Assembly (NCBI RefSeq): GCF_000016985.1
Contig: NC_009633.1
Span: 1,488,001-1,552,000, forward strand
Reading direction: 5' to 3'
Origin: Alkaliphilus metalliredigens QYMF
Lineage (GTDB): Bacteria; Bacillota; Clostridia; Peptostreptococcales; Natronincolaceae
DNA length: 64,000 nucleotides
Shown: piece after piece, positions 1 through 64,000 of the stretch
Layout of the letters: the number at the start of each line of letters is the position of its first letter
How positions within the stretch are numbered: the stretch's first letter is position 1
Made by a program: the position numbers and the translations under genes
The notes under the pieces: generated by a model
Database searches by the model: none
Told to the model about the DNA's origin: nothing
The model's input: the letters and a program-made list of their open reading frames with translations, nothing else

Positions 1-2
1 AA

Positions 3-176
3 GATGAGAAGTTTGTTGAAGCAATTGAAGAATTATGTGATGTTATGAAAAAATACAATCCTCAGATTTATGGTTTTGAATGGGCAGACGATGAAGGGCC
101 AAGGTTTCAGCTGGAACCTCAAGGCTACAGGGGTTATATAGAAGCAAGGCCAGTTAAACAAATAAATAATAAGTAA
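3..176 (+). CDS. C-terminal 57 residues of an unidentified protein (5' end outside window)
   Basis: An open frame enters from the left edge and stops at TAA 174-176. The visible tail is acidic and aromatic (it contains FEWADDEGPRFQLEPQGYRG). I do not recognise the family and too little is visible to assign a function. A hairpin that could terminate its transcript follows about 50 bases downstream. Confidence that it is coding rests on the uninterrupted, compositionally normal frame. Confidence 0.6.
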   Translation, partial: DEKFVEAIEELCDVMKKYNPQIYGFEWADDEGPRFQLEPQGYRGYIEARPVKQINNK

Positions 177-224
177 TTACTAATTGCCAAGACTAGGGCA
201 AACACACTCTTACGGGAGGCCACT

Positions 225-259
225 GAAAAAGTCATAAATGTATGGCTTTTTCTTTTTTT
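225..259 (+). terminator. Probable terminator hairpin, shares sequence with an element at 29.5 kb
   Basis: GAAAAAGTCATA pairs with TATGGCTTTTTC around an AATG loop, with one G-T pair, and a T-rich tract follows. The preceding GGAGGCCACTGAAAAAGTCAT closely matches the left arm of a larger hairpin at 29545-29587, so this may be half of a dispersed repeat used as a terminator. Confidence 0.6.
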
Positions 260-333
260 CAATCAATACATTCAATCTAAACATATGCGGAATAATTAGA
301 TAATTGAATTATTAATTTTTAAGGAGAATCAAT

Positions 334-768
334 GTGAAACAAATAATACAATGGCTAATATTTCTAATTCCTATTGCATCACTAGTACTAATTGGAGATA
401 AAACTCTTAGAAGATTTCTTCCAGTTACATTGTTTGTTACTGTAGTCAACACGCTTATTTATCAAGCTGCATATCATTATAATTGGTGGAGAGAACCTGG
501 GCTGTTTGACTGGGAAAAAGTGGCAAATATTCCTTGGGTATATAGTGCATATTTAGTAGCAACAATATGGATTTTCAAGTTTACCTACGGAAAATTTATT
601 GTTTACTTAATAACAAATCTAATATTGGATGGTGTATATATATATATATTTATGGTATCCAATACAAGAAAAAATGGGATTAGCAACAGGCGAAATGTCA
701 CCACATATTACATATTTAATGATGATTGGAGTAGCCCTTTTAATATATGTTTTTCAGATTTGGTATGA
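334..768 (+). CDS. Small multi-pass membrane protein, reading frame broken at a TA repeat
   Basis: The frame starts at ATG 334 behind AAGGAG (about 320-326) and encodes roughly three hydrophobic helices in its first 100 residues. After the TA repeat at 635-648 it becomes a hydrophilic, non-membrane tail and stops at 768. The +1 frame after the repeat reads as a natural continuation (YLWYPIQEKMGLATGEMSPH, then another membrane helix) to a TAG at 797-799. One more TA unit would fuse both halves into a protein of about 154 residues. The family looks like small integral membrane proteins of Firmicutes of unknown role. It may be a pseudogene, a phase-variable gene or an assembly slip. Confidence 0.7.
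   Translation: MKQIIQWLIFLIPIASLVLIGDKTLRRFLPVTLFVTVVNTLIYQAAYHYNWWREPGLFDWEKVANIPWVYSAYLVATIWIFKFTYGKFIVYLITNLILDGVYIYIFMVSNTRKNGISNRRNVTTYYIFNDDWSSPFNICFSDLV
635..650 (+). repeat. (TA)7 dinucleotide repeat inside a membrane-protein gene
   Basis: Seven uninterrupted TA units followed by TT lie exactly where the upstream and downstream halves of the membrane-protein frame disagree. Gain of one unit (2 bases) would restore a continuous frame. Such tracts are prone to replication slippage. Confidence 0.85.
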
Positions 769-799
769 AAAAGATTTACAAAGTAACAAAAGATACTAG

Positions 800-1247
800 C
801 TAAAACTTTCATGATTTCATCTTAAACTAACGGATGCTTATGTTGAAGAAAGAAAAATTAAATAACGGAAGAATTCATTCTTTTTTATGTATACTTAAAC
901 CCTACAAAAGTAGGGTTTATCTTTTATCTGAAGTAAATGCATGGATCAAATTGAACGGCGGTTTTAAATTTTATGTTTGTTCATACGTTACATTAAAGTC
1001 ATACTAGGTAAGAATGTTTACTTCTTCTTTTTAAAGGAAGTTTATGAATTTTCTCATACTGTTTATTTTAGAGAGAAGGAATGTGGAAGTAATTGGAGAA
1101 ATATACAATAGATTATAAAAATGTTAACTTTAAGGCAAGCGACTTTAGATGAACAGCTGCTAATAGAAAAGAATTTGGGAGTCACTTATAAAAGTAATAT
1201 CATTTTTATAATAGTTTCTAATAATCTAAAAGTAGAAAGGATTTTGT
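800..1247. other. Intergenic stretch with one terminator and a 45-codon remnant frame
   Basis: No convincing complete gene is present. A hairpin terminator sits at 897-918. A 45-codon frame at 1121-1258 starts MLTLRQATLDEQLLIEKNLG, reminiscent of the first helix of a GNAT acetyltransferase. It has no clear ribosome binding site and runs into the next gene, so I read it as a possible gene fragment. Confidence 0.4.
897..926 (+). terminator. Rho-independent terminator
   Basis: AAACCCTAC pairs perfectly with GTAGGGTTT around an AAAA loop, followed by a T-rich stretch (ATCTTTTA). Confidence 0.75.
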
Positions 1248-2063
1248 ATGAATACTAAAAAAAGATTATTGATTATATATCACTCAGGAGCAGGCAGTAC
1301 TAAAACAATAGCAGAAATTTATTGCCAAAAATTAAGTCCATTATATAGAGTAGAGATAAGCTCGATAAATTTAGAATATGATTACAAAAAACTCTCAGGA
1401 TATGATTTTTTTATTTTTGCTTTTCCTACATATCATTGTGAACCCTCTCATTCCATGATGGAGTTTATTAATAATATGCCTGTATTTAAAGAAAGTAAAG
1501 AGGCTTTTGCACTTACAACTTGTGGATTGTATTCAGGAAATACATTGAGGAAATTTATTAAAAAGTGTACGGAAAAAAACATAATAATAAGAGGATGTTG
1601 TAGTTATAGAGCCCCCGCAACTGATGGTGCTTTATTATTACCACCAATACCCATGATGTTTAGTTATGAAAGAAAAGTAGCTAAGAAAATAGAGGCAGAT
1701 ATACAAGAAGTAAAAAAAATTATAGAAACTAATGTTAAAAGCATCAAATGTCCACCCTTTAAGCTTTATACAATATTGAACTATCCAAATAAAGTTTTAG
1801 GTGAAGCTAAAAAGCATAATTTCAAGATAATGGAAGAATATTGTGCAAAATGCTACAAGTGTATGAATAATTGTATTAGAAATTGTTGGGAAACAAAGAA
1901 ATCTTACCCCGAACATGAAAACGTTAATTGTGAGTATTGTTTCCGTTGTGTACATCATTGCCCAAAGGAAGCAATAATACTATCAGAAAGAACTAGGAAA
2001 AGACCTAAATTAAATGAAAAGTTTTATCATAAGTTAAAAGAAATAATAATGAATGAAGTATAA
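1248..2063 (+). CDS. Flavodoxin-like protein with C-terminal 2[4Fe-4S] ferredoxin domain (EFR1 type)
   Basis: The protein has 271 residues. Residues 5-160 look like a flavodoxin fold, with the phosphate-binding loop YHSGAGSTKTIA at 11-22. The C-terminal third carries two cluster motifs: C199-x2-C202-x2-C205-x3-C209 and C228-x2-C231-x2-C234-x3-C238-P. This arrangement matches the EFR1 family of flavodoxin/ferredoxin fusions, cytoplasmic electron carriers of anaerobes. The physiological partner is unknown. The gene stands alone with its own leader, and the next gene starts about 45 bases later behind its own Shine-Dalgarno site. Domain content is clear; the exact redox partner cannot be inferred. 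Confidence 0.85.
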   Translation: MNTKKRLLIIYHSGAGSTKTIAEIYCQKLSPLYRVEISSINLEYDYKKLSGYDFFIFAFPTYHCEPSHSMMEFINNMPVFKESKEAFALTTCGLYSGNTLRKFIKKCTEKNIIIRGCCSYRAPATDGALLLPPIPMMFSYERKVAKKIEADIQEVKKIIETNVKSIKCPPFKLYTILNYPNKVLGEAKKHNFKIMEEYCAKCYKCMNNCIRNCWETKKSYPEHENVNCEYCFRCVHHCPKEAIILSERTRKRPKLNEKFYHKLKEIIMNEV

Positions 2064-2120
2064 AACGGACTTGGGTATTGTATTTAGAAAATTAACTGAA
2101 TTAAGGAGATGAGAAAAAGA

Positions 2121-3179
2121 ATGGTTAATGAAAAATTACTCAATGACTTACTTAATAAAATGGTTGACAACAAAAGGATTTTCAGTGCTGTATTGTGCGT
2201 TGAGAATAGCGACAGAAGTTTCTCCTGGACGGGGGCAGCCGGTGATATGCAAAAGGATAGTAGATTCCTCATTGCAAGTGTTACTAAACTTTATGTGACA
2301 GCGGTAGTGATGCAACTTATTGGGGAGAATCGTATAGCGCTAAATGATAAAATCTCAAAATATTTACCTGGTCACTTTTGTGAGGGACTTCATGTCTTAA
2401 AGGGTGTTGATTATTCTGATGAGATTACGATTGCTCATTTAATTTCTAATACATCGGGTCTACCTGATTATTTCTTTCATAAGCAAGATAATGGTAGAAC
2501 CGCTGCAGATGAACTGATGGAGGGTAATGATGAAGCCTGGCACTTGGATAAAACAATTGGTTTAATAAAGGATCTAAAACCTAATTTTAAGCCAGGGGCA
2601 AAGAGGAAAGCAGCGTATTCTGATTCGAACTACCAGCTCCTAGGTAGAATCATAGAAAATGTGACAGGGAAAAAGATCGGTGAAGTTTTTCATGACTATA
2701 TATTTTCTAAATTGAATTTACCTAACACCTACGCATATAGTGATACTAACGATAATACACCCGTGCCTTTCTACTATAAATCCCAACAATTGTGGTTACC
2801 TCAATATATGGCATCAGTAACAGTTGAAGGTGGAATTGTTTCAACAGCTGATGAGTTAATGATCTTTTTAAAAGAATTTTTCAATGGACGTTTCTTCCCA
2901 AAGGAAAAAATCAATGATTTAAAGCAGTGGAATTTAATTCTGCCACCTCCAGGAATGTTTCAATTTGGAATAGGTTTAGAAAAATTATGGATACCAAGAA
3001 TCGTGTCACCATTTAAACCAATTGAAGAGATAGTAGGCTTTTGGGGACAAACAGGCTCTTTTGCCTTTTATAATTCCCAAACTGATCTATACTTCTGTGG
3101 TACCACCAATCAGATAAACGGAAAAGGACATAGGTTAGCTAGTAATGCGATGATGAAAATAATCAAATCTGTATTGTAA
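2121..3179 (+). CDS. Serine hydrolase, beta-lactamase class C / penicillin-binding-protein-like fold
   Basis: The active-site motif S-V-T-K (S53-K56 from this start) and the downstream Y-S-D motif in AAYSDSNYQLLG (about 166-176) identify the Beta-lactamase family PF00144. GQTGSF near the C-terminus fits the third (KTG-like) motif. I prefer ATG 2121 because AAGGAG at 2103-2108 abuts the in-frame ATG at 2109 with no spacer. No signal peptide is visible, so a cytoplasmic esterase or peptidase is more likely than a secreted beta-lactamase. The substrate is unknown. Length (352 residues) is normal for the family. Confidence 0.85.
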   Translation: MVNEKLLNDLLNKMVDNKRIFSAVLCVENSDRSFSWTGAAGDMQKDSRFLIASVTKLYVTAVVMQLIGENRIALNDKISKYLPGHFCEGLHVLKGVDYSDEITIAHLISNTSGLPDYFFHKQDNGRTAADELMEGNDEAWHLDKTIGLIKDLKPNFKPGAKRKAAYSDSNYQLLGRIIENVTGKKIGEVFHDYIFSKLNLPNTYAYSDTNDNTPVPFYYKSQQLWLPQYMASVTVEGGIVSTADELMIFLKEFFNGRFFPKEKINDLKQWNLILPPPGMFQFGIGLEKLWIPRIVSPFKPIEEIVGFWGQTGSFAFYNSQTDLYFCGTTNQINGKGHRLASNAMMKIIKSVL

Positions 3180-3251
3180 GTAGCTACCTACATGTGATAA
3201 AAAGATTTAACTTAATTGAGAATTAAACTAGAAGTAGTGGGAGGTTTTTTT

Positions 3252-3650
3252 ATGAAATTTGATTCTAAACGAGATATTTGGATTAGGCTTCTTATCTGGA
3301 TCTCAGTAGGTGGAGGTTTTATAAATACACTTTTTGCTGAAGGTAGACTTATCAAATTTGTTATGTTATTAACTGTTATTTTTGTGGGATGGCTATGGTT
3401 TGGCACAAACTATGGGATTTCAAAAGGAATACTCAAAATAAAATGTGGTCCATTTAAATGGTACATACCCATAAAGGACATCAAGAGTATAAAAAAGACA
3501 CGCAATCCACTTTCATCTCCTGCACTTTCAATTGAAAGACTGCAGATAAGGTATGGGTACTCTAGCATGATACTTATATCACCTAAAGATAGGGATAGAT
3601 TCATTGAACTTATTACTAAGGAAAATGGTAATATCATTGTTGACACATAA
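3252..3650 (+). CDS. Small membrane-anchored PH-domain protein
   Basis: ATG 3252 is chosen because GGGAGG (3239-3244) lies 7 bases upstream. Two adjacent hydrophobic segments at about residues 10-50 are followed by a bacterial PH-like domain (YGISKGILKIKCGPFKWYIP, then the I-K-DI-SI pattern and RDRFIELI). This resembles short Firmicute proteins with a YcxB or bPH-type domain behind a membrane hairpin. Function is unknown. It is 132 residues long, is monocistronic in appearance and is followed by the YbaK-like gene. Confidence 0.7.
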   Translation: MKFDSKRDIWIRLLIWISVGGGFINTLFAEGRLIKFVMLLTVIFVGWLWFGTNYGISKGILKIKCGPFKWYIPIKDIKSIKKTRNPLSSPALSIERLQIRYGYSSMILISPKDRDRFIELITKENGNIIVDT

Positions 3651-3721
3651 AAAGGAAGATGGTAAAGAAAATCGTATCCTCTGCTTTTATCCCAATAACA
3701 AATAACATACGGAGGTAGAAA

Positions 3722-4186
3722 ATGAAACAATATGAAGAAAAACTTAAAGGGTATATTTCTGAAAGTAACATAGTAGCGGAACAGTTAGTATTTGAAAATG
3801 TGTGTCACTCTGTTGAAGAGGCAGCAAATACAGTAGGTGCTTCACCTGAAGACCTAGTTAAAAATATATGTATGGTGGATAATAATGATAACCTCATTGT
3901 AGCAATTGTAAAAGGTGAGGATAGAGCAAGTACAAAAAGAGTTGGAAAGGCTTTAAATATTGAAGCACCAAGAACTGCCAACGAGGGTGAGATTCTTGAA
4001 AAGACAGGGTTTCCTTGTGGTGGCGTTCCTTCCTTTGGCTATCAAGCTACTTTTATTATTGATCCCAAGGTAATGGAAAAGGAAAGTATATATACTGGTG
4101 GAGGCTCCCCACATTCTCTAGTGCGGATAGCAAGTCAGGAATTACAGAGAGCAAACAATGGTTTGATATTAAAGATAAGAAAGTAA
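3722..4186 (+). CDS. YbaK/EbsC-type aminoacyl-tRNA deacylase domain protein
   Basis: The 154-residue protein matches the YbaK/ProRS-associated editing-domain family: the N-terminal helix with VCHSVEEAANTVGASPEDLVKNI, the central VAIVKGEDRASTKRVGKAL, and the GFPCGGVPSFGY and GGGSPHSLVRI motifs. Members hydrolyse mischarged tRNA (typically Cys-tRNA-Pro or related species) in trans. Start ATG 3722 follows GGAGGT. It is a stand-alone gene. Substrate specificity cannot be read from sequence by eye. Confidence 0.88.
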   Translation: MKQYEEKLKGYISESNIVAEQLVFENVCHSVEEAANTVGASPEDLVKNICMVDNNDNLIVAIVKGEDRASTKRVGKALNIEAPRTANEGEILEKTGFPCGGVPSFGYQATFIIDPKVMEKESIYTGGGSPHSLVRIASQELQRANNGLILKIRK

Positions 4187-4386
4187 TGTGGAAGCGGATA
4201 TTGAAATGATATTAATAAATAATGATGTATTATCGTACGATAGATTGTTAGGTGTAACGATTTTTATTTGGTCATTACTCGTTATGGCTATGTGGTGGGG
4301 CTAATATAGGCATTATGTCGTTATTTCTTTTAAAGACGTGACAGTAGGTAAATGTGCGTCCACATACAAATCAAGGGGGTAAGCTC

Positions 4387-4947
4387 ATGATCTATGTTGC
4401 TTTACTGCGTGGGATAAATGTTGGCGGGAAAAATAAAATTGATATGAAGCTACTGAAAGAAACTTTTGTACGGATAGGCATGGAATCTGTAGTCACATAT
4501 ATCAATTCTGGAAATGTGATTTTCACCGATATAGAACATATTAAAGAAGAAATAGTAGCGATTATTGAGAAAGCCATATTCGAGAACTTTCAGTTCCATA
4601 TAAAGGTTTTGATCCGTAGCATAGATGATTTTCATTACATGATGAGAATTCTGCCGGAGTCTTGGAAGAATAATGAAGATATGAAATGTGATGTACTGTT
4701 TTTATGGGAAGAAATCGATAATGAGGAAGTACTTAATAAACTAGTAATTAAACCTAAAATAGATACGGTTATGTATATCCCAGGAGCTGTTTTGTGGTCT
4801 GTTGACAAGAGAAATGTTACGAAAAGCGGATTGATGAAGCTTGTCAGCACAGCCCTATATAAAAGAATGACAGTGAGAAACGTCAATACGACTCGTAAAG
4901 TATATGCAATTATGCAAGGGTTGGACAAAGCTTCTTTAAAAAAATAG
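4387..4947 (+). CDS. DUF1697 family protein
   Basis: The start MIYVALLRGINVGGKNKIDM and the following GMESVVTYINSGNVIF are hallmarks of DUF1697 (PF08002). An AAGGGGG Shine-Dalgarno site at 4373-4379 fixes the start at ATG 4387, giving 186 residues rather than the longer frame from 4354. The family is widespread in Firmicutes and Actinobacteria as an uncharacterised small cytoplasmic protein. No operon partner is evident; the nearest genes have their own leaders. Confidence 0.88.
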   Translation: MIYVALLRGINVGGKNKIDMKLLKETFVRIGMESVVTYINSGNVIFTDIEHIKEEIVAIIEKAIFENFQFHIKVLIRSIDDFHYMMRILPESWKNNEDMKCDVLFLWEEIDNEEVLNKLVIKPKIDTVMYIPGAVLWSVDKRNVTKSGLMKLVSTALYKRMTVRNVNTTRKVYAIMQGLDKASLKK

Positions 4948-5143
4948 CAATGAAGAAATGGATGGTGCAAAGGAACTGAGCAAATTTGTTGTACTTTGGT
5001 TCTAGGAACAAGTTGTGATTGACAGTATGTATGGTGATATCAGAACTATTTTGGGGGGCTATTTCTGAAAGATAAGTTATGTAATCCCATTATATTGTGT
5101 CTAAATAGACTACTTATTACTTATTAGAAAGGATGTATTAATA

Positions 5144-5533
5144 GTGAAAATTGAGCATGTTGCTATATGGACTAGAAATATCGAAAAATTAAAGGTGTTT
5201 TATACAGATTATTTTGGTGGAATTGCTGGAGAAAAATATGAAAATTCCAAGAAATCCTTTGAATCATATTTTATTAAATTTGATTCTGGTGCCAGACTTG
5301 AACTTATGCAGATGCCAACAATTCCATTGAATTTAAATGACACAGAGAATCAACATATGGGATTAATACATATTGCCATTTCAGTGGGAAGCATTGAGAA
5401 AGTTAACAGCCTTACAGATGAGTTAATGAAAGCAGGCTGTAGGGTAATAAGTCAGCCACGTTATACAGGTGATGGGTATTATGAAAGTTGCATATTAGAC
5501 CCTGATGGAAACAGATTAGAGTTAACAGTATAA
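5144..5533 (+). CDS. VOC-superfamily (glyoxalase/bleomycin-resistance fold) protein
   Basis: MKIEHVAIWTRNIEKLKVFY at the N-terminus, GARLELMQMP in the middle and SCILDPDGNRLELTV at the C-terminus are the standard metal-site strands of VOC proteins, with candidate ligands H5, E-containing strand 4, H-containing LIHIAISV and E near the end. The GTG start at 5144 follows AAAGGA. It is 129 residues long, one glyoxalase-like module. Lactoylglutathione lyase-like or antibiotic-sequestering roles are both possible. Confidence 0.85.
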   Translation: MKIEHVAIWTRNIEKLKVFYTDYFGGIAGEKYENSKKSFESYFIKFDSGARLELMQMPTIPLNLNDTENQHMGLIHIAISVGSIEKVNSLTDELMKAGCRVISQPRYTGDGYYESCILDPDGNRLELTV

Positions 5534-5622
5534 GCTAATTGAGGGGTTGTGAGATCACTGTAACATTTTAGTTAAATGATTTGGAAAGAGGTATATATTA
5601 TATAAGGGCTGGAGGAATGATT

Positions 5623-6129
5623 ATGGAAATTTATATTAGACCGATATGTGTTAGTGATGGTAAAGGAGTTAATGAACTTAGACGTATGCCTGGGGTTTTT
5701 GAGAACATTCTCGGTATTCCATCTGAGAGAATCAAAAGAAATGAAGATTATATTGTTAATATGGGTAATAACACACACCAATTTGTTGCTGTTGTTAAAG
5801 AAAGCGGTGAAGAAAAGATAATTGGCTCTGCTGGACTTGATATATTTCCCAATTCTAGACAACGTCATTCTGCTAGCATTGGAATTATGGTTCATAAGGA
5901 TTTTCAGAATAGTGGTGTTGGGACTAAATTAATGGAAGCTATTATTGACATTGCTGACAACTGGCTGATGCTCATAAGAGTTGAATTAACCGTTTTTGCT
6001 GATAATGAAAAAGCCATTCATTTATACAAGAAATTTAATTTTCAAATTGAAGGGACAAAGAAAAAAGCAGGCATACGAAATGGAGAATACGTTGACGAAT
6101 TAATGATGGGAAGAATCAGAAGTTATTAG
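5623..6129 (+). CDS. GNAT-family N-acetyltransferase
   Basis: ATG 5623 sits 7 bases after GGAGG (5611-5615); the ATG at 5617 is too close. The 168-residue product has the GNAT core: IGIMVHKDFQNSGVGTKLM (acetyl-CoA pyrophosphate loop Q/R-x-x-G-x-G type) and ELTVFADNEKAIHLYKKFNF, then a C-terminal EGTKKKAGIRNGEYVDEL. The tail strongly resembles that of the acetyltransferase at 28438 in this window, suggesting paralogy. The RimI/RimJ-like acceptor is unknown. Confidence 0.85.
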   Translation: MEIYIRPICVSDGKGVNELRRMPGVFENILGIPSERIKRNEDYIVNMGNNTHQFVAVVKESGEEKIIGSAGLDIFPNSRQRHSASIGIMVHKDFQNSGVGTKLMEAIIDIADNWLMLIRVELTVFADNEKAIHLYKKFNFQIEGTKKKAGIRNGEYVDELMMGRIRSY

Positions 6130-6225
6130 AACCTATGGATGAGTAAATAAAAAACAAATATTCTTTACATATACTTTTAAACACAAGCAATGATTCTGCA
6201 ATTCAACAAAAATAAAGGAGGAACA

Positions 6226-6491
<266 letters not shown>

Positions 6492-6556
6492 TATCAAATA
6501 GCCCTACTTCGGATAATTATATATAGAAATAAGCTCATTAAAATTAAAGAAAGAAG

Positions 6557-7291
6557 ATGAGAATTAATATGTTCAAGAAAAATAGAATGTTTATTATCGT
6601 ACTTCTGACTATCTTTATATCAATATTGACATCAAATATTAGCTATGGCAATTCAGCTGAGCCACCATCTATACTGATTATCGTACCCAATGCCCCAAAT
6701 GACTTGGAAATCACCATTGGATCTGGAGATACTTCTGCAAAAGCCAGAGAAACAAATAAATTAATTGAAACACATTATACTTTTTATTCCCATGAAATCC
6801 GAATGGCTTCTGACTATACCCTTAGGATTAGTACGGGGGAACTCAAGTATGAAATCCCTTTGGAGAAGCCAATAAAATCATATAATAATATATATACATT
6901 GGATTTAGATGGGCAAACACTAACCCCTGGAAAACTGTTATCAAGATCCATTTCACTCGTTACCATGCGGGTCATTTTGACACTTCTCATAGAAGGCGCT
7001 TTATTCTGGCAATTTGGTTTCAAGAACAAACAATCATGGATCGCTTTTCTTATGATAAATTTAGTGACTCAAGGAGCATTAAATATTTGGATCAATGGAT
7101 TTCCGCCTATGCAGAGTTACATACTTTTTTCCCTGATATTTGCTGAAATAATTATCATTAGCGCTGAGATATTTGCATTTTTAATGTTTATAAAAGAACA
7201 TTCCAGGTCTGTAAAGGTATCCTATGTGATTGCAGCAAATGTTCTAAGTTTAATTGTTGGGGGTTACATCATTACAATACTGCCTATATAA
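6557..7291 (+). CDS. Predicted exported/membrane protein with extracytoplasmic N-domain and four C-terminal helices
   Basis: A signal-type N-terminus (KKNRMFIIVLLTIFISIL, then a SYGNSAEPP junction) precedes an extracytoplasmic stretch of about 110 residues. Four hydrophobic helices follow at about 125-145, 155-175, 180-210 and 220-240. I do not recognise the family. ATG 6557 is used; ATG 6569 is an alternative since the ribosome site is weak. It stands alone between the GTAA repeat and the E2-like gene. Confidence 0.7.
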   Translation: MRINMFKKNRMFIIVLLTIFISILTSNISYGNSAEPPSILIIVPNAPNDLEITIGSGDTSAKARETNKLIETHYTFYSHEIRMASDYTLRISTGELKYEIPLEKPIKSYNNIYTLDLDGQTLTPGKLLSRSISLVTMRVILTLLIEGALFWQFGFKNKQSWIAFLMINLVTQGALNIWINGFPPMQSYILFSLIFAEIIIISAEIFAFLMFIKEHSRSVKVSYVIAANVLSLIVGGYIITILPI

Positions 7292-7428
7292 TTGTGGATG
7301 CAATATAGAATTTGGAAATTACCAAATTGAAGAATTAAAGGTGAATAATCTGTGGCATATTGGAATGTTGTATTCTTTAGTATTTCATTGAATTTTTCTA
7401 AAAGAAAAGTCGTATAAGGAGGTAAAAT

Positions 7429-8232
7429 GTGAAGAATGTTGGAGAGTACAAAATAGATACATTCCCAATAAGTAGAATAGCCACTATTGATATTGGCATA
7501 GCTGGTTTAAAGAAACATCACATAAGAGCACTGATAGAGCTAGATGTTACGGAAGCACGCAAGAATATTTTTGAAAAAAGAAAATTATCACAAAAGATTT
7601 CCTTTAATTCATGGTTAATCAAATGTATTGGCTGTGCGGTTGAAGAATGCAAAGAGATCCATGGAATCAGAAAAGGAAAAAGAAAAGTCGTTATTTTTGA
7701 TGATATTGATATCGCAATAGTAATAGAAAGAGAAGTTCAGGGCAAGAAAGTGCCATTACCCTATGTGATTCGAAAGGTAAATGAAAAAAGCATTTCAGAT
7801 ATTCGCAATGAAACAAGAGATGCACAAAATCAATCCATAGAGGATAACGGGGATTACATATTAGGAGAAAAAAAGAATGATTTTTTAATGAAAGTATATT
7901 ATTCCATGCCAGGATTGCTTAGGGGTCTAATATGGAAGAATATTATTCGGAACCCCTTTTTAATAAAAGAAAATATGGGAACTGTCATGGTAACATCTGT
8001 TGGTATGGTGGGTAGAATAAGAGGTTGGGTGATCCCAGTAAGTGTGCACCCACTTTGTTTTGCAATTGGTTCAATCGTTAAGAAACCTGGTGTGATAGAT
8101 GATAAGATCGAAATAAGAGAGTATATTTATATAACGGTATTAGTTGACCATGATGTGATTGACGGGGCACCAGCAGTCAGAGCTCTTTCCAAGCTTACAA
8201 AATTAGTTGAAAGTGGATTTGGATTAGAGTAA
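7429..8232 (+). CDS. Stand-alone 2-oxoacid dehydrogenase E2-type acyltransferase catalytic domain
   Basis: The GTG start at 7429 is 6 bases after AAGGAGG. The 267-residue protein covers only the catalytic (CAT-like) domain of PF00198: FNSWLIKCIGCAVEE near the N-terminus and the active-site DHDVIDGAPAVRAL (H and D of HxxxDG) near the C-terminus. No lipoyl or E1/E3-binding domain is present and no E1 or E3 gene is nearby. It therefore cannot form an ordinary dehydrogenase complex here. Such orphans may transfer acyl groups to other acceptors. Confidence 0.8.
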   Translation: MKNVGEYKIDTFPISRIATIDIGIAGLKKHHIRALIELDVTEARKNIFEKRKLSQKISFNSWLIKCIGCAVEECKEIHGIRKGKRKVVIFDDIDIAIVIEREVQGKKVPLPYVIRKVNEKSISDIRNETRDAQNQSIEDNGDYILGEKKNDFLMKVYYSMPGLLRGLIWKNIIRNPFLIKENMGTVMVTSVGMVGRIRGWVIPVSVHPLCFAIGSIVKKPGVIDDKIEIREYIYITVLVDHDVIDGAPAVRALSKLTKLVESGFGLE

Positions 8233-8295
8233 GCCTCTAGACGTATTTAGCCGATGTTAGGCGTGCCTTTTTCACTATCACAAGGAGGAGAAAAA

Positions 8296-8883
8296 ATGAA
8301 GGATAAACGTTCATCTATTATTACCCGGTTTGCCAAAAAAGGGATATTTCCATATCAATTTGCATTTACTCTACTTATCCCATTGAGAAATGTGTTCCTT
8401 TCGCCCAAAAAACTAATTCAGCGTCTTGAGTTGAAAGAAAATGATAATGTACTTGAAGTCGGGGCGGGTCCAGGTTATTTTAGTTCTAAAGTAGCTAAAT
8501 CTTTAAAAAATAGTAAATTAACATTAGCTGATATTCAGAGTGAAATGCTTGATTTGGCAAAGAAAAGATTGACTAAGAAGAAAGTTTTTAACGTTGAATA
8601 TCATTTATGCAATGGTGTTGATTTTCCTTTTGAAACCAATAAATTTGATATCATATATATGGTAACTGTGTTAGGAGAAATTGAAAATAAACAACAGTAT
8701 GTTAAAGAATTTTATCGATTATTATGCCCTAATGGTATTATTTCTATTTCAGAACAAGGCGGTGATCCAGACAAAATGTCGATAGAAGAAATTAAAGATT
8801 TATTACATGATTGTGGCTTTGAGTTTGATAAGTTGTATGGAAGAAAAAGTAATTTTACTATCAATTTTCGGAAAAAATCATGA
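8296..8883 (+). CDS. Class I SAM-dependent methyltransferase
   Basis: AAGGAGGAG at 8282-8290 fixes the start at ATG 8296 (195 residues). The SAM-binding motif VLEVGAGPGYFSSKVAK is clear, followed by the acidic ADIQSEMLDLAKKRL and the post-motif III region LCPNGIISISEQGGDPD. It belongs to the Methyltransf_11/25 type; the substrate is unknown. The next real gene starts 121 bases downstream. Confidence 0.85.
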   Translation: MKDKRSSIITRFAKKGIFPYQFAFTLLIPLRNVFLSPKKLIQRLELKENDNVLEVGAGPGYFSSKVAKSLKNSKLTLADIQSEMLDLAKKRLTKKKVFNVEYHLCNGVDFPFETNKFDIIYMVTVLGEIENKQQYVKEFYRLLCPNGIISISEQGGDPDKMSIEEIKDLLHDCGFEFDKLYGRKSNFTINFRKKS

Positions 8884-8998
8884 ATCAGCTAATGCTGTAT
8901 TACTGCTCACTGGTTGCGAAGAGAAGAGCCTTGATAAGGAAGAAAACTTTAATTTTTTAATGGATGAGAATGCAATTATTGTAGAAAAAAGGAGATAG
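8884..8998 (+). pseudogene. Possible remnant of a gene tail
   Basis: Between the methyltransferase stop and the AlkD-like gene one frame reads NHESANAVLLLTGCEEKSLD and continues to a TAG just before the next ribosome site. It has natural-looking composition but no start of its own. It could be the 3' remnant of a lost gene; chance is not excluded. Confidence 0.3.
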
Positions 8999-9004
8999 GC
9001 AAAA

Positions 9005-10075
9005 ATGGCAGAACTTCTTAAGAATCTATATAGCAAAACATTTATAGAAAGTTTTTCTGTATCACTTGAACAAACACTGTCAAAGTTTGATAGAGAATCT
9101 TTTGTGAATGACGTGATGAGTGATGATTGGGACGAAAAAGAGTTAAAACAAAGAATGAAGCATATTGCAGTTGTTCTGAAAACTTATTTACATAATGATT
9201 ACGAGAAAGATATTCAAACAATTATTCTAATAATTAATCAAATAAGGAAAAGTGGATTAAAAGAAGAAAGTATTGAATATATGTTTTTCCCTGAATTTAT
9301 AGAGAGATATGGTCTTGATTATTTTGATATTTCCATCAATGCAATTGAGGAAATCACTCAATTTACAAGCTGTGAATTTGCAATAAGACCATTTATAAAA
9401 AAATATCCTGAAAAGACAATGTCAGTAATGTTGGACTGGTCATATCATAGTAATCACTTAGTTAGACGATTATCAAGTGAGGGGTGTAGACCAAGGCTTC
9501 CTTGGGCAATGGCATTGCCTGATTTTAAATTAAATCCGCAACCTATTTTACCAATTTTAGAGAATTTAAAAAATGATACTTCTGAGTTTGTAAGAAGAAG
9601 CGTAGCAAATAATTTAAATGACATAGCTAAGGATCATCCAAATATAGTTATTGAAATTTCAAAAATGTGGAAGGGTGATAATAAAGAAACTGACTGGATC
9701 GTAAAACACGGCTGCAGGACATTGTTAAAGCAAGCCAATCATGAAGCATTGAAACTATTTGGATTTGAAAATGGAGTGAACTGTAAGATAACAAAGTTTG
9801 AAATTCATTCAGACGCTATAAAAATCGGTGATAATTTGGAGTTTTCATTTGAGCTTATGAATGATACGGATAAAGAACTAAAATTAAGAATTGAGTATGG
9901 CATTTATTATATGAAAGCCAATGGAAAGTGGAACAGAAAACTATTCAAGATAACTGAAAATACATATAAAAACAATGCTACATATACCTTTAAACGCAAA
10001 CAATCATTCCGCAACTTGACAACTAGAAAACATTATTTAGGTGACCATAAAATTGCCTATTCATTTCAGAGCTGA
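9005..10075 (+). CDS. HEAT-repeat DNA alkylation repair-like protein (AlkD family)
   Basis: The 356-residue, helix-rich protein starts MAELLKNLYSKTFIESFSVS and contains the KQRMKHIAVVLKTYL segment and the SSEGCRPRLPWAMALPDFK region typical of AlkC/AlkD-like DNA-alkylation repair proteins (PF08713). The tail NDTDKELKLRIEYGIYYMKA matches the C-terminal beta domain seen in the AlkC branch. Members excise N3- or N7-alkyl purines or bind damaged DNA. ATG 9005 follows AAAGGAG. The family call is firm; glycosylase activity is inferred. Confidence 0.8.
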   Translation: MAELLKNLYSKTFIESFSVSLEQTLSKFDRESFVNDVMSDDWDEKELKQRMKHIAVVLKTYLHNDYEKDIQTIILIINQIRKSGLKEESIEYMFFPEFIERYGLDYFDISINAIEEITQFTSCEFAIRPFIKKYPEKTMSVMLDWSYHSNHLVRRLSSEGCRPRLPWAMALPDFKLNPQPILPILENLKNDTSEFVRRSVANNLNDIAKDHPNIVIEISKMWKGDNKETDWIVKHGCRTLLKQANHEALKLFGFENGVNCKITKFEIHSDAIKIGDNLEFSFELMNDTDKELKLRIEYGIYYMKANGKWNRKLFKITENTYKNNATYTFKRKQSFRNLTTRKHYLGDHKIAYSFQS

Positions 10076-10286
10076 TTTCTTGGGTCTATATTATTGAGTT
10101 GCAAGCTAATTAAGACTTGTATTAATTAGCAAATCGGGGGCACCTAAATTTGAAAGTGTGCTTAGATTTTCAACATCGGTACTAATAGAAGTCGCTTAAA
10201 TTAGTAGAAATAATGCTGCTAGACATTTTACGTGTTTCAATACATAATTTCAAGTATAGAAACATTCAGGAGGACGGAGTAACCAA

Positions 10287-11006
10287 ATGATATCCACTAC
10301 AACGGCAAAAATTATAAATATTTTACCGGATAAATTTGTCACATACATTTCTAAAAAAGTTGTTGATAAATATCTAAAAAAATATGCCAATATAAATATA
10401 GAGGGAAATGAAAACTTAAAGGAAGTAAAAACACCAACTATTTTTATATGTAATCATTTAAGCAATTCTGATGGATTAGTTTTAGACAAGGCTTTAAAAG
10501 AGATTGATCCAACTTTTATAGCAGGTGTAAAGCTGTCAAATAATGCTTTTACAAGTATAGGGGTTAATGTAATAAAGACTACAAATATAAAACCTAATAC
10601 TGCTGATAAAGAGGGTCTTAAGAAAATTATTAAGATTGTTAAGCAAGGGGAAAGCTTATTGATTTTCCCAGAAGGGACTAGAAGTAAAGTTGGTAGCTTG
10701 ATAGAAGCAAAAAAAGGAATTTTTCTTATAGCAAGAATGACGGGGGCCCCTATTGTACCTATTGGATTATATGGGACAGAAAAACTGTTACCTATAAATA
10801 AAGAAGGAGATATGAGTGCTGAAACTTTTAATTATGCAGATGTTTATATCAACATTGGAAAACAATTTGATTTTCCCAAGAGAGCAAAAGAGCAAGATAA
10901 AAAGGAATATGAAGATTTTGCCACAAAATATATAATGAAGAAAATAGCAGAATTATTACCTGAGAATTATAGAGGTGTATATAACCTGGATTCCCGATTT
11001 GTGTAA
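10287..11006 (+). CDS. 1-acyl-sn-glycerol-3-phosphate acyltransferase (PlsC family)
   Basis: The 239-residue protein contains the acyltransferase motifs NHLSNSDG (NHx4D catalytic box), FPEGTRSK (glycerophosphate binding) and APIVPIGLYG. PlsC converts lysophosphatidic acid to phosphatidic acid at the cytoplasmic membrane. The gene is isolated behind AGGAGG, so it may be an accessory paralogue rather than the housekeeping plsC. The C-terminus carries no extra domain. Confidence 0.85.
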   Translation: MISTTTAKIINILPDKFVTYISKKVVDKYLKKYANINIEGNENLKEVKTPTIFICNHLSNSDGLVLDKALKEIDPTFIAGVKLSNNAFTSIGVNVIKTTNIKPNTADKEGLKKIIKIVKQGESLLIFPEGTRSKVGSLIEAKKGIFLIARMTGAPIVPIGLYGTEKLLPINKEGDMSAETFNYADVYINIGKQFDFPKRAKEQDKKEYEDFATKYIMKKIAELLPENYRGVYNLDSRFV

Positions 11007-11398
11007 CGATGATTCTCCAGAGTACTGAAAAAACTAGATTTTACCTCGTTACAAAATGAAAAGTATAATAAGGTAGCTGAAATTAGGAAAATGGTACAGC
11101 CATTGGTATTACAGATGTTTTCAATGAGGCCTTGTTATACATTCGGCAAAATCGCGGGAATGCAGGATATAAATAGGTTAAAAATAGTCTAACTGATCAG
11201 GTTTTTAACATCATTAGGAATCGGGGTACCTAAATTAATATCAAAGGAGCAACAATTATTTAATAATTAACTTAGTAATATTTGGATTATTAAAAAAGTT
11301 GTTAGGGTAGGTCGTTGGAGTTGAATAGGCAACTATACATAACATTGCATCTTAGCAAGGTATTCCTTTTTTGGATAGCCAAGGAAGTATTCCTAATA
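11007..11398. other. Gene-free stretch with decayed coding-like sequence
   Basis: Around 11040-11195 two frames give coding-like pieces (SLQNEKYNKVAEIRKM, then GTAIGITDVFNEALLYIRQN in a shifted frame), suggesting a degraded gene. A short sequence AATCGGGGTACCTAAATT at 11219 resembles AATCGGGGGCACCTAAATT at 10131. I cannot assign either. The stretch leads into the folded GC-rich element. Confidence 0.35.
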
Positions 11399-11512
11399 GG
11401 TCAAGCTCACCACGTCCCACCATCTAAGCCCGTCAGGACAGTCGGCACATTAGCCCTTGCCAGGGCATGAGCGCCTCCTTCTAAGGTGCTGGGACGCCGC
11501 AGATGAGAGACC
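11399..11512 (+). ncRNA. GC-rich folded element, candidate structured RNA
   Basis: This block is much richer in GC than its surroundings and folds as a closed multibranch structure. GGTC 11399-11402 pairs with GACC 11509-11512, CTCA 11406-11409 with TGAG 11504-11507, and CGTCCCA 11413-11419 with TGGGACG 11490-11496. Inside are GCC/GGC (11428/11444), GCCCT-TGCC-AGGGC (11453-11466) and GCGCCT/AGGTGC (11471/11484). Strand is uncertain. The layout suggests a conserved RNA; HEARO/omega-type RNAs linked to IS605-like elements are one possibility, but no IscB-like gene is present. Confidence 0.55.
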
Positions 11513-11583
11513 GTTATCTGACATCATAAGAATTAGCCTGTTCATATTTACGTGATATATTTAAAAATCAGGAGGTTATAAGA

Positions 11584-12024
11584 ATGAAAAAAATATGTAG
11601 TTTATTAATGATTGTAGTTGTGATAGTTATACTTTCAGGTTGTGAAAGAAAAAATGTAACTGAAAAAGAGTATTACGGAGAATGGATGGCAAGTGATACG
11701 ACGTATTATATGCCGATTTCTGCAATGAGCGATGACGAATATAAAAGCAAATATTTTGGTGAAATTGCATGGTTTTCAGAACATGAAGCAAGCTTTGTTG
11801 GAGAATCTATAGAAAATCCTATATATAGGGAAGAAGTTATAAATAATGAAGATTTTTTTGAAAGCTACAGACTAGAACTAACAGATTTAGGGATTGAAGA
11901 AAGTAATGTAAAAATAATTGGGATTGAAAATTGGACTAACCCAGGATCAACTCTAATTATGAAGGATAAGGATACTTTAATAACACTATGGGATGGTGTG
12001 TTTTTTGAGTTAAAACGTAAATAG
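11584..12024 (+). CDS. Small lipoprotein of unknown function
   Basis: ATG 11584 follows AGGAGG. The 146-residue product has a classical lipoprotein signal (KKICSLLMIVVVIVILSGC; the lipobox LSGC puts the lipidated cysteine at about residue 20). The mature part is acidic, with YYGEWMASDTTYYMPISAMS and a C-terminal DTLITLWDGVFFELKR, a lipocalin-like beta pattern. It is probably anchored on the outer face of the membrane. Family not recognised. It lies directly downstream of the folded element. Confidence 0.75.
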   Translation: MKKICSLLMIVVVIVILSGCERKNVTEKEYYGEWMASDTTYYMPISAMSDDEYKSKYFGEIAWFSEHEASFVGESIENPIYREEVINNEDFFESYRLELTDLGIEESNVKIIGIENWTNPGSTLIMKDKDTLITLWDGVFFELKRK

Positions 12025-12134
12025 CATGCTAATCATAATGTCATCCAAGATAGAGAACAAGACAATAGCTTGGAAACGGATGAAGAAGCTGCTGAAGATG
12101 TTAAATGTCGAATTGTACTAGAGGAGAGAATGAA

Positions 12135-12983
12135 ATGAAGTTAATCCTAAAAGTTGGTAAGACTTTAATCGTAGTGACCCTTTTAATTTTATTAATTAAG
12201 TTTTCTATAGATACAATCCTTTTGGAAAATGAGCCTTTAATTTCACAAGTACATGATAGCGAAATGACGGATAATGAAAGTACAGGGTTAAAAGATGAAA
12301 ATATAGAATTAGAAAATAGAAAAGAAGAAGATAAAAATGAAGATGCAAATATAGATACTAATTATATTGACAACGAGTTGAATCATATCAGTAGTACGAT
12401 TAACTTTACCCCAATTTTCACAAATGAGGACCTACCCCAAGAGATCATTAGTAAAATCAAAGGTGTATCTTGGCGAAAAGAAGCCCCTGTAGGATTAGAA
12501 GATCTGTCCTATTTAAGGGTTACTTACTGGGATTTTCATGAACAAGAACAAACAGGAGAGCTCATCATTCATAGAAAGCTTGCAGAAGAGGTAATTGAGA
12601 TATTTGAAGAATTGTATGAGGCTAGGTTTCCCATTGCTAAAATGAGGTTAATTGATGAATATGATGCAGATGATGACCTATCTATGGAAGACAACAATAC
12701 ATATGCTTTTTCTTTTAGAGTAATTGAAGGAACCCAGCGGATATCAAAACATGGATACGGTTTAGCCATTGATATAAACCCGATTCAGAATCCATATATT
12801 AAAGGCGACACAATTGTACCATTACAAGGGGGGGATTACGTTAATAGACTGGATGTTAGAAAAGGTATGATAACAAAAGGGGATGCATGTTATCATGCCT
12901 TTATGAGCAGAGGGTGGACATGGGGTGGTGAGTGGAATTCACTCAAGGATTATCATCATTTTCAGAAAGAGATAGATTTATAA
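12135..12983 (+). CDS. M15-family D-alanyl-D-alanine carboxypeptidase-like protein, membrane anchored
   Basis: ATG 12135 is 8 bases after GAGGAG. An N-terminal helix (LILKVGKTLIVVTLLILLIK) anchors the protein; an acidic linker of about 60 residues follows. The peptidase part has the M15 zinc motifs: SKHGYGLAIDINPIQNPY (H and D ligands) and WGGEWNSLKDYHHFQ (E base and H ligand). This is the VanY/peptidase M15C arrangement acting on peptidoglycan stem peptides outside the membrane. Substrate could equally be an L,D- or endopeptide bond. Confidence 0.82.
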   Translation: MKLILKVGKTLIVVTLLILLIKFSIDTILLENEPLISQVHDSEMTDNESTGLKDENIELENRKEEDKNEDANIDTNYIDNELNHISSTINFTPIFTNEDLPQEIISKIKGVSWRKEAPVGLEDLSYLRVTYWDFHEQEQTGELIIHRKLAEEVIEIFEELYEARFPIAKMRLIDEYDADDDLSMEDNNTYAFSFRVIEGTQRISKHGYGLAIDINPIQNPYIKGDTIVPLQGGDYVNRLDVRKGMITKGDACYHAFMSRGWTWGGEWNSLKDYHHFQKEIDL

Positions 12984-13024
12984 TGGAGGGTATATTATAA
13001 AAAAATCATGCAAAAATAATAAGA

Positions 13025-13040
13025 TGTAACAATTGTCACA
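13025..13040. promoter_or_regulatory. Dyad TGTAACAATTGTCACA, candidate HcpR/CRP-FNR-type site
   Basis: The two half sites TGTRAC and GTYACA are symmetric around AATT with two mismatches. The dyad lies about 90 bases before the DUF438 gene and just upstream of a plausible -35 TTGATA (13051) and -10 TATAGA (13074) with a 17-base spacer. HcpR-family regulators of hcp genes in Clostridia use similar dyads; the assignment here is by analogy. Confidence 0.5.
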
Positions 13041-13111
13041 GAATATATAATTGATAAGTGTTATCATTATAAATATAGAAAATAATTAAGAAAAGAAGGG
13101 ATGATTACGTT

Positions 13112-14878
13112 ATGAAAAAAGATATCAAATACATTACCATAGATGGTCGCGGTGAGCATGAAACCTTTAGAGATTGTATCACAAAAGCAATCCAAGACTT
13201 GAAACCAAATGAAGGGATACATATCATTAAGGATTTTGAACCTTTTCCCATGTACAAGATGATGGAATATAAGGGTTTTGAAAGATACGTAGAAAAAGTA
13301 AGCGATGAAGAATTTCATGTCTATTTCTCCCCAAAGACTGAACTTGAAAAAATCAAAATGGGAGAGCATCTAGAATTTGACGAGAAGAAGATTGAAAAGA
13401 TAATGATGATTAAACGGAGTTACCTAAATGGAGAGATTTCTCTAGAAGAGGCTAAAATAAAGATGCAGGCATCATTTGATCAGGTGACTGCACAGGAATT
13501 TGCCATTTGTGAACAGTATCTTCAAAAATACGGCATATCAGATGATGTACTTGCAGAGCGAATGGAGGAAATAATAGAAATTTTTGATGGGGTTCTTGTA
13601 ACCACCAAATTGAATTTACCGTCGGGGCATCCTATTCGAACCTACTTAGATGAGGTGGATGCCATTCGTAGGATTCTTGGTGAAATGAGGGAAATGAGTA
13701 AGAAAAAATTCATCAAAAATCAATGGGCACAATACTATGATCAGTTAGGTGAGATCAATATCCATTTTGCCAGAAAACAAAACCAATTATTCACCGCACT
13801 GGAAAAGAAAGGCTTCGATAAGCCTTCTAAAGTAATGTGGACACTAGATAATAATATCAGAGATATGATTAAAAAAGCCAAAGAGTATTTAGAAACTGAT
13901 CAGGATAATGCGTTTTTAGAGATTCAGGATGAAGTGATTGAAATGGTAGAAGACATGATGGTAAAAGAAGAAGAAATCCTCTTTCCAACTACCATGGATC
14001 TTTTGACCGATGAGGATTTTATCGAGATGAGAAAGGGAGACGATGAAATAGGCTATTGTTTAATCGACTCCCCACTACCCTATGGAAAAAAAGAGAATAA
14101 AGACACGGACACTTCTTCCAATAATGAGCTACTGAAGGATCTAGCAAATGTGCTCCAAAAACATGGTATGCTGACAAAGGCATCCAATGATGAAGTACTT
14201 GATGTTAGCCAAGGGAAGCTGACCCTAGAACAGATTAATCTCCTATTTAAACATTTGCAGGTAGATCTATCCTTTGTAGATGAAAATGAAATTGTGAAGT
14301 TTTACAGCGATACAAAGCATAGGGTATTCCCCAGAAGTGCTGGCGTGATCGGAAGAGAAGTACAAAACTGTCATCCAAGGGAAAGTGTCCACACCGTGGA
14401 AGAGATCATCAGAGCATTTAGGGCAGGAGAACATGATGAAGCGGAATTTTGGTTGGAAATGGGTGGGAAGTTTATCTACATCATTTACAATGCAGTAAGA
14501 GATGAAGACGGAAACTTTAAAGGCGTATTGGAAATGATGCAGGACGTCACAAAAATCAGAAGTCTAACTGGAAGTCAGAGACTACTATCCTGGGGTGATA
14601 AAGAAGAAGAACCTAAAAGTAAAGTGACTGAGCATACTGGAATAGAAAATGAGTATGGAATTACAAAAGAAACAATTATCGGGGACTTAGTTAAGGAATA
14701 CCCATTTATCAAAGAATTCCTATTTAATCTATCTCCTAAGTTTAGTAAATTACAGAATCCAATTGTATTTAAAACCATGTCATCCATAGCCACAGTGGAA
14801 ATGATCAGTGAAAAAGGCGGATTTGAAGTTCAAGATTTGATCGATAGGATCGTAAAAGAGATTCAAAGTAGAAAGTAA
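13112..14878 (+). CDS. DUF438 protein with DUF2249-like, hemerythrin-like, PAS and DUF1858-like regions
   Basis: The 588-residue cytoplasmic protein is modular. Residues 1-75 look like DUF2249 (KPNEGIHIIKDFEPFPMY). Residues about 85-160 match DUF438 (FDEKKIEKIMMIKRSYLNGE). Residues about 165-300 are hemerythrin-like with HPIRTYLDEVD and a metal-type EEEILFP near the end. Residues about 385-490 form a PAS domain (VIGREVQNCHPRESVHTVEE), and the C-terminus is DUF1858-like. Such proteins are linked to oxygen or NO sensing. The position before hcp and behind an FNR-type dyad supports a nitrosative-stress role; that role is inferred. Confidence 0.85.
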   Translation: MKKDIKYITIDGRGEHETFRDCITKAIQDLKPNEGIHIIKDFEPFPMYKMMEYKGFERYVEKVSDEEFHVYFSPKTELEKIKMGEHLEFDEKKIEKIMMIKRSYLNGEISLEEAKIKMQASFDQVTAQEFAICEQYLQKYGISDDVLAERMEEIIEIFDGVLVTTKLNLPSGHPIRTYLDEVDAIRRILGEMREMSKKKFIKNQWAQYYDQLGEINIHFARKQNQLFTALEKKGFDKPSKVMWTLDNNIRDMIKKAKEYLETDQDNAFLEIQDEVIEMVEDMMVKEEEILFPTTMDLLTDEDFIEMRKGDDEIGYCLIDSPLPYGKKENKDTDTSSNNELLKDLANVLQKHGMLTKASNDEVLDVSQGKLTLEQINLLFKHLQVDLSFVDENEIVKFYSDTKHRVFPRSAGVIGREVQNCHPRESVHTVEEIIRAFRAGEHDEAEFWLEMGGKFIYIIYNAVRDEDGNFKGVLEMMQDVTKIRSLTGSQRLLSWGDKEEEPKSKVTEHTGIENEYGITKETIIGDLVKEYPFIKEFLFNLSPKFSKLQNPIVFKTMSSIATVEMISEKGGFEVQDLIDRIVKEIQSRK

Positions 14879-14917
14879 AGGAATAAACAAGTTAGACACT
14901 AGATTAATTTTGAATAC

Positions 14918-14954
14918 AAAGCCTAAGCCCTGAGAACGCGCTTAGGCTTTTCTC
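14918..14954 (+). terminator. Rho-independent terminator after the DUF438 gene
   Basis: AAAGCCTAAG (14918-14927) pairs perfectly with CTTAGGCTTT (14941-14950), followed by TCTCTATTT. It separates the DUF438 gene from hcp, so hcp probably has its own promoter or depends on read-through. Confidence 0.8.
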
Positions 14955-15126
14955 TATTTAAGCACTTGAAATTTTAAAAAAAGAGAAGTTGAAAATTCAG
15001 TGGATATGAGTCGATGGGATCGCATCAGAGTAATCTAAGTCAAATTTGATTAATAGGATTGTACAGTGGGTAAAGAGGATAATGTAGGTGGAAAAAATAT
15101 CTAATATGATAAAAGGAGAGATGAAC

Positions 15127-16785
15127 TTGGAAAATTTAATGTTTTGTTATCAATGCGAACAGACCATGGGCGGAAAAGCCTGTACTAAGAATGGTGTCTG
15201 TGGAAAAACACCGGAAATAGCAAATTTACAAGATTTACTGATATATCAATTGAAAGGGATCGCCTGTTATGCAAAGCCTTTGATGGAAATGGAACAATCA
15301 TTAGATGAGGAAATCATAAAATTTGTAGAAGATTCACTTTTTACAACCCTAACAAATGTGAATTTTGACCTTGAGACCCATATGAAGCTATTAAAGGAGT
15401 CACAAAAAATAAAGGAAACATTAAGAGAACAAGCACCTAAAGGACAGTATCCTGATGCTGCTACATATAATCTTAGTATTACTAAGGAAGAGATGTTAAA
15501 GGATGCTGTCGTCGCAGGTATTATGTATGACAAAGACCTTGATGAAAATATCCGTTCCTTGAGATCGACAATACTATTTGGTTTAAAAGGGGTAAGTGCC
15601 TATGGTCATCAAGCAAGGTTTATTAACTATCAAAGTGATAAAGTAAATGAATTTTACTTTTTAGGACTAGAAGCCACCACAAATGATCAGTTAACTGTAG
15701 AAGACTTGATCGGATTCACAATGAAAACAGGAGAGATGAGTGTAGAAGCAATGAGGGTATTGGATGAAGCCAACACCACAACCTATACAAATCCAGCTCC
15801 TCAAAAAGTAAATGTGAATACCAAAAAAGGGCCTTTTATCATTATATCTGGCCATGATCTAAGGGATTTAGAAATGCTGCTTCAACAGACAGAGGGAAAA
15901 GGTGTGAACATTTATACCCATGGAGAAATGATCCCAGCCCATGGATATCCATCTTTGAACAAATATAAGCATTTAGTAGGAAACTTTGGCTCTGCTTGGC
16001 AAAATCAACAGAAGGAGTTTGATGGTGTACCAGGATGTATACTCATGACCACCAACTGTTTGATGAGACCAAGGGCAAGCTACAAGGATAGATTATTCAC
16101 CACTAATGTTGTGGGCTTTGATGGCGTTAAGAAAATTGACGTAAAAGAAGATGGAACCAAGGACTTTAGTGAAATTATCAACAAAGCATTAGAACTAGGC
16201 GGTTTTGAAGAAGACCAAGAAGTAAAAGAAATTTTAGTGGGTTTTGGACATCATGCAACATTATCCCATGCAGGAACCATTGTCAATGCAGTCAAAGAAG
16301 GAGCAATCAAACATTTCTTCTTGATAGGTGGCTGTGATGGTGCAAAACCAGGAAGAAACTATTATACAGAATTTGCAGAAAAAGTGCCTAAGGATTGTGT
16401 GATTCTGACATTAGCCTGTGGTAAGTATCGATTTAATAAGCTGGATTTTGGAACGGTAGCAGGCTTACCGAGACTATTAGATGTTGGTCAATGTAATGAT
16501 GCCTATTCAGCAGTTCAAATTGCCGCAGCCCTAGCTGATGCCTTTGAAACAGACATAAATTCACTACCACTTACCATTGTGCTTTCATGGTATGAACAAA
16601 AGGCAGTTGCGGATTTACTGGCATTATTATCTCTAGGAATAAAAGGAATGTACTTAGGACCAAGCCTACCAGCCTTTATATCTCCTAATGTGCTACAATA
16701 TTTAGTAGACAACTTTGATATTAAACCAATAAGCAATGTAGATGAAGATTTAAGCAATGCACTTGGAGATGTAGAATACGCATAA
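15127..16785 (+). CDS. hcp: Hydroxylamine reductase / hybrid cluster protein
   Basis: The protein begins MENLMFCYQCEQTMGGKACT; C7-x2-C10-x8-C19-x5-C25 forms the N-terminal [4Fe-4S] site of class I Hcp. The hybrid-cluster region is present downstream (GHDLRDLEMLLQQTEGKG, THGEMIPAHGYP, NCLMRP, GGCDGAKPGRNYYTEFA, LACGKYRFN, GQCNDAYSA). TTG 15127 is preferred because AAGGAG (15113-15118) is 8 bases upstream; ATG 15121 is too close and GTG 15088 gives a non-conserved extension. Hcp reduces nitric oxide or hydroxylamine in the cytoplasm of anaerobes. Length (552) is typical. Confidence 0.95.
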   Translation: MENLMFCYQCEQTMGGKACTKNGVCGKTPEIANLQDLLIYQLKGIACYAKPLMEMEQSLDEEIIKFVEDSLFTTLTNVNFDLETHMKLLKESQKIKETLREQAPKGQYPDAATYNLSITKEEMLKDAVVAGIMYDKDLDENIRSLRSTILFGLKGVSAYGHQARFINYQSDKVNEFYFLGLEATTNDQLTVEDLIGFTMKTGEMSVEAMRVLDEANTTTYTNPAPQKVNVNTKKGPFIIISGHDLRDLEMLLQQTEGKGVNIYTHGEMIPAHGYPSLNKYKHLVGNFGSAWQNQQKEFDGVPGCILMTTNCLMRPRASYKDRLFTTNVVGFDGVKKIDVKEDGTKDFSEIINKALELGGFEEDQEVKEILVGFGHHATLSHAGTIVNAVKEGAIKHFFLIGGCDGAKPGRNYYTEFAEKVPKDCVILTLACGKYRFNKLDFGTVAGLPRLLDVGQCNDAYSAVQIAAALADAFETDINSLPLTIVLSWYEQKAVADLLALLSLGIKGMYLGPSLPAFISPNVLQYLVDNFDIKPISNVDEDLSNALGDVEYA

Positions 16786-16850
16786 TTAATTCTTTGGACA
16801 AATGAAAACGCTTTCAATATCCACAATATGAATTATTAATGAAGAAAAGA

Positions 16851-16885
16851 TGAACCTCCCTTATTTGTAGGGGGTTCATTTTTAT
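16851..16885 (+). terminator. Rho-independent terminator of hcp
   Basis: TGAACCTCCC (16851-16860) pairs with GGGGGTTCA (16870-16878) and is followed by a run of T. Confidence 0.85.
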
Positions 16886-17032
16886 GCTAAAGAAATCATG
16901 TTTACTTATTATTAGGTGAGGGTAAATTATAAATAGGATTAGTCGTGATTTGCAGTACAAAGAATGTGTCCTAACTACAAGCATAGCGTTGGACGGTTGA
17001 ATAAATAATAAAAAAAGAAGGGAGCAATCGAT

Positions 17033-17482
17033 ATGAAAATTTTAGTTTGTACTGATGGGTCGCAAGAAAGTGTAAAAGCTGTAGAAGAGGCATCTAAAAT
17101 CGCTGATGGTTGTCAAGTTGATGAGGTCTCTATCATTCACGTTTATGATAAGAATTTCGCTGGACCCTATTGGAGTGAATTTCAGAATGTTACCCAGGAG
17201 GATTTAGATAGATTCAATAAGGAAGTTGAGCAGTCCAAAGAAAAAGCCAAAAATACTTTGTTGGAAGCTGAAAAAATCTTCCAAGCAAAGAACATAAAGG
17301 TGAATACCATTCTAAAGAAAGGGAATCCTGCTGAAACCATCGTTGAGGTCGCTACAGAGGAAGGATTTGATATGGTTGTCCTAGGCAGAAGAGGGTTGAG
17401 TGGCTTGAAAAAAGTATTCCTAGGTAGTGTAAGTAATGCTGTATTACAGGAAATTGATACTACGGTGCTTATCGTGAAATAG
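17033..17482 (+). CDS. Universal stress protein (UspA family)
   Basis: The 149-residue single Usp domain starts MKILVCTDGSQESVKAVEEA and ends with the ATP-binding signature GRRGLSGLKKVFLGSVSNAV (G-2x-G-9x-G-S/T type), so it is of the nucleotide-binding class. ATG 17033 follows AAGGGAG. It is a cytoplasmic stress protein and is monocistronic: terminators lie on both sides. Proximity to hcp suggests, but does not prove, shared stress control. Confidence 0.9.
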   Translation: MKILVCTDGSQESVKAVEEASKIADGCQVDEVSIIHVYDKNFAGPYWSEFQNVTQEDLDRFNKEVEQSKEKAKNTLLEAEKIFQAKNIKVNTILKKGNPAETIVEVATEEGFDMVVLGRRGLSGLKKVFLGSVSNAVLQEIDTTVLIVK

Positions 17483-17553
17483 TGAGTCCAAATGCAGATG
17501 AAGATTTAGAGAATCCACTTAAGCAAGTGAATAAGCATAAAATTATTATGATA

Positions 17554-17591
17554 AGCTGCACATCGATATAATTGTTGTGTGGCTATTTTTA
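17554..17591 (+). terminator. Rho-independent terminator of the Usp gene
   Basis: AGCTGCACA (17554-17562) pairs with TGTGTGGCT (17576-17584), including two G-T pairs, followed by ATTTTT. Confidence 0.65.
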
Positions 17592-17709
17592 TGTAATAAA
17601 AAAAAACTAAGAAAATATAACCAAAAATGACATGAAATGACTTTATAGGTTTTGTATACTATATGAAGGGTATAAAATTAAAATAGAATAAAATTTTGGA
17701 GGGTGTCCT

Positions 17710-20487
17710 ATGAACAAAAGTATTATAAATTATGGTTTTAATACCGATGATTTATTTGGCTTACTTCCCTTTTCTTTATTGATAATTAAAGATGGTATAA
17801 TTGTTGATTGTAACAAAGTCGCATTAGAGATTTTTGAATATGATTGTAAAGAAGCAATCATTGGACTAAAACCCTATGAACTCTCTCCTGAAAAACAATT
17901 AGATGGAAGCGTATCAAAAATTGTAGAAGAGGAGATTGTTGGATCTATTCTGAAATCTAAAAAACAACACTCCTTTCAATGGACTCATAAAAGAAAAAAT
18001 GGAGCCCTTTTTTTGGCTGACATTAGGATTTTTAATAAGAATGGACTTTTGTATGCATTGATAGTTGACATTAGTGAAATAGAGGAGTTAAAAAGGAAGC
18101 TGATCGGGAAAGATCAAATCTATCGTTTACTGTTTGAAAATCACAATGGTACCCTACTCTTAATAGATCCTGACACTGGAAAAATACTAGAAGTCAATCA
18201 ATCTGCTATCAAATATTATGGTTATACAAAAGAAGAACTTTTAAGGATGCGGATTCAAGACATCAATGTGTCAAATAAGAAAGAGACTACAGTAGAAATA
18301 GAAGATGATAAAGGAGAAGAACGTAATCGCTTCCAATTTACACACCGTTTGGTGAATGATGAAGAACGAGAAGTAGAGGTATACAGTTTTCCTATTGAAA
18401 CAGAATATGGTAATGTATTATTTACTACTATCTATGATCGTGCAGACAATATAAAGCAGAAACTGATGTTTGATACATTGTTTCTTGATTTTCCCTATGG
18501 GGTTGTTGTTTTAGATGAAAATAAAAAAGTTCGGAATGTAAATAGTCAGTATGCTACTCTTTTTCAGTATAGGACAGAGGAGATAAAAGGAGAAACAATC
18601 AGTGGATTTATTTCCCCCAGTCAAATGGACAATCAGGTAGAGGCCAATATAGAGAGGGTCTATAAGGGACAAGTTATTAGATGTGAAGGCAAGAGAAGAA
18701 GAAAAGATGGAAAATTAATTGATGTTGAGATTTTCTGTTATCCGATTATTAATCATCAGGTGATCATAGGTGCCTATCTCATTTATATCGATATCTCTAA
18801 GAACAAGGATTATGAGAAGGAATTGAGGTTATTTGGAAAAATATTAGAAAACAATACTGAGGGTGTTATCATCACAAATGAACAGGGCATCATAGAGTGG
18901 GTCAATTGTGCTTTTAGTGAAATAACAGGGTATTCATTTGCAGAAATAAAGGGACACAATTATAATGTTTTTCATTCAGGTATTCACAGTGATATTTTTT
19001 ATGAAGATATGTGGAAGCAAATAAAAGACAAAGGTAGCTGGAGTGGAGAAATATGGAGTAAAAACAAACAGGGTCATATTTTTCCTGGGTGGCTGACCAT
19101 TAACAGTATTAGCAATGATGAAAATCACACAACACATTATGTCAGTATTTTCAAAGATCTTTCGGATAAGAAGAGAATTGATAATCGAATGAGTGAATTA
19201 CAGGAAAAGGACACATTAACTGGATTATATAATCGTAACTATTTTTTGCAAAAAACAGATGAATATGTTGAAAAATACAAAGATAGCGGTGGGAAATTCT
19301 CCGTGGTATATATAGACGTAAAAGGATTTAAAGAAATTAATGATTCCCTTGGACATTTTTTGGGAGATCGGTTACTTATTGAAATTTCAAAAAGGCTGTT
19401 ACATCTAATGGACGAAAGCTACATATTGTCTAGGTTTTGTGGTGATGAGTTTGTGATTCTTTGTAAGCCATCAATTTTAGAAAAAGAAGTCATCCAATTT
19501 TCAAAAAACATATTTAAAGATATTAAAAGGTCCTTTAACATAAAGAATACTCTACTACATGTGAGTGTTAACATGGGAATCAGTAGGTTTCCAGAGGATG
19601 GAACAGATGCAGAGACATTAATTCGTTGTGCGGATATTGCTATGTACAAGGCAAAGGAAAAGCTATTAGATGAGCCATGTCTTTATGAACATGAAATGGC
19701 ACAAAAAATTGAAGAAAAATTCCTTTTAGCCAATCATCTAGTGGAGGCAATTGTAAATAATGAATTAACCATACATTTTCAGCCAATATTTGAGATCGAT
19801 AATCAAAGTGTGGTGGTGGGAGCAGAGGCCTTATTACGATGGGAAAATCCTGTTTTAGGAATGGTGTCACCCATGAAATTCATTCCAATTGCAGAACAAA
19901 CAGGTCAAATTATTCTCGTAGGGAAATGGGTTTTAGAACAGGTCTGCAGGCAAATTAAACAATGGAAAGAAAAGGGTTTACGTATTGTGCCTATATCAGT
20001 TAATATCTCAGCAAGACAGCTTGAACAAGCAGGATTTACTCAAATGCTAATTGACATAATGAAAAAGCATAACATAGAATCTAGCTTGATAGAATTAGAA
20101 ATAACAGAGAGCATTTCTTTAGGGGAATTTCCTGTCATTATTAAAAATCTAAAACAAATAACACAATACGGAGTCAAGATATCTATGGATGATTTTGGGA
20201 CTGGATACTCTTCACTAGGCCAGTTAGGTCTTCTTCAACTAGATAAATTAAAGATAGATAAGATTTTTATCGATGAGATTACGAAGGGGCATAAAAAGCG
20301 AAATTTAGTGGAAGCAATTATTGCTATGGCCAACAGCTTAGATTTAGTAGTAGTGGCAGAGGGAATCGAAACGGTTGAGCAACTATTATATTTGCAAGAA
20401 ATGGGCTGTCAATTAGGACAAGGTTATTTATTTAGTAAACCTGTAGATTCAAGCTCATTTGAGCGCTTTTTATCGGCAAATAGTTAA
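17710..20487 (+). CDS. Multi-PAS GGDEF-EAL cyclic-di-GMP enzyme
   Basis: The 925-residue soluble protein has four PAS-like regions (about 15-120, 135-245, 255-370, 372-490), a GGDEF domain (about 500-665) and an EAL domain (about 675-920). The diguanylate cyclase signature is CGDEF (C577-F581), with Cys replacing the first Gly, and no RxxD inhibitory site precedes it. The phosphodiesterase side looks intact: EALLRW at 706-711, EITES, DDFGTGYSSL, KIDKIFIDE, AEGIETVEQ and QGYLFSKP. Net activity is therefore more likely c-di-GMP hydrolysis. No membrane segment is seen. The next gene is controlled by a c-di-GMP riboswitch. Confidence 0.92.
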   Translation: MNKSIINYGFNTDDLFGLLPFSLLIIKDGIIVDCNKVALEIFEYDCKEAIIGLKPYELSPEKQLDGSVSKIVEEEIVGSILKSKKQHSFQWTHKRKNGALFLADIRIFNKNGLLYALIVDISEIEELKRKLIGKDQIYRLLFENHNGTLLLIDPDTGKILEVNQSAIKYYGYTKEELLRMRIQDINVSNKKETTVEIEDDKGEERNRFQFTHRLVNDEEREVEVYSFPIETEYGNVLFTTIYDRADNIKQKLMFDTLFLDFPYGVVVLDENKKVRNVNSQYATLFQYRTEEIKGETISGFISPSQMDNQVEANIERVYKGQVIRCEGKRRRKDGKLIDVEIFCYPIINHQVIIGAYLIYIDISKNKDYEKELRLFGKILENNTEGVIITNEQGIIEWVNCAFSEITGYSFAEIKGHNYNVFHSGIHSDIFYEDMWKQIKDKGSWSGEIWSKNKQGHIFPGWLTINSISNDENHTTHYVSIFKDLSDKKRIDNRMSELQEKDTLTGLYNRNYFLQKTDEYVEKYKDSGGKFSVVYIDVKGFKEINDSLGHFLGDRLLIEISKRLLHLMDESYILSRFCGDEFVILCKPSILEKEVIQFSKNIFKDIKRSFNIKNTLLHVSVNMGISRFPEDGTDAETLIRCADIAMYKAKEKLLDEPCLYEHEMAQKIEEKFLLANHLVEAIVNNELTIHFQPIFEIDNQSVVVGAEALLRWENPVLGMVSPMKFIPIAEQTGQIILVGKWVLEQVCRQIKQWKEKGLRIVPISVNISARQLEQAGFTQMLIDIMKKHNIESSLIELEITESISLGEFPVIIKNLKQITQYGVKISMDDFGTGYSSLGQLGLLQLDKLKIDKIFIDEITKGHKKRNLVEAIIAMANSLDLVVVAEGIETVEQLLYLQEMGCQLGQGYLFSKPVDSSSFERFLSANS

Positions 20488-20520
20488 AAACTGTCAAGAG
20501 ATTATTTTGACAGTTTTTTC
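20487..20520 (+). terminator. Rho-independent terminator of the GGDEF-EAL gene
   Basis: AAAACTGTCAA pairs with TTGACAGTTTT around a loop of about 9 bases, with a T run built into the 3' arm. Confidence 0.85.
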
Positions 20521-20600
20521 AGTTTTTGGAATGTATATGTAGATTTTATTTGATAAATATGGTAATATGTATAAAAATGCATGGAAGTGAAACAATTAAA

Positions 20601-20686
20601 TAAAAGGGCAAACTTATCGAAAGATAAGGGCGCAAAGCCAAGGGTCTTCATCAATTGATTGATATGACAGCCGGTTGCAGAGTATA
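20601..20686 (+). ncRNA. Cyclic-di-GMP-I (GEMM-I) riboswitch aptamer
   Basis: The hallmark parts are present in order: GGGCAAAC, a P2 stem CTTAT-CGAAAG-ATAAG with a GNRA loop, GGGCGCAAAGCC, AAGGGTCTTC, a variable stem, and ATGACAGCCGGTTGC. This matches the GEMM-I class that binds c-di-GMP. It lies in the leader of the chemoreceptor gene at 20758 and just after the terminator of a c-di-GMP enzyme gene. Confidence 0.93.
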
Positions 20687-20689
20687 ATT

Positions 20690-20737
20690 GAAGCCTTTAT
20701 TATCAGAACATTCTGTTGATAGGGGTTCGTTTTTTTA
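20690..20737 (+). terminator. Riboswitch expression platform (terminator)
   Basis: Downstream of the aptamer a hairpin with TATCA/TGATA and GAAGCC/GGGGTTC segments is followed by a run of seven T. This implies control by transcription termination. It ends about 20 bases before the chemoreceptor start. Confidence 0.7.
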
Positions 20738-20757
20738 AAAGAACTGGGGGGATACAC

Positions 20758-22746
20758 ATGAAGAGTATTAAAACAAAACTAGTTATCTTTTTCTCTATTT
20801 TGCTATTGGTTTCATCTCTAGCTATTGGAATTTTTTCGATTAGATATGCCAGCGATTCTATTGAAACCGAAGCAGAACAAGCTCTTGCATTAGCAGCTTA
20901 CAATGGCGCTAGCTTAACGGAAAGTAGAATCGAGACGCAGATGAGAACATTAGAAGTACTGGTAGAGATACCAGATTTCCAAAGTATGGATTGGGAAGTA
21001 CAACATCCTATGCTGCAAAGACAATTAAGCAGAACCAGTTTTTTAGCATTGGCAATTGTTTATCCTGATGGAAATGCTTACTATAATGATGGAACCGTAG
21101 AAGTGTTAGGGGAACATGAGTATATTAAAAAAGCCTTTAATGGAGAATCCAATGTATCAGACATAATTGTGAACAATGTAACTAAAGAAATTGTTATGAT
21201 GTATGCTACGCCAATAGAAAATGCTGGCCAAGTGGTTGGTGTAATGATAGGAATAAGAAATGGGAATGCCTTAAGCGGCATTACAAATTCAATGGAATAT
21301 GGTGAAAATGGATATGCTTATATGATTAACAGCAATGGAACCACGGTGGCCCATCCAGATCTAGAAAGGGTATTAAATGAGTATAACCCAATAGAAGAAG
21401 TAGATCAGGACCAAACAATAGAACCAGAAGCAAACTTATTTGAACAAATAATTGATGAAAAGCAAGGGTTAAGTCACTATACTTTTAATGGAGAGGAACT
21501 CTATGCAGCCTATTCGCCAATAGCGGGGACAGATTGGATAATGGTAATGACAGCTAATGAAAATGAGGTGTTGCAGACAATACCAGCAATGATAAGAAAT
21601 ATTATGATTATGATAGCCATTATTTTACTTATTAGTATTACGACTACATATTTGTTAGGGAACTCAATCGCAAAGCCAATTATAAAAATTAAAGAAAAAG
21701 CTGAGAGATTAGCAAAATTAGATATTACTGAAAATGTAGATGAAAAATTATTAAATAGTAAAGACGAAATAGGGATTTTATCCACTGCGCTTCAAAATGT
21801 TATCAATAATCTAAGAAGTATTATGAAAGCCATTGATGAATCTGCAAACCAAGTGGCAGCCTCTTCAGAGGAATTGACAGCCACGTCACAACAATCAGCA
21901 AACGCTGCGGAGGAAGTCGCAAAAACCATAGAAGAAATTGCTAGGGGCGCCGCAGATCAAGCAATGAATACAGAAGAAGGCTCCTCAAAGGCATCTTTAC
22001 TTGGAGAAACTATTGAAGCAGACCAAGTATATTTGAAAAATTTAAACACCGCATCCCAGAAAGTCAGTGAAGCGGTCTCTGAAGGACTCAAAGAAATTGA
22101 AAATTTGGCTAAGATTTCTGAGACAAGTAATCGAGAGACAAAGAAGGTTCATGAAGGGATTATTAAGACCAACGAAAGTGCCCATGAAATCGGAGAAGCC
22201 AGCAATGTGATTGCCTCCATAGCAGATCAAACCAATCTATTGGCATTAAATGCAGCAATTGAAGCAGCAAGAGCAGGAGATGCAGGTCGAGGATTTGCAG
22301 TTGTGGCAGAGGAAATTAGAAAGCTAGCAGAGCAATCCACTGCCTCTACACAAACCATTGATGTTGTGGTTCAAGAGTTACAAAATAATTCAAAGGCTGC
22401 TGTTGATATTATGGAAAATGTTGCAAGCATATTGAAGGAACAAGGGGAAAGTGTTAGGTTAAGCAAAGATAAATATATAAGCATTTCAGAAGCAATGAAA
22501 GAGGCAGAAAAGGCCGTAGCAGAGTTGAATGTTTCTGGTGAAGAGATGGAAAAGATGAAAGATCAAATTCTTGATACATTACAAAATCTTTCTGCCATTG
22601 CGGAAGAAAATTCTGCATCCACTGAAGAGGTTTCAGCCTCGATGGAAGAACAGAGCGCTTCGATAGAAGAAATTTCAAGTGCAAGTGAAGGTTTATCTGA
22701 TCTAGCACAAAATCTACAATCTATTATTATGAAATTCAAAGTATAA
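20758..22746 (+). CDS. Methyl-accepting chemotaxis protein (dCache sensor, HAMP, MA domain)
   Basis: ATG 20758 follows TGGGGGG. The 662-residue receptor has a first membrane helix (about 6-28), a dCache-type periplasmic-side sensor with [17 protein letters not shown] and [15 protein letters not shown], a second helix (about 283-303), HAMP, and a signalling domain whose tip [25 protein letters not shown] is canonical. The C-terminus has the glutamate/serine-rich adaptation region. It is expressed behind a c-di-GMP riboswitch, tying chemosensing to the motile/sessile switch. It is close in architecture to the split receptor at 40496. Confidence 0.93.
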
Positions 22747-22767
22747 AACGCAATTAATCAACACATT

Positions 22768-22804
22768 AAAGCCGCGCTGTCTTGAAAGACTGCGCGGCTT
22801 TTGA
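22768..22804 (+). terminator. Strong Rho-independent terminator of the chemoreceptor gene
   Basis: AAAGCCGCGC..GTCT pairs with AGAC..GCGCGGCTTT around GAA; a T run follows. It may serve both this gene and the convergent pirin gene. Confidence 0.9.
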
Positions 22805-22819
22805 TTGTTTCTAAAGACT

Positions 22820-23839
22820 CTACTTTGGGATTTCTATCCGATGTTCATCATATCGTGCAAACCTACCTACATCTTTAGGACTCACAGGGTCTCTTTGATC
22901 CCAAGGCCATCCACCAAATCCAGTGGCATGGTAATCCTTATAGGCCTGATCAATTTCCTCTTTTGTATTCATGACAAAGGGACCATAATTAACAACTGGC
23001 TCATTGATGGGTTCACCCTCTAATAAGAGTAAATAACTCTTGTGGTTACCATTAGTTACTTTGATCTCTTCATCTCCAACTAACTTGATAATGCTATGCT
23101 CTTTGATAGGCACATCATCAAGGGTAATAGAGTCTCCTTGATAAAAGTATAAGTTTCTATTTAAAGTAGAAGAGATGTTAGGTAGTGTAAAACTTGATCC
23201 TGGTTCCATTTGAATCGTCCAAATACCAACATGATTGTCTCTGTTATTGGCCCATGAATCAGGATTGGGATCTAAACTTTTTATCCCCTTATAGGACCCT
23301 GCAATTAGATTGATTGTAGCCGTATTTCCGGCTTCATCCTTTTCTTCTATTACTTTCATATCTTCAGCCCATAGCATTTTATAACTTGGTTTCACAAACT
23401 TATCCTTACTGGGGAGGTTCAACCAAATTTGAAATAACTCCATGGTATTTTCTTGATCATCATGGATCAGAGGAAACATTTCAGCATGTTGCATGCCACT
23501 TCCTGCCGTCATCCATTGGACATCCCCGGCGCCATAGCGACCAGAAGCACCATCTGAATCCGAGTGATCCACATAGCCCTGGAGGACTACGGTCACTGTC
23601 TCAAAGCCTCTGTGGGGGTGGGAAGGGAATCCAGGAACGCCTTTGCCATAATACATCTTAAAGTCGCTACTAAAGTCAAAGTCTTCTCCAGAGTGTTTGC
23701 CCACTAGCTGTGCCTCGGGTACCTCCATATGACCATTGCTCTTCGGATAATAATCAACATGATGCATTCTTGCTAAAAAAGGATCACCTACATCATCACG
23801 AAATTCAAAAGGTTTAATATCAATAATTTTTTTACTCAA
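22820..23839 (-). CDS. Pirin family protein (bicupin)
   Basis: The 339-residue protein starts at TTG 23839 behind GGGGTGATGAG. It has the pirin N-terminal cupin with DPFLARMHHVDYYPKSNGHM, FPSHPHRGFETVTVVLQGYV (metal-site histidines), DVQWMTAGSGMQHAEMFP, and the C-terminal domain with NRNLYFYQGDSI and GEPINEPVVNYGPFVMNT. Pirins are cytoplasmic iron-binding proteins; some have quercetinase activity. The N-terminal metal ligands (H-x-H, E, H) appear intact. It is a single-gene unit transcribed toward the chemoreceptor. Confidence 0.9.
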   Translation of the reverse strand: MSKKIIDIKPFEFRDDVGDPFLARMHHVDYYPKSNGHMEVPEAQLVGKHSGEDFDFSSDFKMYYGKGVPGFPSHPHRGFETVTVVLQGYVDHSDSDGASGRYGAGDVQWMTAGSGMQHAEMFPLIHDDQENTMELFQIWLNLPSKDKFVKPSYKMLWAEDMKVIEEKDEAGNTATINLIAGSYKGIKSLDPNPDSWANNRDNHVGIWTIQMEPGSSFTLPNISSTLNRNLYFYQGDSITLDDVPIKEHSIIKLVGDEEIKVTNGNHKSYLLLLEGEPINEPVVNYGPFVMNTKEEIDQAYKDYHATGFGGWPWDQRDPVSPKDVGRFARYDEHRIEIPK

Positions 23840-24084
23840 CTCATCACCCCAATTTTTTAATAATCAGATCATAGAGCAGCATGACTGATTTAAGTAATTA
23901 AATAATGTATCTACATAGATTATACCTCATCATGAATTATTTAAACTTATTTTGCAAAGCTAGTTCCATTGAAAAGTTGTTGGAAAGGGGTTAACTAGGG
24001 TCATGTGGGATATTATGAATAATATAGTGTAATATTTTTAAAATTTGTGATATAATTTATTTGATAATAGAGAAAGTGGTGAAA

Positions 24085-24234
24085 ATGAGTATGAAAGCAC
24101 TAGTTAACTGTACATTAGACAAATTATCCCATACTACAACGATAGCAGGATTCAATATTTTAGACCAAGGGATAAGTCTGTCTAAATTTAATAGTACGTT
24201 AACTATGGAAAGTAAGCATTTTACCGCTAACTAA
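24085..24234 (+). CDS. Possible 49-residue leader peptide or truncated reductase start
   Basis: A short frame begins MSMKALVNCTLDKLSHTTTI and stops at 24234, right before the first of two similar terminator hairpins upstream of the ABC-F gene. A TATAAT box at 24052 lies upstream. Its first ten residues resemble the start of FMN-dependent NADPH reductases (KAL-VNCTL), so it may be a truncated gene. Its place in the ABC-F leader also allows a regulatory role. Weak ribosome site (GGTG). Confidence 0.4.
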   Translation: MSMKALVNCTLDKLSHTTTIAGFNILDQGISLSKFNSTLTMESKHFTAN

Positions 24235-24259
24235 ATTACATTGATAAAATCAATTATTA

Positions 24260-24293
24260 GCCTAGGTAAAGATTACTTACCTGGGCTTTTTTG
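24260..24293 (+). terminator. Terminator/attenuator hairpin 1 upstream of the ABC-F gene
   Basis: GCCTAGGTAA (24260-24269) pairs with TTACCTGGGC (24277-24286), followed by six T. Nearly the same stem recurs at 24377. Confidence 0.85.
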
Positions 24294-24324
24294 CATATAA
24301 ATATATAAAATAAGGAAAATGACT

Positions 24325-24342
24325 ATGATTGGTAGCGGATAG
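24325..24342 (+). CDS. Candidate leader micro-ORF (MIGSG)
   Basis: ATG 24325 lies 8 bases after AAGGA (24312-24316) and encodes only five residues before TAG; an in-frame ATG at 24319 would add two. It lies between the two hairpins in the ABC-F leader. Ribosome stalling on short upstream frames controls several antibiotic-resistance ABC-F genes, so it is noted as a candidate only. Confidence 0.3.
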   Translation: MIGSG

Positions 24343-24376
24343 CGCCAATATGTAGATAAATATCCTTTGTAAGATA

Positions 24377-24412
24377 AAGCCTAGGTAAAACTTTCTTACC
24401 TAGGCTTATTTT
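24377..24412 (+). terminator. Attenuator hairpin 2 immediately upstream of the ABC-F gene
   Basis: AAGCCTAGGTAA (24377-24388) pairs perfectly with TTACCTAGGCTT (24396-24407), followed by ATTTTT. It ends about 18 bases before the ABC-F start codon and precedes its ribosome site, so it must be read through or disrupted for expression. Confidence 0.85.
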
Positions 24413-24429
24413 TCAAAGGAGAGATAAAA

Positions 24430-26331
24430 ATGATAGAAGTATCTTTAAATGGTGTGGGAAAATATTATGGAGCTAATCAGGTATTAAAGAATATTGAATT
24501 TCAAATATTGAAGGGCGAAAGAGTCGGAATGGTTGGCAGAAATGGAACGGGTAAAACAACTATATTTAAAATCATATCAGGTGTAGAAAAATGTGATGGT
24601 GGCGTTTTTTCCATTAGAAAGGGCGCTCAAATTGGATGGTTAGAACAAACACCTGAATATCTTCTGGAGTTCAAGGTGATTGACGTGTTAAACATGGCCT
24701 TTCATAAAGAACTGAGTATTCAGCAGTCTATAAGGGAACTTGAAGAAAAAATGTGTTTTGCTAAGGGAAAAGATCTGGAGTTGATCATGGGAAAATATGC
24801 TGAACTCCAGGAAGCATTTGAAAGTCAAGGTGGATACAATATAGAGGAAAAGCGTAGTAAGATATGCGAGGGTTTGGGAATCGGTGAAAAGTTTAAAAAT
24901 ATGCAATTTAATGATTTAAGTGGTGGAGAGAAAACCTCGGTGCTTTTAGGAAAGATCCTACTGGAGGAACCAGATATACTACTTTTAGATGAGCCTACAA
25001 ATCATCTTGACATAGAGTCAATTGAATGGTTAGAGGCATTCTTAGTAGCGTATAAAGGAACGGTTATCATCATATCCCATGATAGGTACTTTCTAGACCG
25101 AGTTGTCAATAAAATAGTCGAGATTGAAGTTGGTAGGGCATCTACCTATTTAGGTAATTACTCCTTGTATATGGAAGAAAAAGAAAGGTTATACCTTGAA
25201 GAATTAAAGAGGTACGAAAATCAACAGAAGAAAATTAAGTCTATGGAAGAATCAATTAAAAAATTAAAAGATTGGGCAAATAGAGGAGATAGTGAAAAGC
25301 TTTTTAGAAGAGCCTTTAGCATGGAAAAAAGGCTAGATAAGATGGAGAAAGTGGATAGACCTACAACGGATCATGACAAAATGAAACTAGCCCTGTCATC
25401 CCAGGAAAGATCTGGCCAAGACGTTGTATGGGTAGAAGGTTTATATAAAGCCCTAGAAGAAAAGATTTTATTTAATGATCTGAGCTTTTATCTCAGAATC
25501 GGAGAAAAAGTAGCCATAATAGGAAAAAATGGCAGCGGTAAATCGACTTTTATCAAAACACTATTAGGTGAAGTCTCTTCAGATACTGGAGATGTTAAAA
25601 TTGGGGCCAATGTAAAAATAGGTTACCTGCAACAGGAGGTCTATTTTAATAGCGAAGAGCATACTGTTTTAGAAGCTTTTAGAGAAAGCTATGTATGCAC
25701 TGAAGGAGAGGCAAGGGGAATACTAGCCAGGTTTTTATTTTATAGTGACGATGTTTTCAAGAAAGTGAGCAACTTGTCCGGTGGAGAACGGAGTAGACTT
25801 CGTCTTTGTCAGCTTATGTATGAAGATGTTAATACCTTGATAATGGATGAGCCAACAAATCATTTGGATATTATGGGACGGGAGATGTTGGAAGAAGCTT
25901 TACTAGGGTTCAAAGGAACAATTATGTTTATTTCTCATGATAGATATTTTATTAATAGACTGGCAACAAGAGTAGTTGAGCTTTGCAACAAAGACTTGGT
26001 CAGCTACTTAGGGAACTATGATTATTATACAGAGAAAAAACGAACTGAAAAGCCATTAGTTGAGTCTAGAGTCCTAAGGGACACCACACATACAAAATCA
26101 ACGAAGAGCCCAAAGGGGGATTTAAACAACACGTCCACAAAACTAAATAGCAAAAAGCTTAAAGAAATTGAGGAAGAAATAAATAAAATTGAGGCATTAG
26201 TCTCTGCTAAAGAAGAAGAAATCAATGCAAATGCCACAGATTTTAATCGATTAAAGGATCTATATCTTGAAAAAACCACCCTTGAAACCAGCCTTAATAA
26301 ACTTCTTGATGAGTGGATTGGATTAAAGTAA
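24430..26331 (+). CDS. ABC-F family ATPase (ribosome-protection type candidate)
   Basis: The 633-residue protein has two ABC domains and no membrane segment. Domain 1 has Walker A GRNGTGKTT (36-44) and signature LSGGEKTS; domain 2 has GKNGSGKST and LSGGERSR. Both Walker B regions read DEPTNHLD, the ABC-F hallmark. The inter-domain linker (about 240-300) is charged and helical, like the P-site tRNA interaction motif. The C-terminal coiled coil (about 545-630) resembles Uup/EttA-type tails. ABC-F proteins act on ribosomes in translation or drug resistance. The double attenuator leader favours an antibiotic-inducible role; the drug class is unknown. Confidence 0.88.
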   Translation: MIEVSLNGVGKYYGANQVLKNIEFQILKGERVGMVGRNGTGKTTIFKIISGVEKCDGGVFSIRKGAQIGWLEQTPEYLLEFKVIDVLNMAFHKELSIQQSIRELEEKMCFAKGKDLELIMGKYAELQEAFESQGGYNIEEKRSKICEGLGIGEKFKNMQFNDLSGGEKTSVLLGKILLEEPDILLLDEPTNHLDIESIEWLEAFLVAYKGTVIIISHDRYFLDRVVNKIVEIEVGRASTYLGNYSLYMEEKERLYLEELKRYENQQKKIKSMEESIKKLKDWANRGDSEKLFRRAFSMEKRLDKMEKVDRPTTDHDKMKLALSSQERSGQDVVWVEGLYKALEEKILFNDLSFYLRIGEKVAIIGKNGSGKSTFIKTLLGEVSSDTGDVKIGANVKIGYLQQEVYFNSEEHTVLEAFRESYVCTEGEARGILARFLFYSDDVFKKVSNLSGGERSRLRLCQLMYEDVNTLIMDEPTNHLDIMGREMLEEALLGFKGTIMFISHDRYFINRLATRVVELCNKDLVSYLGNYDYYTEKKRTEKPLVESRVLRDTTHTKSTKSPKGDLNNTSTKLNSKKLKEIEEEINKIEALVSAKEEEINANATDFNRLKDLYLEKTTLETSLNKLLDEWIGLK

Positions 26332-26340
26332 CACCTTCAC

Positions 26341-26483
26341 AAAGGGAAACGTCATTCCAGGTCTATTCACAGCCGGTGAAATGGCAAACAGGCCATTCTA
26401 CGGTAGAGTATACATGAGTGGTTCAGCGCTACAAATTTGCTGCTACCACTGGTAGAATTGCTGCACAATCAGCCACAAAATAG
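26341..26483 (+). pseudogene. 3' remnant of a flavocytochrome c / fumarate reductase FAD-binding gene
   Basis: One frame reads GNVIPGLFTAGEMANRPFYG then RVYMSGSALQI, and after a frameshift continues AATTGRIAAQSATK and stops at 26483. This is the C-terminal FAD-binding signature (PGL-AGE, then GRIAA) of FAD_binding_2 proteins. No upstream part of the gene exists here, because the ABC-F gene ends at 26331, so only the tail survives. Confidence 0.75.
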
Positions 26484-26536
26484 CTTATGAATCCCCCTTT
26501 GAAAGCATAGATTTAATAAACCAAATGAATTAATAA

Positions 26537-26576
26537 GAAATCTTTCCTACGTAAATCGGAGGAAGGATTTTTTTTA
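26537..26576 (+). terminator. Rho-independent terminator
   Basis: AAATCTTTCCTACG pairs with CGGAGGAAGGATTT around TAAAT, followed by a T run. Sequence is closely related to the terminator at 62828. Confidence 0.85.
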
Positions 26577-26713
26577 TTTATAAATTAAAAGGAATTTAAG
26601 GGAAATAATTGAAATTAAAATAGATGAATACAAGTGATTCATTCTTATGAAGCTTCATTAATTAATATGATCCTACTTATAAGTGACCTGTTTGAAGGAG
26701 GAGAGAAAATCAA

Positions 26714-27292
26714 ATGATGAATATTTCAATACATAGACCAACTGCAATAGACTATGAAGAACTTACTGAATTATTTAGAGTAGTCATTACCGATACCATG
26801 GAAAAAGAAGGTCTTGGAGGCTATGATGAACAGATAAATAGTGAAGTGAAAGAGAAAAAGAAATTTCTAGAAGAGGATGTGGAATCAAATGGAGAAGAGC
26901 GATTTTTCCTTGTGGCACGATATCGAGAGAAGATTGTTGGAACCGTAGCCTATGGTCCCTGTGGTGAGGCAATCAAAAACTGTTCTAAAGGTAAGTATAA
27001 TCATATGGGAGAAATCGGCACAGTTTTTATATTACCACAATATCAGGATAAAGGAATTGGTTCCCTACTATTAAATTCAATGTACTTAGCGCTAATGGGT
27101 ATGAATGTAGAAGAATTTTGTCTTGACAGTGGCTATACCAAAGCCAAACAAATTTGGTGCAAGAAGTTAGGAGAACCAAATATCATCAAGAAGAACTACT
27201 GGGGAGAAGGGTATGATCATTTCATTTGGCATCGGAAGCTAAAAGAGATAACCATTACCTTCGATAGTCCCTCTACACATAGATCTCAATAG
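26714..27292 (+). CDS. GNAT-family N-acetyltransferase
   Basis: The 192-residue protein has ITDTMEKEGLGG near the start, ARYREKIVGTVAYGP (strand 4) and MGEIGTVFILPQYQDKGIGS (motif A with the Q-x-x-G-x-G loop), followed by LLNSMYLALMGMNVEEFCLD. ATG 26714 (or 26717) follows GAAGGAGGAG. The acceptor is unknown. The gene has its own leader and is preceded by a terminator. Confidence 0.82.
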   Translation: MMNISIHRPTAIDYEELTELFRVVITDTMEKEGLGGYDEQINSEVKEKKKFLEEDVESNGEERFFLVARYREKIVGTVAYGPCGEAIKNCSKGKYNHMGEIGTVFILPQYQDKGIGSLLLNSMYLALMGMNVEEFCLDSGYTKAKQIWCKKLGEPNIIKKNYWGEGYDHFIWHRKLKEITITFDSPSTHRSQ

Positions 27293-27360
27293 CCATTTCC
27301 ATGAAATTAAGAGATTTTTAAATTTTATTGCTGAAGTATCTAATTTAGAGGGGGAGACAT

Positions 27361-27957
27361 ATGGAAAATAAACAATGGAAAGTTGGAATCTTGATTTTTG
27401 ACGATGTAGAAGTTTTAGATTTTGCGGGGCCTTTTGAGGTTTTTTCTGTAACAACCATAGCAAATCAAATGAATCCTTTTCATGTTAGCACTATATCAGA
27501 GAAAGGAAATATGATTACTGCAAGAAATGGTTTAAGAGTTCAGCCAGATTATAGTTTTGAAGATATGCCTCAATTAGATATTTTAATTATTCCCGGTGGA
27601 TTAGGCGCTAGAGAGCGAGAAATACATAATGATACTTTGATAAGATGGATATCAAACCAAATTGAGAAAGTTGAACTTATGACATCTGTATGTACCGGGG
27701 CTTTATTATTAGCTAAAGCAGGTTTACTTAGAGGTAAAAAAGCAACTACTCATTGGGCTAGTCTTGAAAGATTACAAAGGGAATTTCCTGAAATTTATGT
27801 GCAACATGGTGTAAAGTTTGTTGATGAAGGAAATATTGTTACCTCAGGAGGTATTTCTGCAGGAATTAACATGTCGTTTCATATAGTCAAGAGATTGTTA
27901 GGTTCTGAGATTGCAAGACAAACTGCTAAAAGAATGGAGTATGACATAACGATATAG
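27361..27957 (+). CDS. DJ-1/PfpI family protein (isonitrile hydratase-like)
   Basis: The 198-residue protein begins with WKVGILIFDDVEVLDFAGPF and has IPGGLGAREREIHN and the nucleophile elbow MTSVCTGALLLAKAGLLRGK (Cys in SVCTGA), then ATTHWASLERL and SGGISAGINMSFHIVKRL. This is the class 1 glutamine-amidotransferase-like fold seen in isonitrile hydratases and the N-domain of GlxA-like regulators. No helix-turn-helix is attached. ATG 27361 follows GAGGGGGAG. A paralogue lies at 45389 on the other strand. Confidence 0.85.
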   Translation: MENKQWKVGILIFDDVEVLDFAGPFEVFSVTTIANQMNPFHVSTISEKGNMITARNGLRVQPDYSFEDMPQLDILIIPGGLGAREREIHNDTLIRWISNQIEKVELMTSVCTGALLLAKAGLLRGKKATTHWASLERLQREFPEIYVQHGVKFVDEGNIVTSGGISAGINMSFHIVKRLLGSEIARQTAKRMEYDITI

Positions 27958-27962
27958 GTTTA

Positions 27963-28109
27963 GGTACCCATGTAGAAAGTCGATGGATTGATGGTGTGAA
28001 GTTTCTTTACAATTATGATGAAAATAATAAATTTGAACATGTTGGAGAATTACTGGGAGTAATATACCTATCATATGAAAATTATCGAAATTTCGATGCA
28101 AGCAATTGA
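27963..28109 (+). pseudogene. Possible gene fragment without start codon
   Basis: Directly after the DJ-1 gene an open frame reads GTHVESRWIDGVKFLYNYDE and continues as coding-like sequence to TGA 28107-28109. It lacks a start codon and ribosome site. It looks like the 3' part of a degraded gene; the family is not recognised. Confidence 0.35.
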
Positions 28110-28141
28110 TTCTCAACATGATTTGAAAGGGGTGCTGCTTA

Positions 28142-28456
28142 ATGGAGTGTCCATATTGCAATAAACAAATGAGATTAAGAAATACCGAAACAGATAATTT
28201 GTTGAGCTGGACCCCTGAGGGAGAAAGCAGAAGTAGTATATCAAGATGGGCAATGAGTCCCAATTGGGTTTTAGAGGTATATAACTCAAATCAAGCTTTT
28301 CTTTTATCTTATATGGATAGAAAAGAAGTAAGTATCCAATGGTTAAGAAAAGAGCAAGAAGAAATGAAAGGTACCAATTTTAAAACTTTAGTAGTGAAAG
28401 AAAATCGCAATGATGCTATAATGCGGAGGAGAAAAATATGGAGAAAGATAAGATGA
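28142..28456 (+). CDS. Small zinc-ribbon protein (DUF6487-like N-terminus)
   Basis: MECPYCNKQM gives a CxxC knuckle typical of the N-terminus of DUF6487-type small proteins, followed by LLSWTPEGES. The rest (104 residues in all) is basic and does not clearly continue the family; only one CxxC is seen, so the C-terminal half may be diverged or frame-shifted. AAAGGGG precedes ATG 28142. It overlaps the next gene start by 19 bases, suggesting co-translation. Confidence 0.6.
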   Translation: MECPYCNKQMRLRNTETDNLLSWTPEGESRSSISRWAMSPNWVLEVYNSNQAFLLSYMDRKEVSIQWLRKEQEEMKGTNFKTLVVKENRNDAIMRRRKIWRKIR

Positions 28457-28950
28457 TAAAAGTTAGAAGGGCTGATGCAAAGGATGCCAAGGAGTATTTA
28501 ATGTTTTTACATAAGTTAGATTCTGAAACAAGCTTTATGTTATATGAACCAGGGGAAAGAGACACAAATGAAGAAGATTTAAAAAGAAAAATTCATGAAA
28601 CCAATGAAAATTCTTTGCTACTGGTAGCTGAAAGCCGGGAAAAAATAGTTGGCTTTCTATCAGCTGACAGGGAACATGTAAACAGGATTAAACATAGTGC
28701 CTATATCGTCATTGGTGTTAGGCAAAGCTTCAGGGGAAAAGGAGTTGGAAAAAGGCTATTTGAAGAATTAGACAAATGGGCAATGGAAAATGGAATTATT
28801 CGGCTTGAATTAACCGTTATGATCAATAATGAAAATGGCATTACACTTTATAGAAAAATGGGATTTAGGGTAGAGGGTATTAAAGAAAAATCTTGTTTAG
28901 TTAAGGGGGAACTGGTAGACGAATATTATATGGCAAAAATATTAAGATAA
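28438..28950 (+). CDS. GNAT-family N-acetyltransferase
   Basis: The 170-residue protein has ESREKIVGFLSADREHVNRI, then AYIVIGVRQSFRGKGVGKRL (motif A) and RLELTVMINNENGITLYRKM, ending with EGIKEKSCLVKGELVDEYYM. This is the RimJ/RimL-like or SpeG-like branch. GCGGAGGAG gives a good ribosome site for ATG 28438. It is similar to the product at 5623. The acceptor is unknown. Confidence 0.85.
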   Translation: MEKDKMIKVRRADAKDAKEYLMFLHKLDSETSFMLYEPGERDTNEEDLKRKIHETNENSLLLVAESREKIVGFLSADREHVNRIKHSAYIVIGVRQSFRGKGVGKRLFEELDKWAMENGIIRLELTVMINNENGITLYRKMGFRVEGIKEKSCLVKGELVDEYYMAKILR

Positions 28951-29109
28951 AGGGTCATAAATGAAAGAAAAGCACGTAATAAAGATATTATCCAAAGTAA
29001 TAAGCTGTACTAAATAGTCTTCCTATCAAAAACATTTGGTTATTAGAGTGGACCACTCTATCTATAGACAAGTTATTTAGTAAGAATCCAATTTCATTAG
29101 GCTGAACCC

Positions 29110-29490
29110 TTGATGATGTTCTTGAATAAAACCACACAGGGTACCCCAATTATAGTAGAAAATGAAAATCTTGTCTTTGATTTCTCTGGTTCCAGTGAAT
29201 TTAGCTATAGCATTGAAGGCAGGGTGACTGCAACCTATGAAATGCATAACCCAACAAATGACCTCCAATCTGTACAAATGGCATTTCCCTTTGTAGGAAG
29301 GTTAGATAGTCTTTTACCAGAGGATATCGTCATAACTGTTGATGATAGCATGGTGCCCTACGAAATATATATCAGGGATGTCGTTGAAAGTCAAGGATAT
29401 GTCCAGCAAGAGGACCGAGAAATAAATTTTGATTTTCAAAGGATTGTGAGTACCATCACAAAGGAGACTTATAAAGGCGAAAACTTTTAA
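29110..29490 (+). pseudogene. Truncated 5' part of a larger gene of unknown function
   Basis: The 126 residues include VTATYEMHNPTNDLQSVQMA followed by FPFVGRLDSLLPEDI, a beta-rich extracytoplasmic-looking pattern. The frame ends EGENF-like without a natural C-terminal domain, and a repeat-like hairpin begins about 55 bases later. I recall similar sequence as the N-terminal part of much longer Clostridial membrane-associated proteins, so this is probably a truncated gene. No ribosome site is evident before ATG 29110. Confidence 0.5.
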
Positions 29491-29544
29491 ATAAATCCGA
29501 ATCATGATGATTGTGGACGTTAAGGAAAAATCACCCAACAGGGA

Positions 29545-29587
29545 GGTCACTGAAAAAGTCATATAATTATGATTTTTTTCAGTGGCC
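29545..29587. repeat. Long imperfect inverted repeat, terminator or MITE-like relic
   Basis: GGTCACTGAAAAAGTCATA pairs with TATGATTTTTTTCAGTGGCC around TAAT. The left arm shares CACTGAAAAAGTCAT with the hairpin at 221-252. It may terminate transcription, but the sequence conservation at two distant sites suggests a dispersed element or IS-end relic. Confidence 0.6.
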
Positions 29588-29698
29588 TTGCATTTTCATG
29601 ATTTTTATTTTAAAGAAGGGAACATGAGACATCATAGCGAATACGAAACAAAGTGAATATAATTGTCAATCCTAAGATTAAGTGGAGTGTGAAGTGAA

Positions 29699-30373
29699 AT
29701 GTATAAAATATTAATTATAGAGGACGATGATACCATCTCTTCAATCATTAAAGATAATTTAGAAAAATGGGGGTATCAAACTATAAAGGTTTTAGACTTT
29801 AGTAATATTCTTGCAAATTATACCTCCTTTGAACCTCATCTCGTGTTAATGGATATTAATCTACCCTATTATGATGGTTTTTATTGGTGTGCAAAGATTA
29901 GAGAACTGTCTAATATCCCTATCGTGTTTATTTCTTCTCGGGATACCGATGGAGATAAAATACGAGCCATAGCACAGGGAGGAGATGATTATATCGAAAA
30001 GCCCTTTTCCATGGACTTACTCATTGCAAAAATACAGGCAACACTACGACGGTCATATTCATACAGTGACCAAACCCTAAATGTACTGCAGTACCGTGAT
30101 CTAATTTTAAATGTAGAGCGGCTGGAAGTATTTTGTGGTAAAAGGGAAATCGAGCTGACTCCCAATGAATGCAAGATAGTAACTTTGTTGATTAGAAACC
30201 ATGGTAATATTGTTACCCGGACACGTCTGATGAAGGCTTTATGGGATGATGAAAGCTTTGTGGATGATAATACCCTCACGGTCAATATCAATCGCTTGCG
30301 TAGAAAATTAGAAGAAATTGGACTTGAAGGATATGTAAAGACCATTAAAGGGGAAGGATATCGATTAATATGA
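29699..30373 (+). CDS. OmpR-family response regulator, BceR-like
   Basis: The 224-residue regulator has a receiver domain with acidic pocket EDD (8-10), phosphoacceptor D52 in LMDINLPYYDG, and K in YIEKPFS. A winged-helix output domain follows, with ELTPNECKIVTLLIRNHGNI and VDDNTLTVNINRLRRKLEEI. Its stop overlaps the kinase start by four bases (ATGA). Followed by kinase, ATPase and permease genes, it fits the Bce/Psd modules that respond to cell-wall-active peptides. Promoter targets likely include the ABC genes downstream. Confidence 0.9.
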   Translation: MYKILIIEDDDTISSIIKDNLEKWGYQTIKVLDFSNILANYTSFEPHLVLMDINLPYYDGFYWCAKIRELSNIPIVFISSRDTDGDKIRAIAQGGDDYIEKPFSMDLLIAKIQATLRRSYSYSDQTLNVLQYRDLILNVERLEVFCGKREIELTPNECKIVTLLIRNHGNIVTRTRLMKALWDDESFVDDNTLTVNINRLRRKLEEIGLEGYVKTIKGEGYRLI

Positions 30374-31398
30374 ATTTTATAGAATATGTAAAAGAAAGAT
30401 GGATCACCTATTTATATATCATGCTAGCCTTCACATTCTCTCTAGTAGTTTACTTATTAGACAAAAGTTTTAATATTAGTCAGTCAAATGCCAATTATAT
30501 CATGACGGGATGGGGTTTGCTATTTATGACCTTTGTAGCACTCGATTATGGGATTTTTAATTCTCGGGTAAAAAGGTTTATGCGGTATTGTGATTTAAAG
30601 GCTTCTTTTGAGGAGTTGGATGACTTTGCATATCCTACAGATAAGATATATGCAGCACTTGTACATAACTTAGTAGTGGAGTATGAACAGTACAAGGCGG
30701 ATATAGATACGAAAGCAACAGAGGAACTGGAATTTATTACAAAGTGGATCCATGATGTGAAGGTACCCATCTCTGCTGCTAGATTGACATTAGAAAATCA
30801 TGAGCATGATCTCTCTAGAGACTTGTATCAAAGTATTGATACAGAAATGTTTGCCATAGAAGAGTCAGTACAGCGGGTTTTTTATGAACTGAAAAGCAAT
30901 CGATTTTATGATGACTATAAAATTCAAAAGGTGAGTACTAAAAGACTCATTGCCCATGCCCTCAAGGGATATTCAAACTTTTTTAGCTATAATAAGATCC
31001 AAATTTCCATTGAAGGAGAGATGTATCAAGTTTTGACAGATGAAAAATGGAGCGGATATATCTTATCTCAAATCATATCTAATGCTGTGAAATATACGCC
31101 ATATGGTGGGCACATCATCATCAATGCAAGAAAGAATGATAATGAAATTACCTTATCGATAAAAAATAGTGGCAAGGGTATTTTAGGGAAGGATATAGGG
31201 CAAGTATTCAATAAGGGATATACATCATCAGAAAATAGAAGTGGAATGAAGGCCACGGGCTATGGATTATATTTATCAAAAAAACTGAGCAATATGCTAG
31301 GACATCGGTTAACGGCGGAATCTCAATATGGTGAATATGCCATCTTTAACTTAACATTTATCGAAAATGAAACCATACATCATGTGACGAAAATGTAA
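30370..31398 (+). CDS. Intramembrane-sensing histidine kinase, BceS-like
   Basis: Two helices (about 13-30 and 40-60) flank a very short extracellular loop, so there is no sensor domain. The dimerisation box is FITKWIHDVKVPISAARL with H128, and the ATPase has ISNAVKYTPYGGHI, GKGILGKDIGQVFNKGYTS and KATGYGLYLSK. This is the architecture of BceS-type kinases, which sense through their partner ABC transporter. 342 residues, normal length. It is translationally coupled to the regulator. Confidence 0.92.
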   Translation: MNFIEYVKERWITYLYIMLAFTFSLVVYLLDKSFNISQSNANYIMTGWGLLFMTFVALDYGIFNSRVKRFMRYCDLKASFEELDDFAYPTDKIYAALVHNLVVEYEQYKADIDTKATEELEFITKWIHDVKVPISAARLTLENHEHDLSRDLYQSIDTEMFAIEESVQRVFYELKSNRFYDDYKIQKVSTKRLIAHALKGYSNFFSYNKIQISIEGEMYQVLTDEKWSGYILSQIISNAVKYTPYGGHIIINARKNDNEITLSIKNSGKGILGKDIGQVFNKGYTSSENRSGMKATGYGLYLSKKLSNMLGHRLTAESQYGEYAIFNLTFIENETIHHVTKM

Positions 31399-31490
31399 GA
31401 TACACATTCAAATTGTAAGCTAATTCAATTCATCAATTCTCCATGCTAAGATATAATAATCTCATAATAAAGAACATGGAGGTTGAAAAA

Positions 31491-32249
31491 ATGCAAATAA
31501 TAAAGGCAGAAAATATCAGCAAAACATATGGAAGTAAGAAAAATGCTAAGCAATATAGGGCTCTAAAGAGCATAAGCTTTGAAGTAAATGAAGGGGAATT
31601 TATTGGTGTCATGGGGGCATCTGGGTCTGGAAAAACAACACTGCTTAACATACTAGGTAGTATTGATAAACCAACAAGCGGTAAATTTATAATGGATGGT
31701 CATGACATTGCAACACTTAATAAAAATCAGCTTGCTAAGCACAGAATGGAAAATATTGGTTTTATCTTTCAAGACTATAATTTGCTTGAAACCATGACAC
31801 TTAAAGAAAATATTATTTTACCATTAGCATTGAGGGGGATCAAGGCAAATGTCATGGAGGAGAAGCTTTTTAACTTTGCCAGAGATTTAGGAATTATGGA
31901 AGTGCTAGATAAATATCCTTATGAAGTTTCTGGAGGAGAGCAGCAACGGGCTGCAGCATGTCGTGCCCTGATTACAAATCCAAAGATGATTCTTGCGGAT
32001 GAACCCACAGGTAATCTTGACTCAAAATCAGGAAAAGAGCTGCTCAACCTTTTAACATTTATAAACAAAGAATATAAAGCCACGATTCTATTGGTAACCC
32101 ATGATGTCTTTGCCGCAAGCTATTGTCAGAAAATCATGTTTATCCGCGATGGAGAGATACACAATGAATTGTATGCAGGAGATAATAAAAAACAATTTTT
32201 TGATGCCATTATTGATGTGATGAGTGTTATTGGAGGTGAGGAAAAGTGA
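31491..32249 (+). CDS. ABC transporter ATPase of a Bce-type peptide-antibiotic module
   Basis: ATG 31491 follows GGAGG (31478-31482). The 252-residue ATPase has Walker [10 protein letters not shown], signature [14 protein letters not shown], Walker [12 protein letters not shown] and the switch histidine in LVTHD. It is MacB/LolD-like, the class that partners with FtsX-fold permeases. Its stop overlaps the permease start. A 90-base gap separates it from the kinase, and a separate BceR-responsive promoter there is plausible but no clear box was identified. Confidence 0.9.
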
Positions 32250-34228
32250 ATTTGACCTCATTAGCCATTCGAAACATAAAGAGGAATTTAAAAAAATATA
32301 TGATGTATTTTTTTTCCCTAACATTTAGTGTATTTACGGCATATTCATTTCTTGCTTTGATTCAGAATCAACAAGTTATGACGGCTTTTACCTATGATAT
32401 TAGATATCGGTCAATGCTGTCAACTTTTGGTGTCATCATCATGGTATTTGTAATGTTCTTTTTAATAAATTCCAATAACAGCTTTATAAAAGCAAGAAAG
32501 AAAGAGATTTCTACCTATGCCTTGTTTGGCATGAAAAATGGAAAGATAGGGAAGCTGCTTTTCGTGGAGACCATGATAGTTGGTTTTACAGCTCTTGTTA
32601 TGGGAATAGGTACAGGTATATTCTTTTCAAAATTGACAGCAATGATTCTATTGAATATCTCCTTGGCTGCCTTTACTGGTGATATTAGCTTTACTGTGGA
32701 TTTAAAGGCCATTTATACAACTATTGTGCTATTTATATCCATATTCTCTATAATGGGCTTAACAGGTCTGAGAGTGATTAATAAATTTGAATTAGTGGAT
32801 TTATTTAAGGCTGATGAAATATCAGAGGGTAAGTCTGAAGGCTCAACCACCCTATTAATTTTATCCCTTATATTGATTGGGACGGGCTATTATTTAGCTG
32901 CCAGTGGCGATCCGCAGCGGGTTGTGATGGCTGCCATCCCTATATTACTTCTTGTTATTACAGGAACTTATCTATTTTTCTGGGGCGGATTACCCAAGGT
33001 TTTAAACTTGATGAAAAGGAATAAAAATAGTTACTATCAAGGTGTTAATCTCATATCTACTTCAGCATTTTCTCATAGAATGAGATCCATTGGATCTTTG
33101 ATGGCCACCATTGCAGTATTATCTGCCGTTGCCACTACTGCAATTGCAACGGGATTTACACTTTACACAAATATAGAAAAAGACACATATGATACCATTG
33201 GTTATGATATATATTTCTATGGGGGGCAAGAAATAGTGATGGAGGATATATATGCCGCCTTTGAAAAAAACGGTGTTAAAATCACAGGCGAATATACTAC
33301 TGATCGATACACATCAGCTCCCGAGATGGAAAGAGTGGATGTAGGTGGTAATCAGTATATATCTAGTGAAGAAAATTACTTTAGGGTATATTCTGAATCT
33401 ATTTACAACAACTTAATTTCTTTATCAAAAAGTGAATTAAAGCCTACTGATATAAACCCTGGTGAAGCAATGTATGTACATCAATATATGACCACGCCAG
33501 CTATTAATAAAGGGATTGAAAATGGGATTGTGGAACAAAAATTGACTTTCTCTAATCAAGATATACAAATAACTAAGACACTGCGTTCGGGGATCCTTGC
33601 CTTTGGGGCATTGCATACCATTATCTTAAATGACGATGATTTTGATGCACTTCTTCAAAGTGGAGACATTTCAAATCTTAATGAAAATGGAACGCCTTAT
33701 GATCAGGTGACTGTATTCAATTACGAAAATCCTTTGCAATCTCATGAATTAAGTGGTGAATTAACACAAATACTGTCGGGTAAAGTAGGAAGCTTTAGAA
33801 TTGCATATAATCATTACACTGAGTCTCTAGAAATTTTTGGTCTCGTATGCTTTATTGGCTTTTTTATGAGTGCTGTATTTATATTGATGACAGCAAGTCT
33901 TTTATATTTTAAGCAAGTCATGGCAGCAGAGGAAGAACGACATCAATATATAATTTTAAGAAAAATTGGTATGAATAGTGAGGTTGAGAAAACGGTCATT
34001 GCCAAGAGATTACTTCCCGTTTTTTTGATTCCCCTTGTGATGGGTATTGTCCATAGTATATTTGCCATGAAGACCGCTGACACCATTGTATTTTCCAACA
34101 TAATACCTGTTGAAAATTCTTATTTAACCGTTCTTGCCTTTTCAGCTGTGATGTACGGTGCATATGCAATGGTATATGGAATATTTTACTTTATAACAAA
34201 GGAACAATATTCCAAAATCGTTAGGTAG
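32246..34228 (+). CDS. FtsX-domain ABC permease, BceB-like
   Basis: The GTG start at 32246 overlaps the ATPase stop. The 660-residue protein has about ten hydrophobic segments in the BceB layout: one helix near the N-terminus, FtsX block, paired helices, a large extracellular domain (about residues 310-525) and three C-terminal helices with MAAEEERHQYIILRKIGM. The extracellular domain is what binds or senses the peptide antibiotic in this family. Together with 29699-32249 it forms a complete sensing and resistance module. The specific peptide is unknown. Confidence 0.9.
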   Translation: MNLTSLAIRNIKRNLKKYMMYFFSLTFSVFTAYSFLALIQNQQVMTAFTYDIRYRSMLSTFGVIIMVFVMFFLINSNNSFIKARKKEISTYALFGMKNGKIGKLLFVETMIVGFTALVMGIGTGIFFSKLTAMILLNISLAAFTGDISFTVDLKAIYTTIVLFISIFSIMGLTGLRVINKFELVDLFKADEISEGKSEGSTTLLILSLILIGTGYYLAASGDPQRVVMAAIPILLLVITGTYLFFWGGLPKVLNLMKRNKNSYYQGVNLISTSAFSHRMRSIGSLMATIAVLSAVATTAIATGFTLYTNIEKDTYDTIGYDIYFYGGQEIVMEDIYAAFEKNGVKITGEYTTDRYTSAPEMERVDVGGNQYISSEENYFRVYSESIYNNLISLSKSELKPTDINPGEAMYVHQYMTTPAINKGIENGIVEQKLTFSNQDIQITKTLRSGILAFGALHTIILNDDDFDALLQSGDISNLNENGTPYDQVTVFNYENPLQSHELSGELTQILSGKVGSFRIAYNHYTESLEIFGLVCFIGFFMSAVFILMTASLLYFKQVMAAEEERHQYIILRKIGMNSEVEKTVIAKRLLPVFLIPLVMGIVHSIFAMKTADTIVFSNIIPVENSYLTVLAFSAVMYGAYAMVYGIFYFITKEQYSKIVR

Positions 34229-34350
34229 TAGATTTCTTTAGTAAAGCAAGTATTAGTAAAAGAGGAATTCATGGTTGATTATCGAAAACCATGATGAGAT
34301 AGAGAAGATGTACATTAAAATATATGTTCAAATCATAGGATACAGGTAAT

Positions 34351-34386
34351 AAAATCACGCTGGGTCTCGGACCCCGCGTGATTTCA
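34351..34386. terminator. Bidirectional terminator between permease and peroxiredoxin genes
   Basis: AAATCACGC pairs with GCGTGATTT, and inside it GGGTC pairs with GACCC around TCG. It lies between convergent genes. Confidence 0.85.
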
Positions 34387-34420
34387 TTGGAGCGGGTTTG
34401 AACCCACCATGTACTATATA

Positions 34421-35140
34421 TTAATCTTCAAATGCCTCGCTGACCTTCCAAACCTTCCACACATTACCCACAAGATCTGGTCCAGGCTTCAAGGTTGTTT
34501 TTCCTGGTTTCCAGCCGGAAGGGGCAACCTCTCCACCCTTTGTTTCTCTGACTAATTGAAACGCCTTGACTTGTCTGATAGACTCTTCTACATTTCTTCC
34601 CACAGGTGGTGTCAGTACTTCATATCCTTGAACGTTGCCATCTGGATCTATTATAAATCTTCCCCTTGTCTCTACGCCACTATCCTCATCATATATGCCA
34701 TACATTTTTCCGATTCTGCCATCTTGGTCGGATAGCATCGGATAAGGGATATCCTTATCAATCATTTTGGATAATTCATGATCATTCCACATTTTGTGGA
34801 CGAATACAGAGTCTACACTCATGGATAAAACCTGTACATCTAAGGCTTTAAGCTCTGGATATTTTTCAGCAACTGCTGAAATTTCTGTTGCTCAGACAAA
34901 GGTGAAGTCTCCTGGATAAAAACATAATAATACCCATTTTCCTTTATAATCTTCTAAACTGACATTGACAAATTTCCCCTCATGAAAAGCTGGGGCAGTA
35001 AACAATGGTGCTGGTTTTCCTACTCTTATCATATTTTGCTCCTCCTCTTTTTTCTCAGTTTTTACTGTTTCATGTACATTTTCTTCTGGTTTTGCCATCA
35101 ATTCTGGCCTTACACAACCTGCTTTGATTTCTTCAGTCAA
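34421..35140 (-). CDS. prxU: Selenocysteine-containing peroxiredoxin (AhpC/TSA family), TGA read as Sec
   Basis: Two same-frame halves are separated only by TGA at 34894-34892. The join reads [20 protein letters not shown], so the stop replaces the peroxidatic cysteine of the peroxiredoxin motif PGDFTFVC-TEI (residue 83). A hairpin starts 10 bases after the TGA. The downstream half keeps conserved family sequence ([38 protein letters not shown]) and extends to 239 residues, so it is under selection and not a relic. TTG 35140 has GGAGGT 6 bases upstream; an alternative is ATG 35032 behind GAGGAGG. The enzyme reduces peroxides in the cytosol. Cys9 and Cys73 are the only cysteines. Confidence 0.9.
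34862..34894 (-). promoter_or_regulatory. Sec codon with bacterial SECIS-like hairpin
   Basis: After TGA (34894-34892), TTTCAGC pairs with GCTGAAA around loop AGTT; the loop G lies 19 bases after the stop codon. Position and a G in a small apical loop fit bacterial SECIS elements that recruit SelB. Fold is by eye. Confidence 0.75.
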
Positions 35141-35283
35141 AAATACACCTCCCATTATTTTTTCAAATAGCAATCACACTCATTATAGATATTCTTGATT
35201 AAAAAATACCCATTAAATGACTTTTAAACCCAGGTAATAGGAAGAATTTTCAAAATAGCATCGTGATTCAATAAATATAAAGA

Positions 35284-35362
35284 GCATATGCCTAAAATGG
35301 TTGTTGACATATGCCCAAAATGGAGTATAATTAAAACCATAAAAGGCATATGCCTATAATGA
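35284..35362 (+). promoter_or_regulatory. Promoter with three operator-like repeats (CATATGCC-N-A-AATG)
   Basis: Seventeen-base copies lie at 35284-35300 (GCATATGCCTAAAATGG), 35307-35323 (ACATATGCCCAAAATGG) and 35346-35362 (GCATATGCCTATAATGA). The second overlaps -35 TTGACA (35304-35309), and -10 TATAAT (35326-35331) follows after 16 bases. The third lies downstream of the -10. Repression by a bound regulator, probably the adjacent DUF134 protein, is inferred. Confidence 0.7.
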
Positions 35363-35380
35363 TAAGGGGGATTTTTACAA

Positions 35381-35731
35381 ATGCCAAGGCCAAAAAAATG
35401 GAGAAAAGTATGTTGTTTACCGGAAAGCAATTTATTTGGACCATTAACACCACATTATCGTGACCGTGAAATCATTATGATGACCGTTGAAGAATATGAA
35501 GCGGTTCGCTTGATTGATTTAGAAGGCATGAATCAGGAAGAATGTGCTGAAAAAATGAATGTGGCTCGAACCACAGCTCAGAGGATTTATAATGATGCTA
35601 AAAAGAAAATTGCTGATGCACTAGTTAATGGGAAAATAATTAAGATTGAAGGAGGAGATTACAAGCTTTGCAGCGATAGTGAACCCATGTATGAATGTGG
35701 AGGATGCCGAAGACATAGCTGTGGTACCTAA
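35381..35731 (+). CDS. DUF134 helix-turn-helix regulator
   Basis: The 116-residue protein starts [20 protein letters not shown] and contains [20 protein letters not shown] followed by the recognition helix [20 protein letters not shown], all features of DUF134 (PF02001). The tail has CGGCRRHSC, a likely metal site. Such genes typically head clusters of NifX-like and MinD-like genes, as here. It sits behind the repeat-bearing promoter and probably regulates itself and the following operon. AAGGGGG precedes ATG 35381. Confidence 0.88.
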
Positions 35732-35783
35732 GAAAATCCATTGATGATTGTGATGAGATCGAAATAATAGAGGAGGAATTCTA

Positions 35784-36152
35784 ATGAAAATAGTAATGCC
35801 AGTAGATGATAAAACAATGGAAACCAGTGTATGCCAATCCTTTGGCCGTACACCTTACTTCTTAATTTATGAGACAGAGACCAAAGAACATACTTTTATT
35901 GATAATAGTGGAGCAGCTAGTCAAGGTGGTGCAGGGATCAAAGCGGCACAGGTGATTGTAGATCAAAAGGCAGAAGTATTATTGACACCAAGATGTGGAG
36001 AAAATGCAGCAGAAGTTATTAAAGCAGCCAATATTTCTATTTATAAAACCATGAACCAATCGGTTCAAAATAATATCAACGCATACAATACGGGGACGTT
36101 ACCCTTGCTAACAGAAATCCATGCAGGATTCCATAATCATGGAGGGAACTAA
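35784..36152 (+). CDS. NifX/NifB-like (dinitrogenase FeMo-cofactor-binding fold) protein 1
   Basis: The 122-residue protein begins MKIVMPVDDKTMETSVCQSF and has GRTPYFLIYETETKEHTFID then GIKAAQVIVDQKAEVLLTPR, matching the Nitro_FeMo-Co family (PF02579). No nitrogenase genes are nearby, so it is of the non-nitrogenase branch, which in other anaerobes includes metal-sulfur-cluster-binding orange-protein-type members. AGGAGG precedes ATG 35784. Its stop is at 36152, two bases from the apparent start region of the next gene. Confidence 0.88.
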   Translation: MKIVMPVDDKTMETSVCQSFGRTPYFLIYETETKEHTFIDNSGAASQGGAGIKAAQVIVDQKAEVLLTPRCGENAAEVIKAANISIYKTMNQSVQNNINAYNTGTLPLLTEIHAGFHNHGGN

Positions 36153-37011
36153 AATAAAAATAGCAGTGCTCAGTGGTAAAGGAGGCACTGGAAAAACACT
36201 TGTAGCGGTCAACTTGGCAGCCATAGCTAAAAACTCTGTTTACATAGATTGTGATGTGGAAGAGCCTAATGGCCACTTGTTTTTTAAGCCTGAACAGCTA
36301 AAACGGCATGATATTTCTGTGAAAATTCCAGTTGTAGATGAAAAGCTTTGCACTGGATGTCGTAGCTGTGTGGCGTTTTGCAAGTTCAATGCATTGGCTT
36401 ACATCAATCATAAACTGATGGTTTTTGATGAAATTTGTCATTCTTGTGGTGGTTGCAGCTTGTTTTGTCCAGAAAAAGCTTTATCCGAAAGGGAAAAGGT
36501 AATTGGAGTGGTTCAAAATGGAAAATCTGAAGATGTCAGGGTCATTTCAGGAATTATGAATGTAGGGGAAACATCAGGTGTTCCAATAATCAAAGAGATA
36601 TTGAAATATGCTAATGAATATCAAGACATTACGGTAATAGACTGCCCACCGGGGAGTGCCTGCACCGTAATGGAAAGCATAAAAGATGCTGATTATTGTA
36701 TTTTAGTAGCAGAACCAACTTTGTTTGGGGTTCATAATTTGAATATGGTGCATGACTTGGTAACGCTTTTTAATAAACCATATGGGGTGGTGTTGAATAA
36801 ATGTGTTCAAAGCGAAAATCCAGCTGAAACCTATTGTACTGAAAAGAATATCAACGTTTTAGGTAAAATTCTTTTTGACAATGAACTGGGGACAATTAAT
36901 TCCAATGGGTTAATTGCTATTAGACAGAGCGATAAATATTTCGACGTCTTCAATCAATTGCTACACAAGGTAAGTGAGGAGGTGCAACATGAAACAGTTG
37001 TTAATCCTTAG
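36139..37011 (+). CDS. MinD/ParA-like P-loop ATPase with inserted 2[4Fe-4S] ferredoxin domain (1)
   Basis: The deviant Walker A motif KGGTGKT follows KIAVLSG, and the ferredoxin insert has CTGCRSCVAFCKFNA and CHSCGGCSLFC-P. A DCPPGSACTVMES switch and EPTLFGVHNL follow. This matches the paired MinD/ferredoxin ATPases that accompany NifX-like proteins. ATG 36139 gives about 290 residues. GGAGGG at 36141-36146 is better spaced for an ATA codon at 36154, which begins the conserved IKIAVLSGKGG, so initiation at a non-standard codon is possible. Confidence 0.88.
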   Translation: MEGTKIKIAVLSGKGGTGKTLVAVNLAAIAKNSVYIDCDVEEPNGHLFFKPEQLKRHDISVKIPVVDEKLCTGCRSCVAFCKFNALAYINHKLMVFDEICHSCGGCSLFCPEKALSEREKVIGVVQNGKSEDVRVISGIMNVGETSGVPIIKEILKYANEYQDITVIDCPPGSACTVMESIKDADYCILVAEPTLFGVHNLNMVHDLVTLFNKPYGVVLNKCVQSENPAETYCTEKNINVLGKILFDNELGTINSNGLIAIRQSDKYFDVFNQLLHKVSEEVQHETVVNP

Positions 37012-37849
37012 CGGCAAAGGTGGAACAGGAAAAACCACCATGGCCACAGCATTCATCAAGCTATCCAGTGCGACAGCTTACGCTGATTGTGATGTGGATG
37101 CACCAAATCTACATTTATTGATGCATCAATCCGCAAAGGCTATAGAATCTGATTACTTTGGTATGCCAAAGGCAGAAATTAATTCTCAAATATGTGTTCA
37201 GTGTGATCTTTGTAGAGAGAATTGTCGCTTTGATGCAATCAATTTCGATGATGGCTATCATGTAGACCCATTTGTTTGTGAAGGTTGTGGTGTTTGTGAA
37301 GAACTTTGTCCTGTAGGGGCAGTATCTTTAAAGCCTGAAAAAGCAGGAGATTTAATGCTATACAAAGAAGATGTTGTCTTTTCGAGGGCCCAACTAAAAA
37401 TGGGCAGTGGTACCTCTGGGATGTTGGTTACGGAAGTTAAAAAAAGCATGAAGTCTGCTGCTGAGGATGCTGAGTTCGCCATCATAGACGGCTCCCCAGG
37501 AATAGGTTGTCCAGTGATTGCGTCCCTCAGTGGTGTTGATATGGTATTAATTGTTGCAGAGCCATCCATTTCTGGAATAAGGGACATGGAACGTATTATT
37601 GAAACGGCTAGGAAGTTTCAAGCAAGAATTGCTGTTTGTACAAACAAATTTGATACCAATATAGAAATTGCTGAAAGTATAGAGGCATTTTGCAAAAAAA
37701 ATAATTTGCCCTTTGTTGGGAGAGTGCCATTTGACCTAGAAGCAGTAGAAGCTATTAATAAGGGGAACAGCATTATAGACAGTGATAGTACTTCAGGTTT
37801 TGCAACAAGAGTGGTTTATAAAAGAACAATGGAATTGCTTTCTAAATAA
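36989..37849 (+). CDS. MinD/ParA-like P-loop ATPase with inserted 2[4Fe-4S] ferredoxin domain (2)
   Basis: ATG 36989 follows GAGGAGGT and overlaps the previous gene by 23 bases. KQLLILSGKGGTGKTTMATA holds the Walker A motif; the ferredoxin insert has CVQCDLCRENCRFDA and CEGCGVCEELCPVGA. IIDGSPGIGCPVIASLSGVD and EPSISGIRDMER complete the fold. It is a paralogue of the preceding ATPase and the two probably form a heterodimer, as paired genes in this context suggest. 286 residues. It acts in the cytoplasm, probably in metal-cluster handling; that role is inferred. Confidence 0.9.
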   Translation: MKQLLILSGKGGTGKTTMATAFIKLSSATAYADCDVDAPNLHLLMHQSAKAIESDYFGMPKAEINSQICVQCDLCRENCRFDAINFDDGYHVDPFVCEGCGVCEELCPVGAVSLKPEKAGDLMLYKEDVVFSRAQLKMGSGTSGMLVTEVKKSMKSAAEDAEFAIIDGSPGIGCPVIASLSGVDMVLIVAEPSISGIRDMERIIETARKFQARIAVCTNKFDTNIEIAESIEAFCKKNNLPFVGRVPFDLEAVEAINKGNSIIDSDSTSGFATRVVYKRTMELLSK

Positions 37850-37883
37850 AGTTAACGAACTTATAAACGAGGAGGAAATGAAT

Positions 37884-38240
37884 ATGAAAATTGCAGTTGC
37901 AAGTGAACAAAACAAGGTAACGGGGCATTTTGGTCATTGTGAGAACTTTAATATTTACATTGCAGAGAATAGTAAGATTGTTAAGAGTGAAACTGTAGCA
38001 AATCCAGGTCATAAACCGGGATTTTTGCCAAATTTCTTAAATGATCTTGGTGTTAACGTCATCATTTCTGGTGGGATGGGCGGTGGTGCTGTTGACATAT
38101 TTAATGAAAAAGGAATTGAAGTGATTGTTGGTGCAAAGGGAGAAGCGAAAAATGCAGTGGAACTCTATTTACAAGGCCAACTGAAGTCGACAGGCTCTGT
38201 GTGTCATGAACATCAACATCATGATGATTGTAGAGATTAA
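37884..38240 (+). CDS. NifX/NifB-like protein 2 with histidine/cysteine-rich tail
   Basis: ATG 37884 is 8 bases after GGAGG (37871-37875). The 118-residue protein has MKIAVASEQNKVTGHFGHCE and LGVNVIISGGMGGGAVDIFN, then VGAKGEAKNAVELYLQGQL of the FeMo-Co-binding fold, and ends CHEHQHHDDC, a plausible metal-binding tail. With the first NifX-like protein and two ATPases it forms one operon (gaps of 2 to 50 bases). Confidence 0.88.
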   Translation: MKIAVASEQNKVTGHFGHCENFNIYIAENSKIVKSETVANPGHKPGFLPNFLNDLGVNVIISGGMGGGAVDIFNEKGIEVIVGAKGEAKNAVELYLQGQLKSTGSVCHEHQHHDDCRD

Positions 38241-38248
38241 GAAATCCT

Positions 38249-38719
38249 ATGATAAGTGTTGATATACCTGGACATGGTAAAATTGAAATTAAAAATTTAG
38301 TTTTAGATTATAACGGTACCTTAGCTAAAGATGGTATTCTAATCCCTGGTGTTCCAGAATTGATAGAGGATCTTTCACATTTGGTTGATTTATATGTCAT
38401 AACTGCAGACACATTTGGAAGTGTTGAATTTGAAATGAAGGGACTTCCAATAACAATTATTGGGATTGAAACAAAGGATGAAAGAGAAGCAAAGCTAGGG
38501 CTCATTCAAAAACTGAGTTCAAGGGTTACGGCTTCAATAGGAAATGGCAATAATGATGCATGGATGCTTGAGGAATCAAGAATTGGAATATGTATTATAG
38601 GAGAAGAAGGATGTTCCATGAAGGCAATGAATAGTGCAAACATAATCATAAGTGATATTAAAAATGCACTTGAACTATTCATCTATCCAAATAGACTTAA
38701 AGCAACATTGAGATTTTGA
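38249..38719 (+). CDS. HAD-family phosphatase, soluble P-type ATPase-like
   Basis: The 156-residue HAD core has motif I DYNGTLA (nucleophile D, with N in place of the usual second D), motif II VITADTFG and motif IV IGNGNNDAWMLEESRIGICI. This is the COG4087 type resembling the phosphorylation domain of P-type ATPases but without membrane helices. It starts 9 bases after the NifX-like gene and is probably its co-transcribed last member. Confidence 0.82.
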   Translation: MISVDIPGHGKIEIKNLVLDYNGTLAKDGILIPGVPELIEDLSHLVDLYVITADTFGSVEFEMKGLPITIIGIETKDEREAKLGLIQKLSSRVTASIGNGNNDAWMLEESRIGICIIGEEGCSMKAMNSANIIISDIKNALELFIYPNRLKATLRF

Positions 38720-39193
38720 TTTTGGTGATTTGGAAGGAGCATATCCTGAAAATTCAGCTCTAAGTAACTTAATACATACCAGGAACTTAGATATTGAAAG
38801 TCAAATCAAAAAAGCTGGAATTTAAATTTCAGCTTTTTTGATTCGGAGTTTAAAATTTGAGTAATGAATTCATGGAGGGTCCTATTTCTGTTTGCCAGTT
38901 CTTTAGACTGAGTATATTCACAAAAACCAATATTCTGTATGTTTATCAAAATGATTGAAGGTTATTGTTTTTTAATTAATGGATAAAAATAAAATTTAAT
39001 AAATTTCGTATATTTATAGCGGGTTGGGTATATTATGAATAGATCGTTACTATGGGTAAAGAAACATAAAAGGTAGATGGAAGATGAAAAAATATCGGTA
39101 AAAATTAATGTGATAATATTCAGATATATAAAGGGAAAATGTAGAAATCATAGAAGATATATAAATAGGAAAAAAGTACTAGGAGGAATTTAA
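38720..39193. other. Gene-free stretch with a terminator
   Basis: A hairpin terminator at 38806-38839 ends the cluster. The remaining 350 bases are AT-rich with no frame above about 25 codons and no recognised element. The leader of the sirtuin gene starts near its right end, with AGGAGG at 39181. Confidence 0.6.
38806..38840 (+). terminator. Rho-independent terminator of the NifX/MinD/HAD cluster
   Basis: AAAAAAGCTGGAA pairs with TTTCAGCTTTTTT around a short AT loop, and the 3' arm supplies the T run. Confidence 0.85.
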
Positions 39194-39943
39194 ATGAGTA
39201 GTGTATTCAATGGTGAAAGGATGAAGGATGGAGTCATCAAGCTGGCTTCCTTAATTAAAAAATCTAAGGACACAGTGATCCTGACTGGAGCTGGTATGGA
39301 TACGGAAAGCAATATTCCTGACTTTAGAAGTGAAAAGGGATGGTGGCGGAGTATCGATCCAAGAACCGTGGCAAACATCGATACATTTTATGAAAACTAT
39401 TCATTATTTCATGAGTTCTATGACATGCGATTAAGACTTTTAGTTGGCATTCAACCTCATAAAGGACACTATATTTTATCGGATTTAGAAAAAAAGGGAA
39501 TGATCAGAAGCATTGCCACACAAAATGTGGCAGGGTTACATGTAATGGCTGGAAGTCAAAATGTATATGAACTTCATGGAAACATCAGAAAAATTCGATG
39601 TAACAACTGTAATCATGAGGCGAGTTTAGAGCGTTTCTTGGCGGTAGAGACTTGTGGATCCTGTGGTGATAAAGGCCTAAGACCTAGCGTGATCCTATTT
39701 GGCGAGACCCTACCACCTAAAGCCTGGGATTCTGCCTTGCGGGATATTCAGAAGTGTGACCTTCTGATTGTAATTGGAACAAGTTTAGAAGTGTATCCTG
39801 TGAATCATCTTCCGATGCTAACAAAAGGAAAGAAAGTTTTTATCAATAATGAAGAGAGGAGTACTGACTATGCCTTTGATTTAACCATCATAGGAAAGGC
39901 AAAGGAAGTACTAGAAGCGTTGAATCATTATCTATTATTGTAG
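39194..39943 (+). CDS. Sirtuin (Sir2-family NAD-dependent deacylase)
   Basis: The 249-residue protein has VILTGAGMDTESNIPDFRS (NAD loop), TQNVAGLH, the catalytic histidine in VYELHGN, four zinc cysteines (C-NN-C and C-GS-C), RPSVILFGETLPPKAW, IGTSLEVYPVNHLP and FINNEE. The usual TQN-[IV]-D motif has A instead of D. That aspartate helps in NAD/nicotinamide handling in studied sirtuins, so activity may be altered. AGGAGG precedes ATG 39194. It is cytoplasmic and is a single gene. Confidence 0.88.
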   Translation: MSSVFNGERMKDGVIKLASLIKKSKDTVILTGAGMDTESNIPDFRSEKGWWRSIDPRTVANIDTFYENYSLFHEFYDMRLRLLVGIQPHKGHYILSDLEKKGMIRSIATQNVAGLHVMAGSQNVYELHGNIRKIRCNNCNHEASLERFLAVETCGSCGDKGLRPSVILFGETLPPKAWDSALRDIQKCDLLIVIGTSLEVYPVNHLPMLTKGKKVFINNEERSTDYAFDLTIIGKAKEVLEALNHYLLL

Positions 39944-40000
39944 CACTTTTTATGAAAACACATCATGATCTCCAGATCAAATCGGCATAGCTTGATAATC

Positions 40001-40031
40001 AAAGCCTTTATTTGTGAGTCTAAAGGCTTTC
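40001..40031 (+). terminator. Rho-independent terminator of the sirtuin gene
   Basis: AAAGCCTTTA (40001-40010) pairs perfectly with TAAAGGCTTT (40021-40030). The 3' arm merges into a repeat shared with 45367-45411. Confidence 0.85.
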
Positions 40032-40069
40032 TACTTATGGGATTTTCTAATAAAGGTACTCCATATAAT
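40025..40069. repeat. Direct repeat, left copy (relic of a DJ-1 gene 3' end)
   Basis: Forty-five bases match 45367-45411 at about 39 positions. On the minus strand both encode the end of a DJ-1/PfpI-type protein (here NYMEYLY-stop; there HYMEYPY-stop). Only the right copy is attached to a complete gene. Confidence 0.75.
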
Positions 40070-40254
40070 TGATTGTTTTTTATAAATTCTAAATATTTAC
40101 CCTATTTATGTTATTATGTGTTAAAATATAGAAGTGAGAAATTAGTGGAAATTTGTCGAACTAAAGCAGATCTGAATGACAACTCTTAGAAGAGTTTGAA
40201 TGGCTATTAATTCCTAATGGAGGAGTAGTGGTTAAGGGAAGGCGACACAATAAA

Positions 40255-40345
40255 CTTGATAAAGGCAAACTTATTGAAAAATAAGGACGCAAAGCTATGG
40301 ATCTAAGGGGATCTTTATTCCTATGATTGCCAGGTTGCCAAAATA
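40255..40345 (+). ncRNA. Cyclic-di-GMP-I (GEMM-I) riboswitch aptamer
   Basis: GGCAAAC, the P2 stem CTTATT-GAAA-AATAAG, GGACGCAAAGC, GGATCTAAGGGGATC and ATGATTGCCAGGTTGCC appear in GEMM-I order. It precedes the chemoreceptor gene at 40496, which is now split by an IS21 element. It is clearly related to the aptamer at 20601. Confidence 0.93.
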
Positions 40346-40393
40346 AAACTAGAAATCATAGAACAAGTATGATTTGTGGGGATTTGTTTATGC

Positions 40394-40435
40394 AGGCACC
40401 TGGGTTTTTACATAAAAAGTGGGTGTCTTTTTATG
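40394..40435 (+). terminator. Riboswitch expression platform (terminator)
   Basis: AGGCACCTGGGTTTTTA pairs with TAAAAAGTGGGTGTCTT with several G-T pairs, followed by TTTT. It lies between the aptamer and the chemoreceptor start, as expected for termination control. Confidence 0.7.
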
Positions 40436-40495
40436 TGGTTAAATAAGAGTAAAGTAAGGAATTTTATTTAAAATAAAATATGGGGGGGTTATTAA

Positions 40496-42046
40496 GTGAA
40501 AAGTATTAAAACAAAATTGATTGTCTATTTTTCTGTATTAATTTTATTTGTATCTGGAAGTTTTGCCATTGTTTCTTTAACTACAGCTGGAGATGCAGTT
40601 ACACAAGAAGTAGACAAAGCTCTGGGATTATTAGCAGAAGAAGGGAGCCGGATGATAAACGCTAGAATTGATACTCACTATGTATATATTGAAGGACTTT
40701 CGACTAGAGATTTGATAAGTAGTGAAGAGGCTTCTTTAGAAGAAAAATTAACTTTTCTAGAAGTAATAGTCCAACAGCGAGAAGATTATATTAGGATAGG
40801 CATTGTTGGTCAAGATGGATTTCTTCATTTTACAGATTCTTTCAGGACTGATGATACTGGGATCGACGTAAATATGAGAGACTACTTTACTGACTCCATG
40901 GCTGGTCGTAGAGGCATGATGCCTCCCACAGTTAGTATAAATCCAGCAGACAATGGATCTGTAGTCGTAGCTTTATCTGCTCCGATATATAATACCAACA
41001 ATGAAGTTATAGGGGGGCTTGTGGGCATTAAAGATGCCAACTTCTTAAATGCCATTTCTGATGACATGGGTTTTGGAGACATGGGGTATGCCTTCATGAT
41101 CAATGGAGAAGGTACAGTCATAGCCTATCCAGACAGAGATAGGGTAATCAATCAATGGAATCCAATTGAAGAAGTGCAGCATGCTCCCACCTTACAGTCC
41201 ATGGCAGGATTATTTGAAACAATGATTGAAGAACAAACTGGTGTCAGTAGCTATCAGTTTGAAGGAAATGATCTTTATTCGGGATACGCACCTATTGAAG
41301 GTACGGATTGGATCATGGCCATTACTGCAAATGAAGAGGAAGTATTAGGTGCTATTCCAAGACTCCAAAGAAGTATTACTTTAACTGCTGTTATTATTTT
41401 AGCCATCAGTATCGCTCTTTGTTATCTAATAGGAAATTCAATTGTAAAACCAATCATTTCAACTATAAGATATTCGGAGAGAATAGCTGATTTGGATATT
41501 ACAGAAGATATGCCAGAAGTATTGATGAAAAGAAAAGATGAGATTGGTTCCTTAGCAACTGCATTTCAGACTATTACGGACAACCTCAGGGTGTTTATCA
41601 GGCAAATCTCAGACACTTCTCAACAGGTAGCGGCCTCCTCTGAAGAGTTAACAGCCTCTAGTCAACAGTCAGCTACAGCAGCCGATGAAGTAGCTAGAAC
41701 TATTGAGGAAATTGCTAAAGGCGCTAACGACCAAGCAAAGGATACAGAAAAGGGCGTAGAGCATATTAACGAATTAGGTGACTTAATTGAAAAAGATCAG
41801 CAATTTATCAGAAATTTAAATACTTCTGCAAATGAAGTTATTAAATTAAAGGATGACGGACTAGAAATATTAAAAGAGTTGGTGAAAAAGAGCAATACGA
41901 CGAATCAATCGGCAAAGAAAGTACATGAGATTATTGTCAATACAAATGAAAGTGCAGAAAAAATAGACAGCGCTAGTCAGATGATTAAAGATATTGCAGC
42001 ACAAACAAACCTATTGGCATTAAATGCAGCCATAGAAGCAGCTAGA
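40496..42046 (+). pseudogene. Chemotaxis receptor gene, 5' part, interrupted by IS21 element
   Basis: The GTG start at 40496 follows a G-rich ribosome site. The 517 codons encode a membrane helix, a dCache-type sensor (GFGDMGYAFMINGEGTVIAY, LYSGYAPIEGTDWIM), a second helix, HAMP, and the first part of the MA signalling domain up to [15 protein letters not shown]. The insertion falls exactly inside the hairpin-tip sequence; the continuation (AGDAGKGFAVVADEIRKLAE) lies at 44814. Excising the element would restore an in-frame receptor of 674 residues. As it stands, the protein would end three residues into the element and lack the CheA/CheW contact tip. Confidence 0.93.
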
Positions 42047-42167
42047 TGTAACTGGTAAAATAAAAGGGAGAGATTTTGGCAAACAAAAACGGAGAATAAT
42101 TTCCAATTTACTACAATAATAATATCCCTTCTGGTAGAATTAGTTAGCTAGTGACACCAGAGGAGGA

Positions 42168-43742
42168 ATGAAATTGAAGGAGTGGAATATGTTTGCTGAA
42201 ATCCAAGGATACAAGTCCAAAGGACTGAATAAATCACAGGTAGCAAGGAGGCTGGAGATCGACTATAAAACAGTACATAAATATTGGGATATGACACCAG
42301 ATGAATTTGCAAGCTTAAGACAAAGAACTGAATCTAGAGAAAGGAAGGTGGACAAATATAAGGACGAAGTCTTAGCATGGATTAGAGAACATAGGGATTT
42401 ATCAAGTGCTCAAATATATGATTGGCTAGAGGAAAAATATCATGTGCTGGACTTTAAGGATAGAACTTTACGACTATATGTCAATCACTTAAGGGAAGAA
42501 CATAAGCTCCCTAAAGTAGTTTCAGCAAGGCAATTTGAGGAGGTGGATGAGCTTCCTATGGGATATCAAGCACAGGTTGACCTGGGCCAAATATGGCTAG
42601 ATAAACCTGACAAAACAAGAATCAAAGTATATTGCTTTGGTATGGTTTTATCCCATTCCAGACATAAATACATCTATTGGATAGACAAGCCCTTTACTAC
42701 CCAGACATTCATTGAGGCCCATAATAAAGCCTTTGAATATTTTGGAGGAATGCCTAAGGAGGTTGTTTATGACCAGGACAGAGTCCTAGTGGTATCAGAA
42801 AATCATGGAGATATCATATACACAGAAGGATTTCAAAACTATATTAATTCCCTTAAGTTTAAAGTGTACCTTTGCAGGGGTTATGACCCACAGAGTAAAG
42901 GGAAAATTGAAGCCGTAGTGAAATATGCCAAGTATAATTTTGCAAAGAATAGAACATTTGTAGATATTGACTCATTTAATGATGATTCGCTGAAATGGTT
43001 AGAAAGAAGAGGTAATAAAAAAGTCCATGAAACAACAAAGAAGGTACCGGCAGAAGTGTTTGCCCTGGAAAAGGAACACTTAAAGCCAATACCCACTCTA
43101 TTTGTAAACACAACTAATACAAATAGTTTAACCTATCTCGTTAGAAAAAACAATACAGTTTTTTACAAGCAAAATAGATACCAAGTCCCTACGGGAACCT
43201 ATTCTCCAGGGAAAGAGGTTAAATTAATTATTAAGAAAGATACCATGGAAATTAAGAACCAAGATACAGAACAGTTAATTATTGAACATAAAATCAGTCA
43301 GGATAAAGGAAAATTAGTGAAAATAGAGCACTATGATAGGAATGAGAGTAAACACTGTACAAGTCATGAAATCTACAACAAAGTGTTAAAAAGCTTAGAC
43401 CATACTGAAAAGGCTAATGAATTTGTTGATGTATTAAAAATAGAGAAGCCAAGACACTTTAAAGATCAATTTGCCCTAATAATGAATACAGTAAAAAACC
43501 AAGACAAATCAATTGTTCAAAGGGCATTAAGCTACTGTATTGAAAGGAAATTGTTTAGCGCAGGGCTCTTGAAGGATGCCATACAGTACTTAAAACTTGA
43601 AGAAAACAGACAACTAAATAAGAAGTACTTTAAAGCTGACATAACTACTCCTTCAAAATATCAGGATTTAAAGCCTCAAGTACGAGATATTAGAGAATAC
43701 ATGAGTGCCCTGAAGGAGGATAAAAGAAAATGGAAAAATTAG
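42168..43742 (+). CDS. istA: IS21-family transposase IstA
   Basis: The 524-residue protein has an N-terminal helix-turn-helix ([20 protein letters not shown]) and an rve-type DDE core: VDLGQIWLD (first D), [11 protein letters not shown] (second D) and [11 protein letters not shown] (E). A beta-barrel-like domain follows ([20 protein letters not shown]). ATG 42168 is only one base from AGGAGG, so TTG 42174 may be the real start. The stop overlaps istB by 13 bases. It catalyses cut-and-join transposition with IstB. No frameshift is seen. Confidence 0.95.
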
Positions 43743-44473
43743 AATCAATAAAGGATCACGCTAAAAAACTCAAATTGAACTACTTAAATACCAATGCAGA
43801 TTCCATCGTTGAAAATGCTGACATAAACAACATTTCATATCAGAATCTTTTACTGTCAATATTAGAAAACGAAGTCGATCTCAGAGAGAAAAAGGCCCAG
43901 GAACGCAGAGTTAAGGCTGCAGGCTTTCCGGTACTTAAGACAATAGAAGAGTTCGATCTAACCTTTCAAAGATCGATTACCCAAAGACAAATCAATAGTC
44001 TTATTGAGATGGACTGGATAGATAGAATGTATAATCTAATACTTTTAGGCCCTCCAGGGGTAGGTAAAAGCCACTTGTGTATTGCATTAGGGTACAAGGC
44101 TGTAGAGATGGGCTACAAGGTTAGCTTCACCACCATGGACAATCTGATGCACTGTTTAAAAACACAGGAGATATCAAGAAAAAGCAAAGGGAAAATCAAC
44201 AATGTTTTATCTTCTAGTCTTCTGATCATCGATGAGCTAGGTTACCTCCCCATATCAAGAGAAGAAGCGAACTTGTTTTTCCAATTAATATCAGCCCTTC
44301 ATGAACAAACATCGTTAATTATTACCTCCAACAAAGGGCTTGAAGATTGGACCGAGTTATTAGGGGACCCCGCTTTAACCACGGCAGTGTTAGATAGAAT
44401 CACTTACAGATGTGAGCTATTTAATATGACAGGTAAGAGCTATAGATTAGAACATCGAGAATCATTGTTTTAA
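43730..44473 (+). CDS. istB: IS21-family helper ATPase IstB
   Basis: The 247-residue AAA+ protein has Walker [11 protein letters not shown], Walker [11 protein letters not shown] and sensor-like [11 protein letters not shown], plus [16 protein letters not shown] at the C-terminus, all typical of IstB/DnaC-like helpers. It is translated from ATG 43730 inside the end of istA after AAGGAGG. It selects target DNA and activates IstA. Confidence 0.95.
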
Positions 44474-44491
44474 TAGATGAAGGAGGCGATT

Positions 44492-44686
44492 GTGATTATG
44501 TTGTTAAGAGAGAAAGATTTAAAAAAGTATTTGTTTAGCAGAAGGATAACTATCTCTGATGGCTTAAAGCAGGAATTATTAAATGAGTATGGATCTCCTG
44601 TAGAAGATGATGAAGGTCATATTTTCGAGTATACGGAGCAAGATATTTATGAGCAAATCAGAAAAGTCATAAGAGATAAAAACTAA
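44492..44686 (+). CDS. Small third ORF inside the IS21 element
   Basis: GTG 44492 is 5 bases after AAGGAGG (44480-44486); ATG 44498 is an alternative. The product of about 64 residues (MLLREKDLKKYLFSRRITIS, ending in a charged EQDIYEQIRKVIRDKN helix) is soluble. It has no recognised family. It lies between istB and the right inverted repeat and is read in the same direction. IS21 elements usually carry only istA and istB, so this is an accessory or passenger frame. Confidence 0.55.
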   Translation: MIMLLREKDLKKYLFSRRITISDGLKQELLNEYGSPVEDDEGHIFEYTEQDIYEQIRKVIRDKN

Positions 44687-44813
44687 TATTCGTTTAATAA
44701 AGTTCAGTGATTATAAGATAAATTACAAGCAGTAGTGTATGGAGAGATTTGGAAATTACTATGGAAAACTATTTGCCAAAATTTCTCCAAAAACACTTGC
44801 CAGTTACACTAGA

Positions 44814-45287
44814 GCAGGAGATGCAGGTAAAGGATTTGCAGTAGTAGCAGATGAAATACGAAAGTTAGCAGAACAGTCTAGTGCCTTTACAGAGGAGATT
44901 GCTACTATCATCAAAGAATTAACTGATAAAACAGGAAATGCTGTTAAGACAATGCAAGAGGTCGGTAAAATCACAAAATCTCAAACAGAAAGCGTTGAAT
45001 TGACTAACGTGAAATTTAAAGGAATTGATGATGCAATAGAAGATATGAAGGGAATAATAGCAGAAATCAATGAATCAGGGCAATCAATGGAAGTTAAAAA
45101 GGATGAGATTATAAGCATTATTGAAAACCTATCCGCTATATCAGAAGAAAATGCAGCAGGAACTGAGGAAGCTGCAGCTTCAGTGGAACAACAAACTGCA
45201 GCAATGGAAGAAATCGCTAATGGCAGTGATGCATTAGCACGCTTAGCCGAGGAAATGCAAGAGAGCATCGCTAAATTTAAGTGTTAA
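44814..45287 (+). pseudogene. Chemotaxis receptor gene, 3' part
   Basis: The frame continues the receptor interrupted at 42046: AGDAGKGFAVVADEIRKLAE, then the descending helix of the MA domain with adaptation-type glutamates and ENAAGTEEAAASVEQQTAAM, ending IAKFKC at 45287. It has no promoter or start of its own in the receptor frame; a chance start within the element (44739) could express it without a sensor. Confidence 0.92.
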
Positions 45288-45335
45288 AATACAATCAGAT
45301 TTTGACGATATACAAGAAAATAATTGATATATAGT

Positions 45336-45375
45336 AAAAACCTCTTGGGTTCATTAAATCCCAAGGGGCTTTTTA
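45336..45375. terminator. Terminator of the split chemoreceptor gene
   Basis: CCTCTTGGG pairs with CCCAAGGGG around about 10 bases, followed by CTTTTTAC. Convergent with the DJ-1 gene. Confidence 0.85.
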
Positions 45376-45411
45376 CTTATGGGGTTCTCTAATAAGGATA
45401 CTCCATGTAAT
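45367..45411. repeat. Direct repeat, right copy (within the DJ-1 gene 3' end)
   Basis: Partner of 40025-40069 (about 39 of 45 bases identical). It covers the last codons and stop of the DJ-1/PfpI gene on the minus strand and the end of the receptor terminator. Confidence 0.75.
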
Positions 45412-45976
45412 GAGCAGTTTCTTCAGCTTGTTCTCTTCCTAACAGTCTTTCCACCACATATAAAGACATGTCAATCCCTGCAGAAATGCCGGCTGCAGTT
45501 AAAATCTTGCCATTGTCTACAAATCTCTCGGTTCCCGTAACTGTTAAGGTCGGTTCTAGTTCTTTCAGAAGCTCTAGGCATTGATGGTGGGTTGTTGCCT
45601 TTAATCCTTTCAAAAGTCCACATTGAGCGAGGATCAAAGCCCCTGTACATACAGATAGAACGAGCTCAGCTTCCACAGAAGTATTTTTCACCCAATCTAA
45701 AAGCGGTTTTTGATTAAGCACTTCTCTAGCCCCGACACCACCAGGAATAATTAAAATTTCGATTTCAGGGCAGTCTTCCATCACATAATGAGGGTTAATG
45801 CTAAGGCCATTAACCGCCAAAACAGGACCGGATTGTGCTGCAATCGTAAAGACCTGAAAGATTCCATCTCCGCTCCGTTGTCCCGTCACAGAAAAAACCT
45901 CGAAAGGCCCAGCAAAGTCTAAGGTTTCCATCTGATCAAATATAAAAATTCCCACATTTATCTTTTTCATTTTCAT
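45389..45976 (-). CDS. DJ-1/PfpI family protein (isonitrile hydratase-like)
   Basis: The 195-residue protein starts MKMKKINVGIFIFDQMETLD and has FAGPFEVFSVTGQRSGDG, IIPGGVGAREVLNQ, the nucleophile elbow VLSVCTGALILAQCGLLKG, ATTHHQCLELL and AAGISAGIDMSLYVVERLLG. It is a close relative of the protein at 27361. No regulatory domain is attached. ATG 45976 has GGAGTGA upstream. The cytoplasmic reaction (hydratase, chaperone or glyoxalase-like) cannot be fixed by eye. Confidence 0.87.
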   Translation of the reverse strand: MKMKKINVGIFIFDQMETLDFAGPFEVFSVTGQRSGDGIFQVFTIAAQSGPVLAVNGLSINPHYVMEDCPEIEILIIPGGVGAREVLNQKPLLDWVKNTSVEAELVLSVCTGALILAQCGLLKGLKATTHHQCLELLKELEPTLTVTGTERFVDNGKILTAAGISAGIDMSLYVVERLLGREQAEETAHYMEYPY

Positions 45977-46213
45977 TCACTCCAATTCAACTGTTCTCAC
46001 TAAGGAAGTGGCTATGATACTACTTCTATTATAGTATAGCAAAAAAATGAAAAGAAAGAAAAAAACAATTATCTATTAAGTAAAATCAGTTGTAGACTTT
46101 GATGCATTGAGAGGCCATGAATTGTTTCATTGAATGACAATGGATAATTTATATCCTATATTCCGCTGAATAGATTATAAATATTTATGATTTATTTCCT
46201 GAAAATTTTAATA

Positions 46214-47558
46214 TTAAGTAGAACCCCTGATAAATGTATTTTCAGGAATTTGGAGATATTTCAACACTTTTTTCACAGCATCTTTAAGTGGCTTAACAAA
46301 ACTACGCTCCCATGGTTTATCAGGATGGCAGATCACACGAATGCGAACTGAGTAGAAAGTATCATAGATTGCTCTATTTCTAAATAATATCGATAGCCTT
46401 GGATGTTTTTAGCATCAGCCTTTTGTGATGGTCTACCACGTCTACGACGTTCTTGGCTCGTTACTTCAAACGTGATGTCATGATACTTTACTTTCTTTAA
46501 ATCCTTTAACTTAATTTTATCGATTTCATTAAGGGCATCTTCTTCGCAGGCAAATTCTCGTTTAGCAAAGGTTTTAGCTAATTTAGCTATTACTTCAGCT
46601 TCTTTACCTACTGCCTTTGTAACTGTTCTTTCTTTTGTTCCTATGAGGGATTCCGAATAACAAACGGCTAATTCTAGAGGATGCCCTTGATACTCACAAG
46701 TTTTTTCCATAAGCCTATAGGTTAATGTTTGTTCTCTAGCATTTTGAATCGTGGTCACTTTTAAGTCGGACAATTGATCAGCGGCCTGCTTAATAGCCGC
46801 TTTAGCTTCTAGTATATTATCAGGCATTCGAGTAATTAGCTTGATCTTCTTTTCAGAAGCTGCAGTCAGATTATCTTTTGTGAAAAGTGCACTGTCTGCG
46901 ATGTAGTAAAAATTTTCTTTGCTGACATTTAAATTATCTAGGGTTTTATCTAATTTTTTCAAAGTATCTAGATTATACGTCTTATCATCTTTATTACCTG
47001 AAAGAACTTCAGCATCAACAACAATGCCCTCAGCACAGCCAACGCCATATTTAATCTGTTTTTTATCGTTTCGTTTATCTTTACTATGACCAAAATCCAT
47101 TTTGATCACCCCCAGGGTACCTTCTGGTGTTTCATAGTCTCCCACATGACTTTTGAAGTCGTATCAAAATTGATGTTCTTTATTTGAATACCGTAAAGAG
47201 TGATTGCTTTTGCTGCAATTTGAGAAAATATTCTCCGACAACCGACTGCATGAAAAAGATCAAGAAATCCTCCAAAACGATCATCGTTGATTTGTTCTAA
47301 TGAAATAGGCTGATGGAAAAGTCCTTCAATGTCCTTGTCTTCATAGTATTCTTTAAGTCTATAGACAGGATGATGATCATCGCACATGTTTACCATCATC
47401 ATGGCAAGAACACCATATGGAATTTCCTCGGGTCTACCCGTAGGGCTTGAAAGCGCAGTATTAATCAATACCGGCACACCAAGTGCTTCACATAGAGCTA
47501 CAATAAAACCTTCTTTACCAACGTTATATGTTTCAACGATACTAGGATCAACCATCAT
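46214..47558 (-). pseudogene. IS1634/IS4-like transposase, degraded (copy A)
   Basis: On the minus strand the start MMVDPSIVETYNVGKEGFIV is followed by a DUF4277-type N-domain, then a frameshift near 47110-47145 and the DDE part (MDFGHSKDKRNDKKQIKYGV, YYIADSALFTKDN, RRRRGRPSQKADAK). An internal deletion near 46345 removes about 90 codons (including the glutamate region). The original C-terminus (CHPDKPWERSFVKPLKDAVK) resumes and stops at 46214. Base composition is like the host. Two lesions make it inactive. Confidence 0.88.
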
Positions 47559-47794
47559 GAGAACCTCCTGAAATATATTCTTATGATGGTATTTCGACGC
47601 AAAATTGAAAAATCCTTTTTGGAAATTTGTTACACTTTAATTCCGTTTTTTCTAATTTAAGTTAAGTGGAATGTAGGTTATAAGGTATTATAATATTGCC
47701 TCCTTAGACAGAATTTTAAGAATAATTATAAATTGTTTGTGCCTAGAAGTCCAGTCTTATATTTTGTCTATATATTACATTTGCTTATTTTTGC

Positions 47795-48091
47795 TTGCGA
47801 AATGCAGGATTATTGAAGAGAGGTTCAAGGTTTATTGAGGATGATATTCATACTGTTAAGAGTATGAAATCAACATACGAAAAATTCAACAAAGCCGAAA
47901 AAGATTTTAAACACATTAACAAGCACATGAGAGATACTTACTTTGATGGCAGGCCGTTAGATGAAGGGCTGTCAAGATCAATGAGTGCCTTAAGCGGACT
48001 GGGCATGGCCGTAGTTACTGGTGGTCTAAACGCATCAAGCTCTGAGCTACAATATAATACAGCTCTTAAAGAGAAAAACAAAAAGAAGTAA
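47795..48091 (+). CDS. Hypothetical basic protein (98 residues), start uncertain
   Basis: The frame contains KRGSRFIEDDIHTVKSMKST and NKHMRDTYFDGRPLDEGLSR, then a short hydrophobic SALSGLGMAVVTGGLNA and a lysine-rich tail. TTG 47795 is the first possible start but has no clear ribosome site, so the gene may be 5'-truncated. Family not recognised. It lies between two transposase wrecks and converges on the next gene at a perfect hairpin. Confidence 0.5.
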   Translation: MRNAGLLKRGSRFIEDDIHTVKSMKSTYEKFNKAEKDFKHINKHMRDTYFDGRPLDEGLSRSMSALSGLGMAVVTGGLNASSSELQYNTALKEKNKKK

Positions 48092-48100
48092 CACCTACTG

Positions 48101-48148
48101 AACATAAATAGACATCCTAGAGTAAAAACTAGGATGTCTATTTATGTT
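48101..48148. terminator. Perfect 20-bp bidirectional hairpin terminator
   Basis: AACATAAATAGACATCCTAG (48101-48120) pairs with its exact complement at 48129-48148 around AGTAAAAA. It separates convergent genes at 47795 and 48161. Confidence 0.9.
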
Positions 48149-48160
48149 GTAGCCTTAAGT

Positions 48161-49111
48161 TTAGTCATTATCCATCCAAAAATGATCTAAAGGTCTTGGC
48201 CTACCATATACACTTATATCAACCAAAACAGCGATAGAATGAGTATCGCCTTTGTTAGCTAACATTAATTTGTTTCTATCCTCTTCCCACATAAAGAAAC
48301 CAGAGTTATCGACTTTGTATGGTATCTGATTTTTAATCGCTACATTTTCAAGATAGTTAAACGTAATAAAGAACTGCTCTCTAGAATAGTCATCTATACT
48401 TCTGAATGGTCTTCTGGCTGTACTAATGGACGTTACATGAATATGCCTACTGTTGTTATTTACAGCATCTGAATCATCGCCGTCCCCATACAGAACGTAA
48501 CCTAGATTTCTATGATACTTACTCATGATTACTCTAGGGTGAACCAGGTCCTTATAGAAAGAATATATGTATTCAAAAGATGTGTCCTCATTTGCCTCGT
48601 TAAACTCTGACTTAAATGGAGAGGCCCATACATCTTTTAGTGCCTTGATCCCTTCTAGGTGTATATCAACACCCGAAGCGCTGTAAGGATATAGATCCTT
48701 TCTTCCACTCAGATTGTAAGAATATATAATTAACTGCGGAGTACCTATATTCACCTGCATGTTCTTGTAGGAAGAAGTATCATTGAAGTCCACATGGTTT
48801 CTTTTAAAGGCCAACCCAACAGCAAAGATCAAGTCATCTTCACCATGCTTCTGGTGTGCAAGGTCGGTTATGATAAAGCTTTTAGCCGTGACTTCATCTA
48901 TACCGTCATTCTTGCTTCTCCATACAGAAAAGTCTGCTAACACCTTATTGTCCTTAATTATCTTGGATCCTTGAGCTTCGTAACGTTCATTGTCTATGGT
49001 AACATAAACATCACTCGGCACTCCAACAGCGTCAGTATATGAAAAAGACGCCATCACTAAAATCAACACAATAATCGACATTACTCTTGTACGATAAGCA
49101 CTTACGTTCAT
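48161..49111 (-). CDS. Secreted protein of unknown function
   Basis: AAGGAGGT lies 8 bases before ATG 49111, giving 316 residues. A signal peptide is clear (RTRVMSIIVLILVMASFSYT, cleavage near DAVG). The mature part is rich in D, N and aromatic residues with FIITDLAHQKHGEDDLIFAV, HPRVIMSKYHRNLGYVLYGD and HIHVTSISTARRP; no known catalytic motif stands out. It sits alone between transposase remnants. Probably exported to the cell surface or medium. I do not recognise the family. Confidence 0.75.
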   Translation of the reverse strand: MNVSAYRTRVMSIIVLILVMASFSYTDAVGVPSDVYVTIDNERYEAQGSKIIKDNKVLADFSVWRSKNDGIDEVTAKSFIITDLAHQKHGEDDLIFAVGLAFKRNHVDFNDTSSYKNMQVNIGTPQLIIYSYNLSGRKDLYPYSASGVDIHLEGIKALKDVWASPFKSEFNEANEDTSFEYIYSFYKDLVHPRVIMSKYHRNLGYVLYGDGDDSDAVNNNSRHIHVTSISTARRPFRSIDDYSREQFFITFNYLENVAIKNQIPYKVDNSGFFMWEEDRNKLMLANKGDTHSIAVLVDISVYGRPRPLDHFWMDND

Positions 49112-49284
49112 GCCCTCCACCTCCTTGGTATACTTATATTATACCACACACGAGGCGACTTAAACCATGCGATACTCTCAAATAAAGACATTGTGCTCCC
49201 TGCAAAAAAGAACCACTCTGTACTAAACAATACAGAGTGATTGTGAGCTCTGTGCTCTATATGAACCAGACTTTCGTCTAGATT

Positions 49285-50943
49285 TAGTGGAAACCTACAC
49301 CTGCGGCAATGAAGGCATGATCGTCGGTTTATGCGAAAACTTGGAAATTCCAAACATCCTCAACAAAGAGCTTATATACCAACGGGGAAGAGTACCAGAA
49401 ATCCCCTATGGGATTCTTGGGATGATGATCGTCAACATGATTGACTGTCATCATCCCCTGAGCGGTATGAAGGATTACTACGAAGAAAAAGACATGGAAG
49501 GCATCTTTCATTACCCCATCGACATTAATCAGCTCAACGATGACCGGTTAGGCCGGTTCTTAGATGCCTTTTTCAAAGCAGGACCACAACAGGTCTACAG
49601 CCAAGTGGCCATGGCGCCTTGAAACACTACGGCATCAAAGTCAAAACCCTGAACTTCGACACCACCTCCAAAGTAATGTGGGGTCTGTACGAAACCACCG
49701 AAGGCACAGAAGGGAGCATCAGCATCGACTTCGGCCACAGCAAAAACAAGCGTTCTGACAAGAAACAAATCAAGTTTGGCATTGGCTGCGCCAAAGGTTT
49801 GCCCGTAGACGCCCAGGTTTTGTCTGGCAACAAAGATGATAAAACCTATAACAACGATGTGCTGGAACGAGTCGATGACATACTGGACCTGTATGAAGTG
49901 GACAGAAGCGAGTTCTACTACATCGCGGACAGCGCCCTGTTTTCAAAAGACAATTTCAAGGCGGCAAAAGAACACGAAATTCACCTCATCACCCGGATGG
50001 CAGACAACGTCACCTTGTGTAAAGTGCTCATGACACAGGCCCTGGAATCTTTTGATACCCTAGAAGAGATTACCCACACTACCGCCAAAGGACAACAACG
50101 GCACTACCTGTTTATGGAAAAGGAAGACGACTACCATGGTTATCCCCTAAAACTGGTATGCTATCATTCCGACAGTCTCCAGGAACAAAAGCGTAAAACT
50201 ATGGAAAAAGCGGCGGACAAAGAACAGCAACTCCTGAAAAAACTCTCCAGCAAACTGACCAAAGGCACATTTGCCTGCCTAAAAGATGCCCAGCGTGAGC
50301 AGGATAAACTGTTGGAGCAGGACTTGAAGAAAATAGTCTATCACCAGATCGACTTTACCATCACCACCCAGGAAAAGAGAAAGCCAGGCAGACCATCTAG
50401 GAAACCTGATCAAAAACCGGTAAGTATAGAGTACAAACTTAACTTCACATTTACCCCCGTCCAGAAACCCTAGAAGAGAACCTGCGAAAAGCCTGCATGT
50501 TTGTTCTGTGCTCCACTGACCTGACCCTGACCCCAAAGCAACTCTTGCAGGAATACAAAACTCAGGACGAAACAGAAAAACGCTTCATGACCCTTAAGTC
50601 CACGGAGTTTGTGAATAGTCTCTTCCTCGATTCGCCTCATCGGATTGAAGCCTTTGGCTACCTGATGCTGTTGGCTGTTTTAGTACTCTCCACAGCAGAA
50701 TACGTCATCCGCAGGGAATTGCAAGAAAGAGAAGACTACCTTCTTGGCAGCGAGAAGCGGAAAGTCAAAAGACCCACGATTAAGACTATCCTTTGGATTA
50801 TCAGACCCATTCGTGTCAGGGTGCTCAAGCATCCGGATAAACCGTGGGAAAGAAGCATTGTCAAGGAACCTAATGAGACGATATTGAAGATTCTTGAATA
50901 TCTGTTAATCCCTTTGGGGAGTTTCACCAAAGGAGTCTGCTGA
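49285..50943 (+). pseudogene. IS1634/IS4-like transposase, degraded (copy B, GC-rich)
   Basis: Three frames together give one transposase: VETYTCGNEGMIVGLCENLE (5' truncated), then after a one-base slip near 49615 LKHYGIKVKTLNFDTTSKVM and FGHSKNKRSDKKQIKFGIGC, then after an extra base in a CCCCC run near 50452 RPETLEENLRKACMFVLCST and DETEKRFMTLKSTEFVNSLF (catalytic E region) to TGA 50943. GC-rich codons (CTG, GAC, ACC) set it apart from its surroundings, suggesting a different donor. It is homologous to copy A but not a recent duplicate. Confidence 0.9.
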
Positions 50944-51266
50944 GATGTAGTACATTCATCATATTCCTGTTAGAACATCGCCTAATGCACAGGTTTATTT
51001 AGTGTGCCATGAATTTTTGCTAAGAGGGTTGCTAAGAGGAGACGAATAAAAAAACAAGTGTTCTTATCATAGTGAATTTGTAACTTTTTAAACAACTCAG
51101 GGCTATTTTCAAAGTGCAAAATAAATTACGCGAAATCTGTAGTACATTCAGCGGAGTATGAGTTATATAAAATAATATAATATTATATCTTGACAGTAGG
51201 TGAAAATAAATATATTCTGTAATTAGAATATTACTTATAACGAAATATTCTTGGGAGGTAATAAAA
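50944..51266. other. Intergenic stretch with the marR promoter
   Basis: After the transposase wreck no coding frame is supported. The right third holds the promoter and operator described at 51190-51231. The left part has no recognised element. Confidence 0.6.
51190..51231 (+). promoter_or_regulatory. marR operon promoter with palindromic operator
   Basis: TTGACA (51190-51195), a 17-base spacer and TATTCT (51213-51218) form a promoter. ATATTCT-GTAATT-AGAATAT (51212-51231) is a perfect inverted repeat covering the -10 box, the classic layout for MarR autorepression. Confidence 0.75.
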
Positions 51267-51755
51267 TTGAGTTCAGACAATCTATATGATTTGTTTTTTG
51301 AAAATATAAAGAAATTGTTTTATCCTGAGGAATGGTTGGAATTTGATATTAACTTTTCTAAATCTGAGCTTTTGACCATGCTATTAGTGGACCGACATGG
51401 GGAAATAATTATGAGCCAAATTGCCGAATATATTAACCTTCCTATGAGCACCACTTCTGGTATGGTGGAAAGATTGGTAAAGGGTGGGTATGTAAAGAGG
51501 GAAAGAAGCGAGCTAGATAGACGTATTGTTGTCATCAGATTAACAGATGAGGGAAATGCTTTAGTCAGTAAGTTAAAGGATAAGATCATTTACTACATTG
51601 ATAAAATTAATGAATCTTTAACCGAAGAAGAAACCCAGCTACTCAGCAAAATTTTCAATAAAGTCATCCATCTGTTCAAGGAAAATCATAGGGAAAAAAG
51701 CACTTTGGATTCTGAAAAAGAAGAGAAGAAAATTAAAAAAATCCTGATAGAATAG
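51267..51755 (+). CDS. MarR-family transcriptional regulator
   Basis: The TTG start at 51267 is 8 bases after GGGAGG. The 162-residue winged-helix protein has MSQIAEYINLPMSTTSGMVE (recognition helix), RLVKGGYVKRERSELDRRIV with the wing D-x-R-R, and RLTDEGNALVSKLKDK. A charged coiled tail follows. It probably binds the palindrome at 51212 and responds to a small molecule exported by the downstream ABC genes; this is inferred from position. Confidence 0.9.
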   Translation: MSSDNLYDLFFENIKKLFYPEEWLEFDINFSKSELLTMLLVDRHGEIIMSQIAEYINLPMSTTSGMVERLVKGGYVKRERSELDRRIVVIRLTDEGNALVSKLKDKIIYYIDKINESLTEEETQLLSKIFNKVIHLFKENHREKSTLDSEKEEKKIKKILIE

Positions 51756-51852
51756 TAGGAAGCAAGGCCCATGAGAAGAAAATGGGCTTTAATTTGAGAA
51801 AATACTTCGGCGTTAGAAATATTCATAAATGGAAGTAGAAGGAGGCGTTATC

Positions 51853-53028
51853 ATGAGAATTATTTTATACACTGGAAAGGGTGGCGTGGGGAAAACAAGT
51901 ATTGCTGCTGCAACTGCCTTGAAATGTGCAAAGAGGGGATATAAAACCTTGGTGGTAAGTACCGACGCATCTCACAGTTTAGGAGATTCTTTAGATGTCC
52001 AGCTATCTCCAGAGGCTGTGGAGATTGAAAAAAATCTTTGGGCTCAGGAAATCGATACAATGCATGAAACTGAACAGGGTTGGAAAAAGGTACAGGAATA
52101 TTTGACTAGTTTAATGACATCAAAGACAGTTAAGGATATTACAACAGAGGAATTAACGATATTTCCTGGCATAGAGGACCTATTGAGTTTGTTGAAAATA
52201 TTGAGTTATTATAAAGAGAAGAAGTATGATGTGATTGTGATTGATTGTGCCCCAACGGGAGAAACATTAGCCATGCTCAGCTTCCCAGATATGTTCAGAT
52301 GGTGGATGGATAAGCTTTTTCCAATGAAAAGAAAGGCAATAAAGATGACAAAGCCCATTCTTGAGCCTATTTTAGGAATGCCAATGCCTTCCGATGGTGT
52401 CATGGGAGAAATACTAAACATATACAACCAATTGGATGAGATGCGGCAAGTTCTCTCTAACAGGGAGGTAACCAGTATTAGAATTGTTGTTAACCCTGAG
52501 AAAATGGTCGTGAAGGAAGCACAAAGAAGTTTTACTTACATGAACTTATATGACTTTAACGTAGATGCCATTGTGGTGAATCGGATGATACCGAATCGTG
52601 TTACTGACGATTACTTTAAAGCTTGGAAGGAAATTCATAAAAAATATAAGACCGTGATCATAGAGAGCTTTTCTCCAGTACCAATTTATTATGTACCCCT
52701 CTTGGAAAATGAGATTGTAGGAACAAAAATGCTATCAAGGATGGGGGAACTGTTATTTGAAGACGATGATCCCTCTAAAATCTTTTACAATACAAAAACT
52801 CAAGAGATTATTAAAGAGGAGCGAGGATATCATTTATCTATCTATATGCCTTTTGTACAAAAGGGAGAGGTATCCCTTAGTCAAAAAGGTGATGAGTTAA
52901 TTGTCAAGGTTGGGACCTATAAACGAAATATGATATTACCTAGAACGTTGTTGAATTATTCTATACGGGGAGCAAAGTTTGAGAATCACACATTAAAAAT
53001 AAAATTTGGTGGTGAGGATATTGATTAA
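51853..53028 (+). CDS. ArsA/GET3-family ATPase with C-terminal HSP20-like domain
   Basis: AAGGAGG precedes ATG 51853 (391 residues). It has P-loop TGKGGVGKTSIAAATA, A-loop/switch VVSTDASHSLGDSLD and VIDCAPTGETLAMLSFPDMF. The tail (about 320-391: LSIYMPFVQKGEVSLSQKGD, ILPRTLLNYSIRGAKF) is the ArsA_HSP20 domain. No arsenite genes (arsB, arsD) are near; it is co-directional with an ABC-2 exporter whose ATPase start overlaps its stop. The role may be in membrane-protein handling or resistance, unproven. Confidence 0.88.
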   Translation: MRIILYTGKGGVGKTSIAAATALKCAKRGYKTLVVSTDASHSLGDSLDVQLSPEAVEIEKNLWAQEIDTMHETEQGWKKVQEYLTSLMTSKTVKDITTEELTIFPGIEDLLSLLKILSYYKEKKYDVIVIDCAPTGETLAMLSFPDMFRWWMDKLFPMKRKAIKMTKPILEPILGMPMPSDGVMGEILNIYNQLDEMRQVLSNREVTSIRIVVNPEKMVVKEAQRSFTYMNLYDFNVDAIVVNRMIPNRVTDDYFKAWKEIHKKYKTVIIESFSPVPIYYVPLLENEIVGTKMLSRMGELLFEDDDPSKIFYNTKTQEIIKEERGYHLSIYMPFVQKGEVSLSQKGDELIVKVGTYKRNMILPRTLLNYSIRGAKFENHTLKIKFGGEDID

Positions 53029-53875
53029 AGTATCAGACTTAGGGTTTGCATACCAAAAGAGTCGGGCCAAGGCAATTAAGGGGATAGACTTTCATATAAA
53101 AAAGGGAGAAATTTTTGGTTTCCTAGGACCAAGTGGAGCGGGTAAAACCACCACCCAAAGAATTATTATCGGTCTTTTACAAGGCTATAGTGGTAGTGTA
53201 GAGGTAATGGGGAAAGAGAGACGGGAGTGGGGACAGGAATTTTTTGAAAGGATTGGTGTCGCCTTTGATTTTCCAAACCTTTATCTAAAGCTGACAGCAG
53301 CAGAAAACCTACAGTTAGTGGCAGCCTACTACCAAAATAAACCTCGAAATATTGAGGTATTACTAGACCGAGTGGGCTTACTTCCAGACAGAGATAAGAA
53401 GGTGGAGGCATTTTCCAAGGGAATGAAGATGCGTTTGAACTTTATTCGCGCTATTTTACATGATCCTGAATTGCTTTTTTTTGATGAACCCACCTCCGGA
53501 TTGGACCCTTTAAACGCTAAGATTATCAAAGATATCATTTTAGAATTAAAGGCTCAAGGGAGGACAATTTTTTTAACAACCCACAATATGACTGTGGCGG
53601 AGCAACTTTGTGATCGGGTGGCCTTCATCGTAGAAGGGGAGATTCCAGTGATCGATAGTCCGAAGGAATTGATGGTTCAGCATGGAGCACATACTGTAAA
53701 AATTGAGTACCATAAAGGAAATACGACTAAAGCGGAAACGTTTCCCATGGAGGGGTTAAAGGAAAATCAACAGGTATTTGATATATTAAAGAGGAGAGAT
53801 ATCAAGACGATTCACAGTCAGGAGGCAACATTAGAGGATATTTTCATCAAGCTAACAGGGAGGAAGCTTATATGA
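53021..53875 (+). CDS. ABC transporter ATP-binding protein
   Basis: TTG 53021 follows GGTGAGG and overlaps the ArsA stop. The protein (about 284 residues) has Walker A GPSGAGKTT, signature SKGMKMRLNF, Walker B LFFDEPTSGLD and H-loop FLTTHN. The signature lacks the usual SGG start but fits drug-export (DrrA/CcmA-like) ATPases. The C-terminal extension (TVKIEYHKGNTTKAETFPME) is typical of exporters with ABC-2 permeases. It overlaps the first permease by four bases. Confidence 0.9.
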   Translation: MIKVSDLGFAYQKSRAKAIKGIDFHIKKGEIFGFLGPSGAGKTTTQRIIIGLLQGYSGSVEVMGKERREWGQEFFERIGVAFDFPNLYLKLTAAENLQLVAAYYQNKPRNIEVLLDRVGLLPDRDKKVEAFSKGMKMRLNFIRAILHDPELLFFDEPTSGLDPLNAKIIKDIILELKAQGRTIFLTTHNMTVAEQLCDRVAFIVEGEIPVIDSPKELMVQHGAHTVKIEYHKGNTTKAETFPMEGLKENQQVFDILKRRDIKTIHSQEATLEDIFIKLTGRKLI

Positions 53876-54564
53876 GGATATTAAATGCGCTGAAGGCGGA
53901 TATGAGGTTTCAATTTAAGCAGGGCTTCTATTTTGTTTATGTGATATTGACGTTAATGTATATGATTTTAATTAGCCAGTTTCCCCATGGCTTTACCAGC
54001 TATGCAGTACCCATCGTCATTTTTACTGATCCTTCTTTTATAGGCTTTTTTTTCATAGGTGGTATCGTTATGCTAGAAAAGGTTCAGGGGATTTTACAGT
54101 ACTTAGTAGTCACACCCCTTAGACCAAGGGAGTATTTAATCTCTAAGGTGATCTCACTTACCCTTTTGGCAGAGGTAGCTGGATTCGCCATCGCATATGT
54201 GACATATAAAGCTCCCTTCAACTGGATTCTATTGTTTATAGGAATATTCTTAACAGCAGCCTTCTTTACATTGTATGGATTTGTTGTGGCTGCAAGCTGC
54301 AATACTATCAATGAATATTTTATCAAAATGATACCCTATATGCTGGGTTTGATGATTCCGACACTATATTATTTCACTTATCCAAATGTATGGATTCTGA
54401 GACTGCTTCCAAGTGTAGCTGGTTTTAATCTAGTAAATGGGGCCTTTAATGGAATCAGATTTCTAGAAATGGCGGCATATATAGGATATTTGGTGTTGAT
54501 TAACATTGTAACCTTAATAAGGGTAGAGAAATATTTCATTAAGAAAGTACTAAGGGGGGAGTAA
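53872..54564 (+). CDS. ABC-2 type permease subunit 1
   Basis: The 230-residue protein has six hydrophobic segments and the LVVTPLRPREYLISKVISLT coupling-helix pattern of ABC-2 permeases. It resembles the permease type of fluoroquinolone-exporter clusters. Start ATG 53872 overlaps the ATPase stop (ATATGA). The next permease starts four bases after its stop, so both are likely subunits of one transporter in the cytoplasmic membrane. The substrate is unknown. Confidence 0.85.
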   Translation: MRILNALKADMRFQFKQGFYFVYVILTLMYMILISQFPHGFTSYAVPIVIFTDPSFIGFFFIGGIVMLEKVQGILQYLVVTPLRPREYLISKVISLTLLAEVAGFAIAYVTYKAPFNWILLFIGIFLTAAFFTLYGFVVAASCNTINEYFIKMIPYMLGLMIPTLYYFTYPNVWILRLLPSVAGFNLVNGAFNGIRFLEMAAYIGYLVLINIVTLIRVEKYFIKKVLRGE

Positions 54565-54567
54565 GGG

Positions 54568-55284
54568 ATGTTAAATACAGTTTCGATAAAAGCTGATATG
54601 AAGATGATTGTGAGAGACCCGATTTTAATTCTGTTTTTTATATTGCCAATCCTCATATCCATTGTGATCAGAGTAATGGTACATTTCTTGACCCCAATCA
54701 TTTATGATTCTTTTAGTTTGGACTTAACTCAATACTATGGATATATACTATCCGTCGTCATTTTAATGACACCCTTAATGCTAGGAACTGTTGCAGGCTT
54801 TTTATTGATAGATGAACGGGACTCAAGGATACAGGAATTAATCAAGATAACGCCAATTGGTTATACTGGTTATCTCATAAATAGATTAATGCTCCCATTT
54901 ATAGGGAGCATGGTATATACAATTGTCACTTATTTCATTTTGAATATATACCATATAGAGGGTTTGGTACTATCCTTAATTTCGGTGCTAACCGGTGTAC
55001 AGGGAATATTCCTGGGATATTCTCTATACAGTTTGGCTGCAGATAAGGTACAAGGGCTAACCTATTCTAAGGGATTTGGTATCTTTACCATACTAGCCCT
55101 GTCAGACTTGCTCAATGTTAGATGGGTGAGTATGCTGGCTGCATTGACACCATTTTACTGGATAACCAGATTGGTTGTTAATTTTAGTTTGTCTACAGCA
55201 TTTGTAGCGATTATGATTCATATTATCTACTTTTTAGCTATAATGAGAGTCTTATTTCCATTAAAGAAGATGTTTATAAAGTAG
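54568..55284 (+). CDS. ABC-2 type permease subunit 2
   Basis: The 238-residue protein has about six helices and LIDERDSRIQELIKITPIGY followed by TGYLINRLMLPFIGSMV, the second coupling-helix motif. GGGGAG precedes ATG 54568. Last gene of the marR-arsA-ABC operon. The two permeases are unlike each other but have equal topology, implying a heterodimer. Confidence 0.85.
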   Translation: MLNTVSIKADMKMIVRDPILILFFILPILISIVIRVMVHFLTPIIYDSFSLDLTQYYGYILSVVILMTPLMLGTVAGFLLIDERDSRIQELIKITPIGYTGYLINRLMLPFIGSMVYTIVTYFILNIYHIEGLVLSLISVLTGVQGIFLGYSLYSLAADKVQGLTYSKGFGIFTILALSDLLNVRWVSMLAALTPFYWITRLVVNFSLSTAFVAIMIHIIYFLAIMRVLFPLKKMFIK

Positions 55285-55382
55285 ATCCTTAAAAAAAGAT
55301 GAAATTTGATTGATATGAAGTAAGTAAACAGCACAGAAGAAAGAGTAGTGGAAAATATAATATTTGAATTTTAAGAGCGGAC

Positions 55383-56201
55383 TTAGGTGTTTTCTTCTCG
55401 TAGTATAGGTAAAACACAGCAGCCAATACTTCCTCCCACTTTAATCACTTCACTAAATTCGATAAAAGAAGTATGGTATCCATGGTCTTGAAGGATATGA
55501 GTTAATGATTCACTACAACATAAAATTCTGTTTTGACCTAGGTTAATAATATTTGCAGCAAGAATATCAACTTGATCCTTGGGAACTTCTATGGTTTTTG
55601 AAAAATGGTCTTTGATATTTTGAGGCTTAAAGACATCATCAGAAATAAGGCAGGTATCTTTATCTAAAATACTAAAAACACAATCCAAGTGGATTTTGGT
55701 TGTATCAAAAAGAACCTTAATGATTTGATATTCCATATTATTTTGGGATAAAACAGCAGCAATTTCTTCCGCTGCCCTTTCATTGGAGCGGTTTCCTTGT
55801 CCAATAAATATTTTGTTGTCATGAACGATGACATCTCCCCCCTCTACATTATGGCTCATGAGGTGGATTTTGATTTTATGCTTTTTAGCTAATTGAATTA
55901 GCCCCTTGATTTCTGATTGTCTTAAGGGATCCGTCATTTTGCTGATAAATAAAATATTTTCAATAATGAAACCTATATCTCTAGTAAAAACTTGGCTGGG
56001 GCTACTATCTAAGTCTAAAAATTGCACCTTTACGCCACATTCTACTAATATGTTTACAAGTCGATTATACTGACTAATGGCTAGGTTTTTATCCATATCC
56101 TTTGAAAATATATTGTTAGCATCGACAATAAGAAGGTTACAAGGATAAGCCATCAAACAGTAACAAATCCTTTCGTATTCATTTTTTGTAAATACTCTCA
56201 T
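55383..56201 (-). CDS. Dimethylarginine dimethylaminohydrolase / arginine-deiminase-like amidinohydrolase
   Basis: The 272-residue protein has the guanidine-hydrolase signatures FTRDIGFII, NVEGGDVIVHDNKIFIGQGN, the catalytic His in TTKIHLDCVFSILD, and the catalytic Cys region GGSIGCCVLP. This is the DDAH/ADI fold that hydrolyses arginine-type side chains to citrulline plus an amine. ATG 56201 is preferred because GGAGG lies 10 bases upstream; the frame is open to 56279. Single gene, cytoplasmic. Confidence 0.85.
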   Translation of the reverse strand: MRVFTKNEYERICYCLMAYPCNLLIVDANNIFSKDMDKNLAISQYNRLVNILVECGVKVQFLDLDSSPSQVFTRDIGFIIENILFISKMTDPLRQSEIKGLIQLAKKHKIKIHLMSHNVEGGDVIVHDNKIFIGQGNRSNERAAEEIAAVLSQNNMEYQIIKVLFDTTKIHLDCVFSILDKDTCLISDDVFKPQNIKDHFSKTIEVPKDQVDILAANIINLGQNRILCCSESLTHILQDHGYHTSFIEFSEVIKVGGSIGCCVLPILREENT

Positions 56202-56315
56202 AGGATCAATTCCTCCCAAGTTTATTTTAAGTAGAGAAGGATAATCATTTATTATATTTATAGAGTTCCCATATATCATTTAAATATTGAGAAGGATTTG
56301 TTTTTGTGTTATAAA

Positions 56316-56352
56316 ATTAAAGTGTAGCGGAGATTTACCGCTACACTTTAAT
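56316..56352. terminator. Perfect 15-bp hairpin, probable bidirectional terminator
   Basis: ATTAAAGTGTAGCGG (56316-56330) pairs exactly with CCGCTACACTTTAAT (56338-56352), flanked by A- and T-rich tracts. Confidence 0.8.
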
Positions 56353-56469
56353 AATAATCGATTGTTGAGTCTTATTTCTAGTAGTCTGAACACATAATGC
56401 AACATGGTTTTTGTATACTGGAGTACATGGGATTCATTCATAGTAAAATAGCTGGTTTCTAAGTCTTCG

Positions 56470-56525
56470 CGAGAACCAAGTATAATCAATGAAGAAATGC
56501 TCCAAAAACAAGGAAATCCTGTTGG
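56470..56525 (+). pseudogene. Internally deleted fragment of the copper-amine-oxidase/PrcB_C gene
   Basis: Bases 56470-56511 match 59564-59605 almost exactly (encoding EPS-INE-MLQKQ), and 56512-56525 match 59888-59901 (encoding GNPVG). The two blocks are joined here, although 282 bases separate them in the intact gene. It is therefore a relic copy with an internal deletion. Confidence 0.75.
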
Positions 56526-56536
56526 CATGTTAGCTA

Positions 56537-56929
56537 TTATTTGTGCTTTTTCAAAAACCTTACGTAATACTCAATTCTATTGTTTATCCATTCGTCTATA
56601 TTATCTATATATGGATGCAGGTACTGAACATCTTGTTCATTTACCATATGCATAATTCTATTCTTAGCTTCATAGAAGGCTTCTTCCCTGTCTTGTTGAT
56701 AAAAGGAATTTGATTGTTTTAATCTTTCGACCATTGAATTGTTAATCATAATAACGCTTAGCTTGATGGTATCATCTAATTGGGACATGATTTCATCTAC
56801 TTTTCCTTGCTTGTTTAGACAGTGACTATGCCGGCCTAATGCAGACAACAGTTTAATTCCGAAAATGGCTAAGGCTAGAACCGATCCCATGAGTACGATT
56901 GTAGAAGTAATATACAATAAGTTATTCAT
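56537..56929 (-). CDS. Small membrane protein of the lysis-like cassette
   Basis: The 130-residue protein has one N-terminal helix (LLYITSTIVLMGSVLALAIF) and a charged cytoplasmic helix ending DIDEWINNRIEYYVRFLKK-like. This tail resembles NLDNWLENKISYYLN at the end of the upstream holin-like protein, suggesting a shared origin. Its start overlaps the amidase stop by 8 bases. Probably a holin or spanin-like partner; function inferred only from position. Confidence 0.65.
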   Translation of the reverse strand: MNNLLYITSTIVLMGSVLALAIFGIKLLSALGRHSHCLNKQGKVDEIMSQLDDTIKLSVIMINNSMVERLKQSNSFYQQDREEAFYEAKNRIMHMVNEQDVQYLHPYIDNIDEWINNRIEYYVRFLKKHK

Positions 56930-58181
56930 TTTTCATTAACTCCTTTCTTAGACTGTTAACTAAACAAAAAAGAACGCCCTTACTTGCGGACTCATCAAGT
57001 GTATCAGTATGATCATTAGAAAGGAGTCCAGCCTCTGTTAACGCATCATGGCATGATTTAGCCCAGTGAACTGGCGGTTGCGGGATTGGCGGTTTTTCTG
57101 TAATGGGAGGCGTATCCGGCAACTTGTCAGGATAGGTTTTCAATATTGTATTTTGCATTGCTACAAATTTTTCTCCATACCCTATACCTGGAACTGCCCA
57201 TTTTCCATTTAGATCTTCCCAACTGGGTGCACTTCCTCTTTGTACGAGATTGAATCTCTTGTCATACAGTATACGTCCAGCAGGAAGTGGGAGTATTGTA
57301 GCGTAAGCGAATAAATGCTGTATATGTGCTTCAACTCCAGCTGCTACTGTAGGAAATGATAGGCCTGGATTGTTAGGTCCAGTAGCCCCGAGACCTGAAA
57401 AATTATTCTGCTCTGGCTGAACGACCCCTGTAAATCTCAGCCAATTAGTTTCATGAATGGACTGAATAAACGCTAAATCTGCCTTGATTCCATACACTGA
57501 AGAGATGGTGTAATAGATATCAACAATTCCTGGATCGATAGAATGATTAACAGCTTTTAATGCCGACTTCAATTGTGGGGGAGTCAGTATAGATGTTCCC
57601 AATATACTTGTCTTCGTAACTATGTTTGAAGAAATGTATTGACTTATACCTGTAGCTACAGCAGCAGTAAGGCGCTGTTGCCATACCGAATCAGTAAGCA
57701 TTTTAAAATCTTCGGCATTATCCATGAAGCCGAATTCTACAATAATGGTTTCCACATGGGGATGTGTAAGTCTGATTATATAATAGTAATCCTGATCTGA
57801 ACCAGGAGCTACTGTACTTCTTCTGCTGAATACCCTTCTAACTATAAAATTAGTTTTTTTAACTTCTTCGAAAATGGATTTTGCCAATGTGTCTTTAGTG
57901 TGTATACTATGGATAACTTCGAAGCCTCTAACTGTACCATTGAAGGCATTATTATGACATGAAATACAGATAGATGCACCTGAATCTTTGATTAAATCTG
58001 TCAATTCCTTAGGAGTATAGTAGATGTCGTTGATTAAGGATCTATCTACATCTATATTCAGATTCTCAAGCTGCGTAGCAAGAAGTTCTGCAAATATGAG
58101 ATTTAAATATTTTTCTGTCATACCAAAGGCTACTGCCCCTGGATCTTTTCCACCATGGCCAGAATCAATGATTATCTTCAT
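56922..58181 (-). CDS. Peptidoglycan hydrolase: N-acetylmuramoyl-L-alanine amidase plus glucosaminidase
   Basis: The 419-residue protein starts directly with an Amidase_3 domain (IIDSGHGGKDPGAVAFG, H8 zinc ligand; SCHNNAFNG; VEFGFMDN with catalytic E). Residues about 200-335 are a glucosaminidase domain (AFIQSIHETNWLRFTG, catalytic E; NNFSGLGATG). A proline linker and a C-terminal WAKSCHDALTEAGLLSN region follow. There is no signal peptide, as in phage endolysins that need a holin. It lies between two small membrane-protein genes with overlapping ends. Confidence 0.9.
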   Translation of the reverse strand: MKIIIDSGHGGKDPGAVAFGMTEKYLNLIFAELLATQLENLNIDVDRSLINDIYYTPKELTDLIKDSGASICISCHNNAFNGTVRGFEVIHSIHTKDTLAKSIFEEVKKTNFIVRRVFSRRSTVAPGSDQDYYYIIRLTHPHVETIIVEFGFMDNAEDFKMLTDSVWQQRLTAAVATGISQYISSNIVTKTSILGTSILTPPQLKSALKAVNHSIDPGIVDIYYTISSVYGIKADLAFIQSIHETNWLRFTGVVQPEQNNFSGLGATGPNNPGLSFPTVAAGVEAHIQHLFAYATILPLPAGRILYDKRFNLVQRGSAPSWEDLNGKWAVPGIGYGEKFVAMQNTILKTYPDKLPDTPPITEKPPIPQPPVHWAKSCHDALTEAGLLSNDHTDTLDESASKGVLFCLVNSLRKELMKNE

Positions 58182-58639
58182 AATGTTACCTCCATTTCAC
58201 CACTATAGGTTAAGTGTAAAAAGTTAATTGATTCTGAGTTCAAATAGTATGAAATTTTATTTTCCAGCCAATTATCTAAATTTTGATACTTTTTTTCTAG
58301 TTCATGAACAATTGTGGAACTGATGATATTTTTTGATTTTTCTTTTATCATGTTAAAGGCTATTTGAACTTCATCATCAGTAAGAAAGCGACTGCTCTTC
58401 ATAATATCATCTATATATGTTTGATAAACTGTAGAGATTGCAGTTTGTATGGCCGTTTCTGCGACTTCGGTATATTGTAAAAGCTCTTGACTGTCAAGCT
58501 GACTATTTAGTTCTTCTGTCAACTTGTTTATCAAGGAGACTAAATACCCTGTTATAACTGGTATTAAAGGAATAATCAAGCCCCGAATAATTGAACTAAC
58601 TAAATCGTTCAATAGTACAGTATCATTCATGAAATTCAC
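58178..58639 (-). CDS. Holin-like membrane protein (LLH-type candidate)
   Basis: The 153-residue protein has one N-terminal helix (GLIIPLIPVITGYLVSLINK) and a long helical cytoplasmic part with VAETAIQTAISTVYQTYIDD and LTDDEVQIAFNMIKEKSKNI. This helix-plus-coil layout resembles phage holins of the LL-H family. Its stop overlaps the amidase start by four bases. It is the first gene of the cassette. No other phage structural gene is near. Confidence 0.7.
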   Translation of the reverse strand: MNFMNDTVLLNDLVSSIIRGLIIPLIPVITGYLVSLINKLTEELNSQLDSQELLQYTEVAETAIQTAISTVYQTYIDDIMKSSRFLTDDEVQIAFNMIKEKSKNIISSTIVHELEKKYQNLDNWLENKISYYLNSESINFLHLTYSGEMEVTL

Positions 58640-58791
58640 TCCAATTCATTTGGTTTTTACTAAATTATATGACTACAACGCTATACTTGTGCCGTATAAC
58701 TTACTGAGAGGAGTGTACGGAAAGTCTTTTTCCATGGTAATTGATGATAAAACATAGGCCATAATCCGATGCGCATATTAATCTTAAGGAT

Positions 58792-59298
58792 TTAATGGTA
58801 TTTTGAGTTGGAAATACGTTTACTGTAATAAACATAGTAGAAGCCTAAGGCACTCATTAAACCTAGAGTATAGGCGACTAAAGAGTGTAACGCGCTCCAC
58901 TTTCCCTGACGATATTCTAGAAAGCCTAGCTCTATAGAGAGGGCTTCTATTATTGTTGATAGTGCTGAAAACAGAAGAATTAAAAGACATTTTTTACTAC
59001 GGTCCTTGGGTAAAAACCTGATTAATAATAATCCTAGACAAAAAAATGGACCAATTATAACAAATAAGTCTAATTCACCAACGGGTATCAGTATAAAGCG
59101 ATCAATCCAAAACTTATGATCAATAAAGAACTTTTCTAAGATACCACCGACGATCATAGTCCAAATAGCAACAGGCAATGCATGAAAGAATTGCTGTAAA
59201 GAACATGAAAAATAAATTGCTAACCAACTTATAATGGCTAAAAGTAGCCATGGTAAATTATAGGCATCTAAAAATTCAATAAGTACTTCAATATTCAC
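58792..59298 (-). CDS. CBO0543-like integral membrane protein
   Basis: AAGGAG lies 7 bases before GTG 59298 (168 residues); the GTG at 59307 directly abuts it. Five hydrophobic helices are visible, with FHALPVAIWTMIVGGILEKF, the short polar DHKFWIDRFILIPVGELDL and a C-terminal ALHSLVAYTLGLMSALGFYY. The layout resembles the small CBO0543-type proteins of Clostridia and Bacilli, of unknown role. It is transcribed toward the lysis-like cassette but 150 bases apart. Confidence 0.7.
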   Translation of the reverse strand: MNIEVLIEFLDAYNLPWLLLAIISWLAIYFSCSLQQFFHALPVAIWTMIVGGILEKFFIDHKFWIDRFILIPVGELDLFVIIGPFFCLGLLLIRFLPKDRSKKCLLILLFSALSTIIEALSIELGFLEYRQGKWSALHSLVAYTLGLMSALGFYYVYYSKRISNSKYH

Positions 59299-59467
59299 TA
59301 ACTTCACTCCTTGTATATTTATAATGTATTATGGCACTAATACATTGATTTGATAACTAATTTCTCGAATTAGGGAACAAATAATAAATTAACTACGTCT
59401 AATGATTAGAAGGATAAAAAAATAATGATGAGTGTGAAATTAAAAAGGAGGAATTCAACCATCAGTA

Positions 59468-60634
59468 ATGCCAAAGGATATGATTGAGGTTGATTGGAGA
59501 CAGCCAATGGATATGGGGAAATTACCAATGAGTTCATTTGATACTGCTGTTTCAGACTTAACCCGAGAACCAAGTATGATCAATGAAAAAATGCTCCAAA
59601 AACAAAGAGAGATCGATAAATACTTATTTGAAGATCATGCTGAAGAAATTAATAAAAAAGGTTTTATGGTTACGCATACAGGTCCATATGATGATTATGT
59701 CGAAATAGGGATAACACCATACAATGAAGAAAATGCCACATATCTATATGACATTTTTGGAGAAGATAATGTTAAAATTGTTGAAGGGCAACAGGCGATT
59801 ACATTGCCATTACATGCAGATATTGGTGTGGTTGATGCTGATACTGTTATACCAATCGTTCACTATGAAAACCAAATCATAAAAGAAGGAAATCCTGTTG
59901 GAATTCAAGTGAACGGCCAGTTACTAGAATTAGATGTAGAGCCATTCATTGAAAATAATCGAACATTAATACCCCTAAGGGGAGTTATGGAGCAATTAGG
60001 AGCTAATGTTAAATGGCATCCAGAGCGAAGGGTTGTTGAAGTTCATACTGAAGACATCAATATTGAACTGGTTATAGGAGAAAATACTGCGAAGGTAATA
60101 AGAAATATTGATGGAATATCACAAGAAGAGACCTTGGAACTAGAGGTTCCATCAAAGATTGTTGATGGTCGTACATTTATTCTTGGTCGATTCGTTACGG
60201 AAACTTTAGGAGCAAAAGTGGAATGGAATGAATCATTACGCTTGATGATCATTGAAACCGATGGTGAAAGTGATATTATTGGTGTTGAACGACCAATAGA
60301 TTTTGAAATAGTAGAAAACCAGGTAATCGAAGGAAATGAAGCTGTATCGAAATGGTATCAAGATAAATTTAATAGCGAAGGGATATATTCTTTAATAGAT
60401 GGAGACTGGATATATGTATTGGTGTCAGCAGGAGAGAAACCTACTGGGGGATATGATCTGCAAATAGATAGTATCACTGAAGTAACACCAGGGACAGCAT
60501 ATGTCCATGCAGCACTAAAAGCTGCAGATAAGGATGCAATGGTGACTCAAGCATTGACATATCCAAATGCTGTGGTTAGATTTCTTAAAGATGGTATTGA
60601 AACAATTGAAGGAGATTTGGTAAATCTGCACTAA
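59468..60634 (+). CDS. Copper-amine-oxidase-N domain plus PrcB_C domain protein, probably 5'-truncated
   Basis: The 388-residue product has two Cu_amine_oxidN1-type repeats at about 145-275 (EPFIENNRTLIPLRGVMEQL, GRTFILGRFVTETLGAKVEW) and a PrcB_C domain at about 300-385 (VLVSAGEKPTGGYDLQIDSI). These domains are normally exported, but no signal peptide is present and AAGGAGG is 18 bases before ATG 59468. A shifted upstream frame (ATG ATG AGT at 59424) could be the lost N-terminus. A deleted copy lies at 56470. Function is unknown; cell-surface protease regulation is one possibility. Confidence 0.78.
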   Translation: MPKDMIEVDWRQPMDMGKLPMSSFDTAVSDLTREPSMINEKMLQKQREIDKYLFEDHAEEINKKGFMVTHTGPYDDYVEIGITPYNEENATYLYDIFGEDNVKIVEGQQAITLPLHADIGVVDADTVIPIVHYENQIIKEGNPVGIQVNGQLLELDVEPFIENNRTLIPLRGVMEQLGANVKWHPERRVVEVHTEDINIELVIGENTAKVIRNIDGISQEETLELEVPSKIVDGRTFILGRFVTETLGAKVEWNESLRLMIIETDGESDIIGVERPIDFEIVENQVIEGNEAVSKWYQDKFNSEGIYSLIDGDWIYVLVSAGEKPTGGYDLQIDSITEVTPGTAYVHAALKAADKDAMVTQALTYPNAVVRFLKDGIETIEGDLVNLH

Positions 60635-60658
60635 GTATAAAAATGAATAGATGTACGA

Positions 60659-60706
60659 AAAAGACGACTCAAATTCACTTGTTGAATTTAAGAGTCGTCT
60701 TTTTTA
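60659..60706 (+). terminator. Rho-independent terminator
   Basis: AAAAGACGACTC pairs with GAGTCGTCTTTTT across a loop that itself contains AAATTCA/TTGAATTT pairing; a T run follows. Confidence 0.9.
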
Positions 60707-60804
60707 TGAAATACATTTCAATTTTGACCTATTCCTAAGTCCATTAGTTTGGGTGTTTTTTAGAACTTCACGATATGTTCCCTTTATGGAAAGCATGAGA
60801 TTGA

Positions 60805-61284
60805 TTAAGGGGTATATTTCTCTACAACCTTAAGAATGACATCCTTTTCGATGGTTAAATGATATAAACCATCGTATTGTTCAAGTCGTTCAGCAAGTCC
60901 CTCTTGATCTGTTATTAACGCATTACTCAAATCATCCCAATTGACTAGCTCAGCCTCAACATTGTCTGATAGCTCTAGACTTTCTTCTTTTTCAACTTCA
61001 TTATAAACGTAAAATCCACTGGGGAAGTCTGTATCGATATTAAGTCCTAACTCAGTGATTCTCTCTGTATCCTCAAGAGAGAGCCATTCCACCTGATCGA
61101 AGGTGATAATACCCTTTTCGTTATCGAAATCTGACACATAGACCAATATTTCGGTAGGTTCAACGTTTTCTGTGTTTGTTTCTTCTGGACTACACCCAAT
61201 CAAGATGCCCAATACTAAAATGAGTAGCAGGGCTATCCCCACCCATTTCCTTTTATTCAATGAATTGTTAAATTGTTGTTTCAT
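60805..61284 (-). CDS. Lipoprotein of unknown function
   Basis: The 159-residue protein has a signal with lipobox (VGIALLLILVLGILIGC, lipidated Cys about residue 31). The mature part is strongly acidic, with YVSDFDNEKGIITFDQVEWL and LSDNVEAELVNWDDL. GAGAGGAG precedes ATG 61284. It is anchored outside the membrane. Family not firmly recognised. Single-gene unit, convergent with the PrcB_C-domain gene. Confidence 0.78.
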   Translation of the reverse strand: MKQQFNNSLNKRKWVGIALLLILVLGILIGCSPEETNTENVEPTEILVYVSDFDNEKGIITFDQVEWLSLEDTERITELGLNIDTDFPSGFYVYNEVEKEESLELSDNVEAELVNWDDLSNALITDQEGLAERLEQYDGLYHLTIEKDVILKVVEKYTP

Positions 61285-61582
61285 TATCTTTCTCCTCTCG
61301 GGTTAAAGCATGCTGACCCAATATATCTATTTTACCACTATGATTCTATGACGTCTATCTGATAAAAAAGTTCCATAAAAATCATATGTTCTATGGAATT
61401 TTTTGTATTACATTAAATGAACAAGTCCTATAATCAAAGCTCTTAACACAGATCATATAGAATAAGATAGAGTGGGAGCCTATTTATGATGAGAGAAAGA
61501 TAAATGTTATAAAATTCCATGTGTTTATGGTATGATTAAGATCAATGAAAAATTGTGAAAATGAAATGAGGGGGGAGTCACA

Positions 61583-62818
61583 TTGACTAAAAACGATTCA
61601 CCGGTAGCTAAACCAATTTCTTCAGGGGAAAGAATTAGAGAACTAGATATTATAAGAGGGTTTGCCCTTTTTGGAGTACTTCTCGTCAATATAGCCATGT
61701 TTAATACAACATTATTTTCTGAGATGGCTTCTGTTTCACCGATGTCTAATCCATTACATCTAGATGGATTATCTGATAGGATATCTGCTGTGTTGATTCA
61801 AATTTTTGCCCAAGGTAAGTTTTATACAATCTTTTCATTTTTGTTTGGTCTAGGTTTTTATATTTTTATGGAAAGGGCGGAATCTAAAAATCGCTCTGCA
61901 AATTATCTTTTTGCACGTCGATCATTTATTCTTGTACTATTTGGTATACTACATTTTGTATTTGTTTGGTACGGAGATATTTTACATGTATATGGGATCA
62001 TAGCCTTCTTATTAATGCTTTTTAGAAACAGAAGCATTAAAACCATCAGAAATTGGATTGTGGCATTGCTTATATTATCCACATTGATATTTAGTGGTTT
62101 CGCATTTTTAAATGATTATATTTCAACAATAGTCAGTAATGAAGTCATGATGGATCAATACAACAATATATATATCCAAATGGAACAATCCGTTGAAATC
62201 TATAGTAATGGCTCCTTTGTAGAAATCGTAGCCTATAGAATGAAAAATGAATTTCCTGTAGTGGCGTCACAATTGGTATTTTTGATTCCTAAGATACTTG
62301 GGATGTTTCTCATTGGACTCTATGTAGGAAAGAGAAGAATATTCAATAATGTAGAAAACAACGTAGATTTTATTAGAAAAGTATGGAGATGGGGTGGTGC
62401 AATAGGAATTTTAACGACATTAGGATATGTGCTCATTCAGTTTAATTTGATGCAGCCAGATTCCCTGTTCTATAATAGTTCTATTGCATTATTCAAGGAG
62501 ATATCCACAGTGTTTTTGTCGATGTTCTATGTTACAAGTCTAATCCTTCTATATCAAAAAACGCCTTTTAAAAGATTTCTTTATCCTCTAAGCTATATGG
62601 GGCGAATGGCACTAACCAATTATTTAGTACAATGTATCCTATGTTCATTTATTTTTTATGGGTATGGGTTAGGACTTTTAAATAAGGCAAGTATTGCAAC
62701 GGGAATACTATTAACGATATTGATCTACACTGCTCAAGTGTTTTTTAGTATGTTTTGGTTAAAAAAGTATCATTATGGACCAGTAGAGTGGTTGTGGCGG
62801 CATCTTACTTATAATTAA
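61583..62818 (+). CDS. DUF418 (YeiB-like) multi-pass membrane protein
   Basis: The TTG start at 61583 follows GGGGGGAG. The 411-residue protein opens with ERIRELDIIRGFALFGVLLV, the signature of the YeiB/DUF418 and heparan-acetyltransferase-like group, and has about ten helices. The C-terminal DUF418 region includes PLSYMGRMALTNYLVQCILC and KYHYGPVEWLWRHLTY. Members are proposed membrane transporters or acyltransferases; function is unproven. Its own terminator follows. Confidence 0.9.
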   Translation: MTKNDSPVAKPISSGERIRELDIIRGFALFGVLLVNIAMFNTTLFSEMASVSPMSNPLHLDGLSDRISAVLIQIFAQGKFYTIFSFLFGLGFYIFMERAESKNRSANYLFARRSFILVLFGILHFVFVWYGDILHVYGIIAFLLMLFRNRSIKTIRNWIVALLILSTLIFSGFAFLNDYISTIVSNEVMMDQYNNIYIQMEQSVEIYSNGSFVEIVAYRMKNEFPVVASQLVFLIPKILGMFLIGLYVGKRRIFNNVENNVDFIRKVWRWGGAIGILTTLGYVLIQFNLMQPDSLFYNSSIALFKEISTVFLSMFYVTSLILLYQKTPFKRFLYPLSYMGRMALTNYLVQCILCSFIFYGYGLGLLNKASIATGILLTILIYTAQVFFSMFWLKKYHYGPVEWLWRHLTYN

Positions 62819-62827
62819 TATTAACAA

Positions 62828-62870
62828 AAAAATCTTTCCTACGTGAATCGTAGGAGGGGTTTCTTTTTAT
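62828..62870 (+). terminator. Rho-independent terminator of the DUF418 gene
   Basis: AATCTTTCCTACG pairs with CGTAGGAGGGGTT around TGAAT, followed by TCTTTTT. Related in sequence to the terminator at 26537. Confidence 0.88.
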
Positions 62871-63115
62871 TAATGATGTTTACGTTTTAGAAAGTGAAAT
62901 ATATGAGCTAATAGAAGCTTGAAAATTGAACTGTTCCGATGCACTCTAAAACATTGACTAAAAAAACTGGAAAAATACTGTTAAAAATGGTATAATCTAG
63001 AAGGTGTTTCGTGGATTCATGTGTATGGGGTAAAGAGAAGAATCTATTTGACATGAAATCTAGATATAAATATACTGTAGCAGATTATCAAATTGTAGAA
63101 AGGATGGTTATTTAA

Positions 63116-64000
63116 ATGAAGTTCAGAAAAACGATTAGCTTTATTATGGTGGGAGGATTACTTTTTTCAGGTGGGACGGTTGCTTTTGGACAAGGAACTA
63201 ATGCTTCTATAACTATGTCTGTGGAGCGTGCAGTTAGCCATCCAGGCGCAGAAAACACTACCACTGACAGTAATCTGTCGGAATCACAAGCGTTAGAATT
63301 GGCAAAGGAATATATGGAAAGTTTTTATGGTGAAAACATGGAGAAAGAGGAATTTGATACGCAAGCTAGTTACAGAGAAAATTGGCAAAACCCTGAAGAG
63401 TATACATGGGAGATCGCATTCAGTCGACATAGTAGAGATAGTTATTTTCATGCCAATGTTACAATTAGAGATATAGATGAAAAGTTGATGAGTATTAGAA
63501 AACACAGTGATTACAGAGGTGAAGCGGTCCAGATTGCAAAATATACAAAAGAAGAGGCGGAAAAAATAGCTTACAATTTTATTAAGGACTTTAAACCAGA
63601 TAGTATGGAGCAACTTATAGTAGGCACCAGCCCTCATATGAGATACTATGATCATGTAAATAGTAGTGGACTAAATCCTAGAGAGTATCATATTTTCTAT
63701 ACAAGACAAGAAAATGATATTCCTGTAGTGGGAGATGGCATACAAATAGGTGTAAATAATGCTACGGGAGAAGTAACTTCTTATAGTTACAACTGGAATG
63801 AAAAAGAGCTTCCAGCAGCTGATGCAACTATTTCTGCTGAAGAAGCTAGAGGTATGTTTAAAGAGAAACTTGATTTTCAACTTAATTACATATCTGTAAG
63901 AGATAGAAGCGAACCTTATGGTGAAGAGATAGAAAAAGTAAGATTAACTTATTCTCCAAGCTTTAACGGTGGAAGCTTGATTGATGCCACTACAGGGCAG
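63116..64000 (+). CDS. Secreted YcdB/YcdC-like repeat protein, 3' end beyond window
   Basis: ATG 63116 follows AAAGGA. The first 295 codons are open to the right edge. A signal peptide is clear (RKTISFIMVGGLLFSGGTVA, cleavage after AFG). Two or more repeats of a YcdB/PepSY-like unit follow: SESQALELAKEYMESFYGEN, TKEEAEKIAYNFIKDFKP, then GVNNATGEVTSYSYNWNEKE and SAEEARGMFKEKL. Such proteins are exported and often carry S-layer homology domains at the C-terminus, which would lie outside this window. Confidence 0.8.
   Translation, partial: MKFRKTISFIMVGGLLFSGGTVAFGQGTNASITMSVERAVSHPGAENTTTDSNLSESQALELAKEYMESFYGENMEKEEFDTQASYRENWQNPEEYTWEIAFSRHSRDSYFHANVTIRDIDEKLMSIRKHSDYRGEAVQIAKYTKEEAEKIAYNFIKDFKPDSMEQLIVGTSPHMRYYDHVNSSGLNPREYHIFYTRQENDIPVVGDGIQIGVNNATGEVTSYSYNWNEKELPAADATISAEEARGMFKEKLDFQLNYISVRDRSEPYGEEIEKVRLTYSPSFNGGSLIDATTGQ

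Follow-up and report, generated by a model that had tools for sequence, protein, structure and literature searches.

The peroxiredoxin gene that we read on the minus strand of the window (the whole 64,000-nucleotide stretch of Alkaliphilus metalliredigens QYMF DNA that was analysed) encodes, with near certainty, a selenoprotein with selenocysteine (Sec) at the peroxidatic position. As such it is an ordinary addition to PrxU, a selenoprotein family already known. Two features of the gene are, as far as the literature was searched, new: an N-terminal arm with a conserved cysteine, and an internal start site behind that arm. The gene thus has two start codons, each with a Shine-Dalgarno (SD) sequence and each conserved among relatives, and dual initiation is well supported by the sequences.

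Reading frame, selenocysteine codon and hairpin

The first-pass annotation had placed a peroxiredoxin with an in-frame TGA at 34421-35140; the interval is exact, and the strand, which had not been stated, is minus. The frame opens with TTG at 35140-35138 and closes with TAA at 34423-34421; it contains a single in-frame TGA, at 34894-34892, and the first in-frame Met codon downstream of the TTG lies at 35032-35030. The two half-frames join as PGDFTFV-U-ATEI, with the TGA where AhpC-type peroxiredoxins have their peroxidatic Cys, just as had been proposed. The translation likewise contains the predicted 156 residues beyond the TGA and, at its N-terminus (MTEEIKAGC), the 36-residue extension with Cys9. 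The features discussed in the text are:

34421-35140, minus strand: prxU long form, TTG start, Sec83, 239 residues; 407.9 bits with NF040737
34421-35032, minus strand: prxU putative short form, internal ATG at 35032-35030, 203 residues, Sec47; start codon and SD kept in 100/101 extended relatives
35146-35153, minus strand: SD of the long form, GGGAGGTG, read from the sequence
35033-35140, minus strand: N-terminal extension of 36 residues with the GCVRP motif (Cys9), predicted to be disordered
35039-35047, minus strand: internal SD, GAGGAGGAG, ahead of the ATG; SD energy -12.3 for the window's own copy
34892-34894, minus strand: TGA, selenocysteine codon at the peroxidatic position, from the read-through frame and the relatives
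34864-34881, minus strand: probable SECIS hairpin, seven pairs, loop AGUU, from folding and covariation
34351-34384, minus strand: inverted repeat followed by a T run, likely terminator, read directly from the sequence and not flagged by the scan

The core of the product is an AhpC-type peroxiredoxin (Pfam AhpC-TSA, 129 bits), and its closest solved structures by sequence are 2-Cys-type peroxiredoxins. An AlphaFold model, for which 32 relatives were used, has a mean pLDDT of 77.7, and Foldseek pairs it with plant PrxA, human Prx2 and Salmonella AhpC. The fold is that of AhpC and the typical 2-Cys (Prx1) class (E about 1e-19 with human Prx2, 9e-19 with Salmonella AhpC), with which PrxU also shares the PxxxTxxC/U motif. 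PrxU differs from AhpC, however, in having Sec for Cys, no resolving Cys at GEVCP, Ala for Pro after the catalytic residue, and the Cys-bearing arm. The window protein scores 407.9 bits with the PrxU model of NCBIfam (NF040737, curated cut-off 270) and 197.5 bits with the AhpC equivalog TIGR03137, below its cut-off of 272; together with the in-frame UGA at the last position of PxxxTxxU, the sel genes of the genome and the TGA of its relatives, this bears out the PrxU identity given in the first-pass annotation.

The TGA is kept throughout the family. Among the best 80 of 581 relatives from a contig scan (82-65% identical to the window PrxU), it stands at the catalytic codon in 80/80, which excludes chance as the origin of the in-frame TGA. 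A survey of 398 Bacillota genomes yielded 49 PrxU genes over the NF040737 cut-off, and 49/49 have TGA at this position. TGT or TGC, which had been named as the finding that would speak against Sec, occurs at this codon neither in the 49 genes over the cut-off nor in the best 80 of the 581 scan relatives.

The genome also has the machinery for Sec incorporation, whose absence would likewise have counted against the reading. Matches over the cut-off were found for tRNA-Sec (71.7 bits), selA (631.6 bits), selB (379.1 bits) and selD (401.8 bits), all located at 2.387-2.401 Mb of the single contig of 4,929,566 bases. In 14 control genomes, the cut-off was exceeded in 5 for tRNA-Sec, 1 for selA, 2 for selB and 2 for selD, which makes the tRNA model, taken by itself, less specific than any of the other three. 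The selD match (C1:2387679-2388602, L012) itself contains one in-frame TGA, and the selenophosphate synthetase of this genome is probably a selenoprotein as well. In a second peroxiredoxin gene of the genome (C1:4729482-4729985; L016:1501-2001), the catalytic codon is likewise an in-frame TGA (FTPV-U-STE), and a C-terminal Cys is retained (GGACPINW). The product stays below every NCBIfam cut-off, and no clear hairpin was seen in the 45-55 bases past its TGA.

In prxU, a hairpin with a G-containing loop had been noted 10 bases past the TGA; it extends from 34881 to 34864, with seven pairs and the loop AGUU. Folding gave a divided answer. The 30-nt piece folds at -8.0 kcal/mol (z -4.29), whereas three longer pieces (45- to 75-base) reach z values of only -1.3 to -2.0, so that folding energy alone is weak evidence for a SECIS element. 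The case is made instead by compensatory changes between wobble positions, which were sought in 124 distinct PrxU sequences (131 genes minus 7 copies, the window's own copy being left out). Pair 15-30 forms in 103/124 sequences, against 63.6 in shuffles, and occurs as T-A, C-G, G-C and A-T; pair 18-27 forms in 116/124, against 82.4, and occurs as A-T, G-C, T-A and C-G. Both join third codon positions, and of all third-third pairs tested these two score highest. It should be noted that loop positions 21-24, which are unable to pair in the hairpin, rank third (115 vs 85.9), and part of the covariation signal is therefore due to relatedness or composition. Pairs 14-31, 17-28 and 20-25 are nearly invariant and uninformative in this respect, while the loop has U23 in 124/124 and G22 in 113/124 sequences. 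The hairpin is very probably a SECIS element.

A sequencing error at the TGA, or a broken gene, can be regarded as ruled out: the conservation of the TGA in both sets of relatives (80/80 of the best 80 of 581, and 49/49), the covarying hairpin and the sel genes of the genome leave such a reading practically no probability. That automatic annotation would split genes of this kind, as had been anticipated, is illustrated by a Desulfococcus selenoperoxiredoxin, which a passage of PMC5109826 prints as a pair of locus numbers.

The N-terminal arm and the cysteines

Every gene of the first set (81/81) encodes a C-x-[RKI]-P motif, in frame and upstream of the core, and Cys9 and Pro12 are invariant in 32/32 aligned proteins. 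These are the independent counts of cysteine conservation, the 101 extended genes used for the start counts below having been defined by the Cys-Pro motif, so that their Cys is conserved by definition. Exceptions in the wider set are GCKVP (L119) and GCQLVP (L120), and many Deltaproteobacteria-type records read GCARPTGGPVG. The codons of the motif vary synonymously (GGN, TGT/TGC, AGR/CGN, CCN) while the residues stay mostly constant, and the distance from the Cys to the internal start is 26-33 residues (42 in L128).

The scan query contained the arm, so that the best 80 of the 581 loci favour armed genes; in the survey of 398 Bacillota genomes, which is free of this bias, 26/48 classable PrxU genes over the cut-off have the arm. 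It is absent in 22/124 PrxU genes and is therefore not needed for the basic enzyme. These short-only genes of other Bacillota (L125, L127, L129, L130, L132-L139, L141-L148, L126 and L140) encode Sec, exceed the NF040737 cut-off and have no resolving Cys; they are unlike the window gene in lacking the arm and, in 20/22, in having Pro after Sec.

A C-terminal resolving Cys at the AhpC site is absent from the 99 full-length extended and the 22 short-only PrxU proteins. The window protein has GEVAPSGW where AhpC has GEVCP, and on this count is no 2-Cys peroxiredoxin; all 13 AhpC relatives that were read have the Cys at the resolving site (13/13, at +117 to +119). If Sec and the arm are set aside, a single further cysteine is widely kept. 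It is located 10 residues ahead of Sec, in 101/101 extended and 20/22 short-only PrxU and also in 6/13 AhpC relatives, the pattern of the contig scan having included this Cys and so favoured its retention. This Cys, too, could play a part.

The first-pass annotation had suggested that Cys9 could supply a resolving thiol. The conservation of the arm and its cysteine, and the missing C-terminal resolving Cys, lend support to this suggestion; if the long form is made, we favour, with modest confidence, a Cys9 that would resolve Sec. Arm residues 7-34 have pLDDT values below 50 and are predicted to be disordered. The AlphaFold model gives the arm no fixed place and neither supports nor refutes a contact with Sec; a disordered arm could reach the active site of its own subunit or of a neighbour.

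In a tree of the core proteins (72/134 rows, with a root for drawing only), 36/37 extended genes fall in one supported clade (100/98) along with the armless L126 and L140, and the label 'long' requires three changes. As the base of the clade is not resolved, L126 and L140 may either have lost the arm or have branched before it arose; both have Ala after Sec and, at the position of the internal start, an ATG with SD (-10.8 and -8.2). The residue after Sec is Ala in 99, Gly in 1 and Pro in 1 of the 101 extended PrxU, and Pro in 20 and Ala in 2 (L126 and L140) of the short-only ones. The short-only PrxU outside the extended clade thus have Pro after Sec, and Pro also follows the catalytic residue in the 13 Cys AhpC relatives read. 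L124, with arm and Pro, lies outside the extended clade, unplaced. The link between arm and Ala may reflect one single event, and hence would not be independent evidence.

The same layout is found in PrxU of Eubacterium (Peptoclostridium) acidaminophilum, which is 62.8% identical to the window protein and likewise has a peroxidatic Sec, an arm with GCARP, an internal ATG with SD (-13.9) and no resolving Cys; the gene table of this organism gives one PrxU form, of 240 residues. The seleno-peroxiredoxin CLOST_2406 of Clostridium sticklandii, given with Sec84 of 240 residues in a table entry of PMC3091704, is a long form like that of the window, and the entry makes no mention of a second start. 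A protein named PrxU is upregulated in a Sulfobacillus proteome, according to a passage of PMC7409299, and the passages on PrxU in two reviews (PMC13188914, PMC9312934) give the catalytic motif alone. Among the literature matches listed, which comprised titles, abstract openings and passages (including PMC8533274, PMC10298544 and PMC1088965) and few subscription journals, none described a second start or an arm or resolving cysteine of PrxU; the 2001 PrxU paper could mention them. Human peroxiredoxin 4 resembles the long form in its N-terminal extension with an extra cysteine, but is a secreted Cys enzyme with a normal resolving cysteine. We know of no second start for it.

A partner gene that would explain the arm was considered and rejected, no neighbour family occurring in more than 9 of the 81 loci (some flanks being cut). 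The commonest neighbour is a FAD oxidoreductase with the look of an NADH:rubredoxin oxidoreductase (9/81 loci; upstream and on the same strand in 8/9), followed by ABC-type ATPases (7), Mrp-like ATPases (5), and DUF134-like, Fur/PerR-like and three other families (4/81 each), all names being readings of one example sequence per family. ATPase genes of Mrp/NBP35 look are near prxU in the window (36121-37849), and an Mrp/NBP35-type ATPase gene adjoins prxU in Peptoclostridium acidaminophilum (L099). On the plus strand of the window, three CATATGCCTAAAATGG-like repeats at 35285-35362, one of them the palindrome GGCATATGCC, surround a perfect TTGACA-16-TATAAT promoter ahead of the gene at 35381, which we take to encode a DUF134-type regulator; the repeats are likely an operator. 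The same strand carries two c-di-GMP-I riboswitches, at 20597-20682 and 40254-40342.

Two start sites in one gene

The conserved internal start had no place in the first-pass annotation. Of the 101 extended genes, 97 have ATG as the codon 46 before Sec, one has TTG and one GTG, and an SD energy of -8 or lower precedes this codon in 99/101. In L124, the start with SD is a GTG located two codons upstream of the usual internal start. In L037 the ATG is present, yet the SD belongs to a TTG/ATG pair located 2-3 codons upstream. L128 has neither an internal Met nor a nearby start with an SD of -8 or lower, the GTG at -43 reaching -6.3; with its longer linker, and Cys where the Met stands, it is a natural long-only variant. 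An internal start with an SD energy of -8 or lower is therefore present in 100/101 extended genes, L128 being the sole exception, and is found in records named Clostridia to Deltaproteobacteria. A long-form start with an SD of -8 or lower is present in 101/101, where it was chosen as the best of the start codons in a stretch of about 16 codons, a choice that favours a good SD. The window's own copy (L108) was left out of these counts, L131, at a contig edge, was not classed, and L158 gave no motif match.

Several comparisons set the internal SD apart. Other in-frame ATGs have an SD of -8 or lower in only 29/378 cases (first 81 genes), and the internal SD has a mean energy of -12.6, where synonymous redraws give -6.7, although just 44/81 genes pass the synonymous test singly (p < 0.05); the rows are related, and p-values overstate the evidence. 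Glu is encoded by GAG in 125/182 cases in the last 7 codons ahead of the internal start, in 76/286 in the rest of the linker and in 421/1277 in the body. After thinning to less than 90% identity, both the start and the SD are found in 74/75 genes, and in 19/20 at less than 80%. These comparisons suggest that both prxU starts are probably used.

Proposed cycle, alternative readings and meaning

The Sec codon, the covarying hairpin, the sel genes, the conserved arm, its cysteine and both starts are present in the sequences. From these elements we infer a scheme in which both proteins would be made, a decamer would form and Cys9 would have a resolving role. With SelB, tRNA-Sec and the hairpin that lies 10 bases past the UGA, ribosomes would decode this codon as Sec. 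Initiation at the TTG at 35140 would give the 239-residue form, with a disordered 36-residue arm carrying Cys9, and initiation at the ATG at 35032 the 203-residue form without the arm. The Sec selenolate would attack the peroxide and become a selenenic acid. As PrxU lacks the usual resolving Cys, completion of the cycle would fall to Cys9 of the arm or to an outside thiol. In the long form, Cys9 would form a selenenylsulphide with the oxidized Sec, within its own or a neighbouring subunit of the decamer, to be reduced by thioredoxin or another dithiol, while the short form would need an outside thiol as its resolving partner. The proportion of long to short form would then set how the ring is reduced. 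This explanation as a whole (a Sec enzyme, two isoforms, and Cys9 resolving the long one) has, in our estimate, about an even chance of being right.

It is conceivable, if rather improbable, that the long form alone is made, and that the internal ATG and its SD are the relic of an older start, or Lys-Glu codons kept for the charge of the linker. The site does look ancestral, considering that nearly all short-only relatives (21/22) start there (-45 to -47) with a similar SD (mean -13.1), and a long form is what the annotation gives for the E. acidaminophilum gene and the entry in PMC3091704 for C. sticklandii. A relic should decay, however, and the site is kept in 100/101 genes of several phyla, at the nucleotide level and beyond what the amino acids call for; moreover, L128 keeps arm and enzyme without the Met or a strong SD, which means that the linker protein has no need of them. 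The reverse, namely that the short form alone is the working enzyme and the upstream in-frame stretch a translation-regulating leader or an arm that is removed, appears quite improbable. The E. acidaminophilum enzyme is reportedly described as having 203 residues and Sec47, the size expected from the internal start, which counts for this reading, as do the armless PrxU genes (22/124), two of which (L126 and L140) share a clade with armed ones. On the other hand, the stretch and the core have one common frame in 81/81 genes of the first set, and a start with SD precedes the stretch in 101/101; its length from Cys to start varies (26-33 residues, 42 in L128), and the GCxRP codons vary synonymously while most of the residues stay.

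Another possibility, unlikely but to be reckoned with, concerns the cysteine rather than the starts: it may bind a partner, a metal or a membrane, or link decamers, instead of resolving Sec. N-terminal cysteines have such other roles in some peroxiredoxins. The usual Arg-Pro of GCxRP, and the longer GCARPTGGPVG of many Deltaproteobacteria-type records, exceed what a lone thiol would need. Against this stands the absence of the usual resolving Cys in PrxU, which a resolving Cys9 would match; short-only PrxU are without it too, and the match is thus not decisive.

A resolving Cys9 in one of two isoforms may extend beyond this organism. We tentatively suggest, with somewhat less than an even chance of being right, that prxU is a conserved dual-start gene across Clostridia, Deltaproteobacteria-type lineages, Spirochaetes and others, in which long isoforms with the resolving Cys of the arm and short isoforms with Sec alone, both translated from one mRNA, mix in one ring, initiation tuning its reduction. 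Gene tables give one start per gene, and would therefore describe one of two PrxU forms; if both forms are real, laboratory work on the armless form would have missed part of the chemistry. A conserved second start and an arm with a cysteine would help to account for the recycling of a peroxiredoxin that has no resolving Cys at the usual site.
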